A stretch of 64,000 nt of DNA. Origin: Acetomicrobium flavidum. Lineage in GTDB: Bacteria; Synergistota; Synergistia; Synergistales; Acetomicrobiaceae. Under the pieces are notes generated by a model, which was not told where the DNA came from, did not search any database, and saw nothing but the letters and a program-made list of their open reading frames with translations. Shown piece after piece: positions 1-64,000 of the stretch. Every line of letters begins with the position of its first letter. The stretch's first letter is position 1. The DNA is taken from contig NZ_FSQZ01000001.1 of NCBI RefSeq assembly GCF_900129645.1, positions 434,001 to 498,000 of the forward strand. Reading direction: 5' to 3'. The position numbers and the translations under genes are program-made.

Positions 1-45
1 GATCAGTATGTCTAAGATATCCCTTATTGAAAGAAATCTGATCAT
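1..45 (-). CDS. Start of a probable diadenylate cyclase (CdaA-like), cut by the window edge
   Basis: Only the first 15 codons are inside the window, reading MIRFLSIRDILDILI. The ATG at 45-43 overlaps the TGA of the racemase gene upstream (ATGA), so it is probably translationally coupled. An arginine/aspartate-containing amphipathic start leading into DILDILI resembles the beginning of the first membrane helix of CdaA-type c-di-AMP synthases. That assignment is inference from very few residues; the continuation lies outside the window. Confidence 0.4.
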   Translation of the reverse strand, partial: MIRFLSIRDILDILI

Positions 46-1124
46 CGTTCCTCCATCACCACTTCCACATAAGGTGATGTAGCAGCGGCAAGCATCGCCC
101 CGTAATTGACCTCAAATTCCAATGTATCGCCTACGGTAAGCTTATGATCCATCTCTTCTACATCAACTATGAGATGATCACTGGATGCTCCGAGCACATA
201 AACGCCCCTATCTAAGGGAGTTATGCCCTCAGGCCTTACGTCTTGTCTACCAATGGCCAAAATAGCCCTAAGCCTCATGCCTCTGTCATTAAATTGGGGA
301 ACGTTGCCGAAGGCATCTGCACCTATGGTGCCTATAGGAACGCTAGGCTTTCGCCTCACTTCGATCACCTCGGCCACAAGCATCAAGGTATCTTGATGCA
401 AATAGGAAATGAGCCTTTTACCGGTAATATCGCTGCCGAGCAATATGGCCTCCCCGATCCTCAATTGGTTGATCCCGGAGGGCATGGTATTATCCTCCAC
501 TAATGCAAGAGACGATGTCCCCCCGCCCGAGTAAACCCTTAACTCATATCCCAGTCTCCTTTCAAGCTCATGTCCAACCTCCAGGAGATGGCCAAGATTT
601 GCGCTAGAGGGAAGCACGCCTCCGAAACACCCCACATTGGTCCCGACTCCGATGCATCGAACTTTCCTTGATGCCTTTAGTGCCCTTGCCATTTCCTCTA
701 TCTCGGCCGAGACAGGCCATATGCCCTCACGCAGATCGCCAACGTCCACCATCACAATTACATCGTGGTTTAGGCCTAAGGCCATGCAGGCATCGTCAAG
801 CAGCTTTATCGTCTCGGGCATCGATATTAAACTGACATCGACGTAAGAGACGACATCGGTCATCTCGCTTGCCATTGGAAGCCTGAGCAGCATGAAGGTT
901 GTTTGAAGGCCTTCCCTCTTGAGGGTCGCTATATTCTTCAAGCGACTGTCTCCCAGAAAGGCACATCCGCCCTCAAGCATTGCCCTCGCCACGCTGACGT
1001 TACCGCACATTCCCTTGGTCACGCCGCCCGCCTCTATGCCCGCGCCCTTGCACAAGTTGACAACTCTGGAGGCATTTTCTCGTATTTTGTCCAAACGTAC
1101 CTTTAACTTGGGATTCCCACCCAT
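42..1124 (-). CDS. Alanine/ornithine racemase family PLP-dependent enzyme
   Basis: A 360-residue protein of the fold-type III PLP racemase family (alanine racemase N-terminal barrel followed by a beta domain), closest in style to ornithine racemases and YhfX-like proteins. The probable PLP lysine is K37 in GVTKGMCGN near the N-terminus. The substrate-interacting ends VDVGDLREG (about residue 127) and YSGGGTSS (about 198) are also recognisable. The start is supported by GAGGAG six bases before the ATG. The enzyme probably interconverts L- and D-forms of a basic or small amino acid in the cytoplasm; the exact substrate (ornithine, alanine, serine) cannot be read from sequence. It is last before a probable cdaA start, with which it overlaps. 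Confidence 0.85.
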   Translation of the reverse strand: MGGNPKLKVRLDKIRENASRVVNLCKGAGIEAGGVTKGMCGNVSVARAMLEGGCAFLGDSRLKNIATLKREGLQTTFMLLRLPMASEMTDVVSYVDVSLISMPETIKLLDDACMALGLNHDVIVMVDVGDLREGIWPVSAEIEEMARALKASRKVRCIGVGTNVGCFGGVLPSSANLGHLLEVGHELERRLGYELRVYSGGGTSSLALVEDNTMPSGINQLRIGEAILLGSDITGKRLISYLHQDTLMLVAEVIEVRRKPSVPIGTIGADAFGNVPQFNDRGMRLRAILAIGRQDVRPEGITPLDRGVYVLGASSDHLIVDVEEMDHKLTVGDTLEFEVNYGAMLAAATSPYVEVVMEER

Positions 1125-1150
1125 ATCGGTCTCCTCTCGGCTAGCATAAA

Positions 1151-1999
1151 TCAGTAACCTCTAAGCTTTCTTAGTAGGGCCAGGTTGCCTTCATCTCCGC
1201 GGCCATCTTTGGGCGTCTCCAAAACGCAAGGCGTTTGTCTCCAACGTTCGTCTGTAACTATATGGGCAAAGGCGTCTATGCCGATATGGCCATCTCCAAT
1301 GTGTGCATGTCTGTCTTTTTTGCTGCCCCTCTCATAGCGACTGTCGTTGAGATGCCAGCATCCCACCCTGCCGATGCCTACATATTTATCGACCGTTGAG
1401 ATCAGGCGCTCGTAACTTTCCCTCGATGCAAGCTCATAACCGCTGGCAAAGAGATGGCAGGTGTCCAAACAAAGTCCCAATCTAGGGTGCTCATCCAAGG
1501 AGCTAAACAAAAATTCAAAATGAGACAGGTCTCCGCCCAAAGAAAACCCCTCTCCGGCCGTGGTCTCAAGTAACAACTTTGTCTTAGCATCTTCGGTCCT
1601 TAGCAATACTTCCTGCAAGGCATCGACGACACGGGCTAAACCACCCTTCACCCCTGCGCCTCCGTGAGAACCCGGATGCAGTACCAGATATTTGATTCCC
1701 AATTCGCGACATCTCATGACCTCGTCGATTGCGGCCAATATGCTCTTTGACCTCAGCTCGCCCTCTGAGGCCAAATTGATCAGGTATGAGGCGTGGGCAA
1801 CTACCTCTTTTATGTTGCTATCTCGCCACTTCCTGTAAAACTCCATGCTCTGCTCGAGCTTAAGGTGTGGCGATTTCCATTGTAGCTGATTTTTTGTGAA
1901 TATCTGTATCGCCTCGCAGGAAAGGCTAGCTCCCCTTTCTATGGCTCGAGGAAGGCCTCCGCGAATCGAGACATGCGCTCCTATCAATGACATTGGCAT
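1151..1999 (-). CDS. nfo: Endonuclease IV (AP endonuclease)
   Basis: A 282-residue AP endonuclease of the Nfo family, a TIM barrel with a trinuclear zinc site that cleaves 5' of abasic sites in base excision repair. Family motifs are in order: GAHVSIRGG at the N-terminus, LHPGSH near residue 106, ETTAGEG near 145, DTCHLFASGYE near 179, HLNDS near 216 and HAHIGDGHIG near 231; these supply the His/Glu/Asp metal ligands. Length is typical (about 280). The start ATG follows GGGAG by seven bases and overlaps the end of the Nudix gene by 16 bp, so the two are co-translated. Confidence 0.96.
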   Translation of the reverse strand: MPMSLIGAHVSIRGGLPRAIERGASLSCEAIQIFTKNQLQWKSPHLKLEQSMEFYRKWRDSNIKEVVAHASYLINLASEGELRSKSILAAIDEVMRCRELGIKYLVLHPGSHGGAGVKGGLARVVDALQEVLLRTEDAKTKLLLETTAGEGFSLGGDLSHFEFLFSSLDEHPRLGLCLDTCHLFASGYELASRESYERLISTVDKYVGIGRVGCWHLNDSRYERGSKKDRHAHIGDGHIGIDAFAHIVTDERWRQTPCVLETPKDGRGDEGNLALLRKLRGY

Positions 2000-2616
2000 T
2001 CTCGTGCTCCCTGGAAAAATTGCTTGCTATTGGCTAGCACCCTAAACAGGATGCGGCCTGTCGCTCCCCATACCTTGAGACCGCTTTCCAGCTCAAATTC
2101 AGGATAAAGCAGCGAAAAGCCGAGGTCGGATGCGAGTGTCTCAAGATTAAACTTAAGGCCCTGTCCGTCAGCCCCATCGAGGAAGAATAAGACCACCCTG
2201 CTTATCTCGTTATTATCTACCTTGATGCGTTTTAATAAGTCAGCCCTTTCAATGATGCCAACTACAGGTACGATTACATATCCAGTGGTGTATGTCAACT
2301 CTGGCTCCATGACGCCAACGACATGCAATGCATCGGAAGGCAACCCCGTCTCCTCGGTAAATTCTCGCAATGCGGTATCTACCGGGCTTGCGTCATGAGG
2401 TTCCTTTTTGCCTCCGGGAAATGCAACTTGCCCTCCGTGTACAGGGAGGTCCTTTTTCTTTTCCACGAGCAACACGGCAGGTCTGCCCGAAATGCTCAGC
2501 AACGGGACGGTCACAGCGCTTCGCAGTAAAGAATGTACACGAACGCCCTTTCCAAAAAACTTTGAAATATATTCATCCATCTGCTGCCAGTCGCAAGTGA
2601 TGTGGGAATCTTTCAA
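1984..2616 (-). CDS. Nudix hydrolase, CoA pyrophosphatase type
   Basis: A 210-residue Nudix enzyme. The segment LPVHGGQVAFPGGK followed by TALREFTEETGL (about residues 54-92) is the Nudix box combined with the upstream GQVAFPGG signature typical of CoA pyrophosphatases (NudL/PCD1 type), which cut CoA or its derivatives into 3',5'-ADP and 4'-phosphopantetheine. The usual first Glu of the box is replaced by Asp (KKEPHD). The start is TTG at 2616, with GAGG about 12 bases upstream; an ATG 12 codons further in has no clear ribosome site. Overlap with nfo implies one operon. Confidence 0.82.
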   Translation of the reverse strand: MKDSHITCDWQQMDEYISKFFGKGVRVHSLLRSAVTVPLLSISGRPAVLLVEKKKDLPVHGGQVAFPGGKKEPHDASPVDTALREFTEETGLPSDALHVVGVMEPELTYTTGYVIVPVVGIIERADLLKRIKVDNNEISRVVLFFLDGADGQGLKFNLETLASDLGFSLLYPEFELESGLKVWGATGRILFRVLANSKQFFQGARECQCH

Positions 2617-2653
2617 CTCACATCGTTACCTCGCTTTAAATCTACATAATCGC

Positions 2654-4405
2654 TCAATGAAGTTTAACATTCCCCTGATACACTACTCCCCTGGTGCCAT
2701 CCACGGTGACCACCATGCCGTTCTCCAAAATACGAGTGGCTCCCTCCGCACTGACTATGCAGGGAATGCCAAGCTCCAGAGCTACTATGGCGGCATGGCT
2801 CGTGAGACCGCCCTCTTCGGCAATTATGGCCTGAGCCCTTTTCATGGCGGGAAGGTATGACTTATCCGTCTGTCGAACAACTAATATGTAACCATCCTTC
2901 ATTGTAGCAATTGCCGTATCGGGGTCCAAAGCCTTGCACACAACGCCTGAAACTTCCTTTTTTATCAAGGACAATCCCTTGACCAATATCTTGCTGACCG
3001 GTCGAACCTCTATCATATTGGTCGTACCCGGAATTCCCATGGGCACGCCTGCGGTAACAACGGCCAACTCTCCCTCCCTTAGGAGATTCTTTTCCTTGGC
3101 TGAGGATAGGGCTTTTTCCACTGCTTCATCCGTAACCGGGATTTCCGACTGAAGCATCGGGGTTACGCCCCAAACCAAGGTCAACTCCCGATAAGTCCTA
3201 ATCTTTGGCGTAGCAGCAATTATAGGCGGCAAGGGCCTGTACTTGCTTACCATCCTAGCCGTGCTCCCGCTGCTGGTAAGAGAAAGGATGGCTCCCACGT
3301 TAAGCTCTTCTGCAATGGATACGGCAGCATGACTTACGGAATCTGGCACACCCTTCGCCTTTATGGGGATGGTTGCCGGCCTCTGCCACGTGCGATATTC
3401 CCTTTCGACCCGTTCAACGATCGTCCTCATGGTTCGTACAGCCAACACCGGATACTTTCCCTTTGCCGTCTCGCCCGACAGCATAACCGCATCGGCGCCG
3501 TCTAAGACGGCGTTGGCAACGTCGCTAGCCTCGGCCCTTGTCGGCCTGGGATTTCTTATCATGGAATCAAGCATCTGAGTGGCCACTATGACGGGTTTCC
3601 CGTGATACCTGCAGAGATCTATCATCTTCTTTTGGGCAAGCGGCACCTCTTCGGTTGCCATCTCGACGCCCAGGTCTCCCCTTGCCACCATAAGGCCATC
3701 GACGACAGGGATTATCTCATCCAAGTTCATCACTGCCTGTTTGGTTTCGATCTTGGCGATGATCTTTATGTCGCCGTTCATATCCTCCACTATGCGCCTG
3801 ACGCTTATGATCTCGTCCCTGGTGCGCACGAAAGAAACGGCGATATACTCCATCTCGTGTTCCAGGCCCCACTTTATGTCCTCAATATCCTTCTGGGTCA
3901 GCGCCGGAACGGAGAGGTTGGCATCGGGAACGTTGATCCCCTTATGTTCTCCCAACTCCCCCCCGACAACCACTCTGCAGATGACGTCACGACCCCTTAT
4001 TTCCTCTACCACAAGAGCTATGGTGCCATCGTCTATGTAAATGTTCATGCCCGGTTTTACGTCCCTGTATAGCCCTTCGTGGCTAACGGTCACCTTAGTC
4101 CTATCTCCTTCAACGGTATCGGGGGTTAGTATAAAGGTATCACCCTCGTGAAGTATGATCGGTTCGTTATTGGCCAAAGCTCCAGTTCTAATCTCTGGGC
4201 CTTTAGTATCCAGCATGGTGGCTATGGGCTTTCCAAGCTCCTTTTCCACGCTTCTTACCGTATTCAAATTTTTCCCGTGCTGTTCATATGTACCGTGGCT
4301 AAAGTTAAACCTAGCCACATCCATCCCCTCCCGCGCCAGCGCCGCGAGGATTGTATGATCACTACAGGCAGGTCCTAATGTACATACTATCTTGACTTTT
4401 CTCAT
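2654..4405 (-). CDS. pyk: Pyruvate kinase with C-terminal PEP-utilising domain
   Basis: The reading frame is open further upstream, but the ATG at 4405 is chosen because GGAG lies eight bases before it and the protein then begins MRKVKIVCTLGPA, the normal start of pyruvate kinase. The 583-residue product carries MLDTKGPEIRTG, the substrate/metal motif GLMVARGDLGVE, and GADAVMLSGETAKG. A swivelling PEP-utiliser domain follows at the C-terminus (GGLTSHAAIVALELGIP, with its His), as in Bacillus-type enzymes. It makes ATP and pyruvate in the last step of glycolysis. It follows dnaE by about 110 bp on the same strand. Confidence 0.97.
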   Translation of the reverse strand: MRKVKIVCTLGPACSDHTILAALAREGMDVARFNFSHGTYEQHGKNLNTVRSVEKELGKPIATMLDTKGPEIRTGALANNEPIILHEGDTFILTPDTVEGDRTKVTVSHEGLYRDVKPGMNIYIDDGTIALVVEEIRGRDVICRVVVGGELGEHKGINVPDANLSVPALTQKDIEDIKWGLEHEMEYIAVSFVRTRDEIISVRRIVEDMNGDIKIIAKIETKQAVMNLDEIIPVVDGLMVARGDLGVEMATEEVPLAQKKMIDLCRYHGKPVIVATQMLDSMIRNPRPTRAEASDVANAVLDGADAVMLSGETAKGKYPVLAVRTMRTIVERVEREYRTWQRPATIPIKAKGVPDSVSHAAVSIAEELNVGAILSLTSSGSTARMVSKYRPLPPIIAATPKIRTYRELTLVWGVTPMLQSEIPVTDEAVEKALSSAKEKNLLREGELAVVTAGVPMGIPGTTNMIEVRPVSKILVKGLSLIKKEVSGVVCKALDPDTAIATMKDGYILVVRQTDKSYLPAMKRAQAIIAEEGGLTSHAAIVALELGIPCIVSAEGATRILENGMVVTVDGTRGVVYQGNVKLH

Positions 4406-4517
4406 GCTCATCACTCCAAAACTAGGTTTATGTTTATATAGCAGAGCCATGTGGCAAATCGGGCCAACATGCTCGAAAAATATACTCTCATCCCTTGCTC
4501 GACAAGCCACAGAAGAT

Positions 4518-7500
4518 TTAAACCGCGATCTCCAGGAAGCTGCCCACCATGTTTTCTATCTTCTCGGTCAGTTCATCGCTCAGGCTCACCAACGTATCGT
4601 TCAACAGTATGAGAGCCGAGAACTTGTCGTTATACACCTCCACCAACACTTGATCCTTCCCTGGGTAGCTCTTACATGTCCTTATCAAGTTCCTCAATAC
4701 ATCCTCGTCGCACATGTGAAAGGGTACCCTAAGCCTTAAGATCTGGTGCTTCTCCTTCTCGGCGACCTCAAGGGAGGTAACGTCCTCCGCTATCATCGCC
4801 AACCCTCCCCTATCTTCCAAGCGGCCTGTAACTAGGATTACTTTACCCGCCTGACAAAAGGCCTTGGCTTTTTCCCAAACCCTGGGGAAACATACCACCT
4901 CAAGCTTGCTGTCCAAGTCCTCGATCTCAACTATTCCCATGAGATCGCCCTTTTTTGTGTACTTCTCGGCAACCTCGGTGACCAATCCGCCAACCAAAGG
5001 CGGTTTTCTCGAGCACCAGGAAGAAAGCTCCGACGGAGTGCAGTATGCGTATTTGCGCACCTTTGACTCATAGGCCTCAAAGGGATGTCCCGAGATGTAA
5101 AGCCCCACCGCGGCCTTTTCCAGCTCAAGCTTTTCGTGAAACTCGAAATCCTCTATCTCGATCAGTTCCGGCTCTTCATCAAATGAGCCTTCGCCTTCCA
5201 TGCTAAAGAGCCTCTGCTGGAATTTATCATCCTCGCGTCTAGCCCTGACATCAAGTAAAAGGGGAAGCGATTCAAGTATCTGACGCCTGTTGTCGTGTAG
5301 GCCGTCAAAGGCTCCCACCCCAATGAGGCTTTCTATTACCGACTTGTTTACTACCCTCAAATCGATCCTGGACACGAAATCCCAAAGCGATTTAAAGGGC
5401 CCTCCTTCGTTTCTGGCCTTTAATATGGCCTCTACGGCACCCGAACCTGCCTTAGCCACGGCGGTCAATCCGAAACGAATAACGTCGCCAACCGCCGTAA
5501 AGCCGGCTTCTGACTCGTTTATATCGGGAGGAAGGACTTTGATCCCTGCATTTCTAACGTCCCTGACGTAGCGGGCAAGTATCTCCTTCTTCGCCCCAAT
5601 ATGGCTGGAAAGAAAGGCAGCAAGGAACTCCACGGGGTAATGAGCCTTCAAATAAGCTGTCTGATAGCTTATCATGGCATAGGCAGCGCTGTGCGACTTA
5701 TTGAAACCATATCCCGCAAAGTATTGAATTAAATCAAATATCTCGTTTGCCTGCCCTTCATCAACCCCGTTCGAGACACATCCCCTTACGAAGACCTGCC
5801 TCTGTTCCTCCATTTCTTCAGCCTTTTTCTTCCCCATAGCCCGACGCAATATGTCAGCCTGCCCCAAGCTGTAGCCCGCTAACTTTGCGGCTATTTGCAT
5901 AACCTGCTCCTGGTAAAGTATTATGCCGTAAGTTTCTTTTAATACATCTTCCAATGCAGGATGAGGATAGCTGATCGGCGATCTTCCGTGTTTCCTCTCT
6001 ATGTACTGGTCGACCATACCGCTTCCCAACGGACCAGGCCTGTAAAGGGCCAGGATGGCTATTATATCTTGGAAGCAGTCTGGGCAAAGCTGCTTCAAAA
6101 GCTGCCTCATGCCCGAAGATTCAAGCTGAAACACGCCCATTGTATCGCCCTTTTGAAGCATATCGAACGTAAGTTTGTCGTTCATCGGAAGGCTGGTCAA
6201 ATCGGGTACCTCTTTGCCGTTTCTGGATATGTTGTTTAAAGTCTCCTCTATCATGGAGAGGGTCCTTAAGCCCAGAAAGTCCATCTTGACCAAGCCCAAT
6301 TTTTCCAGCGGCTCCATGGGATATTGCGTAACTATTTGCGTACCGTTTATGGCCTTGAGAGGCACTATGTTGACCAAGGGCTCAGGAGATATGACTACTC
6401 CCGCCGCATGTTGCGAGCAGTGGCGGGCTATCCCCTCAATATGGCTTGCGTAATCCAAAAGTTGCTTTACCTGTCTATCTCCCTCATAGAGGGCTCGCAA
6501 TTCGTTTGACAATTGCAAAGCCTCATCGATGGAAGACGCATTAGAAGGTATAAGTTTGGCCACCTTGTCTACATCAGGATAGGGCATATCCAAAGCCCTG
6601 CCCACATCTCTGACCGCAGCCCTGCTTTTCATCCTATCGAAGGTGATTATTTGGGCCACCTTATCCCTTCCATACTTGCCAACGACGTAATCTATAACCT
6701 CATCGCGCCTTTTGTCGGATATGTCTGTATCTATATCCGGCATGCTGATGCGCTCGGGGTTCAAAAAGCGCTCAAAAAGGAGGTTGTACTTGATGGGATC
6801 TATCTCCGTTATCCTCAACGCGTAGGCGACAAGGGAGCCAGCCGCAGAACCTCTGCCCGGCCCTACCGGGATCCCCTTCGCTTTAGCGGCATTGATGAAG
6901 TCCTGCACTATGAGGAAGTAGCCCGCAAATCCCATTTGGTTTATCACGGCGAGTTCATACTGCATGCGTTTTTCGTACTCTGGAGGAATTTCTCCTCCAC
7001 CAAAACGCTTGAGTAAGCCTTCCTTGGCCTTTAAGGCAAGGTAGCTTTCCAAGGTTTCGTCTTCGGGGACTTTATATTCCGGCAACATGTATTTGCCGAA
7101 CTCAAGCTTTACGTTGCAACGCTCCGATATTGCGACCGTGTTATTCAAAGCCTCTGGCAGTTCTTTGCCAAAAAGCTGCCACATCTCCTCCGGCGAACGC
7201 AAATAAAATTCCTTGGATCCGAACTGAAATCTATTTTTCGAATTAATGGTCGAGTTGGTCTGCACGCAAAGCAATATCTCGTGCCACTCGGCATCAGCAC
7301 TTTCCAGGTAATGGGCATCGTTAGTAGCAAGTAGCGGTATACCCGTTTCCCGCGATAGATTGACCAGGGATTTGTTGACGATGGCCTGCTCGGCCAAGCC
7401 GTTGGACATCACCTCTAAGTAAAAATTGCCCTCTCCGAATATATCGCGATACATGAAAGCCCTTTTTCTTGCCTCTTCATACCTGTCTTCCAGGATCAAG

Positions 7501-7931
7501 GAAGGGATTTCCCCAGCCAAACAAGCCGAGGAGGCGATAATCCCCTTGGAGTGTCTGGCGAGCAAGTCGTAATCTACCCGAGGTTTATAGTAGAAACCAT
7601 CAACGTTGGCCACGGACACGAGCTTGACCAAATTTTTGTAGCCTTCGTCATCCTGTGCCAACAGAAGCAAATGGTAATTGCCGCCCTGACCCTCACGCCT
7701 TGTATGGCCCTTGGGATCCACATAGACCTCGCAGCCGATTATGGGTTTTACTCCCTGTTTTTGGCACTCGAAATAAAACTCTATGGCACCGAACATCACA
7801 CCATGATCTGTAATCGCAACGGAACCCATATTCCATTTCTTCGCCTTCGATACCAGATCCTTTATCTTTATGGCGCCATCCAAGAGGCTATATTCCGTAT
7901 GGACATGCAGATGTACAAATTCGTCACTCAA
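4518..7931 (-). CDS. dnaE: DNA polymerase III alpha subunit
   Basis: A 1137-residue replicative polymerase of the DnaE1 type. It starts with a PHP domain (HLHVHTEYSLLDGA at residue 7 on). The palm carries GPGRGSAAGSLVAYAL and the catalytic aspartates in MPDIDTDISD, followed by a helix-hairpin-helix region (GYGFNKSHSAAYA) and a C-terminal OB fold (about residues 940-1030). I place the start at TTG 7931, eight bases after GGAGG; a TTG two codons upstream is too close to that site. The start overlaps the end of dnaX by 8 bp, so alpha and tau/gamma subunits are made from one transcript. Confidence 0.97.
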   Translation of the reverse strand: MSDEFVHLHVHTEYSLLDGAIKIKDLVSKAKKWNMGSVAITDHGVMFGAIEFYFECQKQGVKPIIGCEVYVDPKGHTRREGQGGNYHLLLLAQDDEGYKNLVKLVSVANVDGFYYKPRVDYDLLARHSKGIIASSACLAGEIPSLILEDRYEEARKRAFMYRDIFGEGNFYLEVMSNGLAEQAIVNKSLVNLSRETGIPLLATNDAHYLESADAEWHEILLCVQTNSTINSKNRFQFGSKEFYLRSPEEMWQLFGKELPEALNNTVAISERCNVKLEFGKYMLPEYKVPEDETLESYLALKAKEGLLKRFGGGEIPPEYEKRMQYELAVINQMGFAGYFLIVQDFINAAKAKGIPVGPGRGSAAGSLVAYALRITEIDPIKYNLLFERFLNPERISMPDIDTDISDKRRDEVIDYVVGKYGRDKVAQIITFDRMKSRAAVRDVGRALDMPYPDVDKVAKLIPSNASSIDEALQLSNELRALYEGDRQVKQLLDYASHIEGIARHCSQHAAGVVISPEPLVNIVPLKAINGTQIVTQYPMEPLEKLGLVKMDFLGLRTLSMIEETLNNISRNGKEVPDLTSLPMNDKLTFDMLQKGDTMGVFQLESSGMRQLLKQLCPDCFQDIIAILALYRPGPLGSGMVDQYIERKHGRSPISYPHPALEDVLKETYGIILYQEQVMQIAAKLAGYSLGQADILRRAMGKKKAEEMEEQRQVFVRGCVSNGVDEGQANEIFDLIQYFAGYGFNKSHSAAYAMISYQTAYLKAHYPVEFLAAFLSSHIGAKKEILARYVRDVRNAGIKVLPPDINESEAGFTAVGDVIRFGLTAVAKAGSGAVEAILKARNEGGPFKSLWDFVSRIDLRVVNKSVIESLIGVGAFDGLHDNRRQILESLPLLLDVRARREDDKFQQRLFSMEGEGSFDEEPELIEIEDFEFHEKLELEKAAVGLYISGHPFEAYESKVRKYAYCTPSELSSWCSRKPPLVGGLVTEVAEKYTKKGDLMGIVEIEDLDSKLEVVCFPRVWEKAKAFCQAGKVILVTGRLEDRGGLAMIAEDVTSLEVAEKEKHQILRLRVPFHMCDEDVLRNLIRTCKSYPGKDQVLVEVYNDKFSALILLNDTLVSLSDELTEKIENMVGSFLEIAV

Positions 7932-9588
7932 CTTCAACGCCTCCGTCTTCTTCTATATTTTCCTCTTCGTCTAGCTTCTTGTACATCAGGACGTCGCCGT
8001 TAAGGTACATGGCAATTCGCTGGAGAACTATATCCTCCTCCTTCACCTCACGTCTCTCTGCCAATTTGACAGCTGGCTTTAGTCCTTCTTCGTGGGGTTG
8101 GGGCTCTTCCTCAAAGGCTTGCGGAAGCTCCTCCTGCCTGAAGCCTTCCGCATTGCCTTCCATTTGAGCCTTCTCTTGTTCGTCGGAGTATTTGACCTCA
8201 TCGACTCCGCATTTTAATATAATTTCTGTTACATCATTAAATCGCTTTGTTATCAAACCATAAAGATAGGCCAAATTCCTAGATAGTTTTAACAGGTTAA
8301 AGTCGAACCGTCGCCTCTCTGAAATTTCAATGACGATGCGCTTCTCGTCTAACGTGACCTTTGAGCAGATCAACGCACAATAGAGGGGCAACATCTCCTC
8401 GCCTGCCTGCTTCATGATCTCTTGCCATGGGGTAGTCGTAAAGCTTTCGGTGACATTTTCAGCTTTAGGTTTTAATGGCAAAGACGGACTTTCGCCGGCA
8501 GACGGAAAATCCACCCTATCCATCTGTGAAAGAAACAATCCGAACAATATGTCATCCTTGACGCCCAATTTAGCCTGAAGGCACAGCTCGCCGCATAACC
8601 TCATGCAGGACAACAGCACGTCATCCTTCCAAAAGGGGCTTTCCTCTTCCAGAAATTTGATCTCCCTGTCCGATAGCTCGAGTTTAACGGCGAAATCCTT
8701 TCCATAGCTCTTATATGCCCACATATCCCTAAAAACGGCAAAGGCCATCTCAAGGAATCGCTCTACGGACAAGCCCTTAGATAAAATTTCCTTGATCTTT
8801 ACGAATGCTTGCGGGGGATTGTGGGGAATGAGTTTTATAGCTTCTTCTATCTTGCCCCTGGTGCTGCCTAACAGCATGGCAATCGATTCCATGGATAAGT
8901 TGCCTTCCTGCAGTGACAACGCCTGCTCTGCCAGGGTCAAAGCATCCCGAAGGGATCCGTCCGACTGCCTTGCCAGCTCCCAAAGGGCCTCTTCCTCAAA
9001 GGCGAACCCCTCCTCCTGAGCCACTTGGCGCAGTCTTCTAACGATATCAGATGTCAACAGCCTGTTAAAATAAAAACAAAGGCAACGAGATCTTATGGTT
9101 AAAGGCACCTTCTCGGGCTCAGTGGTCGCCAATACGAAGACCACCTGCATGGGCGGTTCTTCCAGCGTCTTCAAGAGGGCGTTAAAGGCTGCATCCGTCA
9201 ACATGTGAACTTCATCGATAATGTATACTTTGTAGGGCAGAGAGAAGGAGGCAAGTCCAATTTGTGCCTTTAAATTCCTGATCTCCTCTATGCCCCTATT
9301 TGAGGCTCCATCTATCTCTATTACGTCGAGGCACTCTCCGGTAGATATGGAATTACACACATAACAATGGTCGCAGGGCTCTCCATCAGCAGAATTCGGG
9401 CAATTCAGCGCCTTGGCCAATATCCTGGCCACGCTCGTCTTGCCGCACCCCCTTGGCCCGGAAAAGAGGAAAGCGTGAGCTACCCTTCCTGATCTCAAGG
9501 AATTCTTCAAAACCCTTACAATGCCATCCTGTCCAACCACATCGTCAAAACGACCCGGTCGGTATTTTCTATACAATGAGACGTACAT
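7924..9588 (-). CDS. dnaX: DNA polymerase III tau/gamma subunit (clamp loader)
   Basis: A 554-residue AAA+ ATPase that opens and loads the sliding clamp. Visible are Walker A GPRGCGKTS (about residue 45), a four-Cys zinc module (CPNSADGEPCDHCYVCN), Walker B IDEVHML, and the SRC arginine-finger segment (TIRSRC). Domain III follows and then an acidic, low-complexity tail. There is a good ribosome site (GGGAGG) before the ATG. No A-rich slippery heptamer for making a short gamma form was found. Its C-terminus overlaps dnaE. Confidence 0.96.
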   Translation of the reverse strand: MYVSLYRKYRPGRFDDVVGQDGIVRVLKNSLRSGRVAHAFLFSGPRGCGKTSVARILAKALNCPNSADGEPCDHCYVCNSISTGECLDVIEIDGASNRGIEEIRNLKAQIGLASFSLPYKVYIIDEVHMLTDAAFNALLKTLEEPPMQVVFVLATTEPEKVPLTIRSRCLCFYFNRLLTSDIVRRLRQVAQEEGFAFEEEALWELARQSDGSLRDALTLAEQALSLQEGNLSMESIAMLLGSTRGKIEEAIKLIPHNPPQAFVKIKEILSKGLSVERFLEMAFAVFRDMWAYKSYGKDFAVKLELSDREIKFLEEESPFWKDDVLLSCMRLCGELCLQAKLGVKDDILFGLFLSQMDRVDFPSAGESPSLPLKPKAENVTESFTTTPWQEIMKQAGEEMLPLYCALICSKVTLDEKRIVIEISERRRFDFNLLKLSRNLAYLYGLITKRFNDVTEIILKCGVDEVKYSDEQEKAQMEGNAEGFRQEELPQAFEEEPQPHEEGLKPAVKLAERREVKEEDIVLQRIAMYLNGDVLMYKKLDEEENIEEDGGVEVE

Positions 9589-9666
9589 TCAGGAGCCTCC
9601 CTAAGCGATCCACAAACCTTATTTCATTCTACATCAAAAATTTTTTTGCGACTTCTTCGAACATCC

Positions 9667-10722
9667 TCAGAGGACAAAATTCGTGAAGGTATGTTTCTGT
9701 CTGGCCTTTTCCAAGGCCAGCAAGATCTTGCCTCGCAACTCCTCTAGCGAAGGGGCATCAGGGGGCAAATCGTCTTGGGAGACGATCCGGTCGGGTCCTA
9801 CGCACAAATACCTTTCTCCTTCGTGATCCAGTAGCTTTATCTCATAAGGCTCCAGCTCCAACCTTAAAGCATCATCAAGCTTGCCTGCCATATCCCTTAA
9901 GACCAAAGCTGTTTTTTCATCGCCCTTAACTTTCATTATCACCTCGCCATCTATAGTCAAAAGGCAGAATCCATTCTCCTCGGTCGCTTCAACCCTCAGC
10001 ACACCAAGGACTTCCTTGCGGTTTAGCCTATAGCCCTTCGATTTCATGGCGTTTGTCAAATACTCGATCCTGTCTTTCAACTTGGGGTGGCTTTGATAGA
10101 TGCCGGGGTCGAAGTAGGGCCTTTTAATCTCCTCCTCGGCAAGGCGCTCAAGCAGCGTGACCATGGCAGAAGGGGGGTAACCGGCCTTTACGAGAAAATC
10201 CAACCCTATCATATCGGCTTCCTCCTCTAGGTCGCGACTGTATGAGTTCATTATTGCTACCTGGGCTACGTTGGTCAGAAGAAGGGCAGCGGCCTGCCCA
10301 CCCGTGGCCACGATAATACCCAAGCTTAATAGAGAAAGCCTCTGATTTCTAGCCACCTGGATCATTACGTGTTTCTTCTCTGCGTGGGCTAGCTCATGGG
10401 CCATAACCCCTGCCAGCTCGGCATCCGATTTGGCAAATTTTATCATGGCGGTAGTGAAATAAACTATACCCCCCGGTAGGGAGAAGGCATTTGGGACGTT
10501 ATCGTCCTTTATTACCCTCACCTCATAGGGTAAATTGCGCTCAAGATGGGGCTTAAAGTGGCTTAAAATCATATTTAACCTTGCCGTGACCGCCGGGTCC
10601 GTGACCCTTTCCCAGTTCTTTTCCACCTCTTCGGCCACTTTACGGCCTAAGGCTATCTCTTTAGCGTTATCCTCCTGGGCAAATGCCGTCACTGAAATGG
10701 ACAGAGATAACATTAAACACAA
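9667..10722 (-). CDS. Secreted M48-family metallopeptidase (BepA-like)
   Basis: A zinc metallopeptidase with the M48 signature HELAH (in VMAHELAHAEKKH, about residues 86-98) and the downstream third ligand region EEEADMIGLDFL. It resembles periplasmic BepA/YfgC-type proteases that police outer-membrane proteins. The N-terminus is a signal peptide ending AFA-QE. The drawn start (TTG 10722) has no ribosome site and truncates the signal peptide; the frame continues upstream to a CTG at 10746 that would add LKKLFFFF, a proper positively charged n-region. An ATG at 10754-10752 lies one base out of frame with it. So the true start is a rare CTG, or a base is missing or extra here. It is co-directional with flgN, whose stop is at 10761. 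Confidence 0.85.
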   Translation of the reverse strand: MCLMLSLSISVTAFAQEDNAKEIALGRKVAEEVEKNWERVTDPAVTARLNMILSHFKPHLERNLPYEVRVIKDDNVPNAFSLPGGIVYFTTAMIKFAKSDAELAGVMAHELAHAEKKHVMIQVARNQRLSLLSLGIIVATGGQAAALLLTNVAQVAIMNSYSRDLEEEADMIGLDFLVKAGYPPSAMVTLLERLAEEEIKRPYFDPGIYQSHPKLKDRIEYLTNAMKSKGYRLNRKEVLGVLRVEATEENGFCLLTIDGEVIMKVKGDEKTALVLRDMAGKLDDALRLELEPYEIKLLDHEGERYLCVGPDRIVSQDDLPPDAPSLEELRGKILLALEKARQKHTFTNFVL

Positions 10723-10760
10723 AAAGAAGAAAAATAATTTTTTCAGGCCTCATTCACACC

Positions 10761-11204
10761 TCATCTCATGTAGGCTCTAAAGGCCCGCATGCCATCGTTA
10801 AGCCTTAACAGATCGGATCTCAAGTCAGCTAGCCTTGTTTCGAGCTCCCTTTGAACTTCATGCTCCTTCTCCAATATTTTCGCTGCCCTTTCCCTTATCT
10901 TGCCTATGCTTTCGACGACTTGACTGTAACCATTTTGATCCAGCTTCAAGGCCAACGCATCCCAAAACTCGACCGTCTCCCGGGATGAACTTACACCCAG
11001 CAAGGCTGCCAACTCCAACCAGAGGTCTTGCAAGATCTCCTGGTCACATATCACGGCTTGCTTTCTTCTCAATATATCCATGAGAGCAGACATATCGCCC
11101 TCGCGAGCACACTTCATCTCCTCGTCAACCAATAATATCAGGCTATCATATAACTGCTGCTCTCTCTCGATAAGATCTATTATTTCATTGACATCAACCT
11201 GCAA
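10761..11204 (-). CDS. flgN: FlgN-like flagellar export chaperone
   Basis: A 147-residue, wholly alpha-helical, Leu/Glu-rich protein with the length and heptad pattern of FlgN, the chaperone that holds the hook-filament junction proteins FlgK/FlgL before export. No catalytic motif is expected in this family, so the call rests on fold type, size and its position directly after fliS. It starts at TTG with GGGAGGGG seven bases upstream and overlaps the fliS end by 11 bp. Another small flagellar coiled-coil protein is the alternative. Confidence 0.7.
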   Translation of the reverse strand: MQVDVNEIIDLIEREQQLYDSLILLVDEEMKCAREGDMSALMDILRRKQAVICDQEILQDLWLELAALLGVSSSRETVEFWDALALKLDQNGYSQVVESIGKIRERAAKILEKEHEVQRELETRLADLRSDLLRLNDGMRAFRAYMR

Positions 11205-11649
11205 AGTTTACCCCTCCCTGCGGCCGCGTCCCGCCAGAATAAGCTGCCTTATCTCCGACAGGCTCCTCGGCGCGAATCTTCTCGATCGCCTCTTGCCAAA
11301 CCGCGCGCAATTCCTCGAGCATCGATCTGACGCTATCGATTAAATTGGGGTCTTTGCTGACGTTCGCCTTGACCAGCTGCTCAAACATGAACTCGTACAA
11401 GCTCATAAGGGCCCTTGCCCAATCGCCAGCATTTACGTCCAATGCGCTCATCAACTCTCTTAAAACAGCCTGTGCCCTCTGAAGTTCCCTGTTGGCCAAT
11501 TCGTTATTTCCATCTGCTATAGCCTGTTTGGCCGTCTTTGCGGCTCCTATTCCGATATCGTAAGTGATCAGCAAGAGCTGTTCTTTGCTAGCTGTGCGAA
11601 TCTGATTTATTCTGTAGGTTATTTGCGCTTCGTTACCGCTCGTCAGCAT
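11194..11649 (-). CDS. fliS: Flagellar export chaperone FliS
   Basis: A 151-residue FliS: a four-helix-bundle chaperone that binds the C-terminus of flagellin and prevents premature filament assembly. The N-terminal YRINQIRTASKEQLLLITYDIGI and the SALDVNAGDWARALMSLYEFMFEQL segments match the family. I use the ATG at 11649, about 11 bases after GAGGGGG; a GTG four codons earlier overlaps that ribosome site. It is followed by flgN in an overlapping arrangement. A sigma28-like promoter lies just upstream. Confidence 0.9.
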   Translation of the reverse strand: MLTSGNEAQITYRINQIRTASKEQLLLITYDIGIGAAKTAKQAIADGNNELANRELQRAQAVLRELMSALDVNAGDWARALMSLYEFMFEQLVKANVSKDPNLIDSVRSMLEELRAVWQEAIEKIRAEEPVGDKAAYSGGTRPQGGVNFAG

Positions 11650-11674
11650 AATATATAGCACCCCCTCTTATCTG

Positions 11675-11702
11675 TAATCGGCCGTTTAGCTTAAAAAATT
11701 AA
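11675..11702 (-). promoter_or_regulatory. Candidate sigma28 (flagellar) promoter of fliS
   Basis: On the minus strand TTAATTTT, 12 bases, then GCCGATTA. This compares with the FliA/SigD pattern TAAAGTTT-N11-GCCGATAA: six of eight bases in the -35 and seven of eight in the -10. It would start RNA about 20 bases before the fliS ATG. No better sigma70 site is visible there. Confidence 0.5.
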
Positions 11703-11708
11703 GCCCAA

Positions 11709-12275
11709 TTACAAGGTCTTGGGGGGTAAATGGCCCTCGTTTTTTATGAGGTCAGCTATTTTAGAACAGTATTGCCAAATTTGGCCTGCAACCTTTTTGT
11801 ATACTTCAAGGTCGCTTCCGTAGGGATCCTCTATCTCATAGGGCTTTATCTTTTCCTCATACAACCTCATGTACCGCAAAGAGTAGGGATCCTTTGCGCT
11901 TAGATACTCGGCTACGGCATTCTTGACCTCGTCCGAGAGCAGCTCTCCGATGAAATATATCTTATCTTTATGCTGTCCGAACCTCGATATCAGCCACTGA
12001 GCATGTCTTAAGGTCATGGCAATCACGTAATCATGCTCTGCCACCATGCTTAAATCCACGGTCCTTGAAAGGTGATCGTCGATCTTTAGGCCGTGATCTT
12101 CTAACAACGCCCTTTTGGCGTTCTCGCTTGCCGGGATCCCAGGGACGGCCATGAGTCCCGCAGAGGAGACGATCCACCCTTCGATACCCCTGTCCTTCAA
12201 GGCCTTCTTCATGAGGGCCGCGGCCATTGGACTTCTGCATGTATTCCCGGAACAGACGAAAAGCATCTTAGGCAT
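11709..12275 (-). CDS. Low-molecular-weight phosphatase, probable protein arginine phosphatase
   Basis: A 188-residue protein of the LMW protein-tyrosine-phosphatase family. The P-loop is C-S-G-N-T-C-R (residues 8-14, VCSGNTCRSP) and the general-acid Asp is in DPYG near residue 150. The Thr at the fifth position of the loop is the residue that favours phospho-arginine in YwlE; tyrosine phosphatases usually have Ile there. It may therefore reverse McsB-type arginine phosphorylation, but no mcsB or ctsR is in the window. It is encoded 3 bp after the CBS protein. Confidence 0.8.
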   Translation of the reverse strand: MPKMLFVCSGNTCRSPMAAALMKKALKDRGIEGWIVSSAGLMAVPGIPASENAKRALLEDHGLKIDDHLSRTVDLSMVAEHDYVIAMTLRHAQWLISRFGQHKDKIYFIGELLSDEVKNAVAEYLSAKDPYSLRYMRLYEEKIKPYEIEDPYGSDLEVYKKVAGQIWQYCSKIADLIKNEGHLPPKTL

Positions 12276-12277
12276 GG

Positions 12278-12718
12278 CTATTCGCTCATCAAGTGCTCTA
12301 TAATGTCGGCCCTGTTCAAGACACCGACGAGAATGCCGTCTTCCTCCACCACCGGGACACGTTTCAGGTTCTTTTTGATCATGATCAAGGCCGCATGAAA
12401 ATCGCTGTCGCTCGCGTTAAGACAGATCACTTCTTTGGTCATATGTCTTCCTACCTTATCCTTGCTGACCCTTCTCATTCGCACCTTAAATTGGCCCATG
12501 TCCGGAACGTAAGAGGGATCATCTAAAAGGTCCACATAACCGGGCAAGGCGGCCCTGACTATGTCCTTTTCGCTTAAAAAACCTATGACCTTCCCCTCGT
12601 CGTTGACGATCGGAATGCCCGGTATCCTATGCCTTGACAAAACCTCTATGGCTTCCATAAGCGTTGCGTCCTCACCCAGCGAGGTAAGGTCCCTATCCAT
12701 CAGATCTTCAACAAGCAT
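12278..12718 (-). CDS. Two-CBS-domain protein
   Basis: A 146-residue protein composed of a pair of CBS domains (VEDLMDRDLTSLGEDATL at the start, GRHMTKEVICLNASDSDFHAAL from about residue 90), each ending with an IVNDEGKVIGFLSEKDIV or VVEEDGILVGVLNRADII strand. Such stand-alone pairs bind adenosyl nucleotides and act as energy sensors or regulators; the target is unknown. The ATG at 12718 is eight bases after GAGG; a GTG three codons earlier lies within the ribosome site. Confidence 0.85.
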   Translation of the reverse strand: MLVEDLMDRDLTSLGEDATLMEAIEVLSRHRIPGIPIVNDEGKVIGFLSEKDIVRAALPGYVDLLDDPSYVPDMGQFKVRMRRVSKDKVGRHMTKEVICLNASDSDFHAALIMIKKNLKRVPVVEEDGILVGVLNRADIIEHLMSE

Positions 12719-12731
12719 CGGAAACACCTCT

Positions 12732-13682
12732 TCATCTCAGCTTTTCAACGGTTATCTTAGGCATGAGACTTTCGACCATGTGCCTTCCTCTGATTCCCTT
12801 TTTTACGTGGAGGGTATCCTCCAAACTGCAAGCCTGAGCAAAACGAATGGCCTTCTCAACGTCCATCCCTTCCAGTATAGCAACTATCAACCCCGCCATG
12901 AGCGCATCGCCGATGGCAAGCAGCGATATCATCTGCTCCCTTTCCTCTCTGGCTATGTCGACCATATAGATACCCTGAGGAGTGTAAAATATGTTGCCCA
13001 CCATCCTGTAGGTGGTCACCGACCATTCCACCCCATTATCATGGATTTCCGATACTAGGTTCAAAATATCATCGATGGAACCCATGGGATAGCCCAAGGT
13101 GGAAAACAAAAAGCGGTGATCGAACTTCACCGCCATCGGACAGGCTTCAAGGGCGGAAGTCAACGCTGGGCCGGATGCATCGAGGAGGACTGGTACCTTT
13201 GCCGCCTTACACCTAAGGATCAGGTCCTTATAGGCATCCTGTGGGACTCCTGGAGGCAGCGATCCGCCGATGTAGACCAGTCGAGCGCGACTCAACATCC
13301 GTTCGAAATTCTTCATGAACCTCCCCAAGGCTTCTTCGGTAACGTACGGACCCGGTTCGGCAATGCCCGTTTCCATGTGTCCCACTTCATCCACCACGTA
13401 AATGTCAGTCCTGGATTCGCCAATGACGTTCACGAAATTTGTCGTAAGCTTGAGCCGTCTTAATGTGTCGCGGATATATTCTCCCGAAAATCCGGCCAGA
13501 AATCCCATGGCAGCACTTTCATACCCAAGCTGTTGCAAGATTATGGATACGTTTATCCCCTTCCCTCCTGCGGACCTGTCTACCTCTGAAGCCCGAAACC
13601 ACCTTCCCGGCATGAACTCGGGAACGACGTACTGGATATCTACGGCCGGGTTCATGGTGACGGTCACAATCGTCTTCTCCAA
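12732..13682 (-). CDS. PfkB-family sugar kinase, 1-phosphofructokinase type
   Basis: A 316-residue ribokinase-fold kinase. It begins TVTMNPAVDIQYVV (the 1-phosphofructokinase/tagatose-6-phosphate kinase start). It carries SAGGKGINVS (about residue 37), the GGSLPPG segment and, near residue 250, AIGDALMAG in place of the usual GAGD; the Asp serves as catalytic base. It is expected to phosphorylate a sugar phosphate at the expense of ATP. No PTS or sugar transporter is adjacent, so the physiological substrate is unclear. The TTG start is preceded by GGAGGG. Confidence 0.83.
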   Translation of the reverse strand: MEKTIVTVTMNPAVDIQYVVPEFMPGRWFRASEVDRSAGGKGINVSIILQQLGYESAAMGFLAGFSGEYIRDTLRRLKLTTNFVNVIGESRTDIYVVDEVGHMETGIAEPGPYVTEEALGRFMKNFERMLSRARLVYIGGSLPPGVPQDAYKDLILRCKAAKVPVLLDASGPALTSALEACPMAVKFDHRFLFSTLGYPMGSIDDILNLVSEIHDNGVEWSVTTYRMVGNIFYTPQGIYMVDIAREEREQMISLLAIGDALMAGLIVAILEGMDVEKAIRFAQACSLEDTLHVKKGIRGRHMVESLMPKITVEKLR

Positions 13683-13705
13683 AACACTTCCCTCCTTAAA
13701 GAGTT

Positions 13706-13739
13706 AAAATAAATGGGCCCACCTCCATGGATAGGCCCA
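13706..13739 (-). terminator. Weak rho-independent terminator after trxB
   Basis: On the minus strand TGGGCC, a 14-base spacer containing CCATGG, then GGCCCA followed by TTTATTTT. It lies 19 bp after the trxB stop. The stem is only six base pairs, so termination may be partial. Confidence 0.5.
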
Positions 13740-13757
13740 GTAATACACGTGGGGAAG

Positions 13758-14933
13758 TTATATTAACTCCTCTATATCCTGTACGCCTAAGATCTTTTTA
13801 GATCGAACCAGGGTACCCTTATTTAAAACCACAGCCTTTGGGAGTTCGTCAATGCCCAACTTTTCGCACATCCTCTTGTTCTTATAGCCGTCGACCAGTA
13901 TGACTTTCCTATGATATGTCTTCTCGATATCCGTTGCCAGCTTTATCTGTTCAGGCTCTATGCTCGAATAGAAGAAGGAGACCACCTTTTCCGGCTCAAA
14001 GAGAACCTTCTGCAAATGAAGCTGTTCGGACACGTAGGAGTATGCAGCCATGGCTGCGGTGGCTCCATCTCCTGCGGCAGTGACCACCTGTCTCAAAAAC
14101 TTATCGCGCACGTCGCCTGCCGCAAAGATTCCTTCGACGGAGGTCTCAAGCCTGTCGTTGGTCACTATCCATCCGCCATCCTTCATTTCCACTAAGCCCT
14201 TTACGAACTCGCTGTTTGGATCCATCCCCACGAACACGAACACCCCAGCTACGGGAAGATCGCTTATTTCGCCGGTCTTTACGTTCTTTATAACGACCTT
14301 TTCCACCATGTCCTCGCCTTCTATCCTCTCGACGACGGAGTTCCATACAGGCTCTATTTTCGGATTTGACATGGCCTTCTCAACCACAGCCCTGTCGGCT
14401 CTGAAGGAATCGCGACGATGGACTATGTAGACCTTTGAGGCAAACCTGGTAAGATAATCCGCTTCCTCGACAGCGGTGTTGCCACCGCCGATAACTGCAA
14501 CGACCTGATCCTCAAAAAAGGCACCGTCACATACTGCACAGTAACTGACACCCCGCCCGGTGAACTCGGCCTCTCCCGGACAGCCGAGCTTTCTGAACCT
14601 GGCACCTGTGGCAATTACTATAGATTCGGCCTCTATGTTTCCCTTGTCGGTGACGATGATCTTTTTCCCTGCATCAATGGAGATCTTTTTGACCTCTGCT
14701 TCCCTGAACTCGGGCGAAAATCTTTCGGCATGCTCCCGAAAGGCTCGTGCCAATTCTTCCCCGCTTATCATGGGAGTACCGGGCCAATTTTCGATCTCAG
14801 CGGTCACGGTTATTTGCCCGCCAGCTATGCCCTTCTCAAGGACCAACACATCCAATCCGGCCCTTCTTCCGTATATGGCAGCCGTAAGACCTGCCGGTCC
14901 GGCACCAACTATGACCAATTCATGCTTTTCCAC
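13758..14933 (-). CDS. trxB: Thioredoxin-disulfide reductase with extra thioredoxin-like domain
   Basis: Residues 1-305 are a normal low-Mr thioredoxin reductase: FAD motif GAGPAGLTAAIYGRRAG, redox pair C132-AVC135-D, NADPH motif GGGNTAVEEA (149-158) and the second FAD motif IFAAGDVRDK (269-278). Residues 311-391 are an added domain (VVSFFYSSIEP ... LPKAVVL) that reads like a thioredoxin fold with the cis-Pro loop kept but the CxxC replaced by SSIEP, so it cannot do dithiol exchange. It may act in partner docking (inference). It starts at GTG with GGGGGTG upstream. Confidence 0.93.
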   Translation of the reverse strand: MEKHELVIVGAGPAGLTAAIYGRRAGLDVLVLEKGIAGGQITVTAEIENWPGTPMISGEELARAFREHAERFSPEFREAEVKKISIDAGKKIIVTDKGNIEAESIVIATGARFRKLGCPGEAEFTGRGVSYCAVCDGAFFEDQVVAVIGGGNTAVEEADYLTRFASKVYIVHRRDSFRADRAVVEKAMSNPKIEPVWNSVVERIEGEDMVEKVVIKNVKTGEISDLPVAGVFVFVGMDPNSEFVKGLVEMKDGGWIVTNDRLETSVEGIFAAGDVRDKFLRQVVTAAGDGATAAMAAYSYVSEQLHLQKVLFEPEKVVSFFYSSIEPEQIKLATDIEKTYHRKVILVDGYKNKRMCEKLGIDELPKAVVLNKGTLVRSKKILGVQDIEELI

Positions 14934-14952
14934 AACAGCACCCCCTCAATGT

Positions 14953-15792
14953 TCATTCGTTCTTAAATACGACGATGCTAACGCTGTTATTTACCCTTTT
15001 AACTTCATGAACGACAAGCCCAAAGTGATCCATTGACAGGACCGCCTCTTCCCGTCCCCTGCCGCCAACCTCGACGAGAAGCAATCCGCCCCTTTTCAGC
15101 CACTTAGGGGCATTTTTAAACAAAAAACCATACCATTGAGTCCCCTCTGGCCCTCCGTCAAGGGCACTTCTAGGCTCATAGAGCCTAACTTCAGGCATAA
15201 GAAACCCGATATCGGCAGTAGGGATGTAAGGCGGATTACTTACTATCATATCAAGGCCATGATCACCCCACTTATTCGGAAGCCGCGCGCTTTCATGCCA
15301 CAACACGACCCTATCGAAGAGGCCAAACCTATCGACGTTCCGCCAAGCCCAGCGCATAGCTTTCGGGCTTAAGTCCAGAGCTATACCCCTTAGGCTTGGA
15401 TTCTCCAGAAGCAACGACAAAATGACACAACCGCTTCCAGTTCCCCAATCCAATACTACGCCCTCTTTGGCGAAGGACAACGCCATATCGACTAGGATTT
15501 CCGTCTCCTGCCTGGGAATCAACACCCCCTCGCCCACGAGGAAAGTCCTCCCGTAAAAGGGTGCCTCTCCAAAAATATAGGCCAACGGCTCTCTTCTGCA
15601 CCTTCGGTCGATCAATGCATTTAGGTGTTCAAGTTCATGGTCAAAAACTTGCCGATCGCCGTGAGCCAACAGCCACGCTCTGTCGCAACCCAATACCTTA
15701 CACAAAAGCAGATCGCTCTCTAACAGGTAATCGGGTACGTCTGCACTTTTCAGCTTACGAGTGACATAATCTTTTGCCTCAATTAGGGTCAA
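14953..15792 (-). CDS. prmC: Peptide chain release factor glutamine N5-methyltransferase
   Basis: A 279-residue SAM-dependent methyltransferase of the PrmC/HemK family. It has an alpha-helical N-domain, motif I VLDWGTGSGCVILSLL (about residue 113) and the catalytic NPPY (MIVSNPPYIP, about 186). It methylates the Gln of the GGQ motif in the release factors. It is encoded directly after prfA (5 bp gap), the usual pairing. It starts at TTG. Confidence 0.95.
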   Translation of the reverse strand: MTLIEAKDYVTRKLKSADVPDYLLESDLLLCKVLGCDRAWLLAHGDRQVFDHELEHLNALIDRRCRREPLAYIFGEAPFYGRTFLVGEGVLIPRQETEILVDMALSFAKEGVVLDWGTGSGCVILSLLLENPSLRGIALDLSPKAMRWAWRNVDRFGLFDRVVLWHESARLPNKWGDHGLDMIVSNPPYIPTADIGFLMPEVRLYEPRSALDGGPEGTQWYGFLFKNAPKWLKRGGLLLVEVGGRGREEAVLSMDHFGLVVHEVKRVNNSVSIVVFKNE

Positions 15793-15797
15793 CTGCC

Positions 15798-16874
15798 CTA
15801 TGCCCCCATCAGCTTCAGCTTTTCCATTTGATCCGCCGTCGCCAGTGCATAGACCAGCTCGTCCAGATCGCCGTCCAAAATTTCCTCGAGATTGTGCAAC
15901 GTCAAACCAATTCTATGATCCGTAACTCGGTTCTGAGGAAAGTTGTACGTCCTGATGCGCTCCGAACGATCCCCGCTTCCTATTTGTCCTCTGCGCTCTG
16001 AGGCCATCTCTTCCTGCTGTTGCTGTAATTTCAAATCATAAAGCTTGGCCCTTAAAAGCTGCATGGCCTTTACCCTGTTTTTGAGCTGCGACCTTTCATC
16101 CTGACAGGAAACGACGATACCCGTCGGTATATGGGTGATCCTCACGGCCGAATCCGTCATGTTCACATACTGGCCACCAGCGCCGCTCGCCCTGAAGGTG
16201 TCTATCCTCAGATCCTCGGGACGTATTTCGACGTCAACTTCATCGGGCTCAGGCAGTACGGCAACGGTTGCGGTTGAGGTATGAATACGGCCGCTGGCTT
16301 CCGTCACGGGGACGCGCTGAACGCGGTGGACTCCGCTCTCGTATTTAAGCGCACTGAAGGCACCATGGCCTTCTACTCTAAACACTATTTCCTTGTAGCC
16401 GCCGATCCCCGTCTCGTTAGCCGTTATCAGCTCGACTTTCCAGCCCTTCCGCTCGGCATAGCGCACATACATCCTATAAAGATCAGCGGCAAAAAGAGCA
16501 GCTTCCTCGCCACCTGCCCCTGCCCTTATCTCAACAATGACGCTTCTGTCGTCATTTGGGTCCTTGGGCAATAGAAGAAGGGCCAGCTCCTTCTCGAGGT
16601 TTTCTGCCGCCTGCCTCAAGTGGGCCACTTCTTCCTTCGCCAATTCCCTAAGCTCTTCATCTTCCTCGTCGAAAAGCGACATGGCCTCTTCGAGGCGCTT
16701 CAAGGTCTCCTTGTACTGCCTGTATTTTTCTACTATCTTAGACAGTTCGGAATGTTCCTTTGCCAATCGCTGCAGTTCTGCCGGATTGGAAATTACCTGA
16801 GGATCTCCCAATTTTAGTTCCAATTCCTGGAACTTCCTTTCCAGTTCCTCCAGCTTTTCGTTAATGCCGTTCAT
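15798..16874 (-). CDS. prfA: Peptide chain release factor 1
   Basis: A 358-residue class I release factor. The codon-recognition tripeptide is PVT (in [14 protein letters not shown]), the PxT form that reads UAA/UAG and so marks RF1, not RF2. The peptidyl-tRNA hydrolysis motif GGQ is in [18 protein letters not shown]. The N-terminal coiled-coil domain is present. The start ATG follows GGGAGGTGATGATATAG. With prfB in the same window both stop-codon readers are accounted for. Confidence 0.97.
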
Positions 16875-16904
16875 CTATATCATCACCTCCCCAATGGGGA
16901 AGAC

Positions 16905-17621
16905 TTACTCCCAACACAAGAGATCTTCCATCGACGAATAAGGCTTGCCGCAAGGCTTGGTCTCCTCGCATTTTCCCTTCGTCACGCAGCTTGGTCCCGC
17001 TACGTCGAATATTCCTGGGGCAACTTGCCTGACCTCGGAAAGCATCAGCCTTGCCAGATTCCGTATTTCCCATTGAGCCCTCCTGCATAACCTGAGGCTA
17101 AAAAAGTGATGAAGCTCTCTTGCGTTCATTGTGACAACTATTTTAGTCTCCCAGGCGTTTGGCAGTACGTATCTGGCATCTTCCAAGGGCACGCCCAACT
17201 CCGCCAAGGCCTTGTAAGCTTCATGAGCCTTCTGTATTGTCTCCTCGAAGAGGGACAAAGCCCTTTCATCCTTCTTGACGGAAGCGGGCACGACGTAACC
17301 GGGCTCCTTCATGGACACGTATCTTTGGCTCTGCTGGCTGTAGCTGGCTATGCGATGTCGCACCAGCTGATGCGAACAGGCCCTGCTGATGCCCTCTACG
17401 GCAAAGGTAAAGGAGACATGTTCAAAGGGGGAAAGATGTCCTGAGGCCCTTAGCTTTTTTATGAAGCTCTCCCTCTGCTCCTTTTGCTCCTTTTCGCCTT
17501 TGAACCTGTCAATTAGATCCTCTACCGAGGAAGCGCTATAGCACAACCCGGCTGCCGCAGCCACAATGCCGTCAGGCGATGGCGTAAAGGCCATCAGCCT
17601 GACTTTAACATCACTCTGCAT
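16905..17621 (-). CDS. thyX: Flavin-dependent thymidylate synthase
   Basis: A 238-residue ThyX. The signature [14 protein letters not shown] (about residue 78) is the RHRx7S motif that binds dUMP and FAD; a C-terminal [12 protein letters not shown] segment is also typical. It makes dTMP from dUMP with methylene-THF as carbon donor and NADPH as reductant. The ATG lies 11 bp inside the end of rpmE and has no good ribosome site, so coupling to rpmE translation is likely. No thyA is in the window. Confidence 0.95.
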
Positions 17622-17841
17622 CGCTTGTCTGGCCGTAGTCCATTCCAGCGTATCTCTTTCGGAATTTCTCCAGTTGTCCCGCTTCTGTCACCAATATGCC
17701 ACGTTTGCCCGTGTAGAAGGGGTGACAGTTGCTGCAGACCGATACCCTAATCTCAGGCTTGGTTGACCTGGTCACAAAGGTATTGCCACAAGCACAAGTT
17801 ACCTTACATACGTCGTATTTAGGATGTATATCTTTTTTCAC
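17611..17841 (-). CDS. rpmE: 50S ribosomal protein L31 (zinc-binding form)
   Basis: A 76-residue L31 starting with [15 protein letters not shown]. The zinc ligands are the CKVTCACG cysteines and [12 protein letters not shown], so this is the C+ (zinc-containing) paralogue. The start is the GTG at 17841, with GGGGGGA five bases upstream; an in-frame ATG 28 codons earlier gives an N-terminal extension unknown in L31 and is rejected. Confidence 0.95.
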
Positions 17842-17929
17842 TAAAATCCCCCCATCGTCATAATTATAGAGCAAAGAGCAATTTACCACACTCATCTTAG
17901 ACCTGCAAGCATCCGCAGTAAACAAATTT

Positions 17930-18442
17930 TTATATATGCATTATACCCAAGCCGCATCTGTCATGGTGGGCAGTGGCATGATACGCGCTGTCTCCCATTA
18001 TCGCCACGCCTATCCACCTTTTGCTCCTTACGATTGCCAATTTTGCACCGACGCTGGCCTCGAGCAAACACATGGGCAGAAAGCTGTTTATGGCCTCCAT
18101 TGACGCATGCATTAAGGCATGCATCTCAGTCCCGGTCTTTTTAACCACGTTGCCGTTCAATGCCGCTCCGACCAGAGCGCGTGTCAGCTTTCCGGAGATG
18201 TTGCCAGCTAATCCGCCGACTTCAGTGGCCACGGCTTTCCAGCCCATCTTCTTTATTTGTTCTTTCAGATACTCTTCTTCTGCCTTGCTAGTGGTTGCAG
18301 CGAGCAAAACAGCGACACGCCCAATTTGGCTTTCCTGCCTTATGTCCAAAGAAACTTCAAGGGTCCCCAGTATCTCGTCTTCCTCCTCTACTTCATCCAC
18401 ATAGCTATCCAACGCTTCGCTCTCTTCCCTCTTCTCTAGCAT
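17930..18442 (-). CDS. HutP-family RNA-binding antiterminator
   Basis: A 170-residue protein. From residue 40 it matches HutP of Bacillus: GRVAVLLAA, a helix, then H108ALMH112ASME116AI and the C-terminal [12 protein letters not shown] (His159/160/169). In HutP the equivalent histidines bind Mg2+ and L-histidine and switch on RNA binding to read through a terminator. Residues 1-38 are an acidic extension absent from Bacillus HutP. No histidine-degradation genes are nearby, so the regulated transcript is unknown. It is encoded upstream of rpmE, divergent from the TAXI protein. Confidence 0.8.
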
Positions 18443-18496
18443 AGATCCATCACTCCTTTATATTGCTATCCCTTATCGCTTCAGGGAAATCAACTC

Positions 18497-18525
18497 TTGA
18501 AATATCCTTCCTAATCATTTATATT
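18497..18525 (+). promoter_or_regulatory. Sigma70-type promoter of the TAXI gene
   Basis: TTGAAA, 17 bases, TATATT. It lies in the 134-bp divergent gap; RNA would begin near 18532, and a strong ribosome site (GGAGGGG, 18564-18570) precedes the ATG at 18577. Confidence 0.65.
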
Positions 18526-18576
18526 TTAAAATAATACAGGCTTTACGCAAATTAATTTTAACAGGAGGGGATAAGG

Positions 18577-19539
18577 ATGAAGGTTCGTAAAATTCTAATG
18601 CTTGGGCTGATACTCTGCTTGACATTTTTAACCGGCGCAGCTCAGGCAAAGACTTTCGTCTCCATAGCCACAGGAGGAACCGGAGGCACATATTACCCGA
18701 TTGGCGGAGGGATTGCCGACGTGGTGAGCCGTTATGCTCCAGACATCCAGGCCACAGCTGAAACGGGAAACGCGGCAGTTGCCAACTTAAACCTCATCGG
18801 GACACACAGCATCGAGTTTGCCTTTGTACAAAACGATACGGCATGGTGGGCAAGAAGGGGAGAGATAATGTTCCAAAAGCCCTTCCCCAATATAATGGCC
18901 ATCGCTACGCTTTATCCCGAGACCAACCATCTGGTAACGATGAAAAAAAGCAACATAAAAACCATCTACGACCTTAAGGGCAAGAAGGTCTCCGTCGGTG
19001 CTCCCGGTTCGGGCACCGAGGCGGACATGCGTTGCCTCCTCGACATTGCTGGACTGACGTATCAAGACATGAAGGTAGATTTCCTCGACTTCAACAACAC
19101 GGTCGATCGCATGAAGGACGGGCAACTCGATGCCGGCTTTGTGGTGGGAGGTTATCCCGTAGCCGCCATCATGGATCTGGCCACCACCCATGACGTCGAC
19201 CTGGTGAGCTTCGACGACAAGTTCTTCGCTGCCCTTCAAAAGAAATATCCCTTCTTCGTGAAGGACGTAATACCTGCCGGTACTTACAAGGGCATAGATC
19301 ACGAAGTCGTTACTCCTGCCGTAATGGCAATGCTCGCCGTTGACGCCTATGTCCCCGAGGAAGTCGTATACCAGTTCACTAAGGCGCTTTGGGAGCATAT
19401 AGACGAAGTCCAGCGAGTTCACGCCAAAGCCCAAATGATATCGCTAAAGACCGCATTCGATGGACTCTCCGTACCTCTTCATCCCGGAGCAATTCGCTAT
19501 TACAAGGAAAAGGGCATAAAGGTACCCGAGATCAAATAA
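18577..19539 (+). CDS. TAXI-family TRAP transporter solute-binding protein
   Basis: A 320-residue periplasmic binding protein. A signal peptide (MKVRKILMLGLILCLTF ... AQA) is cleaved before KTFVSIATGGTGGTYYPIGGG, the glycine-rich start that defines the TAXI branch of TRAP binding proteins. The GAPGSGTEAD segment near residue 146 is also characteristic. TAXI systems take up dicarboxylates or amino acids such as glutamate using ion gradients. The membrane subunits (DctQM fusion) are not encoded next to it, so it is an orphan here. It is the only plus-strand gene in the left half of the window, flanked by its own promoter and a hairpin. Confidence 0.92.
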   Translation: MKVRKILMLGLILCLTFLTGAAQAKTFVSIATGGTGGTYYPIGGGIADVVSRYAPDIQATAETGNAAVANLNLIGTHSIEFAFVQNDTAWWARRGEIMFQKPFPNIMAIATLYPETNHLVTMKKSNIKTIYDLKGKKVSVGAPGSGTEADMRCLLDIAGLTYQDMKVDFLDFNNTVDRMKDGQLDAGFVVGGYPVAAIMDLATTHDVDLVSFDDKFFAALQKKYPFFVKDVIPAGTYKGIDHEVVTPAVMAMLAVDAYVPEEVVYQFTKALWEHIDEVQRVHAKAQMISLKTAFDGLSVPLHPGAIRYYKEKGIKVPEIK

Positions 19540-19552
19540 CGACAGAAAGATA

Positions 19553-19584
19553 TCCTGGAGGAAGGCACACGCCTTCCTCCAGGA
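19553..19584. terminator. Perfect 14-bp hairpin between convergent genes
   Basis: TCCTGGAGGAAGGC, loop ACAC, then its exact complement. It lies 14 bp after the TAXI stop and 30 bp after the fhs stop on the other strand. Neither side has a T-run, so it may block polymerase poorly or serve as an mRNA 3'-end stabiliser for both transcripts. Confidence 0.6.
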
Positions 19585-19613
19585 GCTCATAACTTGCGCC
19601 TTTAACAGGTCTT

Positions 19614-21281
19614 CTAAAACAATCCCGTTATATTCCCATCGCTGTCAATATCTATTGATTCAGCAGCAGGCTTCTTGGGAAGTCCTGGCATGGTCATTAT
19701 ATTGCCGCAAATGGCAACGATGAAGCCTGCCCCGGCCGATATCCTGACTTCCCTGACGTTTATCTTGTAGTTTTTGGGCCTTCCGAGCTTCTTCGGATCG
19801 TCCGAGATGGAAAGCTGGGTCTTTGCCATGCACACGGGAAGTTTGCCAAATCCCCTTTCTTCCAAATCTTTCACGGTAGACAATGCCTGGGGAGTGTACT
19901 CCACATCATCGGCACCATATATCTTCGTCGCTATGGTCTTAATCTTTTCCCTCAAAGGAAGGTCCAGATCGTAAAGAGGCTTATAAGTCTTGTTTTCTTC
20001 CGTCGCCGCCAAGACTTCTCGTGCAAGCTCTATGCCTCCATCTCCTCCCTTTTCCCAGACTTCCGAAAGGGCGATCCGGGCGCCTCGCTTTTCTGCCGCT
20101 TCCCTAACCATATTTACTTCCTTTTCCGTGTCGGAACTGAACTTGTTAAGGGCGATGACGACCGGAAGACCGAAATTGGAAAGGATGTCCAAGTGTGCCT
20201 CGAGGTTCTCTAAACCTAAGGCAAGGGCTTGTAGGTTCTCTTGAGATAGGGCTTCCTTTGATACCCCACCGTGATGTTTGAGGGCCCTTATGGTCGTGAC
20301 CAAGACGACGGCCGAGGGAGAGAGGCCCGCCAGCCTGCAGACTATGTCAAAGAACTTCTCGGCGCCCAGGTCGGAGGCAAATCCGGCCTCCACCACTGCG
20401 TAATCCCTAAGCTTCAGGGCCATCTTCGTAGCAACTATAGAGTTGGTGCCGTGAGCTATATTTGCAAAGGGGCCACCGTGCACGAAGGCCGGCACATGTT
20501 CTATGGTTTGGACCAAGTTGGGATTAATTGCCTCTTTAAGAAGGGCTGCCATGGCTCCCTGTGCTTTCAGGTCCTTGACTTTAACCATATCGCCCTTCGT
20601 GGTGTATCCAACCACTATGTTGGACAGCCTCTCCTTGAGGTCAGATATGTCCTTAGACAAACAAAGTATGGCCATGACCTCCGAGGCCACCGTTATGTCA
20701 AATCCCGACTCCCTCGGCACGCCATTCGCCTTGCCGCCAAGCCCTATCACTATATTCCTCAGGGCCCTCTCGTTCATGTCCATGGCACGCCTCCAGGTTA
20801 TCTCCCTGGGATCTATGTTCAAGGCGTTCCCCTGATGCAGATGGTTGTCGAGCAAAGCTGCAAGCAAGTTGTGGGCCGATTCAACGGCATGTATATCTCC
20901 CGTGAAGTGAAGGTTGATCTCCTCCATGGGCAATACCTGGGAGTAACCGCCGCCGGCAGCGCCTCCCTTTACTCCAAAGCAGGGGCCTAAGGAAGGCTCC
21001 CTAAGGCATAGCATGGCCTTTTTGCCGAGCTTTACCAGAGCCTGGGTAAGCCCAACTGTAGTCGTGGTCTTTCCCTCTCCTGCAGGAGTTGGGGTAGTAG
21101 CAGTGACCAAGATCAGCTTACCGTCAGGGCGATCTTCAAGCTTCTTTAGGAAATTCACATCCACCTTGGCCTTGTAGTGGCCGTAGGGGAAGAGGTATTC
21201 ATTTGGAATGCCCAGCTCCTTGGCTATTTCAAGTATTGGTTTAAGCTTTGACCTTTGAGCTATCTCGATATCAGATAACAT
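19614..21281 (-). CDS. fhs: Formate-tetrahydrofolate ligase
   Basis: A 555-residue formyl-THF synthetase. It has the nucleotide loop [16 protein letters not shown] (about residue 63), [22 protein letters not shown], and the C-terminal folate-site region [28 protein letters not shown]. It activates formate with ATP onto THF, feeding purine and thymidylate one-carbon needs or running in reverse to make ATP in purine or glycine fermenters. The ATG at 21281 follows GGAGGG by six bases. It is the last gene of the long prfB-to-fhs series. Confidence 0.97.
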
Positions 21282-21292
21282 GTTCATCCCTC

Positions 21293-22288
21293 CTATATTT
21301 GACTTGTACGATAATCTACGCCGCTTATCTCGTATAACTTCCTGCTTTTATGTATGGCCTCCACGTATCTGACGGTGCCGCTTTTGGACCTCATTACAAG
21401 CGAATGCGTAAATATGGCCTCCCCGCCGTACCTGACTCCCTTGAGCAACTCCCCGTCGGTCACGCCTGTGGCGGCGAAAAACACGTTATCGCTCCTGACT
21501 AGGTCGTCTATATAAAGTACCTTGTCTACATCCATCCCCAGCTCAAGGCAACGGACCCTTTCTTCTTCGTTTCTGGGCCAAAGCTTGCATTGAAAATTGC
21601 CCCCGATGCACTTGATCGCACAGGCAGATATAACGGCCTCCGGGGATCCCCCTATGCCAAGAAGAAGATCAACGCCGCTGTCCTCCTTGCAGGTCATGAG
21701 CGCTCCGGCCACATCACCGTCGGGGATGAGCTTAATTCTGGCGCCCAAAGATCTTATCTCCCCAATTAATTCCTCGTGGCGGGGTCTGTCTAGCACGACT
21801 ACGGTGACATCTTCGACGGCTTTGCGCTTAGCCTTTGCGACGCGCTTAATGTTTTCCGTGGCCGACAGCTCGATGTCTATGACATCTCCGGCCTCGGGAC
21901 CGGTCGCTATTTTATTCATATAAAAAATATGCTTAGGACTGTAAAGCGTTCCGCTCTCCGCAACCGCCACGACGCTCACTGCATTTGGCCTTCCCAATGC
22001 CGTAAGAGTCGTGCCGTCCACCGGATCCACCGCTATGTCCACCTTCGGCTCGCACCCCAGGCCCAATTTTTCGCCGTTAAAGAGCATAGGAGCCTGGTCC
22101 TTCTCGCCTTCCCCTATGACCACTACGCCGTCCATTGAAACGGTGTTCAACATGTACCTCATGGCATTGACGGCAGCCCTATCCACCGCATTTTTGTCGC
22201 CACGCCCCATCCACCGACCTGCAGACATGGCTGCTGCTTCCGTTGCCCTGACCAGCTCTAAGGCCATATTCCTATCGGGAACGTTCAA
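21293..22288 (-). CDS. glpX: Fructose-1,6-bisphosphatase class II
   Basis: A 331-residue GlpX-type phosphatase (lithium-sensitive phosphatase superfamily). Metal-binding motifs are [14 protein letters not shown] (about residue 55) and [12 protein letters not shown] (about 82); [15 protein letters not shown] is near the C-terminus. It converts fructose-1,6-bisphosphate to F6P in gluconeogenesis. The TTG at 22288 is chosen because GGAGG stands eight bases ahead; a GTG three codons earlier is part of that site. Confidence 0.95.
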
Positions 22289-22303
22289 ATCGCACACCTC
22301 CAG

Positions 22304-23593
22304 CTATTTAAATCTATCAAATATATCGTCGACGAAGCGCAGATAATAGTTCACGTCGAAAAGGCCGTCTAACTCCTCCTTCGTCAGCAACGACATCACC
22401 AGCGGATCGCGAGACAGCATTTCCTTGAAGCCCTCTTCGCCATCCCAACACTTGAGCGCATATTTTTGGACGACCTCGTAGGCTTCATCTCTGTTTGCGC
22501 CCCTGTCTACCAAAGCCAGCAACACTCTTTGGCTAAAAACAAGGCCCTTGGTCAAGTTTATGTTCTTGGCCATCCTGTCGACGTTTACCTCCAGGCCATC
22601 TACTACGCGTCTTAGGAGCGACAGCATGTAATGCGCTATATGAAATGCATCAGGCCAAATAACCCGTTCAACCGAGGAGTGACTTATATCTCGCTCGTGC
22701 CAAAGGGCCACGTTTTCCATGGCGCTAAGGGAATATCCCCTAAGCAGCCTGGCCATGCCGCATATTCGCTCGCAAAGTATGGGGTTTCGCTTGTGAGGCA
22801 TTGCGGATGACCCCTTCTGCCCTTTAGAAAATGGCTCCATGGCCTCCAGCACTTCTGTGCGCTGGAGATGCCTTATCTCTAAGGCCATGTTTTCCATGGA
22901 GGAACCAAGCAGGGCAAGCACATGCAGGAGAAAGGCATGTCTATCCCTTTGTAATATCTGATTGGACACCTGTGCCGGCTGTAGACCCAGGAAGGAACAT
23001 GCCCTTTGTTCTATGGAGGGAGGGCAGTGAGCATATGTTCCCACAGCACCTGATATCTTGCCGTAATTTATCTGTTTGTAAGCCAGCTTCAACCGTTCCT
23101 CGGACCGCTCTAACTGCGAATACCAATTCAAAAGCTTTAAGCCAAAGCTCATCGGTTCTGCATGAACTCCGTGAGTTCGCCCCACACAGGGCGTGTGTTT
23201 GTAGATAAAAGCCTTTTCAAGGACTTTGTCCTTCAAGGAGGTCAGCTCCCCGGCAATCACGTCAAGGGAGTCCTTAAGCAGCAACGCCGATGCCGTATCC
23301 AGAACATCGCTGCTGGTGAGGCCCAGATGGATAAACCTCCCATGTTCGCCCACGCTTTCGGCGACACAGGAGACGAAGGCGATTACGTCGTGATGAACCC
23401 TTGACTCTATTTCCCTTATGCGATCGATGTCGAAGGAGGCCTTTTTACTAATGACATCGTAAACCTCCATGGGGATTGTGCCTTCCTCTGCCCAGGCCCG
23501 ACATACGGCCAGCTCCACTCTCAACCAGGCACGATACTTGTTTTCTTCGCTCCAAATGCGGCGCATTGCCTCGGTTTCGTAACGTTCTATCAC
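22304..23593 (-). CDS. purB: Adenylosuccinate lyase
   Basis: A 429-residue member of the fumarase/aspartase superfamily. The signature GSSAMPHKRNPI (about residue 263) carries the catalytic Ser loop, and TSSDVLDTASALLLKD and GRTHGVHAEPM are also present. It removes fumarate from SAICAR and adenylosuccinate in purine synthesis. The GTG start overlaps the DUF4416 stop (GTGA) and follows GGAGG by eight bases. Confidence 0.97.
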   Translation of the reverse strand: MIERYETEAMRRIWSEENKYRAWLRVELAVCRAWAEEGTIPMEVYDVISKKASFDIDRIREIESRVHHDVIAFVSCVAESVGEHGRFIHLGLTSSDVLDTASALLLKDSLDVIAGELTSLKDKVLEKAFIYKHTPCVGRTHGVHAEPMSFGLKLLNWYSQLERSEERLKLAYKQINYGKISGAVGTYAHCPPSIEQRACSFLGLQPAQVSNQILQRDRHAFLLHVLALLGSSMENMALEIRHLQRTEVLEAMEPFSKGQKGSSAMPHKRNPILCERICGMARLLRGYSLSAMENVALWHERDISHSSVERVIWPDAFHIAHYMLSLLRRVVDGLEVNVDRMAKNINLTKGLVFSQRVLLALVDRGANRDEAYEVVQKYALKCWDGEEGFKEMLSRDPLVMSLLTKEELDGLFDVNYYLRFVDDIFDRFK

Positions 23594-24111
23594 GTTGCTG
23601 TCCTCCTTTTTCTTCTCATGTCAGACAACCAGTCGTTCCTGACTGAGCTCAAAAAGCCATCGTAGAGACCGCTTTTGAAGTCCGGAAAGGTATGATCGTA
23701 GGAAACCCATTTTCCAAACATGAACCTCAAGGTAATCTCGGCAAATATGCCGTCAGATATGTATACCCTATGGGCATGGTCTTTGGTCGAGGCCAAAGCT
23801 AGCCTTGCCCCATCGATGTAACCGGGATCAATGTTTACCCTTCTTTGGGGTCCGCTTTCAGCCTCCAGAGCGATGGCCTGGCGCTTCCACCTAACTAAAC
23901 GATCTGCCGGAAAAAGCCCCTCAAAGCTGACGAAGGCCTTATAAAGGATGGGCGCTATGTCTCGATAATAATCGGTATGATCAAAGGGGTACCGCGGGCT
24001 TTTCCTCTCTATCCTGCCCCAAAGAGAAGAAAGCTCCCTGACGGTCCACAGATAAAGATCCTCGTCGGGATACAGAAAACCTACTATCAACTTAACTAAT
24101 GGAGGTGTCAT
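23590..24111 (-). CDS. DUF4416 family protein
   Basis: A 173-residue protein of unknown function. It has the family's conserved blocks: VKLIVGFLYPDEDLY at the start, SPRYPFDHTDYYRD, RRVNIDPGYIDGARLALASTKDHAHRVY and GIFAEITLRF. The many conserved acidic and aromatic residues suggest an enzyme or nucleotide binder, but no function is established. I use the ATG at 24111; the frame is open further upstream into the preceding gene, which gives a low-complexity extension. It overlaps the unknown gene upstream by 20 bp and purB by 4 bp. Confidence 0.8.
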   Translation of the reverse strand: MTPPLVKLIVGFLYPDEDLYLWTVRELSSLWGRIERKSPRYPFDHTDYYRDIAPILYKAFVSFEGLFPADRLVRWKRQAIALEAESGPQRRVNIDPGYIDGARLALASTKDHAHRVYISDGIFAEITLRFMFGKWVSYDHTFPDFKSGLYDGFLSSVRNDWLSDMRRKRRTAT

Positions 24112-24763
24112 CGCCGTCTGCCTTCTTCGTTGTTGTTCGCGTCTTCTTCGGCTTCCTGCAGGCCAAATAACCGAACTCAACGCCATCCAAGACCAATGGG
24201 ATATATCCCCTTCTGCGCTTCGTCTCTAACGTCAGAGTCATTCCCTGCGTCTCCAAGTGATACCAAAGGGCCTTTCCGATGGCCGCCCACCTTGCTGTCT
24301 CAAAGATTCGCCTGACCTCTTCTTCGTTCAACCTTCTGGCGGTGAAGTAGCCATAACCCAATGGCTCGATGGAGACTGTCTCCCCACTTTCCAGCTCTAA
24401 CAAGGTGCAATCAAAATCTGACAACTCCACTGTCTCGATAATGCCGGGCCCCATTAAGTCCTTAGCGGCTTGATTGGCCTGCAGCACACCATCCTCCAAT
24501 TTAAGCAAGGGAAAGGGCATCATCTCGCAATCAGCGCAAGCTTTCGAAGATCGCGAGCTATCAAGGGAAAGCACCTGATCGAGAGGCATGTTCCCCAATC
24601 CCCTTTCCAAGGCTGCCACGAGCTCATCCTTGGTGATAAAACATGGCCTGCCCTCAATCGTCAGTTTCGCAACTTTGAAGGTAGTGCGATATAGGGCGCG
24701 CAGGGAATCCACGACCGTGGATTTTTCGTTTAGAACGACGAGCTTTGAACTGTCCTCTTCCAA
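24092..24763 (-). CDS. Hypothetical protein, function unknown
   Basis: A 223-residue cytoplasmic protein I do not recognise. No signal peptide or membrane segment is seen. A pair of cysteines (CADCEMM, about residue 76) precedes a stretch FPLLKLEDGVLQANQAAKDLMGPG that reads like the start of a PAS domain. The C-terminus is basic and Thr/Lys-rich. The start is TTG with GGGGG seven bases upstream. It lies between ftsY and DUF4416 in the long operon, so it is expressed with secretion and purine genes, but that does not define its role. Confidence 0.65.
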   Translation of the reverse strand: MEEDSSKLVVLNEKSTVVDSLRALYRTTFKVAKLTIEGRPCFITKDELVAALERGLGNMPLDQVLSLDSSRSSKACADCEMMPFPLLKLEDGVLQANQAAKDLMGPGIIETVELSDFDCTLLELESGETVSIEPLGYGYFTARRLNEEEVRRIFETARWAAIGKALWYHLETQGMTLTLETKRRRGYIPLVLDGVEFGYLACRKPKKTRTTTKKADGDDTSIS

Positions 24764-24786
24764 GTCCAGACCCCCTTTAGCATATT

Positions 24787-25701
24787 CTAAGAAAGCAGAG
24801 CTTCGACAAAAGCTCTTGGTTCGAAGGGCTCCAAATCTTCAATCCCCTCCCCCAATCCCACATAGCGGATCGGGAGGGACATTTTTTGGGCAACCGCGAG
24901 AATTATACCACCTTTTGCAGCGTTATCATATTTAGCTAAGATAACGCCCGTCAGTTTTAATGCTTCGTTGAAGACCTCCGCCTGATAGAAGGCATTCTGC
25001 CCCATTACGGCGTCCAGCACCAGCAGCGACTCGGAGGGCTCATCGGGCAACCTTTTCTCAATCACCCTTTTTACCTTTCTCAACTCCTCCATGAGGTTGT
25101 GCTTGGTATGGAGCCTCCCCGCCGTATCCACTATCACCATATCCCTTCCACTTGCTATGGCACTTTCGATAGCGTCATATATGACGGCCGCAGGGTCTCC
25201 TCCCACCTTATGGGCAACTACACGCAGACCGATCTTATCCCCCCAGACCTTCAGCTGATCGATCGCGGCAGCGCGATAGGTATCGGCGGCAGCAAGCAAT
25301 ACGCTGTAGCCTTGTTGCTTAAACTTATACGCCAATTTAGCAGCCGTCGTAGTCTTTCCGCTTCCGTTGACGCCTACGATCAGGACCAGGGTGGGCTTGT
25401 TTTTAACTTCTATTGGCTTTCCCATTCCTGGTATCTCTTCTAACTTCTGCACGATGAGATCGATGAACTTCGCCTTCAATTCCGACGCATCCCTTACGTT
25501 CGATCCCTTGGCCACCTCGCGCAACTTGGCGATTAACTCCTCGGTAAGATCCACCCCAACGTCTCCCAAAAGCAGCTGTTCTTCGAGGGTTTCCCAAAAC
25601 GACTCATCGATCTTGCCGCCTGAAAAAAGCGATCCCAATCCAAACCAACTTTTCTGAAGCTTTTGCAGTTTATCCTTTATTGAACCGATTAATGCCACCA
25701 T
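24787..25701 (-). CDS. ftsY: Signal recognition particle receptor FtsY
   Basis: A 304-residue SRP GTPase with only the NG domain; the long acidic A domain of E. coli FtsY is absent, as is common. G-motifs: GVNGSGKTTTAAKLA (about residue 114), DTYRAAAIDQL, DTAGRLHTKHNL, and the C-terminal KYDNAAKGG (TKxD-type specificity loop) and YVGLGE. It docks SRP-ribosome complexes at the membrane. GAGGTGAT precedes the ATG. Confidence 0.96.
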   Translation of the reverse strand: MVALIGSIKDKLQKLQKSWFGLGSLFSGGKIDESFWETLEEQLLLGDVGVDLTEELIAKLREVAKGSNVRDASELKAKFIDLIVQKLEEIPGMGKPIEVKNKPTLVLIVGVNGSGKTTTAAKLAYKFKQQGYSVLLAAADTYRAAAIDQLKVWGDKIGLRVVAHKVGGDPAAVIYDAIESAIASGRDMVIVDTAGRLHTKHNLMEELRKVKRVIEKRLPDEPSESLLVLDAVMGQNAFYQAEVFNEALKLTGVILAKYDNAAKGGIILAVAQKMSLPIRYVGLGEGIEDLEPFEPRAFVEALLS

Positions 25702-25711
25702 ATCACCTCAT

Positions 25712-26698
25712 TTACTTCTTCGACTTTCTTTTTTTATTGGAATTCTTCTTGGAGACAGCCTCACCACTGTCCGCTTCTACGGTAACGACAGATTCAACGT
25801 GCAGGGGCCATTTCTGCCCGCCTTCGACGGTCTTCTTAAAGAGTTCAAACTCATCCTTGGGCACTAAAAATTCCAGACCCTCCGGGCTTCTGATTCTAAC
25901 CGCCTTGTTTATAACGTCAACGCCAGCGATCTGATAGTTCCCGGAGGGCGTCTTTATCTTGGTGCCCGGATTGGGCAAGCCCTGCCAAAGTTCCTTATAC
26001 ATATCATACTCGTAGCTCATGCAGCACATCAGCCTGCCGCATAGGCCGGATATCTTCGAGGGATTCAAGGCAAGGTTTTGCTCCTTGACCATTCTTATGC
26101 ATATGGGAAAAAACTGGAGCATCCAATAGCTACAACAGCACTCCTTTCCGCAGGGAGCAAGTCCGCCAAGGATTCTCGCTTCATCCCTTGCGCCGATCTG
26201 TCTTAATTCAATCCTGGTCTTGAACTCCTTTGCAAGCTCCTTCACAAAGCACCTGAAATCTATCCTGTGTTCGGACGTAAAATAAAAGTACAGCTTTTTA
26301 CGATCCAGGAGATACTCCATGTCCACGATCTTCATGGGAAGGGCATGTTTTTTAAGCATGTCTCTGACAAGCGGCAGGGCTTCATCTTCCTCCTGCCTCT
26401 GCTTGGCTGCCTCGCAAATGTCTTCCTCCTGGGCAATTCGTACAAAGGCCACATCCTGCAGCGGCGGTTCTACGGGCTTCATCTGAAGACCGTCATCGGG
26501 CTCGCCATTTTCCTCAAGGAACTCAAACCTTTGCCTGTATTTTTGCACCTGTTCGTCGGTTAAAATGCCAGCCAGGCAGGCAATCTCAAGTCCCCTGAGG
26601 CTTTCGATGACTACGTTTGTGTCCCTCTTTAGCTCCTGATCTAAGTTTGACAGCAACCCAAAAATTCGGGGCTTACCGAAAATGACCAAATAATTCAT
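25712..26698 (-). CDS. ricT: PSP1-domain protein RicT
   Basis: A 328-residue PSP1-type protein (YaaT/RicT). The C-terminal PSP1 domain carries the Cys-rich cluster GGLAPCGKECCCSYWM ... GLCGRLMCCMSYEYD, which in RicT, as part of the RicAFT complex, contributes ligands to [4Fe-4S] clusters and affects RNase Y-dependent mRNA processing. The N-terminal third is variable. The ATG at 26698 is nine bases after GAGGAGG; a longer frame upstream runs into holB and is not used. It overlaps the end of holB by 26 bp. Its location between holB and ftsY resembles the Bacillus holB-yaaT order. Confidence 0.88.
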   Translation of the reverse strand: MNYLVIFGKPRIFGLLSNLDQELKRDTNVVIESLRGLEIACLAGILTDEQVQKYRQRFEFLEENGEPDDGLQMKPVEPPLQDVAFVRIAQEEDICEAAKQRQEEDEALPLVRDMLKKHALPMKIVDMEYLLDRKKLYFYFTSEHRIDFRCFVKELAKEFKTRIELRQIGARDEARILGGLAPCGKECCCSYWMLQFFPICIRMVKEQNLALNPSKISGLCGRLMCCMSYEYDMYKELWQGLPNPGTKIKTPSGNYQIAGVDVINKAVRIRSPEGLEFLVPKDEFELFKKTVEGGQKWPLHVESVVTVEADSGEAVSKKNSNKKRKSKK

Positions 26699-27437
26699 CG
26701 GGCAAATCCTCCTCCAAAAAACCGAAAAGTAGATCGAAGGCCATGTAAACGGGTAACCGCCCTTTCTCAAACAACAGCTCTACTTTCCCTAACTTCTCTG
26801 CCCTTACTAAGTCGCCTTCCTCGAGGCAATGCTTAATCCACCTTTCGAGCGTTGCAGCAGCTTCCTGAAAAGACATTTTGGACGCACGGGCAATGGTTGA
26901 CAACCATTCGTCCCTGGTCTTCGGCAAGGGCAAAGGGCTCAGTTCTTCCTCAAAGTCAAATTTTAAATGCCACGTCCTGCTTTTGATAGTGGGCAGCAAG
27001 CTCATCTCTTCGCTGAGAAGCAGCAAGGCTCCCCAGGAGGGGGGCTCTTCCAATATCTTAAGCAAACTGTTGGCAGCCGGAAGGGACAGCTTCCCCGCAT
27101 TGGGAATGACTGCAAAACGCCTTGGCGCTATAACGGGCGCAAGGTACAATTCGCCTGCCATAGCTCTACAATCGTCTATCCCCGGTGGCCTATCCCACTG
27201 GAGGGGACGTATGAAGTCGGGATGTTCCCCTCCCTTCCAGCTGAGACAGGAGGCACAATCATCGTCGCCGGAACCGTTCGCGCAAAGGTAAAGACGCGCT
27301 ATTTCAACAGCCAGGGCTTCATGAAATAAGGCAGGCGACTGCGCCAAGATGGCATGAGGCGCACGCGACGAGGCAAAGGCAGAGAGCAACGCCTTGTAGG
27401 GCTCGCTCTCTTTTATAGCAGCAAAGAGATCAGACAT
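26673..27437 (-). CDS. holB: DNA polymerase III delta' subunit
   Basis: A 254-residue clamp-loader subunit of the delta' type. The Walker A region is degenerate (ILAQSPALFHEAL), as expected for delta', and a zinc module is reduced to CANGSGDDDCASC. The conserved KLSLPAANSLLKILEEPP and a TIKSRTW segment in place of the SRC motif are present. It completes the clamp loader with dnaX. It overlaps yaaR upstream (25 bp) and ricT downstream. GAGGAG precedes the ATG by eight bases. Confidence 0.88.
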   Translation of the reverse strand: MSDLFAAIKESEPYKALLSAFASSRAPHAILAQSPALFHEALAVEIARLYLCANGSGDDDCASCLSWKGGEHPDFIRPLQWDRPPGIDDCRAMAGELYLAPVIAPRRFAVIPNAGKLSLPAANSLLKILEEPPSWGALLLLSEEMSLLPTIKSRTWHLKFDFEEELSPLPLPKTRDEWLSTIARASKMSFQEAAATLERWIKHCLEEGDLVRAEKLGKVELLFEKGRLPVYMAFDLLFGFLEEDLPDELFGHFR

Positions 27438-27850
27438 CCCTTTATCTCCTCAATCAAGTTCAATATTATCATTTTTTCGCGCTCCTTATTCAGGGCTTCT
27501 TCTAACTCTGCAACGGATTTCTCGGCTTTCTCTATTAACGTAAACATTTTATTGCTGCGCGGGGAAAAACCAAACTCCTTCTTAACTCTCATATTCTCCA
27601 GGATCATGCCCACTATCCGCCGCACGAGCGACTTGTACCTGTTTATGAGGTCTTTGGAAGGAAACCTGGAAAGCATCATGCCGACATCATCCAATTCGCT
27701 TAGCATCATCTTTATTTCCTCTCTATCGTAACATTCATCAAAGGAACCCCTTCCCTCACCGGCGACCTTGCCGTCAAAGCGAGAAGCTTCCTTCGACGAG
27801 GGAGTTATCCTGTAACGTCGACCCTTGCTATCGCCGCTTTCCACTTTCAT
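27413..27850 (-). CDS. YaaR/DUF327 family protein
   Basis: A 145-residue helical protein of the DUF327 (YaaR) family, with conserved segments LSELDDVGMMLSRFPSKDLINRYKSLVRRIV and FTLIEKAEKSVAELEEAL. Function is unknown. In Bacillus the order tmk-yaaQ-yaaR-holB-yaaT is kept, and the same order (without yaaQ) is seen here. The ATG at 27850 follows GGAGG by nine bases and overlaps the tmk end by 23 bp; the frame open further upstream is ignored. Confidence 0.82.
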   Translation of the reverse strand: MKVESGDSKGRRYRITPSSKEASRFDGKVAGEGRGSFDECYDREEIKMMLSELDDVGMMLSRFPSKDLINRYKSLVRRIVGMILENMRVKKEFGFSPRSNKMFTLIEKAEKSVAELEEALNKEREKMIILNLIEEIKGCLISLLL

Positions 27851-28445
27851 CCATGAAGGCCTCCACCAGCTTACAAATTTCAACAAAGACTACGTCCTTA
27901 TCCCTATCGGAAGAGACTCGTTTGATCCTTTGGGGGTCCTCTTCAAAGACCTTCACATAACCGTGCCGCACCCTGCAGAGAAAGCCCTCCTCCTCCAAGC
28001 GATCGGGTGCTTTTCTGGACCTTATCCTATCCATAGCCGTTTTTATAGGTACATCCAGCCATACGGTGAGGTCCGGCACGGGTAGCATCATGATGGAAAA
28101 AAGCCTTTTCATCTCATCCACGGGCAATCCCCTGCCCCAACCTTGATAAGCAAGGGTTGAATCGATGTAGCGCTCACATATCACCGTCAAGCCATTGGAT
28201 AAGGCCGGCATTATCTGCTCGTGCACGTGCTCGTATCTATCGGCCATGAAGAGAAAAAACTCGCTCCAGGAGCGCCATTCGTGATGGAGCAGAAGTTCAC
28301 GCAGCATGTCGCCATGGCTCCAACCCCCCGGTTCTCGGGTTAAAAGCACCATGCCCTTCCCAAGCAGATTGGACAGATGCTCGTACAATCTCGATGCCTG
28401 CGTAGATTTGCCTGAACCATCGATCCCCTCAAATGTAATGAACAA
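27828..28445 (-). CDS. tmk: Thymidylate kinase
   Basis: A 205-residue P-loop kinase that phosphorylates dTMP. FITFEGIDGSGKSTQA at the N-terminus is the P-loop; ERYIDSTLAYQGWGRG (about residue 96) is the DR(Y/H) substrate segment and its lid. The TTG at 28445 gives the family-standard MFITFEGIDG start and is nine bases after GAGG; a GTG three codons earlier overlaps the ribosome site. It supplies the step after ThyX. Confidence 0.94.
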   Translation of the reverse strand: MFITFEGIDGSGKSTQASRLYEHLSNLLGKGMVLLTREPGGWSHGDMLRELLLHHEWRSWSEFFLFMADRYEHVHEQIMPALSNGLTVICERYIDSTLAYQGWGRGLPVDEMKRLFSIMMLPVPDLTVWLDVPIKTAMDRIRSRKAPDRLEEEGFLCRVRHGYVKVFEEDPQRIKRVSSDRDKDVVFVEICKLVEAFMDESGKRR

Positions 28446-28456
28446 CCATACCACCC

Positions 28457-29818
28457 TCAGAAGTTGTAGTATACACCAACCGACTCGCGCCTCTCGTCGT
28501 CTAGTTCGTCATGGCGAAACAGCAGCCCATATCCGTCCCTAAGCCTGAGACGCCCTTCAAGTGACCATGCCCCCGATCCGTCATCCCACCATTTGCCTAT
28601 CAATTGCAGCGGAAATAAAGCAGGGTCTCCCCACTTAAACCCAAGCCCAAGATCATCTCGCACCAGCCCTCCCCAAAGGGAAAGCGAATGCCACTTATAT
28701 CCGTAGCTGAACGAAAAATCGCTTCCGTCTCCTATATCGTCTACGCCAAAGAGCAAAAAGGTAGGTCTATCTTTCATGCCGATTGCCACATTGACGTCTG
28801 CATAGGCGTCATCGCCCTTGCCAAAGGTCTTTCCTCTTAGAGAGACATCTCCTTTGACCTCCATCTTTTGGATGGTCTTCAAAGCCTTTTGCGCAACTTC
28901 CTGGGTTTCCTTGACGTCTTGCAGCAATTTGGGCAGGTTTCCCTTCGCTTGTTTGTCCTCCTCTGCGCCGAAGAAGGTGGCATCGAGTTCATTTACAAAC
29001 TGTTCTACAGCCGACGCCGCATCGCTCATGTTTTTCATGAGATTTTTAATGTCGCTGGCAAAGGGGCTATCTTCATCCAATTGTCTTACGATAAGGCTCA
29101 ACCTATAGGTCAGGTCTCTGGCTGACTTGATCACTCCTCTTAAATCCTGCCTGTTTTCCTCAAGCATTACATTGGCATTCGACACCAGATCGTTGGCGCT
29201 GTCAAAAAAAGTGCCCATGCGCTTTTGGCTGTCGGCCAAAAAGACCTTTCCCTGGTCTGCAAGCTCTCCCAATCGCCTGGAAGCTTCCCTAGCGTCGCTT
29301 AAAAAATAAGGTAGCTCTTTCACCGCCCTTTTTAGATCTTCCATCTCCTCGTCTCCGACAAGCCCGCTTATGCCATCCAAAAAGGAACGAAGGGAGTTCA
29401 AGTTTTGCTCTATTTCCGCCAATACGCTCCATACGTCAGGAGTGGCTACCCCCCTTACCGGGCCCGGCGGCACTATAAATTCATCGCTCCTTCCTCTCCT
29501 TATCTGGAGGGAAGATTCTCCAAGAAGTCCCCCTCCCTGCACGAAAAACTGACTGTCGGAGGGTATCTTTATGTCTCCTTTTATGAAGGCTAGCGCTTTT
29601 ACTCCATCATCGGTTAAAAGAACATCCTTTATATAGCCTGAGTCGACACCGGATATGTAAATTGGAGCTCCAGGCGGTAGGCCCTTTGCATCGGACAACA
29701 AGACCTCCAATATGTAGCCCTTCTCATGCACCAGGCGACCGCCCGACACAAAGATCAATCCACCGAGCAACACCAGGCCAAAGAACACGACAAGGCCGAT
29801 CTTTATCTCGCGTTTCAT
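28457..29818 (-). CDS. mlaD: MlaD-type MCE protein with C-terminal beta-barrel-like region
   Basis: A 453-residue lipid-transport protein. One N-terminal membrane helix (IGLVVFFGLVLLGGLIFVSGG) is followed by one MCE domain (about 35-115: LEVLLSDAKGLPPGAPIYISGVDSG) and a long helical region (about 130-300). The last about 140 residues are rich in alternating aromatic/hydrophobic strands, ending VGVYYNF. That ending, with a terminal Phe, is the mark of outer-membrane beta-barrels. The protein could thus span the envelope. Such fused MlaD bridges have been described in the diderm firmicute Veillonella parvula. It overlaps mlaF by 4 bp (ATGA). Confidence 0.85.
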   Translation of the reverse strand: MKREIKIGLVVFFGLVLLGGLIFVSGGRLVHEKGYILEVLLSDAKGLPPGAPIYISGVDSGYIKDVLLTDDGVKALAFIKGDIKIPSDSQFFVQGGGLLGESSLQIRRGRSDEFIVPPGPVRGVATPDVWSVLAEIEQNLNSLRSFLDGISGLVGDEEMEDLKRAVKELPYFLSDAREASRRLGELADQGKVFLADSQKRMGTFFDSANDLVSNANVMLEENRQDLRGVIKSARDLTYRLSLIVRQLDEDSPFASDIKNLMKNMSDAASAVEQFVNELDATFFGAEEDKQAKGNLPKLLQDVKETQEVAQKALKTIQKMEVKGDVSLRGKTFGKGDDAYADVNVAIGMKDRPTFLLFGVDDIGDGSDFSFSYGYKWHSLSLWGGLVRDDLGLGFKWGDPALFPLQLIGKWWDDGSGAWSLEGRLRLRDGYGLLFRHDELDDERRESVGVYYNF

Positions 29819-30582
29819 GGGGCATTCCCCCTTTGGCGTATCGATTTAGTGCCCAAAAGAAATGCGGCGACTTCCGGATCATTACTTGCTTCCCACTCCT
29901 CGGGTGTTCCCTGCCATACAATATCCCCTTCCTTCATGAGGAATATGCGATCGGCGATTCCGAGAGCGGACACCACATCATGGGTAACGGTCATGGCAGA
30001 GACGTTATATTTCCTGCTCAAATTGGCCACTAGGCGATCTATGTGTCTAGCCGTCTGAGGATCTAACCCGGTCGTCGGCTCGTCCAGCAATAGAAACGAA
30101 GGATTGTAAACGAGTGCGCGGGCAAGGGCTACCCTCTTTCTCATCCCGCCTGACAAATCGGCAGGCATCAGGTCCTCTATACCGGACAGCTCTACAGACT
30201 CAAGCATCGCAGACACCATCTCACGCATCCTTTTTTCGTCTTTGATCTCCAGGCAGTAGCGAAGGGGAAATGCCACGTTCTCGAAAACGGTCATGGAGTC
30301 AAACAGGGCTCCGCCTTGAAATACTATGCCAATTCTTTTGCGTATCTCGATCAATTCTCTCTCGGAAAGGTGAGTTATATCATTTCCATAAAGAATTATC
30401 TTGCCGTCATCCGGCTCAATCAATCTTGATATCGATCGCAGCACGGTCGTCTTGCCACACCCGGAAGGTCCCATCAAGGCGGCTATCTCCCCTTTATTAA
30501 CAGAAAGGGAAAGGCCTTTCAAGACGATTTTGTCGCCAAAGGATTTTTTAATGCCCTCCAGGCGCAATATTTCCTCTTCCAT
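29815..30582 (-). CDS. mlaF: Mla ABC transporter ATPase
   Basis: A 255-residue ABC ATPase: Walker A GPSGCGKTTVL (about residue 37), Q-loop GIVFQGGALFDSMTV, signature LSGGMRKRVALARAL and Walker B SFLLLDEPTTGLDP. The SGGMRKR signature is typical of the MlaF/Ttg2A branch. It powers phospholipid movement through the MlaE-MlaD complex at the inner membrane. The ATG overlaps the mlaE stop (TAATG). Confidence 0.93.
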   Translation of the reverse strand: MEEEILRLEGIKKSFGDKIVLKGLSLSVNKGEIAALMGPSGCGKTTVLRSISRLIEPDDGKIILYGNDITHLSERELIEIRKRIGIVFQGGALFDSMTVFENVAFPLRYCLEIKDEKRMREMVSAMLESVELSGIEDLMPADLSGGMRKRVALARALVYNPSFLLLDEPTTGLDPQTARHIDRLVANLSRKYNVSAMTVTHDVVSALGIADRIFLMKEGDIVWQGTPEEWEASNDPEVAAFLLGTKSIRQRGNAP

Positions 30583-31361
30583 TAGACCCTTCCTCCAAAA
30601 AGAACGGTCGAAAGCATATAGTTAAGGATCAAAATAAACATGTTACTCCATACGACGGCAAGGGTCGTGGTCTCGCCGACCCCCTTTGCGCCCCCTTGAG
30701 CCCGAAATCCACAGGCACAGGCCACTATGGCAATTACGAATCCAAATACTAGGGATTTAATTAACCCTCCGTTTATGTCATACGTCGATACCAAGATCCT
30801 TATGGAATCCCTGAACATGAGCGAATGCACGCCACGGACCGCAACGTAGAGATACCCTCCAAATGTCCCGACGACCATGGAATATATGGTCAAAATAGGC
30901 ACCATTATCAGGCTGGCCAAGATTCTTGGCAATCCCACGAAGACGTACTCGTCCAATCCGAAGGCCCTTAGGGCGTCCAGCTGTTCCGTGACCTTCATCG
31001 TGCCTATCTCGGCCGCCATGGAAGACCCTACCCTTCCCGCGACGACAATGCCGGTCAAGACGGGAGACATTTCCCTTACCATGCTTAAGGCGATCACTCC
31101 GCCTATATACCTTGAAGCTCCGAACCTCAAAAATTGGTCTAAGGTCTGTACGGCCATCACCATGCCGGTAAAGGCGCTTATGACTGAGACCATGAACACC
31201 GACTGAACGCCCACCCTCTCAAGCTGTTCGGCTATGGCACGGGTATCCCATTTGGCAAGCGGCCAATGAACCAACACATGAGTTGCCAATGAGGCTATCC
31301 ACCCCAACAAATCCAAAAAGGACACGACAGCCTTGCCCAGGATTTCAATCCATTTATACAT
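30582..31361 (-). CDS. mlaE: Mla ABC transporter permease
   Basis: A 259-residue MlaE (YrbE) permease with five or so membrane helices. Recognisable are VFMVSVISAFTGMVMAVQT, the elbow ALSMVREMSPVLTGIVVAGRVGSSMAAEIGTMKVTEQLDAL (the coupling-helix region that contacts MlaF) and the C-terminal hydrophobic helices. It forms the membrane core through which MlaD passes lipid. It is followed by mlaF and mlaD with no gaps; mlaB and mlaC homologues are not present. Confidence 0.93.
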   Translation of the reverse strand: MYKWIEILGKAVVSFLDLLGWIASLATHVLVHWPLAKWDTRAIAEQLERVGVQSVFMVSVISAFTGMVMAVQTLDQFLRFGASRYIGGVIALSMVREMSPVLTGIVVAGRVGSSMAAEIGTMKVTEQLDALRAFGLDEYVFVGLPRILASLIMVPILTIYSMVVGTFGGYLYVAVRGVHSLMFRDSIRILVSTYDINGGLIKSLVFGFVIAIVACACGFRAQGGAKGVGETTTLAVVWSNMFILILNYMLSTVLFGGRV

Positions 31362-31384
31362 GGCCCTTCCTTACCTTCCCCGCT

Positions 31385-33148
31385 TTAGGGATTCTGATCT
31401 TCCTGTCCCTCACCGACTATGGTCAAAGAACGCCGCAGTAGCCCTTCCACGTAATGATCGGTTTCAAATATGCGAAGCGTTCCCTCTTCCATCCTGCGCT
31501 TTTTCATCTCCGATACCAGTTCGTACTCCTCATCCAGGGGGATGTTTTCTCCTCCCTCATCGCCTTCCTGCTCAAGCAACGGCCCATACAGCAATTCCAC
31601 GATCACTTGATTGTTGGATTCCTCGGCATTGATTTCGTTCAAGAACTCCTTAAAAGAAGTTATAGCCCTCCATCCCGACATGAGAGAAATCTGAGACGGC
31701 TCGGCTATGCCTCCGCCCCTGACCACTACCTCGCACAATCCCGAGGCCTTATCGGGAACCTTTAATGACAGCTTCTTTATCTCCTGCTCGCCACGGAACT
31801 TCCTCAGTGTCACTTGCACTTCCAGGTCCTGGCCCGGCTTGACGTTATCTTTATTAGGTATGTCCAGTTTTTCAATGTAAACGACTTTGGGCTCTCTTGT
31901 AACCTGAAGTTCTACGTGTATTCCGAGAGGCTCAATTTCCTTGAACCTATTTAGAGACATAGACGATACCAATCTCATGATCTCACGGCTGACTATCTGA
32001 TCCATCAGGTCGCTGTCCGAAAAGTACACATTTTTTTTCGTAAAGCCTTCCACGAATCCCTTCCCCTCTACCTTGACGGTGACAAAACCCGTTCCCTCTC
32101 CGATTCTGCCCCAAAGGTCGTCAAATAATCCGAGCAACGCCCCCGGGAGTATCTGATTCATGAGGAAGGGATCGTTTACGACTTGGAAGCGTTTGAAGGC
32201 GGTCGCCCCCGAATCGTCGGAAAACTTGACGGATACCTCCACGCCCTGCGGGAATTGACCAATTCGCCCGGCTATGGCTTGAGGCCTGTCCTGACTTACG
32301 ACCCCCACTATCGAGACAGGGCTTCCCAATTTAAAGGGGCTTTTGATGCTCGGCACGATGTCGTGGACCCACGAGCGGGTCAGGGGATATGATACATTTC
32401 CCCTGTTAAGAAAGGGATGGGCAAAGGCCAGGAAGTTGCCCTTGTCATCGACAGCCGTTAAGGTGCCCGTCGCACCGACGTTCACATCACCCCAGGCAAG
32501 AAGCGCCCCAACAGAATCCCCCGGATGCAGTTTAGCGGCGTAATCCACTTTTATTCCGCCCGGAGGCATGTCGAAGGGCAAAGGTTCTACCTTGCAGTTT
32601 AAATCACCGGACAACTTCTCTGCCCCTCTAGCTCCAATGCCTGATACGATCAGAGGTGCGCTTTTGCTCTGGTTAAACTGGACCTTGCCCTTCTGCATCG
32701 ACCTATCGGCCTGCCAACTCCAAGCCTTACTCATCTCTTCGATGGGCGTGACTAACCCCAAATTATGATCGCTGAAATCCCAACCGTAACCTATGGCTCC
32801 CACTAAGCGGCCGTCTATAAAAAAGGGACTGCCGCTCATGCCTGCAGCTATTCCCCCTATCTTATCGACCAGAGGGCCGCTTGCACGTATGAGGACGAGC
32901 TTTTGAGGTTCCCCGGTGCTGGGGATTATGCTGATAACTTCGGCCGGAAAGGAGATGCGCTCCAGGCCCTTTATCACGGTGATCACCTCTCCACGCATGC
33001 CGGGCCGAAGCTCATTCAAAGGAAATATCGGAACGCTTGGCTTAAAGGATAAGGCGACAGACTCACCGGCAGAAAAAAGCAACGTCAAAGCCGCAACAAA
33101 TGCCGCAAATATCGCGAAAAAACGATTTTTATGAGCAAACATCTTCAA
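31385..33148 (-). CDS. SpoIVB-type (S55) peptidase domain protein
   Basis: A 587-residue exported protein. A signal peptide (about 1-33) is followed by an S55 domain (about 40-260) with LVLIRASGPLVDKIGGIAAGMSGSPFF; the catalytic Ser lies in GMSGSP (residues 103-108), as in SpoIVB. The remaining 330 residues have no known motif and look like beta-rich periplasmic domains. SpoIVB itself cleaves a spore protein, but this organism shows no sporulation genes, so the target is different. It is encoded immediately before mlaEFD and overlaps prfB by 4 bp. Confidence 0.85.
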   Translation of the reverse strand: MKMFAHKNRFFAIFAAFVAALTLLFSAGESVALSFKPSVPIFPLNELRPGMRGEVITVIKGLERISFPAEVISIIPSTGEPQKLVLIRASGPLVDKIGGIAAGMSGSPFFIDGRLVGAIGYGWDFSDHNLGLVTPIEEMSKAWSWQADRSMQKGKVQFNQSKSAPLIVSGIGARGAEKLSGDLNCKVEPLPFDMPPGGIKVDYAAKLHPGDSVGALLAWGDVNVGATGTLTAVDDKGNFLAFAHPFLNRGNVSYPLTRSWVHDIVPSIKSPFKLGSPVSIVGVVSQDRPQAIAGRIGQFPQGVEVSVKFSDDSGATAFKRFQVVNDPFLMNQILPGALLGLFDDLWGRIGEGTGFVTVKVEGKGFVEGFTKKNVYFSDSDLMDQIVSREIMRLVSSMSLNRFKEIEPLGIHVELQVTREPKVVYIEKLDIPNKDNVKPGQDLEVQVTLRKFRGEQEIKKLSLKVPDKASGLCEVVVRGGGIAEPSQISLMSGWRAITSFKEFLNEINAEESNNQVIVELLYGPLLEQEGDEGGENIPLDEEYELVSEMKKRRMEEGTLRIFETDHYVEGLLRRSLTIVGEGQEDQNP

Positions 33149-34264
33149 GCCCCCTTGGCCTTTATTAGGTTTTTGCGCATCCTCAGGTAGGCAAATATGA
33201 AGTCGTCAATATCGCCATCCAAGACCGAATCGACATTGTAGGACGTATAGCCGGTACGATGATCTTTGACCATGGTGTAAGGATGCAATACATACGATCT
33301 AATTTGGCTGCCCCAACCTATCTCCTTCTTCTCTCCGTGAAGATCTTCAAGCTTCTTTTGCTTCTCCTGCTGATACCTTTCGTAGAGCCTGGCCTTGAGA
33401 AGTCGCAGGGCCATCTGCCTGTTCATGTGCTGCGATCTCTCGTTCTGACAAGTGACCACTATGCCCGTAGGGACATGTATGAGCCTCACAGCTGAGTCGG
33501 TCATGTTGACGTACTGTCCCCCAGCGCCGCTTGCCCTAAAGGTCTCCATCTTTATGTCCTCCGGCCTGATCTCTATGTCCACGTCGTCGGGCAACTCCGG
33601 CATTACCTCCACAGAGGCAAAACTGGTATGCCTCCTTTTGGACGAATCGAAGGGGGATATCCTCACCAATCTGTGTATGCCCTTTTCGGCCTTAAGGTAA
33701 CCGTATGAGCAGAAACCCCTTATAAGCACGGTGGCGTACTTTATTCCGGCCTCCTGATCGGGCAAGGCATCTATGACCTGCGTCTCGTAACCGTGCCTTT
33801 CCGCCCAGCGCAAGTACATCCTAAACAACATCTCCGCCCAGTCTTGGGCGTCCAGACCGCCTGCACCCGCATGTACCGTCAGGATCGCGTTAGACTTATC
33901 ATATTCCTCGTCAAGCAAGAGCTCCATCTCTACGGATTCTATTTCCCTTTGAAGACGGGATGCCTTTTCGTAAAATTCAGCCAAAAGCTCTTCATCGTCG
34001 CTCTCTCCGATGAGCTCCGCTAAGATGACCAGCTCTTCATATGCACTCTCCATCTTTTGCCACTGGTCAAGCTTGTCCTGCAGGTAAGATAGTTTTTGTG
34101 TTACGCCTTGAGCATCAGAAGAGGCCCAAAAATCAGGCAATGACGCCCTCTCCAGCAAGGTCTCTGCCTGCTTTTTTATCGAATCTACGTCAAAGGCTTC
34201 CCCGCAGCTCATTTATGGACGAGCGCAGTTCCTCCAAGACAGTTGAAATAGGCTTAAGTTCCAT
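33145..34264 (-). CDS. prfB: Peptide chain release factor 2 (programmed +1 frameshift)
   Basis: A 372-residue RF2 made from two frames. The first, from ATG 34264 (GGGAGG seven bases ahead), encodes MELKPISTVLEELRSSINELRGSL and meets UGA at 34192-34190. A +1 shift at CTT-TGA-C joins it to DVDSIKKQAETLLERA and the rest. The codon-recognition motif is SPF (ISPFDSSKRRHTS), marking RF2, and GGQ is in [14 protein letters not shown]. It reads UAA/UGA. Since UGA is its own stop, low RF2 favours the shift. It is the first gene of the long operon. Confidence 0.96.
34189..34206 (-). other. prfB programmed frameshift site
   Basis: On the minus strand CGGGGAAGCCTTTGAC: a Shine-Dalgarno-like GGGGA three bases before the slippery CTT-TGA-C. 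This is the classical RF2 autoregulatory arrangement; the protein before the stop ends ELRGSL, as in many RF2s. Confidence 0.92.
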
Positions 34265-34358
34265 TGACATTCCTCCCAAATTAATGCATTCTTCATACCT
34301 GGGGTAAAATTTATTATAACATCGACACGAACTTAGACGAGCGGGAGCATGGCGAACA

Positions 34359-35129
34359 ATGTCATTTATAATGAAAAAATTAAAGACGGATAGAGGATAC
34401 ATTCCCTTGTATGAGTTCAATTGCGTAGAATCGACGCAACGCATGGCCAAGGTGCTTTACGACAGATATAAACATGACACCTACGTCGTGTGGGCCAAGG
34501 AACAGCTAAAGGGCAGGGGAAGAAGGGAGAGGGTCTGGCATTCCCCGCGGGGCGGACTATATTTTTCCCTCTTTTACGAAAACCTGGAAGTTCGTTTTCC
34601 CCAACTTGCAAGCCTCGCCTCCGGGCTGGCAATGAGGGAAGCCTTAAAGGAGATTGCCGATATATCCTGCGACCTGAAATGGCCAAACGATATCCTATAT
34701 CGAGACAAAAAGCTTTGTGGTATATTAAGCGAGGCCGCAAGCTGCGGCACAGACGTTCATCGCGTAATAATTGGCGTGGGCGTAAACGTAAATGCCGAGA
34801 TTCCGCATGAGTTGAAGGACATCGCCGTCTGCCTGAAGGAGATAATCGGAAACGAGGTGGATCTCGAAGGTTTGCTGTCCCTCTCCGCCGAAAGGCTCCT
34901 TTTTAGGATTGCGCAACTTGAGACTAAAGAAGGACAGGAAGAGATATTGGACAGTTACAAAAGGCACTGCACGACTCTGGGCTCTACTGTAACCATTATC
35001 TTGGATGAAGGGTCCATTACAGGGCAAGCCATAGATATAACCCAAGAAGGGGCACTGCAGGTCTTAGCGTCAGGCACGTTGCATTCGATAGCTACGGGCG
35101 ATGTCATACATGTAAGAAAAAGGGGGTGA
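34359..35129 (+). CDS. birA: Biotin-[acetyl-CoA-carboxylase] ligase
   Basis: A 256-residue monofunctional biotin protein ligase without the N-terminal DNA-binding domain. Motifs: KGRGRRERVWHSPRGGLYFSL (about residues 50-70, the GRGRxxxxW biotinyl-AMP loop), LKWPNDIL (about 104) and KLCGILSEA, VIIGVGVNVN. It transfers biotin to carboxylase or decarboxylase subunits. The ATG at 34359 is about 12 bases after GGGAG; an ATG at 34348 is in another frame. It is followed by selD after 5 bp, and divergent from prfB. Confidence 0.94.
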   Translation: MSFIMKKLKTDRGYIPLYEFNCVESTQRMAKVLYDRYKHDTYVVWAKEQLKGRGRRERVWHSPRGGLYFSLFYENLEVRFPQLASLASGLAMREALKEIADISCDLKWPNDILYRDKKLCGILSEAASCGTDVHRVIIGVGVNVNAEIPHELKDIAVCLKEIIGNEVDLEGLLSLSAERLLFRIAQLETKEGQEEILDSYKRHCTTLGSTVTIILDEGSITGQAIDITQEGALQVLASGTLHSIATGDVIHVRKRG

Positions 35130-35134
35130 CGTAA

Positions 35135-36172
35135 TTGCGATTGACCGAATTGGCCAGGACGAGCGGTTGAGCAGCCAAATTGGGTCCGGCGGACCTCAAT
35201 AAACTGCTCGATAGGTTTACGCCGCAGGATCACCCCAGGTTGCTTTCCTCATGGAGGGGCGGAGAGGATGCTGCCCTGTGGGTCTTGTCCGACGAACGTG
35301 CCGCTGTTCTTACGGTTGACATCATCACCCCCGTCGTAGACGACCCCTACGTCTGGGGACAGATCGCCGCGGCAAACTCCCTAAGTGACGTCTTTGCCAT
35401 GGGGGGAAGGCCTTTGCTTGCCCTAAATGTCGTTGGATTTCCCATCAATTGTCTCCCCTTGGAGATGCTCTCTTCCATTCTGGAGGGAGGCATGGAAAGG
35501 ACGACAAGGGCAGGAGCCATTGTGGCAGGGGGACACACCGTAGAGGACGAAGAACCCAAATTCGGCCTGGTCGTATACGGCGAAGTGTCCCTCACGGAAA
35601 TATGGTACACAAGGGGAGCTAGACCTGGGGATCAACTAATACTTACCAAACCTCTTGGAAGCGGAGTGCTGGTAACGGCCCTAAAGGCCGATATGCTTGA
35701 GGATGATGAGGCGAACAACCTGATATCAGTGATGACGCAGCTTAACGACCTTCCCTTGCGTTTGCCCAAAGAGATACGGTGCAAAGTTCATGCCTGCACG
35801 GATGTCACGGGTTTTGGGCTGATCGGACATCTGGCGGACATGCTCGGTGAAGACATCAACATAAAGTTATACGCAAAAGAAATACCCCTGCTTAAAGGCG
35901 TATTGCAGAAGGTCTCCATGGGCTTGGTCCCTGCAGGAGCTTACCGCAATAAGGCTTACTACACCGAGGCGGGCAAGGCAGCAAACTTGGAGTCGCTCGA
36001 CGAAGATATGCGGGATGTATTGTTCGATCCCCAGACATCCGGCGGACTGCTTTTGGCCGTCGATCCTTCCGTAGCAAATGAGGCGCTAAAATTGATCAAA
36101 GATGCAGGATTCGAAGAAAGCAGCATCATAGGTGAGGCCGTGCAAGGCTGCGGGAAGATCGAGATAGAATGA
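35135..36172 (+). CDS. selD: Selenide, water dikinase; itself a selenoprotein (Sec12)
   Basis: A 345-residue enzyme making selenophosphate from selenide and ATP. Conventional ORF calling starts at 35180, but the frame continues upstream through TGA 35168-35170 to TTG 35135, preceded by GGGGGTGA. The restored start reads MRLTELARTSG-U-AAKLGPADL, where U12 replaces the active-site Cys and K15 is the conserved Lys. Downstream are DDAALW-like GGEDAALW, ANSLSDVFAMGGRPLLALNVV, and FDPQTSGGLLLAV near the C-terminus. A SECIS-like hairpin follows the TGA. Coupled to birA. Confidence 0.93.
35168..35209 (+). promoter_or_regulatory. Bacterial SECIS element in selD
   Basis: Directly at the UGA: GAGCAG (35169-35174) pairs with CTGCTC (35204-35209); inside, TTGGGTCC (35180-35187) pairs with GGACC-T-CAA (35191-35199) with one bulged U, leaving a GGC loop at 35188-35190. 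A bulged U and G in the apical loop about 17 bases from the UGA fit the SelB-binding SECIS pattern. Confidence 0.8.
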
Positions 36173-37065
36173 AAGGCCCCTTGGGCATCTTTAGGTTGCC
36201 CAAGGGCCTTAAATCGGTTCCAGATCGTCAGATAGAGGTCATGCAAGTAGGATATCCACATATTTTCGACCTTTGGTGCCGGCAGCAACACCCCGCATGA
36301 GACGTTTAACGTCTTTTCCCTGACCGTCCTAGGCGACCAAACGTCTGCAACCACAAGGCAGTTACGGAGTTTTGCCCCCTGAATGAGTTGTGTTAACTCC
36401 GCTTCGCCGTCGCCCCTTTTCCACATTTCAAATAACTCAGGTCCAGGCCTGGTAATTGTGGCGCCTGAGGCTTTCAACAAAAGCTGAGCACGGCCCGTCA
36501 GGTCAAGAATGGGCACGCCCTGCAGTATCTCCCTGCCGACGCTGACCACGCTGTCCAGCCTGCTTTGAAATTCAGCCAACCGCCTTTGAAAATAGTCGTA
36601 CATGGAGGGGTCCATCTCGGCCAAGATGGCCAAAACACGACTTGCCATGAACGACAAGGATGCCGGATCGAAGAAGTACTTGTCGAACTCATCCCTTTCG
36701 CAGGGCAAAAATTCATAGAGATACTTTACCTTGTACCCGCCCTTAGGGATGCCCATCTCTTTCGGAGTTAAGGCGATGATGACGGCATTTTTAGGGAAAC
36801 TTCCGCTGCGGACTACAAGCGTTCCATCGGACGCCCAATCAAATCTGGAACGCACGTCCACCATCTGTCCCCCGATGAACCCGACAAGCAATGCCACCTC
36901 AGGGGGCATGGCCACGATTATGGCAACTTTCTTACCCTCGGGCAAGGCTGAAGCAGGTCGAGGAAAGACCAGCGCGATGAAGAACAAAGACGCCAAAGCT
37001 ACGCCGGCAGCTTTCATCAAAACCTTTTCGATTCTAGTTCTAACTTGTCCTTCTTTTGCGTTCAC
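35959..37065 (-). CDS. ZnuA-like metal ABC binding protein, 3' end running into selD
   Basis: Resembles ZnuA-type metal-binding proteins: a signal peptide (about 15-40), VAIIVAMPPEVALLVGFIGGQMVDV, FDPASLSFMASRVLAILAEMDPSMYDYFQRRLAEFQSRLDSV. The usual metal-ligand His residues of ZnuA are absent, so its cargo is uncertain. It should end near residue 290 (SYLHDLYLTIWNRF), but the frame stays open for about 70 more codons through the hairpin and 214 bp antisense to selD; those last residues are low-complexity and probably accidental. GTG 37065 is used (GGGAG eight bases ahead). No ABC permease is adjacent. Confidence 0.7.
   Translation of the reverse strand: MNAKEGQVRTRIEKVLMKAAGVALASLFFIALVFPRPASALPEGKKVAIIVAMPPEVALLVGFIGGQMVDVRSRFDWASDGTLVVRSGSFPKNAVIIALTPKEMGIPKGGYKVKYLYEFLPCERDEFDKYFFDPASLSFMASRVLAILAEMDPSMYDYFQRRLAEFQSRLDSVVSVGREILQGVPILDLTGRAQLLLKASGATITRPGPELFEMWKRGDGEAELTQLIQGAKLRNCLVVADVWSPRTVREKTLNVSCGVLLPAPKVENMWISYLHDLYLTIWNRFKALGQPKDAQGAFHSISIFPQPCTASPMMLLSSNPASLINFSASFATEGSTAKSSPPDVWGSNNTSRISSSSDSKFAALPASV
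36173..36210. terminator. Hairpin between selD and the ZnuA-like gene
   Basis: AAGGCCCCTTGGGCA, nine-base loop, TGCCCAAGGGCCTT: a 14-bp stem with one bulged C immediately after the selD stop. No long T-run follows on either strand. It could end selD transcription; on the other strand it lies inside the open frame of the ZnuA-like gene. Confidence 0.65.
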
Positions 37066-37100
37066 GCTACGATCTCCCACCCGATAGGCCTTTAATTGGA

Positions 37101-37688
37101 CTAGCGCTTTCTGCTGCCTGGCTTAACCAAGGGAAGTCCTCGCCCGCAAAGGGGACATTCGTCAGGCCTGTAAACGGGAAAGGACATTTTCGCGAGGCTA
37201 AGAAGCTCCCCAGGCAGTTTGGCAAAGCCATTCTGTCCGCTCCTGTCGACGATGCATCCCGAGGCCACCCATATTCCTCCCATGGACTTCAGCAATTCGC
37301 CAACCTCTGCCACTGAGCCGCCAGTGGTAACCACGTCTTCTATGACGGCAAACTTCATGCCCTCGGGTGTCGGGAAACGACGGAGCTTCATCCGGCCGTC
37401 TTCTCTTTCGCAAAATATGAAGGGCACGCCCAACGCCCTCGCAACCTCGTGACCTATTATTATTCCGCCCAGCGCGGGGCTTGCTATTATCTCTGGGCCG
37501 AGGGGCTTTATCAGCTTGGCAAGCTCTTCGCCCGCAAAGGATGCATACCAAGGAAAGCGCAAAAGCAGGGCACACTGCAAGTAATGGCCGCTATGAAGCC
37601 CCGAGGTGAGCAAGAAATGGCCCTCAAGCAACGCTCCGCTGTCTGTAAGCATCTCCATAAGTTTTCCCCTTATGTCCATCTCGTCCAT
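37101..37688 (-). CDS. pyrE: Orotate phosphoribosyltransferase
   Basis: A 195-residue type I phosphoribosyltransferase. The PRPP-binding motif AVIEDVVTTGGSVAEV (about residue 115) and the N-terminal LTSGLHSGHYLQCALLL are diagnostic. It makes OMP from orotate. The ATG at 37688 follows GAGG by nine bases and lies one base after the pyrF stop. It is the last gene of the pyr operon. Confidence 0.96.
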   Translation of the reverse strand: MDEMDIRGKLMEMLTDSGALLEGHFLLTSGLHSGHYLQCALLLRFPWYASFAGEELAKLIKPLGPEIIASPALGGIIIGHEVARALGVPFIFCEREDGRMKLRRFPTPEGMKFAVIEDVVTTGGSVAEVGELLKSMGGIWVASGCIVDRSGQNGFAKLPGELLSLAKMSFPVYRPDECPLCGRGLPLVKPGSRKR

Positions 37689-37689
37689 G

Positions 37690-38370
37690 TTAACCGACCT
37701 CATTCATTATACCGGTTAAAGCCTCAAGGGGGTCGGGGGCGGCAAGTATCGGCCTTCCCAGGACTATAAAATCCGCCCCTCTTTTTTTAGCCTCAGCGGG
37801 CGTCATGATCCTGGCCTGATCGTCAAGGGATGCACCCTTCGGCCTGACTCCTGGAACTAATGTCAGCAGCTTGCCTGACACCTCTTTTACCGTCGTCAAA
37901 TCCTTGGGCGAACATACGACCCCATCTATGCCGGACCTTTCGGCTAGCCTGGTCCTGGCCTTTATGGCCTCTTCAAGCGTCGAGCCCGGCGCCAAGGCGC
38001 CCCATTCCGACTCGTCGATGCTGGTTAAGACAGTTACGCCAAATATCTTCATATCAGGGTTTACTTCGTCGCGCCTCTTTACTGCCTCGCGCAGCATCTT
38101 CTCTCCGCCTGCCACGTGCAATGTCAATCCAAATATTCCCATCTCGGCGAGGGCGGAAACTGCTCCTCCCACAGTATTCGGTATATCGTGCAATTTGACG
38201 TCCAACAATACGTTCCATCTGTTTTTTAGCGACATCACAAAATTCCTTCCGCCCAGATAAAACAGCCTGGGACCGATCTTGACAAACTTCAGCTTTGAAC
38301 CCAATAATTCTAGCATCCTATCGGCGGAAGCCAAATCCTCGGTATCCAATGCCAATACGATTTCGCTCAA
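37690..38370 (-). CDS. pyrF: Orotidine 5'-phosphate decarboxylase
   Basis: A 226-residue TIM-barrel enzyme making UMP from OMP. The catalytic DVKLHDIPNTV (Asp-Lys-Asp tetrad, about residue 57) and the phosphate loop VPGVRPKG (about 178) with FIVLGRPIL at the end are present. The TTG at 38370 (TTGA overlap with the pyrD stop, GGAGAGGGG ahead) gives the family-standard start LSEIVLALDTED; the upstream open frame is not used. Confidence 0.96.
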   Translation of the reverse strand: MSEIVLALDTEDLASADRMLELLGSKLKFVKIGPRLFYLGGRNFVMSLKNRWNVLLDVKLHDIPNTVGGAVSALAEMGIFGLTLHVAGGEKMLREAVKRRDEVNPDMKIFGVTVLTSIDESEWGALAPGSTLEEAIKARTRLAERSGIDGVVCSPKDLTTVKEVSGKLLTLVPGVRPKGASLDDQARIMTPAEAKKRGADFIVLGRPILAAPDPLEALTGIMNEVG

Positions 38371-39320
38371 ATTTCCCCTCTCCTTCCCTTTCCAACAATA
38401 TCCCTGACAGAAGACATGCCCCATTCCGTCAGTTTTTCCCTGGCTTCATGATAAACGTTTTTCATGCAACGGAGATCATGAAGCAGCATACTTCCAACCT
38501 CTACCGCCGTAGCTCCTGCAAGAAGCATCGCCAAAGCGTCTTTCCCGCAGGAGATGCCGCCACAGCCTATTACAGGTACGGAAACGGCTCCTGCGACATC
38601 GTAAACGCTTTTAAGCGCCAAAGGAAAAACAGCAGGCCCCGAAAGGCCTGCCGTGATACGGTCAAAAACCGGCCTCTTTCTGTCCACATCCATGGCCATG
38701 CCAAGCCACGTGTTGGATACGACCACAGCATCAGCTCCCCTTCGTTGGGCAACCATTGCAACGCCTACCAAGTCTTTGGCCTGCGGGGTGAGCTTCACCC
38801 ACAACATTCCCTCCCAGATGGGCCTTAAGGCTTCAAGTACCTTAGAAACGCCTTCCTCGCTTGAGCCCCACGACATTCCTCCAAAGTCCACGTTGGGACA
38901 TGATACGTTAAGCTCAACCGCTGCGATGCGATTGGCAACCGACCTTAACATAATTAGGCCTTCTTTTGCCTCTTCTAGCGTCTCGATGGCCAAGTTGACC
39001 ACCACGGGGATTTCGGAGGACGATATCTCCGGCAAGTCCTTTTCAATGAATGCCTGCAGGCCCTCATTTTGAAGCCCTATGCTGTTGAGCAACCCTGAAG
39101 GCGTTTCCCATATCCTGACTCCCCTGTTACCCGCCTTTGGATATCGCGTTAAGCCCTTGCTGCAAATGGCCCCAACGCCTTCCGTATAGGGTTTCCTCCA
39201 AAAGGTCACATCGTGGGGCCATACGCCCGATGCAATTATGAGAAAGGACGACAAATCAAGGCCCCCTATGGAGACGCTCATATCAGGTTGTAACGCCTTG
39301 CTCGCCTCAGATAAGCTCAT
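38367..39320 (-). CDS. pyrD: Dihydroorotate dehydrogenase (NAD+), catalytic subunit
   Basis: A 317-residue FMN enzyme of class 1B. The active-site base is Cys in ELNVSCPNVDFGG (about residue 138-150), which marks class 1 enzymes, and the FMN segment VPVIGCGGISCGKDALAMLLAGATAVEVG is near the C-terminus. It works with PyrK to oxidise dihydroorotate with NAD+. It overlaps pyrK by 14 bp. GGAGG precedes the ATG by nine bases. Confidence 0.96.
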   Translation of the reverse strand: MSLSEASKALQPDMSVSIGGLDLSSFLIIASGVWPHDVTFWRKPYTEGVGAICSKGLTRYPKAGNRGVRIWETPSGLLNSIGLQNEGLQAFIEKDLPEISSSEIPVVVNLAIETLEEAKEGLIMLRSVANRIAAVELNVSCPNVDFGGMSWGSSEEGVSKVLEALRPIWEGMLWVKLTPQAKDLVGVAMVAQRRGADAVVVSNTWLGMAMDVDRKRPVFDRITAGLSGPAVFPLALKSVYDVAGAVSVPVIGCGGISCGKDALAMLLAGATAVEVGSMLLHDLRCMKNVYHEAREKLTEWGMSSVRDIVGKGRRGEI

Positions 39321-40083
39321 CTAGACAAACCTCCGCCACGTCTAAGACGGGACCGCGACTACAAACCTCGGTCATGCCGTTCTTAGTAGGTATGCTGCAG
39401 GAGTGACACCCCCCGATTCCACATCCCATCCTCGACTCAAAGGACCCTAAGATGCGCACTCTGCCATTGAGTCCTGCATAAATAGCCTTAAACATGGCCA
39501 CGGGCCCGCAGGCCCACACCTCTTCTATGGGCCATTTGCCATTTAAAAGCACGTCTGCGGCCGTGCCTCTTTCGCCGATCGTCCCGTCATCGCAGGCTAT
39601 TACCACTTCGGGACACTCAGATTTAACCCAGGATGCCACGTCTGCCCAATCTCCGTTGGGCACGCCGAGGACGAACTTGCTAACTACTTTGGGATAATAT
39701 TTACGCGCAAAGACCAAGGGGGCAACGCCGATACCCCCGGCTACAAGTGCCACGCTTTTACCCAGGGGCTTAAAGACGCCCCTGCCCAGGGGACCGCGCA
39801 GGCGAAAGGGAGAGCCAATCTCGCATCGGACGATGTCATTTGTCCCAAAACCTGCGACCTTGACCAAAAACTCCAGAGTATAGCCCTTTTTGTCCGCCAC
39901 GGCAAATGGACGCAGTAACAAGGGATCTCTTTTCCACCGACAGGGTCCTATCATGAAAAACTGTCCCGGCATTATTGAGGACACAAAGCCCTCGACCTCA
40001 AAGCGAAGCAAATAAACCTCCTTTGCAAGTCGAACCTTTTCGCTTAAAATGCCGGATCGTTCAAGTCCATCATCACAGCGCAT
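39307..40083 (-). CDS. pyrK: Dihydroorotate dehydrogenase, electron-transfer subunit
   Basis: A 258-residue ferredoxin-reductase-like protein binding FAD and a [2Fe-2S] cluster. FAD site: LLLRPFAVAD (about residue 55). The C-terminal cluster motif is MGCGIGGCHSCSIPTKNG ... EVCSRGPV: four Cys. It carries electrons from PyrD to NAD+. The ATG at 40083 follows GGAGAG by seven bases and overlaps the pyrC end by 11 bp. Confidence 0.95.
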   Translation of the reverse strand: MRCDDGLERSGILSEKVRLAKEVYLLRFEVEGFVSSIMPGQFFMIGPCRWKRDPLLLRPFAVADKKGYTLEFLVKVAGFGTNDIVRCEIGSPFRLRGPLGRGVFKPLGKSVALVAGGIGVAPLVFARKYYPKVVSKFVLGVPNGDWADVASWVKSECPEVVIACDDGTIGERGTAADVLLNGKWPIEEVWACGPVAMFKAIYAGLNGRVRILGSFESRMGCGIGGCHSCSIPTKNGMTEVCSRGPVLDVAEVCLDELI

Positions 40084-41374
40084 GGCGTATCTCTCCGGCA
40101 ACCACGGTCATCACCGGCCAACCCTTTAGCGTCAAACTGTCGTAAGGCGAGATCCTGGCCTTGCTCTTCCATCTTCTTACGTCAACTTTTTGTTCCCTAT
40201 TTAGGTCAATCACCGTGATGTCGGCTTTGCCGCCGACCTTTATCGTCCTATCCATTCCAATTACCCCACCTGGACCGGCCGTAAAAAGTCCAAGGAGCCT
40301 GCTTAAATCAAAGGGCTTTCCCCTCTTGTCCCACTCGTCAAGCACGACGGCCACGGCGCACTCAAGCGAGGCAATGCCGAATTTGGCCTCCTCGAAGGTC
40401 AAGTCCTTTTCATCGACATGATAAGGGGCATGATCGGTGGCTATGGCGTCCACGGTGCCGTCTTTTAGACCCTCCCAAAGGGCTTCGACGTCATCTTTGG
40501 TCCTAAGTGGAGGATTTACCTTGAAGGCCGGAGAATATCCGGACTTTACTATCATCTCGTCGTCGAATACGAGATGGTGAGGCGTTACATCGCAGGTCAA
40601 ATTCAGCCCCTCTGCCTTGGCTTTTCTTATCGACTCGAGCGCCTCTTTGGTGCTGACATGAGTCAGGTGAAGGCGTCCCTTTGTCTCCTTGCAGAGTGCG
40701 ATCGCCCTATCTACGCCTATGATCTCAGAGCTCCTTGGGATGCCCTTTAGCCCGCAAAGGGCACTTATCCTTCCTTCATTCATCTGGCCGCCCTCCGACA
40801 GGCTTACCTCTTCCGGATGCTCCATGAGGGGTATGTTTAGGTCTTTTAGATAAAGAAGCGCTATGCGCATGGCTTTACTCGAAAGCACGGGGGAGCCATC
40901 ATCCGTAAAAAGCACCGCCCCTTCCTTGGCCATGCCGATCATCTCGGTGATTGTCCTGCCCTGCCTTCCAACGGTCACGGCGCCTGCCGGAAGCACAACG
41001 GCACCCCCTGCCTGCCTTCCCTTTTCCGCTACGTAACGAACGCCCGAAGGATCATCTACGGGCGGATCGGTATTGGGCATGGCGACCACGTGCGTAAATC
41101 CGCCGACAGCTGCTGCTTTAGAACCGCTTTCTATGTCTTCCCGCCATGTCTGTCCGGGATCCCTGAAATGAGCATGAATGTCAACGAATCCCGGACATAC
41201 CAGACAACCCCTAAGATCGCGATCGAGGCAACTTGCACCCTCGTTTTTTAAGGCCGTTTTTTCCGCTTCACAGGGGATAACCTTGGCTATTCTACTGCCT
41301 TCAATGCAAATGTCCCAACTGCCGTCCCTCAAGGTCTTTCCATCGTACAACATAGCGTTGCGCAACCAGATCAT
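40073..41374 (-). CDS. pyrC: Dihydroorotase
   Basis: A 433-residue class I dihydroorotase. Metal motif DIHAHFRDPGQTWREDI (about residues 65-80, HxH). Further ligands are in LMEHPEE and LHLTHVST, and DAIATDHAPYHVDEK (about 311) supplies the catalytic Asp. It closes carbamoyl-aspartate to dihydroorotate. It begins inside the pyrB stop (ATGA). Confidence 0.96.
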   Translation of the reverse strand: MIWLRNAMLYDGKTLRDGSWDICIEGSRIAKVIPCEAEKTALKNEGASCLDRDLRGCLVCPGFVDIHAHFRDPGQTWREDIESGSKAAAVGGFTHVVAMPNTDPPVDDPSGVRYVAEKGRQAGGAVVLPAGAVTVGRQGRTITEMIGMAKEGAVLFTDDGSPVLSSKAMRIALLYLKDLNIPLMEHPEEVSLSEGGQMNEGRISALCGLKGIPRSSEIIGVDRAIALCKETKGRLHLTHVSTKEALESIRKAKAEGLNLTCDVTPHHLVFDDEMIVKSGYSPAFKVNPPLRTKDDVEALWEGLKDGTVDAIATDHAPYHVDEKDLTFEEAKFGIASLECAVAVVLDEWDKRGKPFDLSRLLGLFTAGPGGVIGMDRTIKVGGKADITVIDLNREQKVDVRRWKSKARISPYDSLTLKGWPVMTVVAGEIRHAL

Positions 41375-42300
41375 CTATCGCCACCTCCAGCCAAGTAAAG
41401 AAATAACAAGGCCATCCTGACGGCCACGCCGCTTTTGACCTGATCAAGCACCAGACATCTGTCTCCGTCGGCCACGAAGCTGTCGATCTCCACGCCCCTG
41501 TTCATCGGTCCGGGATGCATAACTACAGCTTCTTTGCTCGCATGAGAGAGCACCTCTTCGTTTATTCCCCACTGGTTGTGGTATTCGTCGATGCTCGGAA
41601 ACAATCCCTCTTCCTGTCTTTCGCGCTGAATCCTCAAGGCGTAAACCATGTCGGCTCCCTTTACTGCCTTTCTCACGTCAGGTTCGTACTCGGCAAGGTC
41701 AAACACGTGAAGGGGCACTAGCGACCGCGGACCGGATACGACCACCTGCACCCCCACCTTTGAGAAGGCATATATATCGCTTCGCGCCACGCGACTGTGA
41801 AGGATATCGCCGACGATGGCCATCTTGCGCCCTCTTAAGCTGCCGAAATGCCTCCAGGCCGTATAAAGGTCGAGCAACGCCTGGGTTGGGTGCGCCCTGG
41901 CGCCGTCACCGGCGTTCATCACGCAGGCCCCGTTGAGCTTTTTGATGAGATATTCGGGAGTGCCCACTTGTTTGTTTCTCACCACAACGGCATCGACGCC
42001 CATGGCCTCGATAGTTTTAGCCGTATCCTCTAAGGATTCTCCCTTTGCCGTGCTCGATCCGGATGACGACCAATTTATGACGTCGGCGCTCAAGAACTTC
42101 TCCGCCAGCTCAAAGGAAGTCCTCGTCCTCGTCGACGGCTCGAAGAACATGTTGGCAACTACCTTCCCTCTGAGGGCCGGCACTTTTTTCAGCGGCCTTT
42201 TCATGACCTCCTCCATGCGGACGGCTTCCTCAAGTACGGTATACAGATCTTCCTCGCTGAAGACATCCACATCGACCAGATGTCTATGCTTCCACGCCAT
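41371..42300 (-). CDS. pyrB: Aspartate carbamoyltransferase catalytic subunit
   Basis: A 309-residue ATCase. Carbamoyl-phosphate site FFEPSTRTRTSFELA (about residue 53), the loop SSGSSTAKGESLEDT (about 76), GDGARAHPTQALLDLYT (about 133) and HPGPMNRGVE (about 263). No pyrI regulatory gene follows, so it is an unregulated trimer or forms a complex with PyrC, as in some thermophiles (inference). Confidence 0.96.
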   Translation of the reverse strand: MAWKHRHLVDVDVFSEEDLYTVLEEAVRMEEVMKRPLKKVPALRGKVVANMFFEPSTRTRTSFELAEKFLSADVINWSSSGSSTAKGESLEDTAKTIEAMGVDAVVVRNKQVGTPEYLIKKLNGACVMNAGDGARAHPTQALLDLYTAWRHFGSLRGRKMAIVGDILHSRVARSDIYAFSKVGVQVVVSGPRSLVPLHVFDLAEYEPDVRKAVKGADMVYALRIQRERQEEGLFPSIDEYHNQWGINEEVLSHASKEAVVMHPGPMNRGVEIDSFVADGDRCLVLDQVKSGVAVRMALLFLYLAGGGDR

Positions 42301-42312
42301 AAAACTCCCCTC

Positions 42313-42852
42313 CTATTCCTTGGCCACGATCGAAATTCCGTCACGGCCATCGAGTTCTCTGACGTATACCTCGACAAGTTCATCCCTCGACGTCGGGACC
42401 ACTCTTCCAACCACATCGGGATGTATGGGTAGCTCTCTGTGTCCACGGTCAACCAATACGGCAAGCAACACCCTTCTTGGCCTGCCCATATCCATGAGGG
42501 CATCCAAGGCTGCCCTCACCGTCCTGCCCGTGAAGAGCACGTCATCGACCAAGACAACGTCCTTTCCCGTGATGTCGAATGGAATGGATGTGCTGTGCAC
42601 CATGGGATGGTCTGCCATCATCGAAAGATCATCCCTATAAAAAGTTATGTCCAGTTCTCCGCAGCCCATTTCCCCGTAACCGGACGACTTAATGACGTCC
42701 CTGATCCTGTGCGATAGATACACACCCCTTCTTTGGATGCCCACGAGCACGGCATCCTGGGCACCGCCCAACTTTTCCAGTATCTCGTGAGCCATCCTCC
42801 TGATCGTTAGGTCCATTTCCTTATCGTCCATAACCACAGCCTTCAACCTCAT
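42313..42852 (-). CDS. pyrR: Bifunctional pyr attenuator protein / uracil phosphoribosyltransferase
   Basis: A 179-residue PyrR. The PRPP motif VVLVDDVLFTGRTVRAALDAL (about residue 95) and GIQRRGVYLSHRI near residue 42 are typical. With UMP bound it binds a leader RNA hairpin and promotes termination before the pyr genes; it also makes UMP from uracil. It is the first gene of the operon, directly downstream of an attenuator. GGAGG lies 10 bases before the ATG, abutting the attenuator T-run. Confidence 0.95.
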   Translation of the reverse strand: MRLKAVVMDDKEMDLTIRRMAHEILEKLGGAQDAVLVGIQRRGVYLSHRIRDVIKSSGYGEMGCGELDITFYRDDLSMMADHPMVHSTSIPFDITGKDVVLVDDVLFTGRTVRAALDALMDMGRPRRVLLAVLVDRGHRELPIHPDVVGRVVPTSRDELVEVYVRELDGRDGISIVAKE

Positions 42853-42870
42853 TCTCCTTACACCTCCTTT

Positions 42871-42909
42871 AAAAAAGGGGCTTCCAAGAGGTTATCCTCA
42901 AGGAAGCCC
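42871..42909 (-). terminator. pyr operon attenuator
   Basis: On the minus strand GGGCTTCC-TT-GAGG-ATAA-CCTC-TT-GGAAGCCC followed by CTTTTTT: an 8+4 bp stem with a TT/TT internal loop and a T-run, 19 bp before pyrR. Its position inside a 150-base leader makes it the regulated terminator for pyrR-B-C-K-D-F-E. Confidence 0.88.
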
Positions 42910-42963
42910 TTATCAATCCCTACGATGTTTCTTTTATTCAACTTTCTTTCTAAGCTTTCTCTC

Positions 42964-42977
42964 AACCTCATGGCATT
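42964..42977 (-). promoter_or_regulatory. Candidate PyrR-binding RNA site
   Basis: The leader RNA has AAUGCCAUGAGGUU, matching 12 of 14 positions of the PyrR consensus ARUCCNGNGAGGYU. Its GAGGUU end is complementary to AACCUC in the attenuator (42888-42893), so one could form an antiterminator that PyrR binding would block. Confidence 0.6.
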
Positions 42978-43008
42978 CGTCTCCCCACAGGCGTTCAGGT
43001 TTTGAAAG

Positions 43009-43038
43009 AGTATAGCAAAGGTTCGGCTATTATGCAAC
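43009..43038 (-). promoter_or_regulatory. pyr operon promoter
   Basis: On the minus strand TTGCAT, 18 bases, TATACT. The start point would be near 43002, giving a leader of about 150 bases. This accounts for most of the 308-bp gap between fabF and pyrR. Confidence 0.75.
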
Positions 43039-43050
43039 CGGTTGCATAAA
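43031..43050. promoter_or_regulatory. 20-bp perfect palindrome over the pyr -35 box
   Basis: TTATGCAACCGGTTGCATAA: two exact 10-base arms with a central CCGG. Its shape (ATGCAAnnnnTTGCAT with central CG) is that of LacI-family operators. It covers the whole -35 hexamer of the pyr promoter, so a bound repressor would block initiation. Confidence 0.7.
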
Positions 43051-43061
43051 ATAAAACATCG

Positions 43062-43119
43062 GAAAAAAGGGGAAGCCTGAAGTTCTGTCCTCTCTTTTAA
43101 GACAGCTACGCTTCCCCTA
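43062..43119 (-). terminator. Strong terminator after the fab operon
   Basis: On the minus strand GGGGAAGC ... CTGTC ... GACAG ... GCTTCCCC followed by TTTTTT: a two-tier stem 42 bp beyond the fabF stop. It separates the lipid operon from the pyr promoter. Confidence 0.88.
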
Positions 43120-43160
43120 ATTTGCCCAATCTTAGACTAATTGGCCCTGTTTCCTTTGCC

Positions 43161-44399
43161 CTAGCCCTCATAACGCTGTATGGCCAATACCGCGTTATGT
43201 CCTCCAAAGCCAAAGTTATTTGAGAGAGCACGACTGATCTTTCTGTAGACGGGCTCTCTGCCCACCACATTTATGGGACATTCCTCGTCTTGCCTCTCGA
43301 GGTTGATGGTGGGATGTATAACCCCTCTTTCGAAGGCCAAAAGTAGGGCTATCAATTCCAAAACACCTGCCGCTCCTAAGCCGTGTCCGATCATGGATTT
43401 GGTCGAATGGACCAATATGTTATCGGTGTGTTGCCCAAAGAGCGCCCTGATCGCTTTGGCTTCCATGGCGTCGTTGAGGGGCGTCGACGTCCCGTGGGCA
43501 TTGATAAGCTCCACATCGGCCAGATCCCAACCGGCCATTGAGACCGCCATGCTCATGGCCCTCACGGCACCAACCCCCTCCGGATCCGGCGCCGTTATAT
43601 GGTAAGCATCGGTAGTATTGCCATAGCCCACGAGCTCTGCATATATCTTGGCGTTTCTCCTTTTGGCATGTTCCAATTCTTCCAGGATGAGAACTCCTGC
43701 CCCCTCGCCCAACACAAAGCCATCGCGATCTGCGTCGAAGGGACGTGAGGCATGTTCGGGATCGTCGTTCCTCGAAGAGAGTGCCTTCATGGCGGCAAAG
43801 CCGGCTACGCCAATCGGGGTGATCGCAGCCTCGGCACCACCTGCCAGGATCACGTCGGCCTCTCCTCGCCTTATGGAATATATCGCTTCTCCTATGGTAT
43901 GGGTCGCAGTCGCACAGGCGGTGACAGCACACAGGCTTGGGCCCTTAGCATTATGTCTAATGGCAACATAAGCCGCAGGCATGTTGCTTATCATCATGGG
44001 AATGAAAAAGGGGCTTATCTTATTCGGTCCCTTCTCCAGCAACGTCTTGATGTTTTGGAAGCTCGTGCCTATTCCGCCCTCGCCGCTGCCCAGATATACC
44101 CCTACCCTCGTGGGGTCTTCGCCATTCAGATCCAAGGCGCCGTCCTCGATGGCCATATCGGACGCCGCCACGGCAAAGTGAATGACCCTGTCGGTCTTTC
44201 TGACTTCCTTTCTGTCCATCCACTGTCCGGGATCGAAGTCCTTTACTTCGGCGGCAATCCTCACCGGATATTCCGATACATCGAAAAGCGTAATAGGCCC
44301 TACCCCGTTTTTCCCTTCCTCTAAGGCCTTCCAATACTCCTCCTTGCCATTCCCGATGGGGCTAACGACGCCAATCCCTGTTATCACCACTCTTCTCAA
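43161..44399 (-). CDS. fabF: 3-oxoacyl-ACP synthase II
   Basis: A 412-residue condensing enzyme. The catalytic Cys is in LCAVTACATATHTIG (about residue 162), with the two histidines in NAHGTSTPLNDAMEA (about 302) and STKSMIGHGLGAAG (about 339), i.e. the Cys-His-His set of elongating synthases. The TTG at 44399 gives MRRVVITGIGVVSPIGNG and is eight bases after AAGGAG; a GTG three codons earlier overlaps that site. It extends acyl-ACP by malonyl-ACP condensation. Last gene of the fapR operon. Confidence 0.97.
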   Translation of the reverse strand: MRRVVITGIGVVSPIGNGKEEYWKALEEGKNGVGPITLFDVSEYPVRIAAEVKDFDPGQWMDRKEVRKTDRVIHFAVAASDMAIEDGALDLNGEDPTRVGVYLGSGEGGIGTSFQNIKTLLEKGPNKISPFFIPMMISNMPAAYVAIRHNAKGPSLCAVTACATATHTIGEAIYSIRRGEADVILAGGAEAAITPIGVAGFAAMKALSSRNDDPEHASRPFDADRDGFVLGEGAGVLILEELEHAKRRNAKIYAELVGYGNTTDAYHITAPDPEGVGAVRAMSMAVSMAGWDLADVELINAHGTSTPLNDAMEAKAIRALFGQHTDNILVHSTKSMIGHGLGAAGVLELIALLLAFERGVIHPTINLERQDEECPINVVGREPVYRKISRALSNNFGFGGHNAVLAIQRYEG

Positions 44400-44465
44400 G
44401 CTGTTCACTCCTTCGATTTAGTGGAGTAAGGGCCCTTGCAGGAAAACCCGCAAGAGCCTTTCCTT

Positions 44466-44717
44466 TTAGTCTTCCACGCCAAGTTTGGACTTAATGTACT
44501 CCAGCGCTCCTCCGACAGTCGTAAGCTTTTCGGCGTCTTCGTCGGGGATTTCGATATCGAACTCCTCTTCGATGCCCATGATCAGCTCTACTATGTCGAG
44601 CGAATCGGCACCCAGGTCCTCGACGAACGAGGCTTCAGGCGTAATCTGATCCTCATCGACGTCCAGTCTGTCCATCACTATCTGCTTTAATTTGCTTTCG
44701 ATTTCTTCGACTCGCAT
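44466..44717 (-). CDS. acpP: Acyl carrier protein
   Basis: An 83-residue, strongly acidic carrier. The phosphopantetheine Ser is in [14 protein letters not shown] (about residue 38). The ATG at 44717 is about ten bases after GGAGG; an upstream in-frame start overlaps the ribosome site. It carries growing acyl chains for the Fab enzymes on both sides of it. Confidence 0.97.
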
Positions 44718-44742
44718 TATAAGTTCACCTCCTTCCAAAAAG

Positions 44743-45489
44743 TTACTGCATTATCATTCCGCCGTCTACAGCTATCACCTGACCGGTGATGTAGCCAGCC
44801 TCCTCGGAAGCCAAAAAGGCCACAAGGTTTGCGACGTCCTCGGGCCTCCCGGCCCGTCCCAGGGGGACCTGCCGCAGGAAGTCCTCTTTGTACTTGTCGC
44901 CAAGCGCTCTGGTCATGTCCGTCTCGATGAAACCCGGCGCGACGACGTTGACAGTTACGTTTCTGGTGCCGTATTCCCTTGCAACGCTCTTGGCAAAGCC
45001 TATGAGGCCTGCCTTCGCGGCGGCATAGTTAGCCTGTCCCGCATTTCCCATCAGGCCGACAACGGAGCTCATGCATATTATCCTGCCCCATCTCGCCTTT
45101 GCCATGTCGCGAATCGCCTCCCGCGTGCAGTAAAAGGCGGAAGTCAGATCGGCCTTAAGCACTTCTTCCCATTCCTCATCCTTCATCCTCATCAGCAGGT
45201 TGTCTTTGACGACACCGGCATTATTGACCAACACCGAAACGGGACCAAGCCTATCACGCACGGCGTCAAACATGTCCTTGACGCTTGTCACATCGGTGAC
45301 GTCGGCCACAAAGACCTCAGTCCTCGAACCGCAAGCTCTTATCTCGGATGCGACCTCTTCGGCCTGTTTGGCCGAGGACCTGCAATTCAAGGCCACTGTA
45401 TAACCCAGGCTTCCCATCTTTACTGCAATGGCCCTACCTATACCTCTGCTGGCACCAGTTATTAAGACCACCTTGCAAGCCGAAGTCAT
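44743..45489 (-). CDS. fabG: 3-oxoacyl-ACP reductase
   Basis: A 248-residue short-chain dehydrogenase: cofactor site [12 protein letters not shown] (about residue 13), NNAGV (about 89), catalytic [21 protein letters not shown] (Ser-Tyr-Lys, about 141-160) and the C-terminal [13 protein letters not shown]. It reduces 3-oxoacyl-ACP with NADPH. It starts inside the fabD stop (ATGA). Confidence 0.96.
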
Positions 45490-46439
45490 TCTACTTGAGC
45501 ACCCCCTATAAAATCAAGGGCCCCGTCCAATTTATCGGGAGAATCAAGGGAAAACACCTTTGCATCCTTGACCGTCTTTTTGATCAACCCCGCGAGCACG
45601 CTTCCGGGACCTATCTCGAGGAAAGCATCGACGCCAGCGCCTCTCATGAACTCGACCGACTGAGACCAGAGCACGGGATTGTAGCTCTGGAGGAGCAAGG
45701 CCTCCTGTATCTCCTTCACCTCTTCCAAGGGTTTAGCGTTAACGTTGGCGACCACGGGCCACTTTGGCCTTCGCCACTCGCACATCTCAAAGGCCTTGGC
45801 CAACCCCTCTGCGACTGGTCGCATCAGGGAAGAATGAAAGGGTGCGCTTACCTTAAGCATTACTGCCCTTTTAGCTCCCCTTTCTTTTGCCAACTCTATA
45901 ACGCGCTCAACTGCCCTAAGGTGGCCGGACACAACTATCTGCTGGAGAGAATTGTAGTTGGCCGGCTCGCAGAGGCAATCGTTGTCAGAGACCAAGCGAC
46001 ATAGAGCCTCAACGGTTTCCTTGTCAAGGCCAATGATGGCCGCCATGGCTCCAACGCCCAAGGGCACGGCCTGCTGCATAAGCTTACCTCGGATATTGAC
46101 CAGCTTGACGCCATCCTCAAGCTTTAACGCCCCCGCGGCCACAAGCGCCGTATACTCGCCCAAGCTGTGGCCTGCCACGAAAGACGGATGAAGATCGTTG
46201 GACTTAGTCCTCAAGGCCTCAAAGGCTGCTATGGAGACGGTAAGTATGGCAGGCTGAGCGTATTCCGTCTTCGTCAGTTCCTCCTCGGGCCCCTCGAATA
46301 TCAACCTGCTGAGGGGGAAGCCTAACGCCTCATCTGCTCGCAGGAACATCTCCCTAGAGACGGTGAACTTGTCGTAAAAGTCCCTACCCATGCCTACTTC
46401 CTGAACCCCCTGACCGGGGAAGACGAACGCATAAGACAA
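45486..46439 (-). CDS. fabD: Malonyl CoA-ACP transacylase
   Basis: A 317-residue acyltransferase: FPGQG at the start, nucleophile GHSLGEYTALVAAG (Ser about residue 89) and catalytic His in VSAPFHSSLM (about 202). It loads malonyl onto ACP. It starts at TTG with GAGGTG nine bases upstream and is coupled to fabG. Confidence 0.96.
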   Translation of the reverse strand: MSYAFVFPGQGVQEVGMGRDFYDKFTVSREMFLRADEALGFPLSRLIFEGPEEELTKTEYAQPAILTVSIAAFEALRTKSNDLHPSFVAGHSLGEYTALVAAGALKLEDGVKLVNIRGKLMQQAVPLGVGAMAAIIGLDKETVEALCRLVSDNDCLCEPANYNSLQQIVVSGHLRAVERVIELAKERGAKRAVMLKVSAPFHSSLMRPVAEGLAKAFEMCEWRRPKWPVVANVNAKPLEEVKEIQEALLLQSYNPVLWSQSVEFMRGAGVDAFLEIGPGSVLAGLIKKTVKDAKVFSLDSPDKLDGALDFIGGAQVE

Positions 46440-46445
46440 GAGCTT

Positions 46446-47414
46446 TCACCTCTTTTCGCAGTTCTGGTCGGTCAAATGGGACCCCAGCTTTCTAAGGACC
46501 CTTTCGGCATCGTCAAAAAGCTCCCTTATTATCTCGGCGGCAGGCTGAACTTTCTTTACCAGTCCTGCCGACTGGCCGGCCATTACGGAACCCCACTCCA
46601 CATCTCCGTCGATGACGGCTGCCCTAAGCCTTCCCGTCCCCAGGGCCTCCAGCTCCTCAATGGAAGCCCCACTGCTTTCCAACTCCTCAAACTTCTTTGT
46701 CAACTTGTTCCTTATACATCTTACGGGATGGCCCGTCGATCTTCCCGTCACCACCGTAGATCTGTCCGTGGCCTCTATGATGGCTCGCTTGTAGGCCTCG
46801 TGGGCAGGGCTTTCCGCGGCACACACGAAGCGCGTTCCAACCTGGACTCCCTCGGCTCCCAGGGCGAATGCCGCCACGACACCCCTTCCGTCGGCTATGC
46901 CTCCGGCGGCAACGACGGGTATGCTTACGGCATCGACGACTTGCGGGACCAAAACCATGGTGGTGAGCTCGCCTATATGTCCGCCCGCCTCCGTGCCCTC
47001 GGCAACAACCGCATCGGCACCCTGCCTTTCGACCCTCTTGGCATGCGCCACCGAGGCAATGACGGGGATGATTATGGTGCCCAAGGGCTTGAGCCTTTCG
47101 ATGACCTTTCCGGGACTTCCTGCGCCCGTTGTCACGACGGGAACGCGATTTTCGGCTACCACCTCGATGGCGTCTTCCGCCGTTGGGGACATGAGCATGA
47201 TGTTCACGGCAAAGGGCTTATCGGTCATTTGCTTGAGCCTTTTTATTTCGGCGTCAAGAAGATCGGGGGGCATGCTGCCCGCCGCAATGACGCCCAATCC
47301 CCCTCCGTTGCTGACGGCCGCAGCCAGATCGGCATTGGCCACCCATGCCATGCCGCCTTGAATTATGGGATACTCCACGTTAAGTAAATCCTGAATTCTT
47401 GTCCTCTTCCACAT
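46446..47414 (-). CDS. fabK: Enoyl-ACP reductase II (FMN)
   Basis: A 322-residue FMN-dependent TIM-barrel reductase of the FabK / nitronate-monooxygenase superfamily. PIIQGGMAWVANADLAAAVSNGGGLGVIAAG at the start and ADAVVAEGTEAGGHIGE (about 145, with the conserved His) favour FabK, as does its place in the fab operon. It replaces FabI, which is not seen. The ATG at 47414 is seven bases after GAGGTG; a start five codons earlier is possible. Confidence 0.93.
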   Translation of the reverse strand: MWKRTRIQDLLNVEYPIIQGGMAWVANADLAAAVSNGGGLGVIAAGSMPPDLLDAEIKRLKQMTDKPFAVNIMLMSPTAEDAIEVVAENRVPVVTTGAGSPGKVIERLKPLGTIIIPVIASVAHAKRVERQGADAVVAEGTEAGGHIGELTTMVLVPQVVDAVSIPVVAAGGIADGRGVVAAFALGAEGVQVGTRFVCAAESPAHEAYKRAIIEATDRSTVVTGRSTGHPVRCIRNKLTKKFEELESSGASIEELEALGTGRLRAAVIDGDVEWGSVMAGQSAGLVKKVQPAAEIIRELFDDAERVLRKLGSHLTDQNCEKR

Positions 47415-47425
47415 GACTGCCCACC

Positions 47426-48424
47426 TCATACCTCTACAAGCGTAGCTCCATAGGTCATTCCCGATCCGAAGCTGACGAATATGACCTTGTCGCCCTTCTT
47501 AATCCTTCCGTCAACCAGCGCCTCGTGAAAGGCCAAAAACACGGTCGCTGCGGAAGTATTTCCGTATTTATCTATGTTAACTATCGCCTTGTCCATGGAG
47601 ATGTCAAGCCTTTTTAGCACGCTTTCTATGATCCTGTAGTTTGCCTGGTGAAACACCCACCAATTTACGTCACCTAGGGATAACCCTGATTCCCTGCAAA
47701 ACTCCTCCAGAAAAGAGGGAAGCACCTTATTTACGAACTTAAAGACCTCATTGCCCTTCATATGGATCGTATGAAGCTTTTTTTCGATCATCTCCACCGA
47801 GGCGGGACACTCCACAAGCCCCCCAGGCAAGATTATGAGGTCGCTTTTCGTGCCGTCGCTCTTAAGGGAGGTGGACAACACCCTATTTTTGCCGTCAGGG
47901 CTAACTCCCAATACGACAGCTCCTGCGCCGTCGCCGAAGAGCACGCAGGTAGTCCTGTCCTCCCAGTTGAGCAGCCTGGTCAAGACCTCGGCACCGATGA
48001 CCAACACCTTATCCCAGATGCACGAAGCAATGCCCGCAGCCGCAAAGGATAGGGCATATACGCTGCTCGTACAGCCGGACTGTATGTCGCTGGCTCCGGC
48101 GTTGTTGGCCGACAACCTCCCCTGCACCTTGGCAGCCACCGCGGGAAATATGGTATCGGGCGTATTGGTGGCCACGATCACCATATCCAGTTCTTCGGGG
48201 CTCACATTAGAGGCCTTTAAAGCCTCGACGGCTGCAAGGTATGCCAGGTCGCTTGTTACCTGATCATCAGCGGCGACCCTTCTTTCCGCTATGCCGGTGC
48301 GCGTGCGGATCCACTCGTCGTTGGTATCTACAATCTTTTCTAAATCATCGTTGGTCAAAATACGATCGGGAACGTACATGCCAGAGCCCAGAATGGACAC
48401 GGGCCTTCCCTTAAAGATGCCCAC
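47426..48424 (-). CDS. fabH: 3-oxoacyl-ACP synthase III
   Basis: A 332-residue initiating synthase. Catalytic Cys in DIQSGCTSSVYALSFA (about residue 113), His in WWVFHQANYRIIESV (about 243) and Asn in NIDKYGNTSAATV (about 273). It condenses acetyl-CoA (or a branched primer) with malonyl-ACP. The GTG at 48424 follows GAGGAGGGA and sits one base after the plsX stop; the open frame upstream is ignored. Confidence 0.96.
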   Translation of the reverse strand: MGIFKGRPVSILGSGMYVPDRILTNDDLEKIVDTNDEWIRTRTGIAERRVAADDQVTSDLAYLAAVEALKASNVSPEELDMVIVATNTPDTIFPAVAAKVQGRLSANNAGASDIQSGCTSSVYALSFAAAGIASCIWDKVLVIGAEVLTRLLNWEDRTTCVLFGDGAGAVVLGVSPDGKNRVLSTSLKSDGTKSDLIILPGGLVECPASVEMIEKKLHTIHMKGNEVFKFVNKVLPSFLEEFCRESGLSLGDVNWWVFHQANYRIIESVLKRLDISMDKAIVNIDKYGNTSAATVFLAFHEALVDGRIKKGDKVIFVSFGSGMTYGATLVEV

Positions 48425-48425
48425 A

Positions 48426-49433
48426 TTACATCCCTCCTCGATCCAAACCATTTCTGATCAGTTCGACGCCGCGATTCATCACAAAATCCCTGGCTACCTT
48501 CAGAGCGCTGTCTATGGCCCTTGCCTTGGACCTGCCGTGAGCCTTTATGACTACCCCTTCCACGCCGAGGAGGGGCGTACCTCCATACTTCTCGTAGTCA
48601 AACCTGTTCCAAAGCTCTTTAAGCATGGGGATCAAAAACAGGAACCCCACCTTTGGCAGTATCCTCTGATCCATCTCTTCCCTTAAAAGCCGATAAAGGG
48701 CTTCCCCGACGCCCTCCACGAATTTTAGCAAAACATTTCCGGTGAACCCGTCGCAGACCACCACATCGGCAACTCCTAAGGGTATGTCTTTCCCCTCGAC
48801 GTAACCTATGAATTCTACGTTCGCCTTGGCGAGCATGTTCCTCGCCTCACATACGACCTCATCGCCCTTGATCTCTTCCTCGCCGTTTGAGAGCAACGCC
48901 ACGGTCGGAGATTTAACGCCTAAGGTATTTCGCATGTAAATCTCGCCCATTATAGCGAACTGATATAAATTTATCGGTTTGCATCTAATTGTCGCTCCCA
49001 CATCTATGAGGAGCGTGATCTTGTTGGGAAGAGGAATGGGCACTCCCAAACCCGGCCTGTCAATTCCAGGAATCCTTCCCAAGATCAAGACGCCCCCTGC
49101 AACGATAGCTCCGGTATTTCCTGCCGATATGCACCCCTGTGCATCGCCGGCCTTTACCATCTCCATGGCAAGCCTTATGCTTGCCCTCTTTTTCTTCCTG
49201 AAGGCAACCGTGGGAGACTCGTCCATGGCTATGTATTCATCGGTATGCACTACATGAATCCTCTTGGAGACGAAGGGCTCCGCGTCCTTTATGACCCTTT
49301 CTATCTGGCTGCCGTCCCCAACTAAGACAACCTCTAAGTCGGGATACTTGGAGCAAGCCGAGATAGCTCCCAGACAAATCTCAGTGGGAGCGTGATCTCC
49401 TCCCATGGCATCCAAAGCTAAGATCAATGTCAT
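48426..49433 (-). CDS. plsX: Phosphate acyltransferase
   Basis: A 335-residue PlsX, which makes acyl-phosphate from acyl-ACP for phospholipid synthesis. Family segments: LDAMGGDHAPTEICLGA, AMDESPTVAFRKKKRASIRLAMEMVKAG, SAGNTGAIVAGG, and VVCDGFTGNVLLKFVEG near residue 224. In Gram-positives plsX follows fapR exactly as here. Confidence 0.96.
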   Translation of the reverse strand: MTLILALDAMGGDHAPTEICLGAISACSKYPDLEVVLVGDGSQIERVIKDAEPFVSKRIHVVHTDEYIAMDESPTVAFRKKKRASIRLAMEMVKAGDAQGCISAGNTGAIVAGGVLILGRIPGIDRPGLGVPIPLPNKITLLIDVGATIRCKPINLYQFAIMGEIYMRNTLGVKSPTVALLSNGEEEIKGDEVVCEARNMLAKANVEFIGYVEGKDIPLGVADVVVCDGFTGNVLLKFVEGVGEALYRLLREEMDQRILPKVGFLFLIPMLKELWNRFDYEKYGGTPLLGVEGVVIKAHGRSKARAIDSALKVARDFVMNRGVELIRNGLDRGGM

Positions 49434-49483
49434 CCACCCCTATCAATCGAACTCTCCGCACTGCCTTTCCTTTTTACTCTCTT

Positions 49484-50050
49484 TTAGGGGAAACTTTCAA
49501 GGGCAACGACTATAAATCTGCCCACGAAAATCTCTTTGCCCTCCACTTTCGTCCGGACACTCACAATGTACTTGTTCTGCTTATGCGTACCGACCTTAGC
49601 CCTCGCCACTAACATGTCGCCCACGTGTGCGGGAATTTTATACCTGATATGCGCTGAGGCAGTGATGACATAATCAGCTTCTATGACGGCAATGGCAAGG
49701 GAGGTCGCCTGGGCATAGATGTGATGATCGGCTACGAGATTCGAGTGACGAAATGCCATATCGCCGGTAGTTTGAAGCACGGATAAAGCCCATTGGTTGG
49801 GTTGCAATTCAAGAAGCTCTCCAACGACCTCTTCATACCTGAGGGAGCGCAATCGGCTTGTCGCCTCTTCGGCCATCCTCCTCATTCTCTCCCGCAATTC
49901 CGGTATCCCAAGAAGCGCCCTATCCAGCCTGATGGTGCTCAAGGACACCCCTAGCGCCTTAGCCAGGGCGTCATCGGTAAGCAGTGGATTTTCCCTGAGC
50001 AATTTCAGGATCCTTTGATGTCGACGTTCTCTGTTGGTCGAAGCTGGCAC
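49484..50050 (-). CDS. fapR: Fatty acid biosynthesis repressor FapR
   Basis: A 188-residue regulator. An N-terminal helix-turn-helix (RRHQRILKLLRENPLLTDDALAKALGVSLSTIRLDRALLGIPELRERM) is followed by a hot-dog domain (about 90-185) with VIEADYVITASAHIRYKIPAHVGDMLVARAKV, which binds malonyl-CoA in Bacillus FapR and relieves repression. It starts at GTG, eight bases after GGAGG. Its own promoter carries a matching box. Confidence 0.94.
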   Translation of the reverse strand: MPASTNRERRHQRILKLLRENPLLTDDALAKALGVSLSTIRLDRALLGIPELRERMRRMAEEATSRLRSLRYEEVVGELLELQPNQWALSVLQTTGDMAFRHSNLVADHHIYAQATSLAIAVIEADYVITASAHIRYKIPAHVGDMLVARAKVGTHKQNKYIVSVRTKVEGKEIFVGRFIVVALESFP

Positions 50051-50081
50051 GCCAATAACCTCCGAATTTTGTCAGCTGGTC

Positions 50082-50098
50082 TTAATAACAGGTATCAT
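50082..50098. promoter_or_regulatory. FapR operator at the fapR start point
   Basis: On the minus strand ATGATACCTGTTATTAA, 12 of 17 matches to TTAGTACCTGGTACTAA, the FapR box known from Firmicutes. It begins at the predicted transcription start, so bound FapR would block the whole fapR-to-fabF operon. Confidence 0.75.
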
Positions 50099-50104
50099 TG
50101 AAAA

Positions 50105-50133
50105 AGTATATGCTCCCCCCTTGGGACAGTCAA
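50105..50133 (-). promoter_or_regulatory. Promoter of the fapR-plsX-fab operon
   Basis: On the minus strand TTGACT, 17 bases, TATACT. This is one of the best sigma70-type promoters in the window. Start near 50098, coinciding with the FapR box. Confidence 0.8.
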
Positions 50134-50148
50134 GACGGTCTATAAAAT

Positions 50149-50186
50149 TAAAGACAGGGAGCCGAAACCTCTTTCCCTGTCTTTTT
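50149..50186. terminator. Terminator between rpmF and the fapR promoter
   Basis: AAGACAGGGA (50151-50160) pairs with TCCCTGTCTT (50174-50183), with T-rich runs on both outer sides. It would stop ackA-yceD-rpmF transcription before the fapR promoter. Confidence 0.8.
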
Positions 50187-50199
50187 TGGCAAATTGTAT

Positions 50200-50397
50200 C
50201 TACTTTTCCTCTTCCTTGCCTAGCTTGCCCACCACGCGCCCCCTATAATATCCGCACTCCGGGCATGCCCTGTAGGTCATCACGACCTCTGAGCAGTGAG
50301 GGCACACCGTGAGCTCCGGTCCTTTCAAGCTCTTAATCCACTGGGCATGTCTTCGAGCCGTCTTAGCGTGAGAGACCCTTCTTTTTGGAACGGCCAT
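50200..50397 (-). CDS. rpmF: 50S ribosomal protein L32
   Basis: A 65-residue L32 beginning AVPKRRVSHAKTARRHAQW, with the four zinc cysteines in CPHCSEVVMTYRACPECGYYRGR. The ATG at 50397 has GGAGG six bases ahead, so the longer open frame is not used. Its start lies inside the end of yceD (35 bp overlap), and the yceD-rpmF pair is widely conserved. Confidence 0.96.
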   Translation of the reverse strand: MAVPKRRVSHAKTARRHAQWIKSLKGPELTVCPHCSEVVMTYRACPECGYYRGRVVGKLGKEEEK

Positions 50398-50980
50398 GGC
50401 TTTCCTTCCTCCTTTCCAAATCGCTTGGCGCACCTAGCGCTTTTTTCAAGACTTCCAGGCGAGGATCTACCTCGGCTGAATTACATTTACAAGGCCCTTC
50501 GTTCAGATCCTTACCGCAATGGGGGCACAGACCTCGACAATCGGGCGAACACAGAACGATGGACGGTAAAGACAAGATTATACTTTCCCACAGTTGGGGT
50601 GCCAAGTCAAGATGGGTAGGCCAAAAGTCCATATGAACCATTGACATTTCCTCTTTGGACAGCTCGTGATCCGGCTCCAAGTTCTGCGGTCTCAGCGTGT
50701 AGATGTAGCTGTACCGCTCGAAGATCTCCAGCAAGACCGGCTTCAAGCACCTGGCGCAAGCCACTTCCGCCCTAAAGGAAATTTGCATATCGACAGTAAG
50801 GTCACCGCTATCCCAATGGGCATCCAATCCAAGGTCTAGCGGAAACCTTAACAAATAATCCTGCCCCCAGTAATTGACTACCCCCTCAGGCCTGTCAAAA
50901 GAGGCGGAAGCGCTATAAACTTCCCCCTTTTTGACCTCATCGAGGTCTAACAAATAATGCAAATCGAACTCACGATCCAA
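50363..50980 (-). CDS. YceD / DUF177 protein
   Basis: A 205-residue DUF177 protein. Conserved RAEVACARCLKPV (about residue 72) and the C-terminal CSPDCRGLCPHCGKDLNEGPCKC metal-binding cluster are visible. The family is linked to 23S rRNA/large-subunit biogenesis and is nearly always co-encoded with rpmF; the exact role is not settled. Confidence 0.88.
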   Translation of the reverse strand: MDREFDLHYLLDLDEVKKGEVYSASASFDRPEGVVNYWGQDYLLRFPLDLGLDAHWDSGDLTVDMQISFRAEVACARCLKPVLLEIFERYSYIYTLRPQNLEPDHELSKEEMSMVHMDFWPTHLDLAPQLWESIILSLPSIVLCSPDCRGLCPHCGKDLNEGPCKCNSAEVDPRLEVLKKALGAPSDLERRKESHGRSKKKGLSR

Positions 50981-51019
50981 ACTCTTTGCCCCCCACTGGA
51001 ACTTAACGATTATACACGA

Positions 51020-52225
51020 TTATTTTTCCTGAACCAACCTGTAAGTATCCCTGGCGATGACCAATTCCTCGTTGGTAGGAATCACAAGGACCTTCACCCT
51101 TGAAGCCCCGCCGCTGATCTCCCCTTCCTTGCCTCGTATCATGGCACCATTTTTGTCCTTATCGCAAAGCACCCCGAGAAACTCGAGGTAGTCGCATACC
51201 TTCTCCCTTATGAGCGGGCTGTTTTCTCCGATGCCTGCCGTAAAGACGATGCAGTCCAGCCCCCTCATCGCCGCCGCATAGGCCCCGATGAACTTTGCAA
51301 TTCCGTAAGCCAGCATCTCGACGACCAAGGTTGCCCTTTCGTTGCCCTTCTCCATGGCTTCCTCTATGTCGCGAAGGTCGCTGCTTATTCCGCTTAAGCC
51401 CAAAAAGCCGCTTTCCTTATGGAGGATGTGGCTCATATTGGCCGCGCTCAGATTTTCCTGCTCCATGATGTGAAGCACAAGCGTGGGATCCACATCACCG
51501 CTTCTAGTGCCCATTATGACGCCTGGGACGGTGCCAAACCCTAAAGATGTATCTACCGATACTCCGCCATCGACGGCAGTTATGGAGCTGCCGTTTCCCA
51601 GGTGGCATGTCACTATCTTCAAGCCCTCGACGGGCTTACCCATCAGCTGTGCGGCCCTGTTGGCCACGTAGTAGTGACTGGTGCCGTGAAATCCGTACCT
51701 GCGACCCTTGTAGGTCGTATAATACCTGTAAGGGAGGCCGTACATGTAGGCCTTTGGAGGCATAGTCTGGTGAAAGGCCGTATCAAACACGGCGACTTGA
51801 GGCAAGTCCGGCAAAAGTTCCTTCATTGCCCTTATTCCCGTGAGGTTGGCAGGGTTATGCAGAGGTGCAAGGGGAACGCATTCTTCGATTGCCTCAATCA
51901 CATCGTCGTCAACAAGCACCGAGGAGGCAAATTTTTCTCCGCCGTGGACCACGCGGTGGCCGGCCGCAGCGAGCTCGTTCAAGCTTGCTATGACTCCCTC
52001 GTCGCCGTCCAAGAGCAGATCGACGACATATTTAAGGGCGACCTTGTGGTTGGGAATATCCGCATCCTTGGATATCGTGCTTGAGCCCGTCCTGGTATGC
52101 TTGATCCTGGAACCCTCGATGCCGATCCTTTCGACCAGGCCCTTTGCCGCCACCGTCTCCTGAGGCATATCGAACAACTGATACTTCAACGAAGAACTAC
52201 CGCAGTTCAACACCAAAATTTTCAC
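51020..52225 (-). CDS. ackA: Acetate kinase
   Basis: A 401-residue enzyme of the ASKHA fold: KILVLNCGSSSLKYQLF at the start, HRVVHGGEKF (about residue 85), VFDTAFHQTMPPKAYMY, ATP-site CHLGNGSSITAVDGG (about 205) and GFGTVPGVIMGTRSGDVDP. It makes ATP and acetate from acetyl-phosphate. The GTG at 52225 is eight bases after GGAGG. No pta lies beside it. Confidence 0.96.
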   Translation of the reverse strand: MKILVLNCGSSSLKYQLFDMPQETVAAKGLVERIGIEGSRIKHTRTGSSTISKDADIPNHKVALKYVVDLLLDGDEGVIASLNELAAAGHRVVHGGEKFASSVLVDDDVIEAIEECVPLAPLHNPANLTGIRAMKELLPDLPQVAVFDTAFHQTMPPKAYMYGLPYRYYTTYKGRRYGFHGTSHYYVANRAAQLMGKPVEGLKIVTCHLGNGSSITAVDGGVSVDTSLGFGTVPGVIMGTRSGDVDPTLVLHIMEQENLSAANMSHILHKESGFLGLSGISSDLRDIEEAMEKGNERATLVVEMLAYGIAKFIGAYAAAMRGLDCIVFTAGIGENSPLIREKVCDYLEFLGVLCDKDKNGAMIRGKEGEISGGASRVKVLVIPTNEELVIARDTYRLVQEK

Positions 52226-52273
52226 TTTGCAAACCTCCCTCAAAATATATATTGACGAAAAGAGGTCGATTCG

Positions 52274-53482
52274 ATGCAGGAAGCCATACTTGGAATAATA
52301 GCTGAATACAACCCCTTTCATAACGGACACCTGTATCACATGAACAAGGCCAAGGAAATGACCCATGCAAGCTGCACCGTCATCGCGCTCTCTTCCAACT
52401 TCGTCCAACGTGGAGAGCCATCGATGATCGACAAATGGGAACGGACGAGGATGGCATTGGCGCAAGGTGCAAACCTTGTCATAGAGATGCCCTCGGCTTT
52501 TTCGTGCCATAACGCCGGCGTCTTTTGTTCGGCAGGCGTCGATCTGCTCGCCGCTACCGAAACGGTAACCCACCTGTCCTTTGGAATGGAGGACACGTCC
52601 TTCCATTCACTTAAAGGAGTCATCGATATCTTAATAGAGGAGCCTCCCTCTTTCAAGGAGAACTTGAAGCGGCACCTGCAAGAGGGCCATTCATACGTAG
52701 AATCACGTTCCCTGGCCCTAGAGGATCTTATACCCGGTGCAGGGCGTCTGATGTCTTCCTCGAACAACATATTGGCCGTAGGCTACATGATGAGGATCAC
52801 CCAAAAGGGGTATCCCCTAACTCCCGTTCCCGTAGAAAGAACGGGACGCGCCTATCTGGACGACACTTTGACCGATGTGGCAAGCGCGACTGCCATAAGG
52901 AAGGCGATCAAGGAAAAAGGCTTAGATGAGGTTTGTCCCTACGTGCCGCAGGAAAGCTTTTTCATATTAAAAAAGGCCTTCGATAGGGGAAGATGTGCCA
53001 TAGACGACGATGCGCTCTTCAGGATGATAATCGCCTCCTGCTTGAGGGCTTCGCCCAAGGAGCTTGCAAGCTATGCCGAGATGAAAGAGGGAATCGAAAA
53101 CAGGATAATGCAAGCCTCAAAATACTCCAAAGACCTGCAGGAGCTCATCGAAGCCATCTCCACCAAGAGATATCCGAAGGCTCGCGTACAGCGACACCTC
53201 ATGCATATACTGCTTGCCTACGATCACTGGACAAACAAGGCCGTCCAAAGGTTGTCGGTGCCCTATATACGCGTGCTCGGCTTTGACGACAAGGGCCGTG
53301 CTCTGCTAAAGACCATGAGAAAGAAAGCTCGCCTTCCCCTGATCACGAAGACAGGATCGCTCGAGTCCCCCTACAGCAAGACCATCGCAGCCTTTGAATA
53401 CAAGGCCGTCGAGCTTTGGGAGATGCTATGCAACGCTCCGCAAAGGAGAAAAGATGTCATCCAAAAGCCCATCACCGTATGA
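52274..53482 (+). CDS. tmcAL: tRNA(Met) cytidine acetate ligase
   Basis: A 402-residue TmcAL (YlbM). The HIGH-like nucleotidyl-transferase motif is IIAEYNPFHNGHLYHM (residues 8-23), and SSNFVQRGEPSMIDKWERTRMAL with later CDTLTDVASATAIRKAI-like segments is typical. It activates acetate with ATP to acetylate the wobble C34 of elongator tRNA-Met. Interestingly it diverges from acetate kinase, another acetate-ATP enzyme. Its end overlaps coaD by 11 bp (convergent). Confidence 0.92.
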   Translation: MQEAILGIIAEYNPFHNGHLYHMNKAKEMTHASCTVIALSSNFVQRGEPSMIDKWERTRMALAQGANLVIEMPSAFSCHNAGVFCSAGVDLLAATETVTHLSFGMEDTSFHSLKGVIDILIEEPPSFKENLKRHLQEGHSYVESRSLALEDLIPGAGRLMSSSNNILAVGYMMRITQKGYPLTPVPVERTGRAYLDDTLTDVASATAIRKAIKEKGLDEVCPYVPQESFFILKKAFDRGRCAIDDDALFRMIIASCLRASPKELASYAEMKEGIENRIMQASKYSKDLQELIEAISTKRYPKARVQRHLMHILLAYDHWTNKAVQRLSVPYIRVLGFDDKGRALLKTMRKKARLPLITKTGSLESPYSKTIAAFEYKAVELWEMLCNAPQRRKDVIQKPITV

Positions 53483-53966
53483 GGTCCTTCGGCGGAAACC
53501 TTTCCCGAAGTCTCCTGTATACCCCCGGAGGGACCATGCCCTGCACCGATCCCCCGAACTGAAAGACTTCCTTGACTGCGCTGCTGGACAGGTATGAGTA
53601 TTGAGCGTCAGTCACGATGAATATGGTCTCCACCTCAGGGGCAAGCTCGCGGTTCATCAGGGCCATCTGAAACTCGTACTCGAAATCGGACAAGGCCCTA
53701 AGGCCTCTGACAATTACGCGACAGCGCTCCTGCCTCATGAAGTCGACCAAAAGGCCCTCAAAGCTCTTCACCCTTGCGTTGGAGACATGGCTCAAGGCCT
53801 CGCGAGCCATTGCCTTTCTCTCCTCTACCGTAAAGGTTGACTTCTTCTGCGGGTTAACCAACACGGCAAGTATCAACTCATCGAACAAAGCGGCAGCCCT
53901 TTCGGCCACATAAAGATGTCCGTTGGTTATGGGATCAAAGGAACCGGGATAAACGGCCTTCAGCAC
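53472..53966 (-). CDS. coaD: Pantetheine-phosphate adenylyltransferase
   Basis: A 164-residue PPAT. The T/HxGH motif is in YPGSFDPITNGHLY (residues 6-19) and the second motif is YLSSSAVKEVFQFGG (about residue 124). It makes dephospho-CoA. It starts at GTG with GGAGGAGA upstream. It follows rsmD (2 bp gap), the widespread rsmD-coaD pairing. Confidence 0.96.
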   Translation of the reverse strand: MLKAVYPGSFDPITNGHLYVAERAAALFDELILAVLVNPQKKSTFTVEERKAMAREALSHVSNARVKSFEGLLVDFMRQERCRVIVRGLRALSDFEYEFQMALMNRELAPEVETIFIVTDAQYSYLSSSAVKEVFQFGGSVQGMVPPGVYRRLRERFPPKDLIR

Positions 53967-53968
53967 AA

Positions 53969-54475
53969 TTATTTCTCCTCCTTCGGGCTTCCTTCACCCC
54001 GACATAAAAAGGACAATACGGTATCGCCGTAAGACCTCTCTTTACACAAATTCCACCCCTCCAAGGGCAGGGGCAGATCCTCCCTCTTCGAGCGCTCAAG
54101 GACCAGTAAACCATCGGGCTTCAACAATAGATCGTACTTGGACAGAGACGAAAGAAGCCACCCTATCCAGCCATATTCGTAAGGCGGATCGGCAAAGATT
54201 ACGGAAAACTCATATCCATCCTTTGCGAGCTTGGGCAAGGCCCTTCTTACGTCCATGCAAACCACTTCCAAACCCTCCCTGTCCCTGCATAAAGAGCGCA
54301 AGTTGGCGCAGGAGGCTTTGTCCGCTTCAACGGCCACAACGGGCCTTGCTCCTCTAGCCCATGCCTCACGGGCAATCTGGCCGCTCCCCGAAAAAAGATC
54401 GAGGAAAGACCTCCCACTAATGTCGCCTATGGCATTAAAGAGGGCCAAAAGGACCTTACTGGAAGTCTTTCTCAA
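53969..54475 (-). CDS. rsmD: 16S rRNA (guanine966-N2)-methyltransferase
   Basis: A 168-residue SAM methyltransferase. KTSSKVLLALFNAIG at the start parallels the family's RPTTDRVREALFN; motif I is FLDLFSGSGQIAREAWARGA and the catalytic motif IV is FADPPYEYG (about residue 95). It methylates 16S rRNA G966. The TTG start overlaps the trmB stop (TTGA). Confidence 0.9.
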   Translation of the reverse strand: MRKTSSKVLLALFNAIGDISGRSFLDLFSGSGQIAREAWARGARPVVAVEADKASCANLRSLCRDREGLEVVCMDVRRALPKLAKDGYEFSVIFADPPYEYGWIGWLLSSLSKYDLLLKPDGLLVLERSKREDLPLPLEGWNLCKERSYGDTVLSFLCRGEGSPKEEK

Positions 54476-55410
54476 AGACGCTCTATCTCCTCCGCCAACG
54501 CGGCAAAGGATCTTTTCACGGCCGGAGTCCTGTATATGGATGATGCGTCGTCGAGCTTTATCAAAACCTCACCTTCGCAGGGGACCAGGCGAATGTAAAA
54601 CTTCTGTTCAAATCCATCATCGACGGTTATCGCCTGAAGAAGGGCCGTTTCTTGGGATCCCAAAAAGAGGTCCTTAAAGGTCCACCTGAAACGCTCCTCC
54701 CCGCCCGTAAGGCCACAAAGGCAGCTCAACCTCGAGGCTTCCCATACATCTGGTCTTTTGGCTTTAACGTTCAACGCCGTCACCTCCCAATCCACCACCG
54801 GCTCAACCCTAAAGGGCACATGCTTTGTGGCCTTTAGCCTATATATGGATTTGCCCATGGATATCCACTTTTCCTCATATTTGGTCCTAAAAGAGCTGCT
54901 TTCGCCAACTAAGACATCGCCAACCTCAAAGGCAGGGTTTTCAAGGAGACACGTTCGGGCGTCCTCTATATACCAACGCTCGTCACTTGCAAGCTCAAAG
55001 GCCCCTTTGACCTTCAGCGCATGAGCCAGGTTGCAGACAAATCCCGGCGTAACCAGCCGCCTTTTGGCATGTCTTTTTTTCGGCCATGGGCAGGGAAAGT
55101 TTACGTAAACCCTGCCGACGGACTCCGGCAAGAAAAACTCCCGAAGCAGGAAGCTTCCGTCGCCGCACAACAGCCTGACGTTCGGCAAACGACGCATCAG
55201 ACATTTCCGTGCGGCCTTAAGAATGGAGGTCATGGAGACCTCGATGCCGAAGCAGAAACCTCTTTCGTTGCGGGAGGCCATATCCAACAAGAATTCCCCA
55301 TTGCCAAAGCCAATCTCTACGGTTACATCATCGCACGTGGGCAAAGTTTCACGGCGAAAGACGGATGCCTCATATGGCGATAGTATTACCTTGTTCAAAG
55401 CCCACGACAT
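54472..55410 (-). CDS. trmB: tRNA (guanine-N7-)-methyltransferase with C-terminal extension
   Basis: A 312-residue protein. Residues 1-205 match TrmB: VEIGFGNGEFLLDMA (about 31-45) and VNFPCPWPKKRHAKRR (103-118), then SFRTKYEEKWISMG (about 173). The family motif FPDPWPKKRH has Asp where this protein has Cys107. About 105 C-terminal residues are extra; similar extensions occur in some thermophile TrmBs. It makes m7G46 in tRNA. Its end is fused by overlap to rsmD, another RNA methylase. Confidence 0.88.
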   Translation of the reverse strand: MSWALNKVILSPYEASVFRRETLPTCDDVTVEIGFGNGEFLLDMASRNERGFCFGIEVSMTSILKAARKCLMRRLPNVRLLCGDGSFLLREFFLPESVGRVYVNFPCPWPKKRHAKRRLVTPGFVCNLAHALKVKGAFELASDERWYIEDARTCLLENPAFEVGDVLVGESSSFRTKYEEKWISMGKSIYRLKATKHVPFRVEPVVDWEVTALNVKAKRPDVWEASRLSCLCGLTGGEERFRWTFKDLFLGSQETALLQAITVDDGFEQKFYIRLVPCEGEVLIKLDDASSIYRTPAVKRSFAALAEEIERL

Positions 55411-55440
55411 GAAAACTACCCCTTCATATCAATTTGCAAC

Positions 55441-55890
55441 TCACTTTAAGCCTGTGCTGCCGAAACCGCCTGCTCCACGGGCGGTTTCGCTCAAACTTTC
55501 CACTTCCTCGAAACCGACCCTGCATACGGCCGAGATGACGAGCTGTGCTATGCGGTCTCCAACCTTCACCTCAAAGGGTTCTCTCCCCAGGTTTATCAGT
55601 ATGACGCCCACTTCTCCTCTGTAGTCCGCATCTATCGTGCCCGGGGCGTTCAGAACGGTCACGCCGTGTTTTAGGGCAAGGCCGCTACGAGGCCTGACCT
55701 GAGCCTCGTAGCCCATTGGGATCTCCAGGTAAAGCCCCGTGCCTATCAAGGCCCAACTGCCTGGCTCTATCGTCTTCTCCTCGGCTGCCCTCAAATCAAC
55801 TCCCGAAGAGGATGGCGTCATATAGGAGGGCATGTCGAACCTTAACGCATTTCCCCTTCGGGACACCTTCACTTTGATGCTGTCTCCCAT
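55441..55890 (-). CDS. dut: dUTP diphosphatase
   Basis: A 149-residue trimeric dUTPase with its five motifs: [43 protein letters not shown] (uracil-binding hairpin), GDRIAQLVI, and the C-terminal [10 protein letters not shown] loop. It protects DNA from uracil and gives dUMP for ThyX. GAGGG precedes the ATG. Confidence 0.97.
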
Positions 55891-55892
55891 TG

Positions 55893-58106
55893 CTAATCCC
55901 TCTTCGGCCTGGGATGGCGACCCTTATCCGAATCCCTTTTCTTGGTCAGGGAGGAGTCCCTCTTTCTATCCTCCTCCAAAAATTCCCGCATCTCGGGGGT
56001 GAGCGGAAAATCGTCGGGGTTCTCCAGTATCCTTTTTCTGCTCAAGTTTATCCTGCCAAGCTCGTCGATCTCCTTCACCACGACCAATACGGGATCTCCG
56101 ACCTTGAAGAAGTCCTCCACCTTGGGCACATGAGAGGAACTCACCTCGCTGATGTGAAGCAGCCCCTCCTTGCCGGGAAGCAGCTCGACGAAGGCGCCAA
56201 AGCTGGTCAGCCTCGTAACCTTGCCAAGGTAAACCTCTCCAGGCTCGACTTCCTTCGTCAGCGATTTGATCATCGACATGGCCTCATGGGCCGCAGCCTC
56301 TGAGGAAGCTGCAATGTAAGTGACGCCTTCGTCTCCTATGTCTATCTTGACGCCGGTTTTTTGGACGATATTCCTGATGGTCTTACCGCCGGGGCCTATG
56401 ACATCCCTTATCTTATCGGGGTCGATGTTCATGGTGTATATCCTAGGAGCATACTGGGACAGCTCCTCTCTCGGAGAGGATATGACGGCATCCATGATGT
56501 CCAGTATCTGAAGCCTTCCCCTTTTGGCCTGCTCCAGGGCCTGAACCAGAATGTCCCTGGTTATCCCGCCTGCCTTGTTATCCATCTGCAGCGCGGTAAC
56601 GCCGTCGCGCGTTCCGGCCACCTTGAAGTCCATGTCTCCGTAATGGTCCTCAAGCCCCTGGATATCGGTCAATATGGCGACCCTTTCCCCTTCCTTTATC
56701 AAGCCCATGGCGATGCCGGCCACGCTCTTTCTTATGGGCACTCCGGCGTCCATCAGGGACAGCGAGGCACCGCATACGCTTGCCATGGAGCTGGAGCCGT
56801 TGGATTCAAGTATATCCGATACGACCCTTATGATATAGGGAAACTCCGTCTCGGATGGTATCAAGGGCTTTACCGCTCTTTCGGCGAGCGCCCCGTGGCC
56901 TATCTCGCGCCTTCCGGGACCGCGCATCGGCCTAACTTCCCCGACGGAAAAGGGCGGGAAGTTGTAATGCAGCATGAATCGCTTTGGCGGCTCGTCCAGC
57001 TTCAGCCCGTCCAGTATCTGTTCATCCTCTCCGGCCATGCCCAAGGTCGTGACGACCAAGGCTTGAGTTTCACCCCTGGTGAACACGGCCGAGCCGTGAA
57101 CCCTGGGCAAAAATCCCACCTCACACGTTATGGGTCTCAGTTCGTCCATGGCCCTGCCGTCAGCCCTCTTGCCCTCGTCAAGGATTAGGGACCGCATGGC
57201 CTTCTTGACGAACCGGGTCACCACTTCGGAGATATAAGCCTCATGTTCTGGATAGGCTTCCTCGAAGCGCTCCCACGCCTTCTGCTCTATGGCCTTGATG
57301 GCGTCGCTGCGCTCTTTTTTTGCATGGATCTTGACGGCTTCGTAAATCTCGCCGTAAAGGTTCCTTTCGACGAACTCCTCAATTTCCGGGACCTCGATCG
57401 GGGAAGGTATCTCGCTTTTGACCTTGCCGACGGCTTCTTTCATCCTCAACTGAAAGTCAACGAGGCGCCTTATCTCTTCTTGGGCAAGCTCAAGGGCGTC
57501 TATCAAGACGTCTTCCGGTACCTCGTTTGCTCCCCCCTCCACCATGGTAATTCCGTCTTTATGGCCGGCCACGACCAGGTCAAGGACGCTTCCTTGCATG
57601 TCGGATTCCTTGGGATTTATGACCAGACGGCCGTCTATGTAGCCCACGCGAACGGCTCCTACGGGTCCGTCCCAGGGGATGTCCGAGATGACGAGCGCTG
57701 CAGAGGCGGCATTTATGGCCAGCATGTTGGGCGGATTGACCTGATCTACCGACAGCACCGTGGCTACCACGTGAACGTCATTTTTCATATGCTCTGGAAA
57801 CAGCGACCTTATGGACCTGTCCACGAGCCTGGCGCTCAAAATGGCCGTCTCCGAGGGCTTTCCCTCCCTTTTGATGAAACCGCCTGGTATCTTGCCGGCA
57901 GCGTAAAAACGCTCCTCATAATCCACTATGAGGGGAAAGAAGTCCACATCTTCCCTGGGGGTATCTTCCATGCATGCCGTGACAAGGACGGTTGTATCTC
58001 CATAACGGGCATATACTGCACCGTTGGCCTGTTTTGCGAGATGCCCGGTCGAAAAGGTAAGAGCCTCTCCGCCTATCTCCATCTCAAAGTTCATTTCATC
58101 GCTCAT
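55893..58106 (-). CDS. pnp: Polynucleotide phosphorylase
   Basis: A 737-residue 3'-5' phosphorolytic exonuclease. Two RNase PH domains (first with [26 protein letters not shown], second with [19 protein letters not shown] and the active-site region [20 protein letters not shown]), then KH (about 550-610: [20 protein letters not shown]) and S1 (about 620-690), ending in a basic tail. It follows rpsO, with a hairpin between, as in many bacteria. Confidence 0.97.
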
Positions 58107-58156
58107 TCCTAAACTTTCCTCCCATTGAAAATATCGATCTGAAGCTTTCGTGACGA

Positions 58157-58184
58157 TTAAAGGCGAGGACCTCCTCGCCTTTAA
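58157..58184. terminator. Hairpin between rpsO and pnp
   Basis: TTAAAGGCGAGG and its exact complement around a short centre, followed on the minus strand by TTTAATCG. It lies 11 bp after the rpsO stop. It could terminate partly or stabilise the rpsO mRNA and be an RNase III target, as in the E. coli rpsO-pnp gap (inference). Confidence 0.6.
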
Positions 58185-58194
58185 ATTGAAGTCG

Positions 58195-58458
58195 TTAACG
58201 GCGCAGACCCAGTTTGTCTATCAACGATTTGTAGCGGTTGAAATCCTTTTCCTGCAGGTATTTCAGGAGCTTTCTCCTCTTGCCGACCATCTTCAGGAGG
58301 CCTCTCCTCGAATGAAAGTCCTTCTTGTGGACCTTGAGGTGCTCCGTCAGGTAGCGAATCCTGTAGGTCAGTATGGCGACCTGCACCTCCGGGGACCCCG
58401 TATCGGCGCTGTGAGTCTTAAACTCCTCGATGACCTTCTGCTTCCAATCTTCCATCAC
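58195..58458 (-). CDS. rpsO: 30S ribosomal protein S15
   Basis: An 87-residue S15: [42 protein letters not shown] is the conserved core, followed by the LLKYLQEKD helix. It binds 16S rRNA near helix 22. GAGGTGATAT precedes the start. It has its own promoter upstream. Confidence 0.97.
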
Positions 58459-58530
58459 TATATCACCTCACTAAAAAAATCCCTTGACCAAGAAGGACGA
58501 ATGCCGATCCACCTAGTCTAGGGTATGTTC

Positions 58531-58559
58531 ATATTAACACTACAACTAAAGCGACGCAA
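58531..58559 (-). promoter_or_regulatory. rpsO promoter
   Basis: On the minus strand TTGCGT, 17 bases, TAATAT in the 119-bp gap after jag. It gives a leader of about 65 bases before the rpsO ATG. Confidence 0.65.
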
Positions 58560-58577
58560 GGGTTGTTGGTTTCAATC

Positions 58578-59243
58578 TCACCGTGTACCGCCTTGATCTC
58601 CCTTGGCGCCCTCTTTGCCTTCCCTCGAAGGTTTCGGGCAAACTATCACTCGCCTGTGAGGATCCTGCCCCACCGAGCGAGTCTCGATGCCCTCCATTGA
58701 CTGCAGCGTAGTGTGTACTACCTTACGCTCCCAGTTTGACATCGGCTGAAGCCCAACGGGCTTATTTCTGCTTATTGCCTTTCGGGCGGCAGATACGGCC
58801 ATCCTCTTTATGCTCTCCTCGCGCCTGCTTCGATATCCGCCGCTGTCCAGGCGCACCCTAAAGGCACCTGCGGCGGATGAAGCAATCATCAGGTTGAGGA
58901 GGTGTTCCAATGCCCTAAGGGTCTCTCCGTACCTTCCAATGGCTATGCCGGCATCGTCGCCGCTTATGTCTATAGTATTGTCATCCTCAAACGACAAGGT
59001 CACATCTAAGCCCATCTTTTCCAGCAACTCCGCCAATACCCTCTGAGCCCTTAGGATCTCAATGGCACGGGCAGGCCTGGCCTCCACCTTAAGGCGTTTG
59101 CCCAAGATACCGAATAGCTTTTTTTCTTCCTCGACTAAATTGATCACCACATCGCTTGGGCTTATTCCCCACTCCTGCGCGGCAATTGCTCTCGCCTCCT
59201 CCAAAGAAGAGGCTTCAACGACAATAACTTCTTTCTCGCTCAA
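58578..59243 (-). CDS. jag: Jag/KhpB RNA-binding protein
   Basis: A 221-residue protein with a Jag_N domain (about 1-52, EARAIAAQEWGISPSDVVINLVEEEKKLFGILGK), a KH domain (about 78-145, DDAGIAIGRYGETLRALEHLLNLM) and an R3H domain (about 148-208, ending RRVIVCPKP). It binds RNA, probably controlling cell-envelope genes. It starts at TTG. It follows yidC, as usual. Confidence 0.94.
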   Translation of the reverse strand: MSEKEVIVVEASSLEEARAIAAQEWGISPSDVVINLVEEEKKLFGILGKRLKVEARPARAIEILRAQRVLAELLEKMGLDVTLSFEDDNTIDISGDDAGIAIGRYGETLRALEHLLNLMIASSAAGAFRVRLDSGGYRSRREESIKRMAVSAARKAISRNKPVGLQPMSNWERKVVHTTLQSMEGIETRSVGQDPHRRVIVCPKPSREGKEGAKGDQGGTR

Positions 59244-59265
59244 GGGATAATCGCCCTACCTTTCT

Positions 59266-60090
59266 CTATACATCCTTGGAAACTTCTTCCGATTCCGCCT
59301 TGGATTTCTCCGCCGATCGCGGCTTGTCCTTGTACAAGACGGGCTTTTGTGATATTTCAACGGAAGTCCTGCGCTGTACCCATACCTGTTGTACCACTCC
59401 GATCAGGGAAGAAACGCCCCAATAGAGCAACACGCCACCGGGAAGGCTCAGGCATATGAACATCATGAAGAGGGGCATGAACCACCCCATGAAGGCCATC
59501 TGTTCGCTTGCCGCCCCTGTTGTGGTGATCTTCTGCTGAAACCACGTAACAAAACCTATCAGGAGCCAAAGTATCAAGGTCCCTCCGTATAATCCGAAAT
59601 TCAGAAGGCCAGCGGGGTTGGAGACTATACCGCTTATGACGGTCATGACGCCTGCCTTGGCGGTCGCAACGCCAAGAGCCTGGCTCATCAGCGAAAGAAG
59701 CGAGTGCTTCAGCGATATGCCGAGGAAAAACTCCTCCCCAAAGTCGTAGTTCATTATCACCTTGAAAAGAAGTATCAGGATGGGCAACTGCACAAGCAAG
59801 GGCAAGCAACCCGCCGCAGGATTCACCCCATATTCCCTGTAAAGCTTCATTACCTCTTGGTTCAACTTCTGCTTGTCATCCTTGTACTTCTCCTGCAAGG
59901 TTTTGAGGCGGGGCTGAATCTGCTGCATCTTCTTCATGCTCACAAGCTGTTTATGCGAGAGAGGATACAGCAGCACTCTGACCAGGATGGTCAAAAGTAT
60001 GATAGCTACTCCGTATGAATGGCTGATGCCGTAAAAAAAGTTAAGCACTCCCAAAAGCAAATCGCTACCAGATTGCCACAAAGAACCCAC
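59266..60090 (-). CDS. yidC: Membrane protein insertase YidC
   Basis: A 274-residue insertase with a short N-terminus (no large periplasmic domain and no lipobox), about five membrane helices and the conserved hydrophilic loop PLSHKQLVSMKKMQQIQPRLKTLQEKYKDDKQKLNQE. The membrane-groove Arg is in ILVRVLLYP. The C-terminal tail is charged. It inserts proteins alone or with Sec. The GTG start overlaps the yidD stop by one base. Confidence 0.95.
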   Translation of the reverse strand: MGSLWQSGSDLLLGVLNFFYGISHSYGVAIILLTILVRVLLYPLSHKQLVSMKKMQQIQPRLKTLQEKYKDDKQKLNQEVMKLYREYGVNPAAGCLPLLVQLPILILLFKVIMNYDFGEEFFLGISLKHSLLSLMSQALGVATAKAGVMTVISGIVSNPAGLLNFGLYGGTLILWLLIGFVTWFQQKITTTGAASEQMAFMGWFMPLFMMFICLSLPGGVLLYWGVSSLIGVVQQVWVQRRTSVEISQKPVLYKDKPRSAEKSKAESEEVSKDV

Positions 60091-60362
60091 TATATTTTCA
60101 CCTGCCCTATCTTTCGATCTGTTCCGGGAACGGGATCATATCCTCCGGGATGCCACGGACCACATCGACATAACCTCTTTACGGTTAACCAACTACCGCG
60201 AATTACTCCCCACCGTTCCAGGGCCTCGATGGCATACTGCGAACAGGTTGGGTAAAACCTGCAGTTGCGCCCCAAAAGGGGAGAAACGAAAATCTGATAC
60301 GCCCTGATAAAACCCACAAGCATCATCTTGGGCAATACGAGAGCCTTATTTGTCCTTTTCAT
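60090..60362 (-). CDS. yidD: Membrane protein insertion efficiency factor
   Basis: A 90-residue Yid[18 protein letters not shown] and the C-terminal [14 protein letters not shown] are the family marks. It assists YidC. The ATG at 60362 is nine bases after GAGG and lies inside the end of rnpA (17 bp overlap); the longer upstream frame is not used. Confidence 0.93.
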
Positions 60363-60759
60363 CGTTTTTGTCCTCTTTAGCCCATGGCGTAAAATCGATG
60401 CCGGGCCAGTCGGCGACGAGCAAACCTTCACGACTACACAAGTTTGCCATATCTAGGTAGATTTCCTGCGCTCTCTGCGTCAAACCCGAAGGAGAAAGCA
60501 AAAAAACTATCCAGTATCCGCCCCTCAACCATGGCAGGAGGCGTCTTGCAGCTTCTTTCAGCAAACGCCTCCCCCTGTTTCGAGCCCATGATTTGCCTGT
60601 CCTTTTTCCGACTGCCACACCGATGCGCGATATATCGCAGGGAACCTCGACATACAACATCCTGACATAACGGCCATGGGCCATCTTTCCCTCGCGAAAT
60701 ACGCGATCAAACTCATCTCTTCGGCGCAACCTCGCCGACTTGGGATAGCCAAAACGCAT
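60346..60759 (-). CDS. rnpA: Ribonuclease P protein component
   Basis: A 137-residue Rnp[16 protein letters not shown] at the N-terminus and the RNR motif in [17 protein letters not shown] (about residue 57) bind the RNase P RNA for tRNA 5' maturation. It starts 5 bp after rpmH; the tail is charged. Confidence 0.95.
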
Positions 60760-60764
60760 CGTTG

Positions 60765-60902
60765 TTAAACTGCCAACCTCTGACGTCCTTTACGCCTCCT
60801 GTTGCGAAGAATGCGTCGTCCGCTCGGCGAACTTGTGCGGGCCAAAAATCCCATTTTGCGCTTACGAGGCTTGACATGCGGTTGAAAGGTCCTCTTAGGC
60901 AC
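60765..60902 (-). CDS. rpmH: 50S ribosomal protein L34
   Basis: A 45-residue, Arg/Lys-rich protein, V(M)[18 protein letters not shown] then LARTS and a basic tail [18 protein letters not shown]. Too short for standard ORF calling. It begins with GTG at 60902, eight bases after GGAGG. It heads rpmH-rnpA-yidD-yidC-jag, the cluster often next to oriC/dnaA; dnaA is not seen here. Confidence 0.95.
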
Positions 60903-60967
60903 GGACAGCACCTCCAATCTCAACGTTCATAAATTAGTCGAACCTACACCAATAAAGGAGCCAGGAT

Positions 60968-60997
60968 ACTATATCACATGCGGCGTTCATGTAGCAA
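60968..60997 (-). promoter_or_regulatory. rpmH promoter
   Basis: On the minus strand TTGCTA, 18 bases, TATAGT. Transcription would begin about 60 bases before the rpmH start. The insertion sequence ends only seven bases upstream of the -35 box. Confidence 0.6.
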
Positions 60998-61003
60998 TAC
61001 TTT

Positions 61004-61043
61004 GTTTTCGAAAGACCGCGTCAAGTTTTTGTAGGATTTTTAG
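61004..61043 (+). repeat. Left inverted repeat of the insertion sequence
   Basis: Starts GTTTTCGAAAGACCGCGTCA and continues through TTTGTAGGA to TTTTTAG. Matches the right end with several mismatches and a small gap. Confidence 0.75.
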
Positions 61044-61084
61044 GAACCACTCCTCATGTATCTTAAAGGGCAACGTCTTTTAGT

Positions 61085-62539
61085 TCAGCTAAAATCAAAC
61101 CCGCTATGGCATATGCCCTTTAAGGTCGTGTATAGGGGCGTTACCTTCCCGGTGCCGAGTACCGTTATGGAGCCTATCTCGCTTACAGTCGAACTAAAGA
61201 TATCTTCTAGGTTTAATGTGAAGTTGTGTCTTTTGTCTGTCTTGTCGCCCTTTTGGTCATTTCCCCTTACGTGTTCCGCTTTCACTTTCCCACCGCTACA
61301 GATGTAAGCCCTCAAAGCAGACACATTCTTTAAACCCTTCCTGCTCCAGGCCATAGGCCTGGAACTTAACCTAGAAGAAAGCACGTGACTAATGTGACCC
61401 TCGGGGCTTGAGCTGCCGCAATCCTCTTCGTTTCGAATCGTTATAGACTGCCAGTTGTTGGTTATATACCTCCTGAAATCTGCGATCATCTTTCTTTCCC
61501 TCTCGCTTGAAGCGCATTTAAACATCTCGGAGGTTATTTTCTTAAAAAAGTTCGAGTCATTTGTATTTATGGCCCTGTATATATCACGTCTCTTTTCAGG
61601 CTGCCTTGCCGTGGATTCAAGGATCGCTTTATTTAGGTGAAATTTATCCAGCACCAGCTTTGACTCGGGCAGCCAGCTTATACCTTCCTTTATCCAATTT
61701 GCACCATCTCCATGGATGTATATGCCCTTTATGTCCTCCGGGTCGTAAAGCTCGTATATCCTATCTGCTACCTCAAGCCAAAACTCATCTGTGTCCTTTC
61801 CGTAACCGCTCATGTATATAGGGTTTATACATCTGTTTTTGGACCCCTCTTTAAAGGTGCCCTCGTATATGCAGACTAAAGGAAGATTCGTGCTTCTGCC
61901 GTTTTGCAGAGATGCGTGGTCCTCATCTGCATCTATATGTAATACCTCTACGCCTCTTTTTTTAGGGACCTCTACCTTCAAGGCCTCCAGGTTTAGGCTG
62001 TGTATCTTGTTTTTGACGGTCTGTTTGGATAACTCACCCTCAGTTACGTTCATCGAACTTTTGGCGTAAGATACCTGGCCTGCCGTCTCTACCAGCTTTA
62101 CCGTTACTGTTTTGCTCAACCTTTGACGTTTATCCAACCTTAATGCTTCGTCCAGGGGGTATACATATTTTTTATGACTTTTGTCGAAGTAGTAGGTCCT
62201 CTTGAAAGATATATCACCAAAGATGGTATATAAGCTCCTTCTGTCCTCACGCCTTTCTACGACCAATCCTCTTTGCTTTCGAGACGTTTTGTCCTTTAAT
62301 ATGGCTTCGTCTACAAGCTCGAAGTAAGCCTTTACGATCTCCCGGATGAAGGCCTTCGTCATGCGAAAAAGCTCATCTTCTATTTCAGCCAGCGTCCTGA
62401 CATTGGAACTGCAAAAAAACTTCAATATCTCGGAGATGAAGTTTGAGACAATTTGTAGTAAAATAACCTTGTTCAAGTTGGGACCCTCCTTTATGAGTTT
62501 TTGGTCACACAAAGATTCTACCAAAAGGAGCGGTCCCAT
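61085..62539 (-). CDS. ISLre2-family (UPF0236) transposase
   Basis: A 484-residue transposase of the UPF0236/ISLre2 family. Conserved blocks: RRSLYTIFGDISFKRTYYFDK (about residue 100), VEVLHIDADEDHASLQNG (about 195), IKGIYIHGDGANWIKEGISWLPESKLVLDKFHLNK (about 275) and the acidic residues therein that likely form the metal site. Length is full for the family and there is no frame break, so the element may be active. GAGGT precedes the ATG. Confidence 0.9.
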   Translation of the reverse strand: MGPLLLVESLCDQKLIKEGPNLNKVILLQIVSNFISEILKFFCSSNVRTLAEIEDELFRMTKAFIREIVKAYFELVDEAILKDKTSRKQRGLVVERREDRRSLYTIFGDISFKRTYYFDKSHKKYVYPLDEALRLDKRQRLSKTVTVKLVETAGQVSYAKSSMNVTEGELSKQTVKNKIHSLNLEALKVEVPKKRGVEVLHIDADEDHASLQNGRSTNLPLVCIYEGTFKEGSKNRCINPIYMSGYGKDTDEFWLEVADRIYELYDPEDIKGIYIHGDGANWIKEGISWLPESKLVLDKFHLNKAILESTARQPEKRRDIYRAINTNDSNFFKKITSEMFKCASSERERKMIADFRRYITNNWQSITIRNEEDCGSSSPEGHISHVLSSRLSSRPMAWSRKGLKNVSALRAYICSGGKVKAEHVRGNDQKGDKTDKRHNFTLNLEDIFSSTVSEIGSITVLGTGKVTPLYTTLKGICHSGFDFS

Positions 62540-62551
62540 TATTTTTTACCT

Positions 62552-62594
62552 CTGAAAATCTCCTACAAATATTTTACGCTATCTTTTCGAAAAC
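62552..62594 (-). repeat. Right inverted repeat of the insertion sequence
   Basis: Read inward on the minus strand: GTTTTCGAAAAGATAGCGTA, then TTTGTAGGA and TTTTCAG. Shared blocks with the left end are GTTTTCGAAA, GCGT and TTTGTAGGA. Confidence 0.75.
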
Positions 62595-62609
62595 GAAAGC
62601 CAAAGGCTT

Positions 62610-63542
62610 CTATATCACAAACCATATGCCCATGAACAAGCCTATGATAGCACCAACTATGCCACCCCACATCTCTATCCAGAAGAGGTACTTGTGGGCC
62701 AGCTTTTCAAGGTAAGCCTCCACATCTCCTTCCTCCACTTCGCCTAAAGACCTCTTCGCAAGCTCACCCAAATCGATCCTTTCCAATATCCGGCGAACGA
62801 TCCTCTCGAAGGTCTCCCTAAAGACCTTTATGGCATCCCCCTCCTCCCAGGAGATCTTGGAAAGCATCAATGCCACCTGTCTTTGAAGCTCCCTTAAACC
62901 CTCCTCCCCCTGCAAGAAATGTATCCACCTGTCCTTCACCAGGGAAACTATCCATTTGGTCAGGTTTTCCACCTGAAACAGGCCCACCTTGGAGGCCAAA
63001 GACAGGACAAAATGCGACCGCTCGACGTCTATCAGCCTTTCTCTTACCATCTGCTCAAATCCCGGGCTGCTGAAAAAATCGGTGAGCGGCTTTTCCAGCA
63101 CCCTCAAAAGTGCCCTTAAGTTATCCCTCCTCAGGTAAAGCCGCATTATCTCGCGCTGCAATACCGGGCTTACGGACTGAAAGAAGGCCTCGTCGCTTAC
63201 GGCCTGCTTCAGGGCATCGGGGGTTAGCAGCCTGTTTCTGACCTCGTTTGCAAAGGTATCCAATATGCGATCCCTGTTTTTGGCTATGACGCCGCTTCCC
63301 GGTATGGGCACGCCTATTAGGGGTATGTATATGGGGCGAAAAAGCATCTTAACGGCCAATATGTTTGTAAATATGCCAACAGCCCCGGATACTCCAACAG
63401 CACTAAGCATTTCCCCCCAGGGACGTCCGGCTTTGGCGAATAAAAAACCGATGACCGAGATCACCACGAAGAACGCCGATGTCAAGTTCTTTATGAAATC
63501 CAATATCTTGGCTTCTCTTACGCTGTCATCCATCCGAGCCAT
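62610..63542 (-). CDS. DUF445 membrane protein
   Basis: A 310-residue protein of the DUF445 (YheB) family. Membrane segments are at the N-terminus (LTSAFFVVISVIGFLFA and VGVSGAVGIFTNILAVKMLFRPIYIPLIGVPIPGSGVI) and the C-terminus (GGIVGAIIGLFMGIWFVI); between lies a long helical cytoplasmic or envelope region. Function is unknown. The ATG at 63542 follows AGGGGG; a longer frame is open upstream through the rpsT promoter and is not used. Confidence 0.85.
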   Translation of the reverse strand: MARMDDSVREAKILDFIKNLTSAFFVVISVIGFLFAKAGRPWGEMLSAVGVSGAVGIFTNILAVKMLFRPIYIPLIGVPIPGSGVIAKNRDRILDTFANEVRNRLLTPDALKQAVSDEAFFQSVSPVLQREIMRLYLRRDNLRALLRVLEKPLTDFFSSPGFEQMVRERLIDVERSHFVLSLASKVGLFQVENLTKWIVSLVKDRWIHFLQGEEGLRELQRQVALMLSKISWEEGDAIKVFRETFERIVRRILERIDLGELAKRSLGEVEEGDVEAYLEKLAHKYLFWIEMWGGIVGAIIGLFMGIWFVI

Positions 63543-63574
63543 ATTCCAGCCCCCTAACCTTATAAATCCGGATG

Positions 63575-63604
63575 TTGCCTCAAAGCACAAAACCATGATA
63601 GAAT
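63575..63604 (+). promoter_or_regulatory. rpsT promoter
   Basis: TTGCCT, 18 bases, TAGAAT upstream of rpsT, in the divergent gap to the DUF445 gene. It leaves a short leader to the ATG at 63648. Confidence 0.65.
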
Positions 63605-63647
63605 GAGCAACGCGCGAATACTAGCGACAGGAGGTGAATCGCGAAAG

Positions 63648-63950
63648 ATGCCCAATACGAAATCGGCAATCAAAAGGATACATGTCACCGAGAGAAACAG
63701 GATCTACAACCGCGCCTGGAAGACGAGGACAAAGACCATCGTCAAGAAGGTGGCCACAGCCGTAGAGCAGAATAACCTCGACATGGCGGTTCAACTTTTC
63801 AATGAGGCCCAATCCGTCATCGATAAAGCCGTAACCAAAGGCGTCATGCACAGGAACACCGCCGCACGCCGCAAAGCCATGCTCGCAAGATTGATCGCCG
63901 GCCTCAGGAAGTCGTCCGAGGCAGAGCCCACTTCTCAAGGAAGCAACTGA
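63648..63950 (+). CDS. rpsT: 30S ribosomal protein S20
   Basis: A 100-residue S20: PNTKSAIKRIHVTERNRIYNRAWKTRTKTIVKKV at the start and the helical GVMHRNTAARRKAMLARLI near the end are diagnostic. The ATG at 63648 is about ten bases after GGAGGTGA; an in-frame upstream ATG lies within the promoter region. The last 50 bp of the window hold another ribosome-site-like GGAGG but no usable start codon. Confidence 0.95.
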   Translation: MPNTKSAIKRIHVTERNRIYNRAWKTRTKTIVKKVATAVEQNNLDMAVQLFNEAQSVIDKAVTKGVMHRNTAARRKAMLARLIAGLRKSSEAEPTSQGSN

Positions 63951-64000
63951 TCGGAAAAAGGAGGTTGGGTCCGGATCATCTCTAACAGCACCATCTCCAG

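Follow-up and report, generated by a model that had tools for sequence, protein, structure and literature searches.

The selD gene of Acetomicrobium flavidum is, with a probability that we put at about 0.97, a genuine selenoprotein gene, in which the UGA at codon 12 is read as selenocysteine (Sec) with the aid of a hairpin and of SelB carrying Sec-tRNA-Sec. The gene lies on the forward strand at positions 35135-36172 of the window, the 64,000-nucleotide stretch of contig NZ_FSQZ01000001.1 that was analyzed here (contig positions 434,001 to 498,000). By frame, homology, and alignment it encodes a selenide water dikinase of 345 amino acids, with a TTG start and a TGA stop.

Reading frame and start codon of selD

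The frame and the site that precedes it can be read directly from the DNA. An in-frame TAA (35132-35134) immediately precedes the TTG at 35135-35137, from which the product reads LRLTELARTSG-TGA-AAKLGPADLNKLL and onward until the terminal TGA at 36170-36172. The internal TGA at 35168-35170, predicted to be decoded as Sec, occupies the catalytic Cys position by alignment. A good ribosome-binding site, AAGGGGGTGA (35120-35129, forward strand), overlaps the stop codon of the upstream birA gene and is separated from the TTG by 5 nt. The original prediction had extended the frame upstream through this TGA to a TTG with a ribosome site, and both elements are present as described. It had also held that standard gene calling truncates the gene, as proved to be the case for a plain table-11 ORF caller, which returned only 35180-36172, 330 amino acids from an internal TTG.

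The choice of TTG as the start codon, which had been offered as an inference, coincides in position with the ATG of three relatives. Of four relatives from the same genus, three begin MRLTELARTSGU, with ATG where the window gene has TTG, and the fourth has the N terminus MTKFRLTELAKTSGU. The start codon is best supported by this same-genus ATG, which points to TTG 35135 as the probable site of initiation.

Catalytic site and relation to known SelD proteins

The read-through product, N-terminal extension included, matched the NCBIfam selD profile TIGR00476 with 340.4 bits (curated cut-off, 125 bits) over profile positions 1-309 of 311. The best match among solved structures was 3u0o, in which U12 aligned to the first Cys of IRLTQYSHGAGCGCK, which we take to be the Cys17 site of Escherichia coli SelD. 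U12 also aligned to the Cys of RSSGCAAKVGPGDL in 2yye (Cys13 of the Aquifex SelD chain), presumably a natively Sec-containing protein, and Lys15, three residues past U12, aligned with the conserved Lys of the solved SelD chains. That U replaces the catalytic Cys, with the conserved Lys three residues on, had been proposed from the letters of the sequence and is upheld by alignment with solved chains and relatives. No homologue lacking the residues upstream of GPADLN was found among the solved chains and the 47 relatives' loci aligned through the site.

The closest parallel is the Sec-containing SelD of the Aquifex aeolicus type (PDB 2yye/2zod), in which the catalytic loop is the same (RSSGCAAKVGPGDL in the solved chain and RTSGUAAKLGPADL in the window product) and which likewise has a single Sec near the N terminus, a Lys three residues on, and both AIRS domains; the window gene differs in starting with TTG and in nothing else of note. 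The Cys-containing SelD of the E. coli type (PDB 3u0o) belongs to this family too, in an alignment that begins at residue 1, but has Cys17 where the window protein has Sec, and the Cys form needs no recoding. On these alignments, SelD is predicted to be a selenophosphate synthetase in which Sec12, working with Lys15, would be the catalytic nucleophile and would make selenophosphate from selenide and ATP.

Conservation of the UGA codon across the phylum

Strong selD matches were obtained in 104 of 151 genomes sampled from the phylum. A tally by hand found one in-frame TGA in 101 of these 104, none in two (G141 and G139), and one fragment (G136) that stops short of the site. When the site was aligned in the loci of 47 relatives, TGA stood in the same column in 45, with TGC in the other two (L031 and L032), and the Lys at U+3 was kept in every one of the 42 distinct UGA-bearing sequences, the window included.

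The two Cys (TGC) genes, L031 and L032 from G141 and G139, have a different N terminus, SNCTSGGCGAKIGPGEL, and group at family level with Sec forms, which suggests replacement or transfer of selD. Genome G126 carries two different selD genes (L029 and L079) from two sequence groups, both with TGA at the site; the second may reflect contamination (4%) or be a second, acquired copy.

Selenocysteine machinery and other selenoproteins in the genome

The genome (2.02 Mb, 99.9% complete) was searched by family for the components of Sec decoding, which the original prediction had implied to lie outside the window and whose absence would have counted against it. All three were found: selA (596 bits, C1:95572-96930), selB (375 bits, C1:96969-98852), which begins 38 nt downstream of selA, and a tRNA-Sec gene, which scored 81.3 bits, the next candidate reaching 42.5, and was confirmed by ARAGORN with anticodon TCA. 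selA was also present in 18 of 20 relatives searched. Scans of the window with Rfam and ARAGORN found nothing, as expected because selC lies elsewhere. A single selD match above the cut-off was found in the genome, so that any use of Sec requires this selD to work.

Two glycine reductase A (GrdA) genes (G000:C1:694286-694726, locus L059, and G000:C1:55584-56024, locus L060) each contain a single in-frame TGA where Sec is expected, in the context TECFVUTAAGAMDL. Three GrdB genes were present as well, with no internal stop within the matched stretch. Formate dehydrogenase alpha (FdhA) gave no match above the family cut-off in the genome, which fits the earlier observation that Sec-using organisms without FdhA possess a Sec-containing SelD (PMC1794560). 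The genome search also found no ybbB (tRNA 2-selenouridine synthase, TIGR03167); on the basis of that absence, from a search that covered ybbB among the genes of other selenium uses, SelD probably serves Sec only. Ten further ORFs of the window, extended by read-through and scanned with Pfam, gave no convincing additional selenoprotein, and Blastn against plasmids returned short selD matches only.

A SECIS-type hairpin downstream of the UGA

A SECIS hairpin, missing from the original prediction, is present downstream of the selD UGA. The SECIS-like stem-loop spans 35166-35212 on the forward strand (-24.5 kcal/mol, z -3.2; p about 0.001 against synonymous-codon shuffles). Its apical hairpin, GGUCC-GGC-GGACC at 35183-35195 on the same strand, has a loop that begins with G, is conserved in the phylum, and is the predicted SelB site. 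In shuffles that kept the protein and redrew synonymous codons, applied to the 42 distinct sequences with the window included, the apical hairpin beat its own shuffles at p<0.05 in 28 (mean z -2.1) and did not in 14, counts that are inflated by relatedness; L029, L030, and L054 showed no advantage. The apical hairpin is encoded by GGT-CCG-GCG-GAC. Among sequences that share the amino acid concerned, the four codons occur in 38/40, 35/40, 35/35, and 31/33, with background frequencies in the rest of the genes of 0.13, 0.28, 0.28, and 0.57, respectively; codon constraint near the start could partly reflect other selection. In six relatives that read GPAEL rather than GPADL the hairpin has re-formed 3 nt on, mostly as GGUCCAGC-GGA-GCUGGACC, with a loop that again begins GG. 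Whatever relatedness adds to the counts, this change of register with pairing retained is independent support for the hairpin.

The lower stem, which contains the UGA in the window, is not common to different genera and is therefore not to be counted in the conserved element. RNAalifold found no consensus structure in an ungapped alignment of the 42 sequences, and the mixture of two hairpin registers in that alignment may be the reason. The element resembles the SECIS read by SelB in bacterial genes such as E. coli fdhF, likewise a stem-loop directly 3' of the UGA, in that the apical loop starts 18 nt downstream of the UGA and begins with G; it differs in its short loop of 3 nt (GGC or GGA) and in the two registers of the apical hairpin within the phylum. 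SelB is predicted to bind the hairpin.

The proposed course of expression is that ribosomes would start at TTG 35135 and decode the UGA of codon 12 as Sec, assisted by the SECIS hairpin directly 3' of it and by SelB with Sec-tRNA-Sec. Selenophosphate from SelD would in turn feed SelA. As SelD would itself carry Sec, it would need selenium to be made; a selenium-dependent feedback loop of this type is known for the SelD family.

Alternative readings of the UGA codon

Three other accounts of the TGA were weighed. It might be decoded as a standard residue, such as Trp or that of some other near-cognate tRNA, in place of Sec, and the residue inserted is one that sequence tools cannot read. The position is, however, the catalytic Cys/Sec site, the two relatives that lack a UGA carry Cys there and not Trp, and the genome holds complete Sec machinery together with the UGA-containing GrdA genes, all of which makes such a reading very improbable. 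Slightly less credible still is translation from the internal TTG at 35180, which would give a truncated SelD-like protein lacking the Sec loop and leave the upstream match fortuitous. Although this is the ORF that a plain gene caller picks and the AIRS domains fall entirely inside it, there is no good ribosome site ahead of 35180, and the sequence surrounding the UGA and Lys15 is kept in aligned UGA-bearing relatives and matches solved SelD chains. A product without the Sec/Lys loop would, moreover, miss the catalytic residues in a genome with no second full selD.

A Cys-SelD gene misread in sequencing or struck by a recent nonsense mutation could also show a TGA, which is one base from the Cys codons TGC and TGT, but conservation refutes this origin, with TGA at the site in many genera and families and the hairpin conserved; it is the least likely of all, with a practically negligible chance. 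Sec insertion at the selD UGA is the reading that we infer from the sequence comparisons.

Genes neighboring selD

Directly upstream of selD, on the same strand, lies birA (biotin protein ligase, 34359-35129), and the two genes are probably co-transcribed. Divergent from this pair on the reverse strand is prfB (RF2, 33145-34270), the expression of which needs a +1 frameshift at CTT-TGA-C (34195-34189). A leader of about 25 codons ends in MSMELKPISTVLEELRSSINELRGSL-TGA, and past the slip site the +1 frame, DVDSIKK and onward, continues into the PCRF domain of RF2; plain gene calling starts prfB at 34212 and misses the true N terminus. The frameshift site is kept in relatives.

The neighborhood of prfB and selD recurs in several families, in 10 of 13 loci of 6.5-8.5 kb and in 8 of 30 loci whose flanks are short, so that this second count is an underestimate. 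Divergent prfB and selD are seen in the window (33145-36172) and in L081-L084, L087, L089-L093, L044-L046, L049, L051-L053, and L058, with no birA match between them in L089, L093, L044-L046, and L049. RF2 competes with Sec insertion at UGA (PMC4513850), and a literature search on the adjacency of prfB and selD found no paper. An unlikely explanation of the adjacency is that the intergenic region shared by the two genes functionally couples the strength of termination at UGA to the supply of selenium. Gene order passed down by descent accounts for it no less well, since the S55 gene and others also keep their place.

The convergent neighbor at 35959-37080 (reverse strand) has lost its stop codon: its frame continues through the terminator-like repeat of selD and overlaps the 3' end of selD in antisense for about 210 nt, and 8 of 8 relatives checked have a stop just past ...WNRFKA or the corresponding residues. 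This tail seems to stem from a stop codon lost recently. Elsewhere in the window, a gene of the UPF0236 family (Pfam PF06782) lies at 61040-62539 on the reverse strand.

Significance

Sec-containing SelD proteins were described as already known when the gene was first noted, and the literature agrees, ranking SelD as one of the five bacterial selenoproteins with the widest distribution and describing the Synergistetes, the phylum to which the gene content of the window also points, as rich in selenoproteins, with Sec used by 13 of 14 sequenced organisms (PMC9312934, PMC5029168). That the Sec-SelD reported here is of this well-known kind, common to nearly all selD-bearing relatives, is well supported. 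The genome carries the equipment for selenocysteine, and the one SelD that it encodes is, on the reading favored here, a selenoprotein in its own right. This brings no conceptual change; what it offers in practice is a correction of the gene start and of the active site. The Sec of this single SelD lies upstream of 35180, and annotations that start there lose the catalytic residue.
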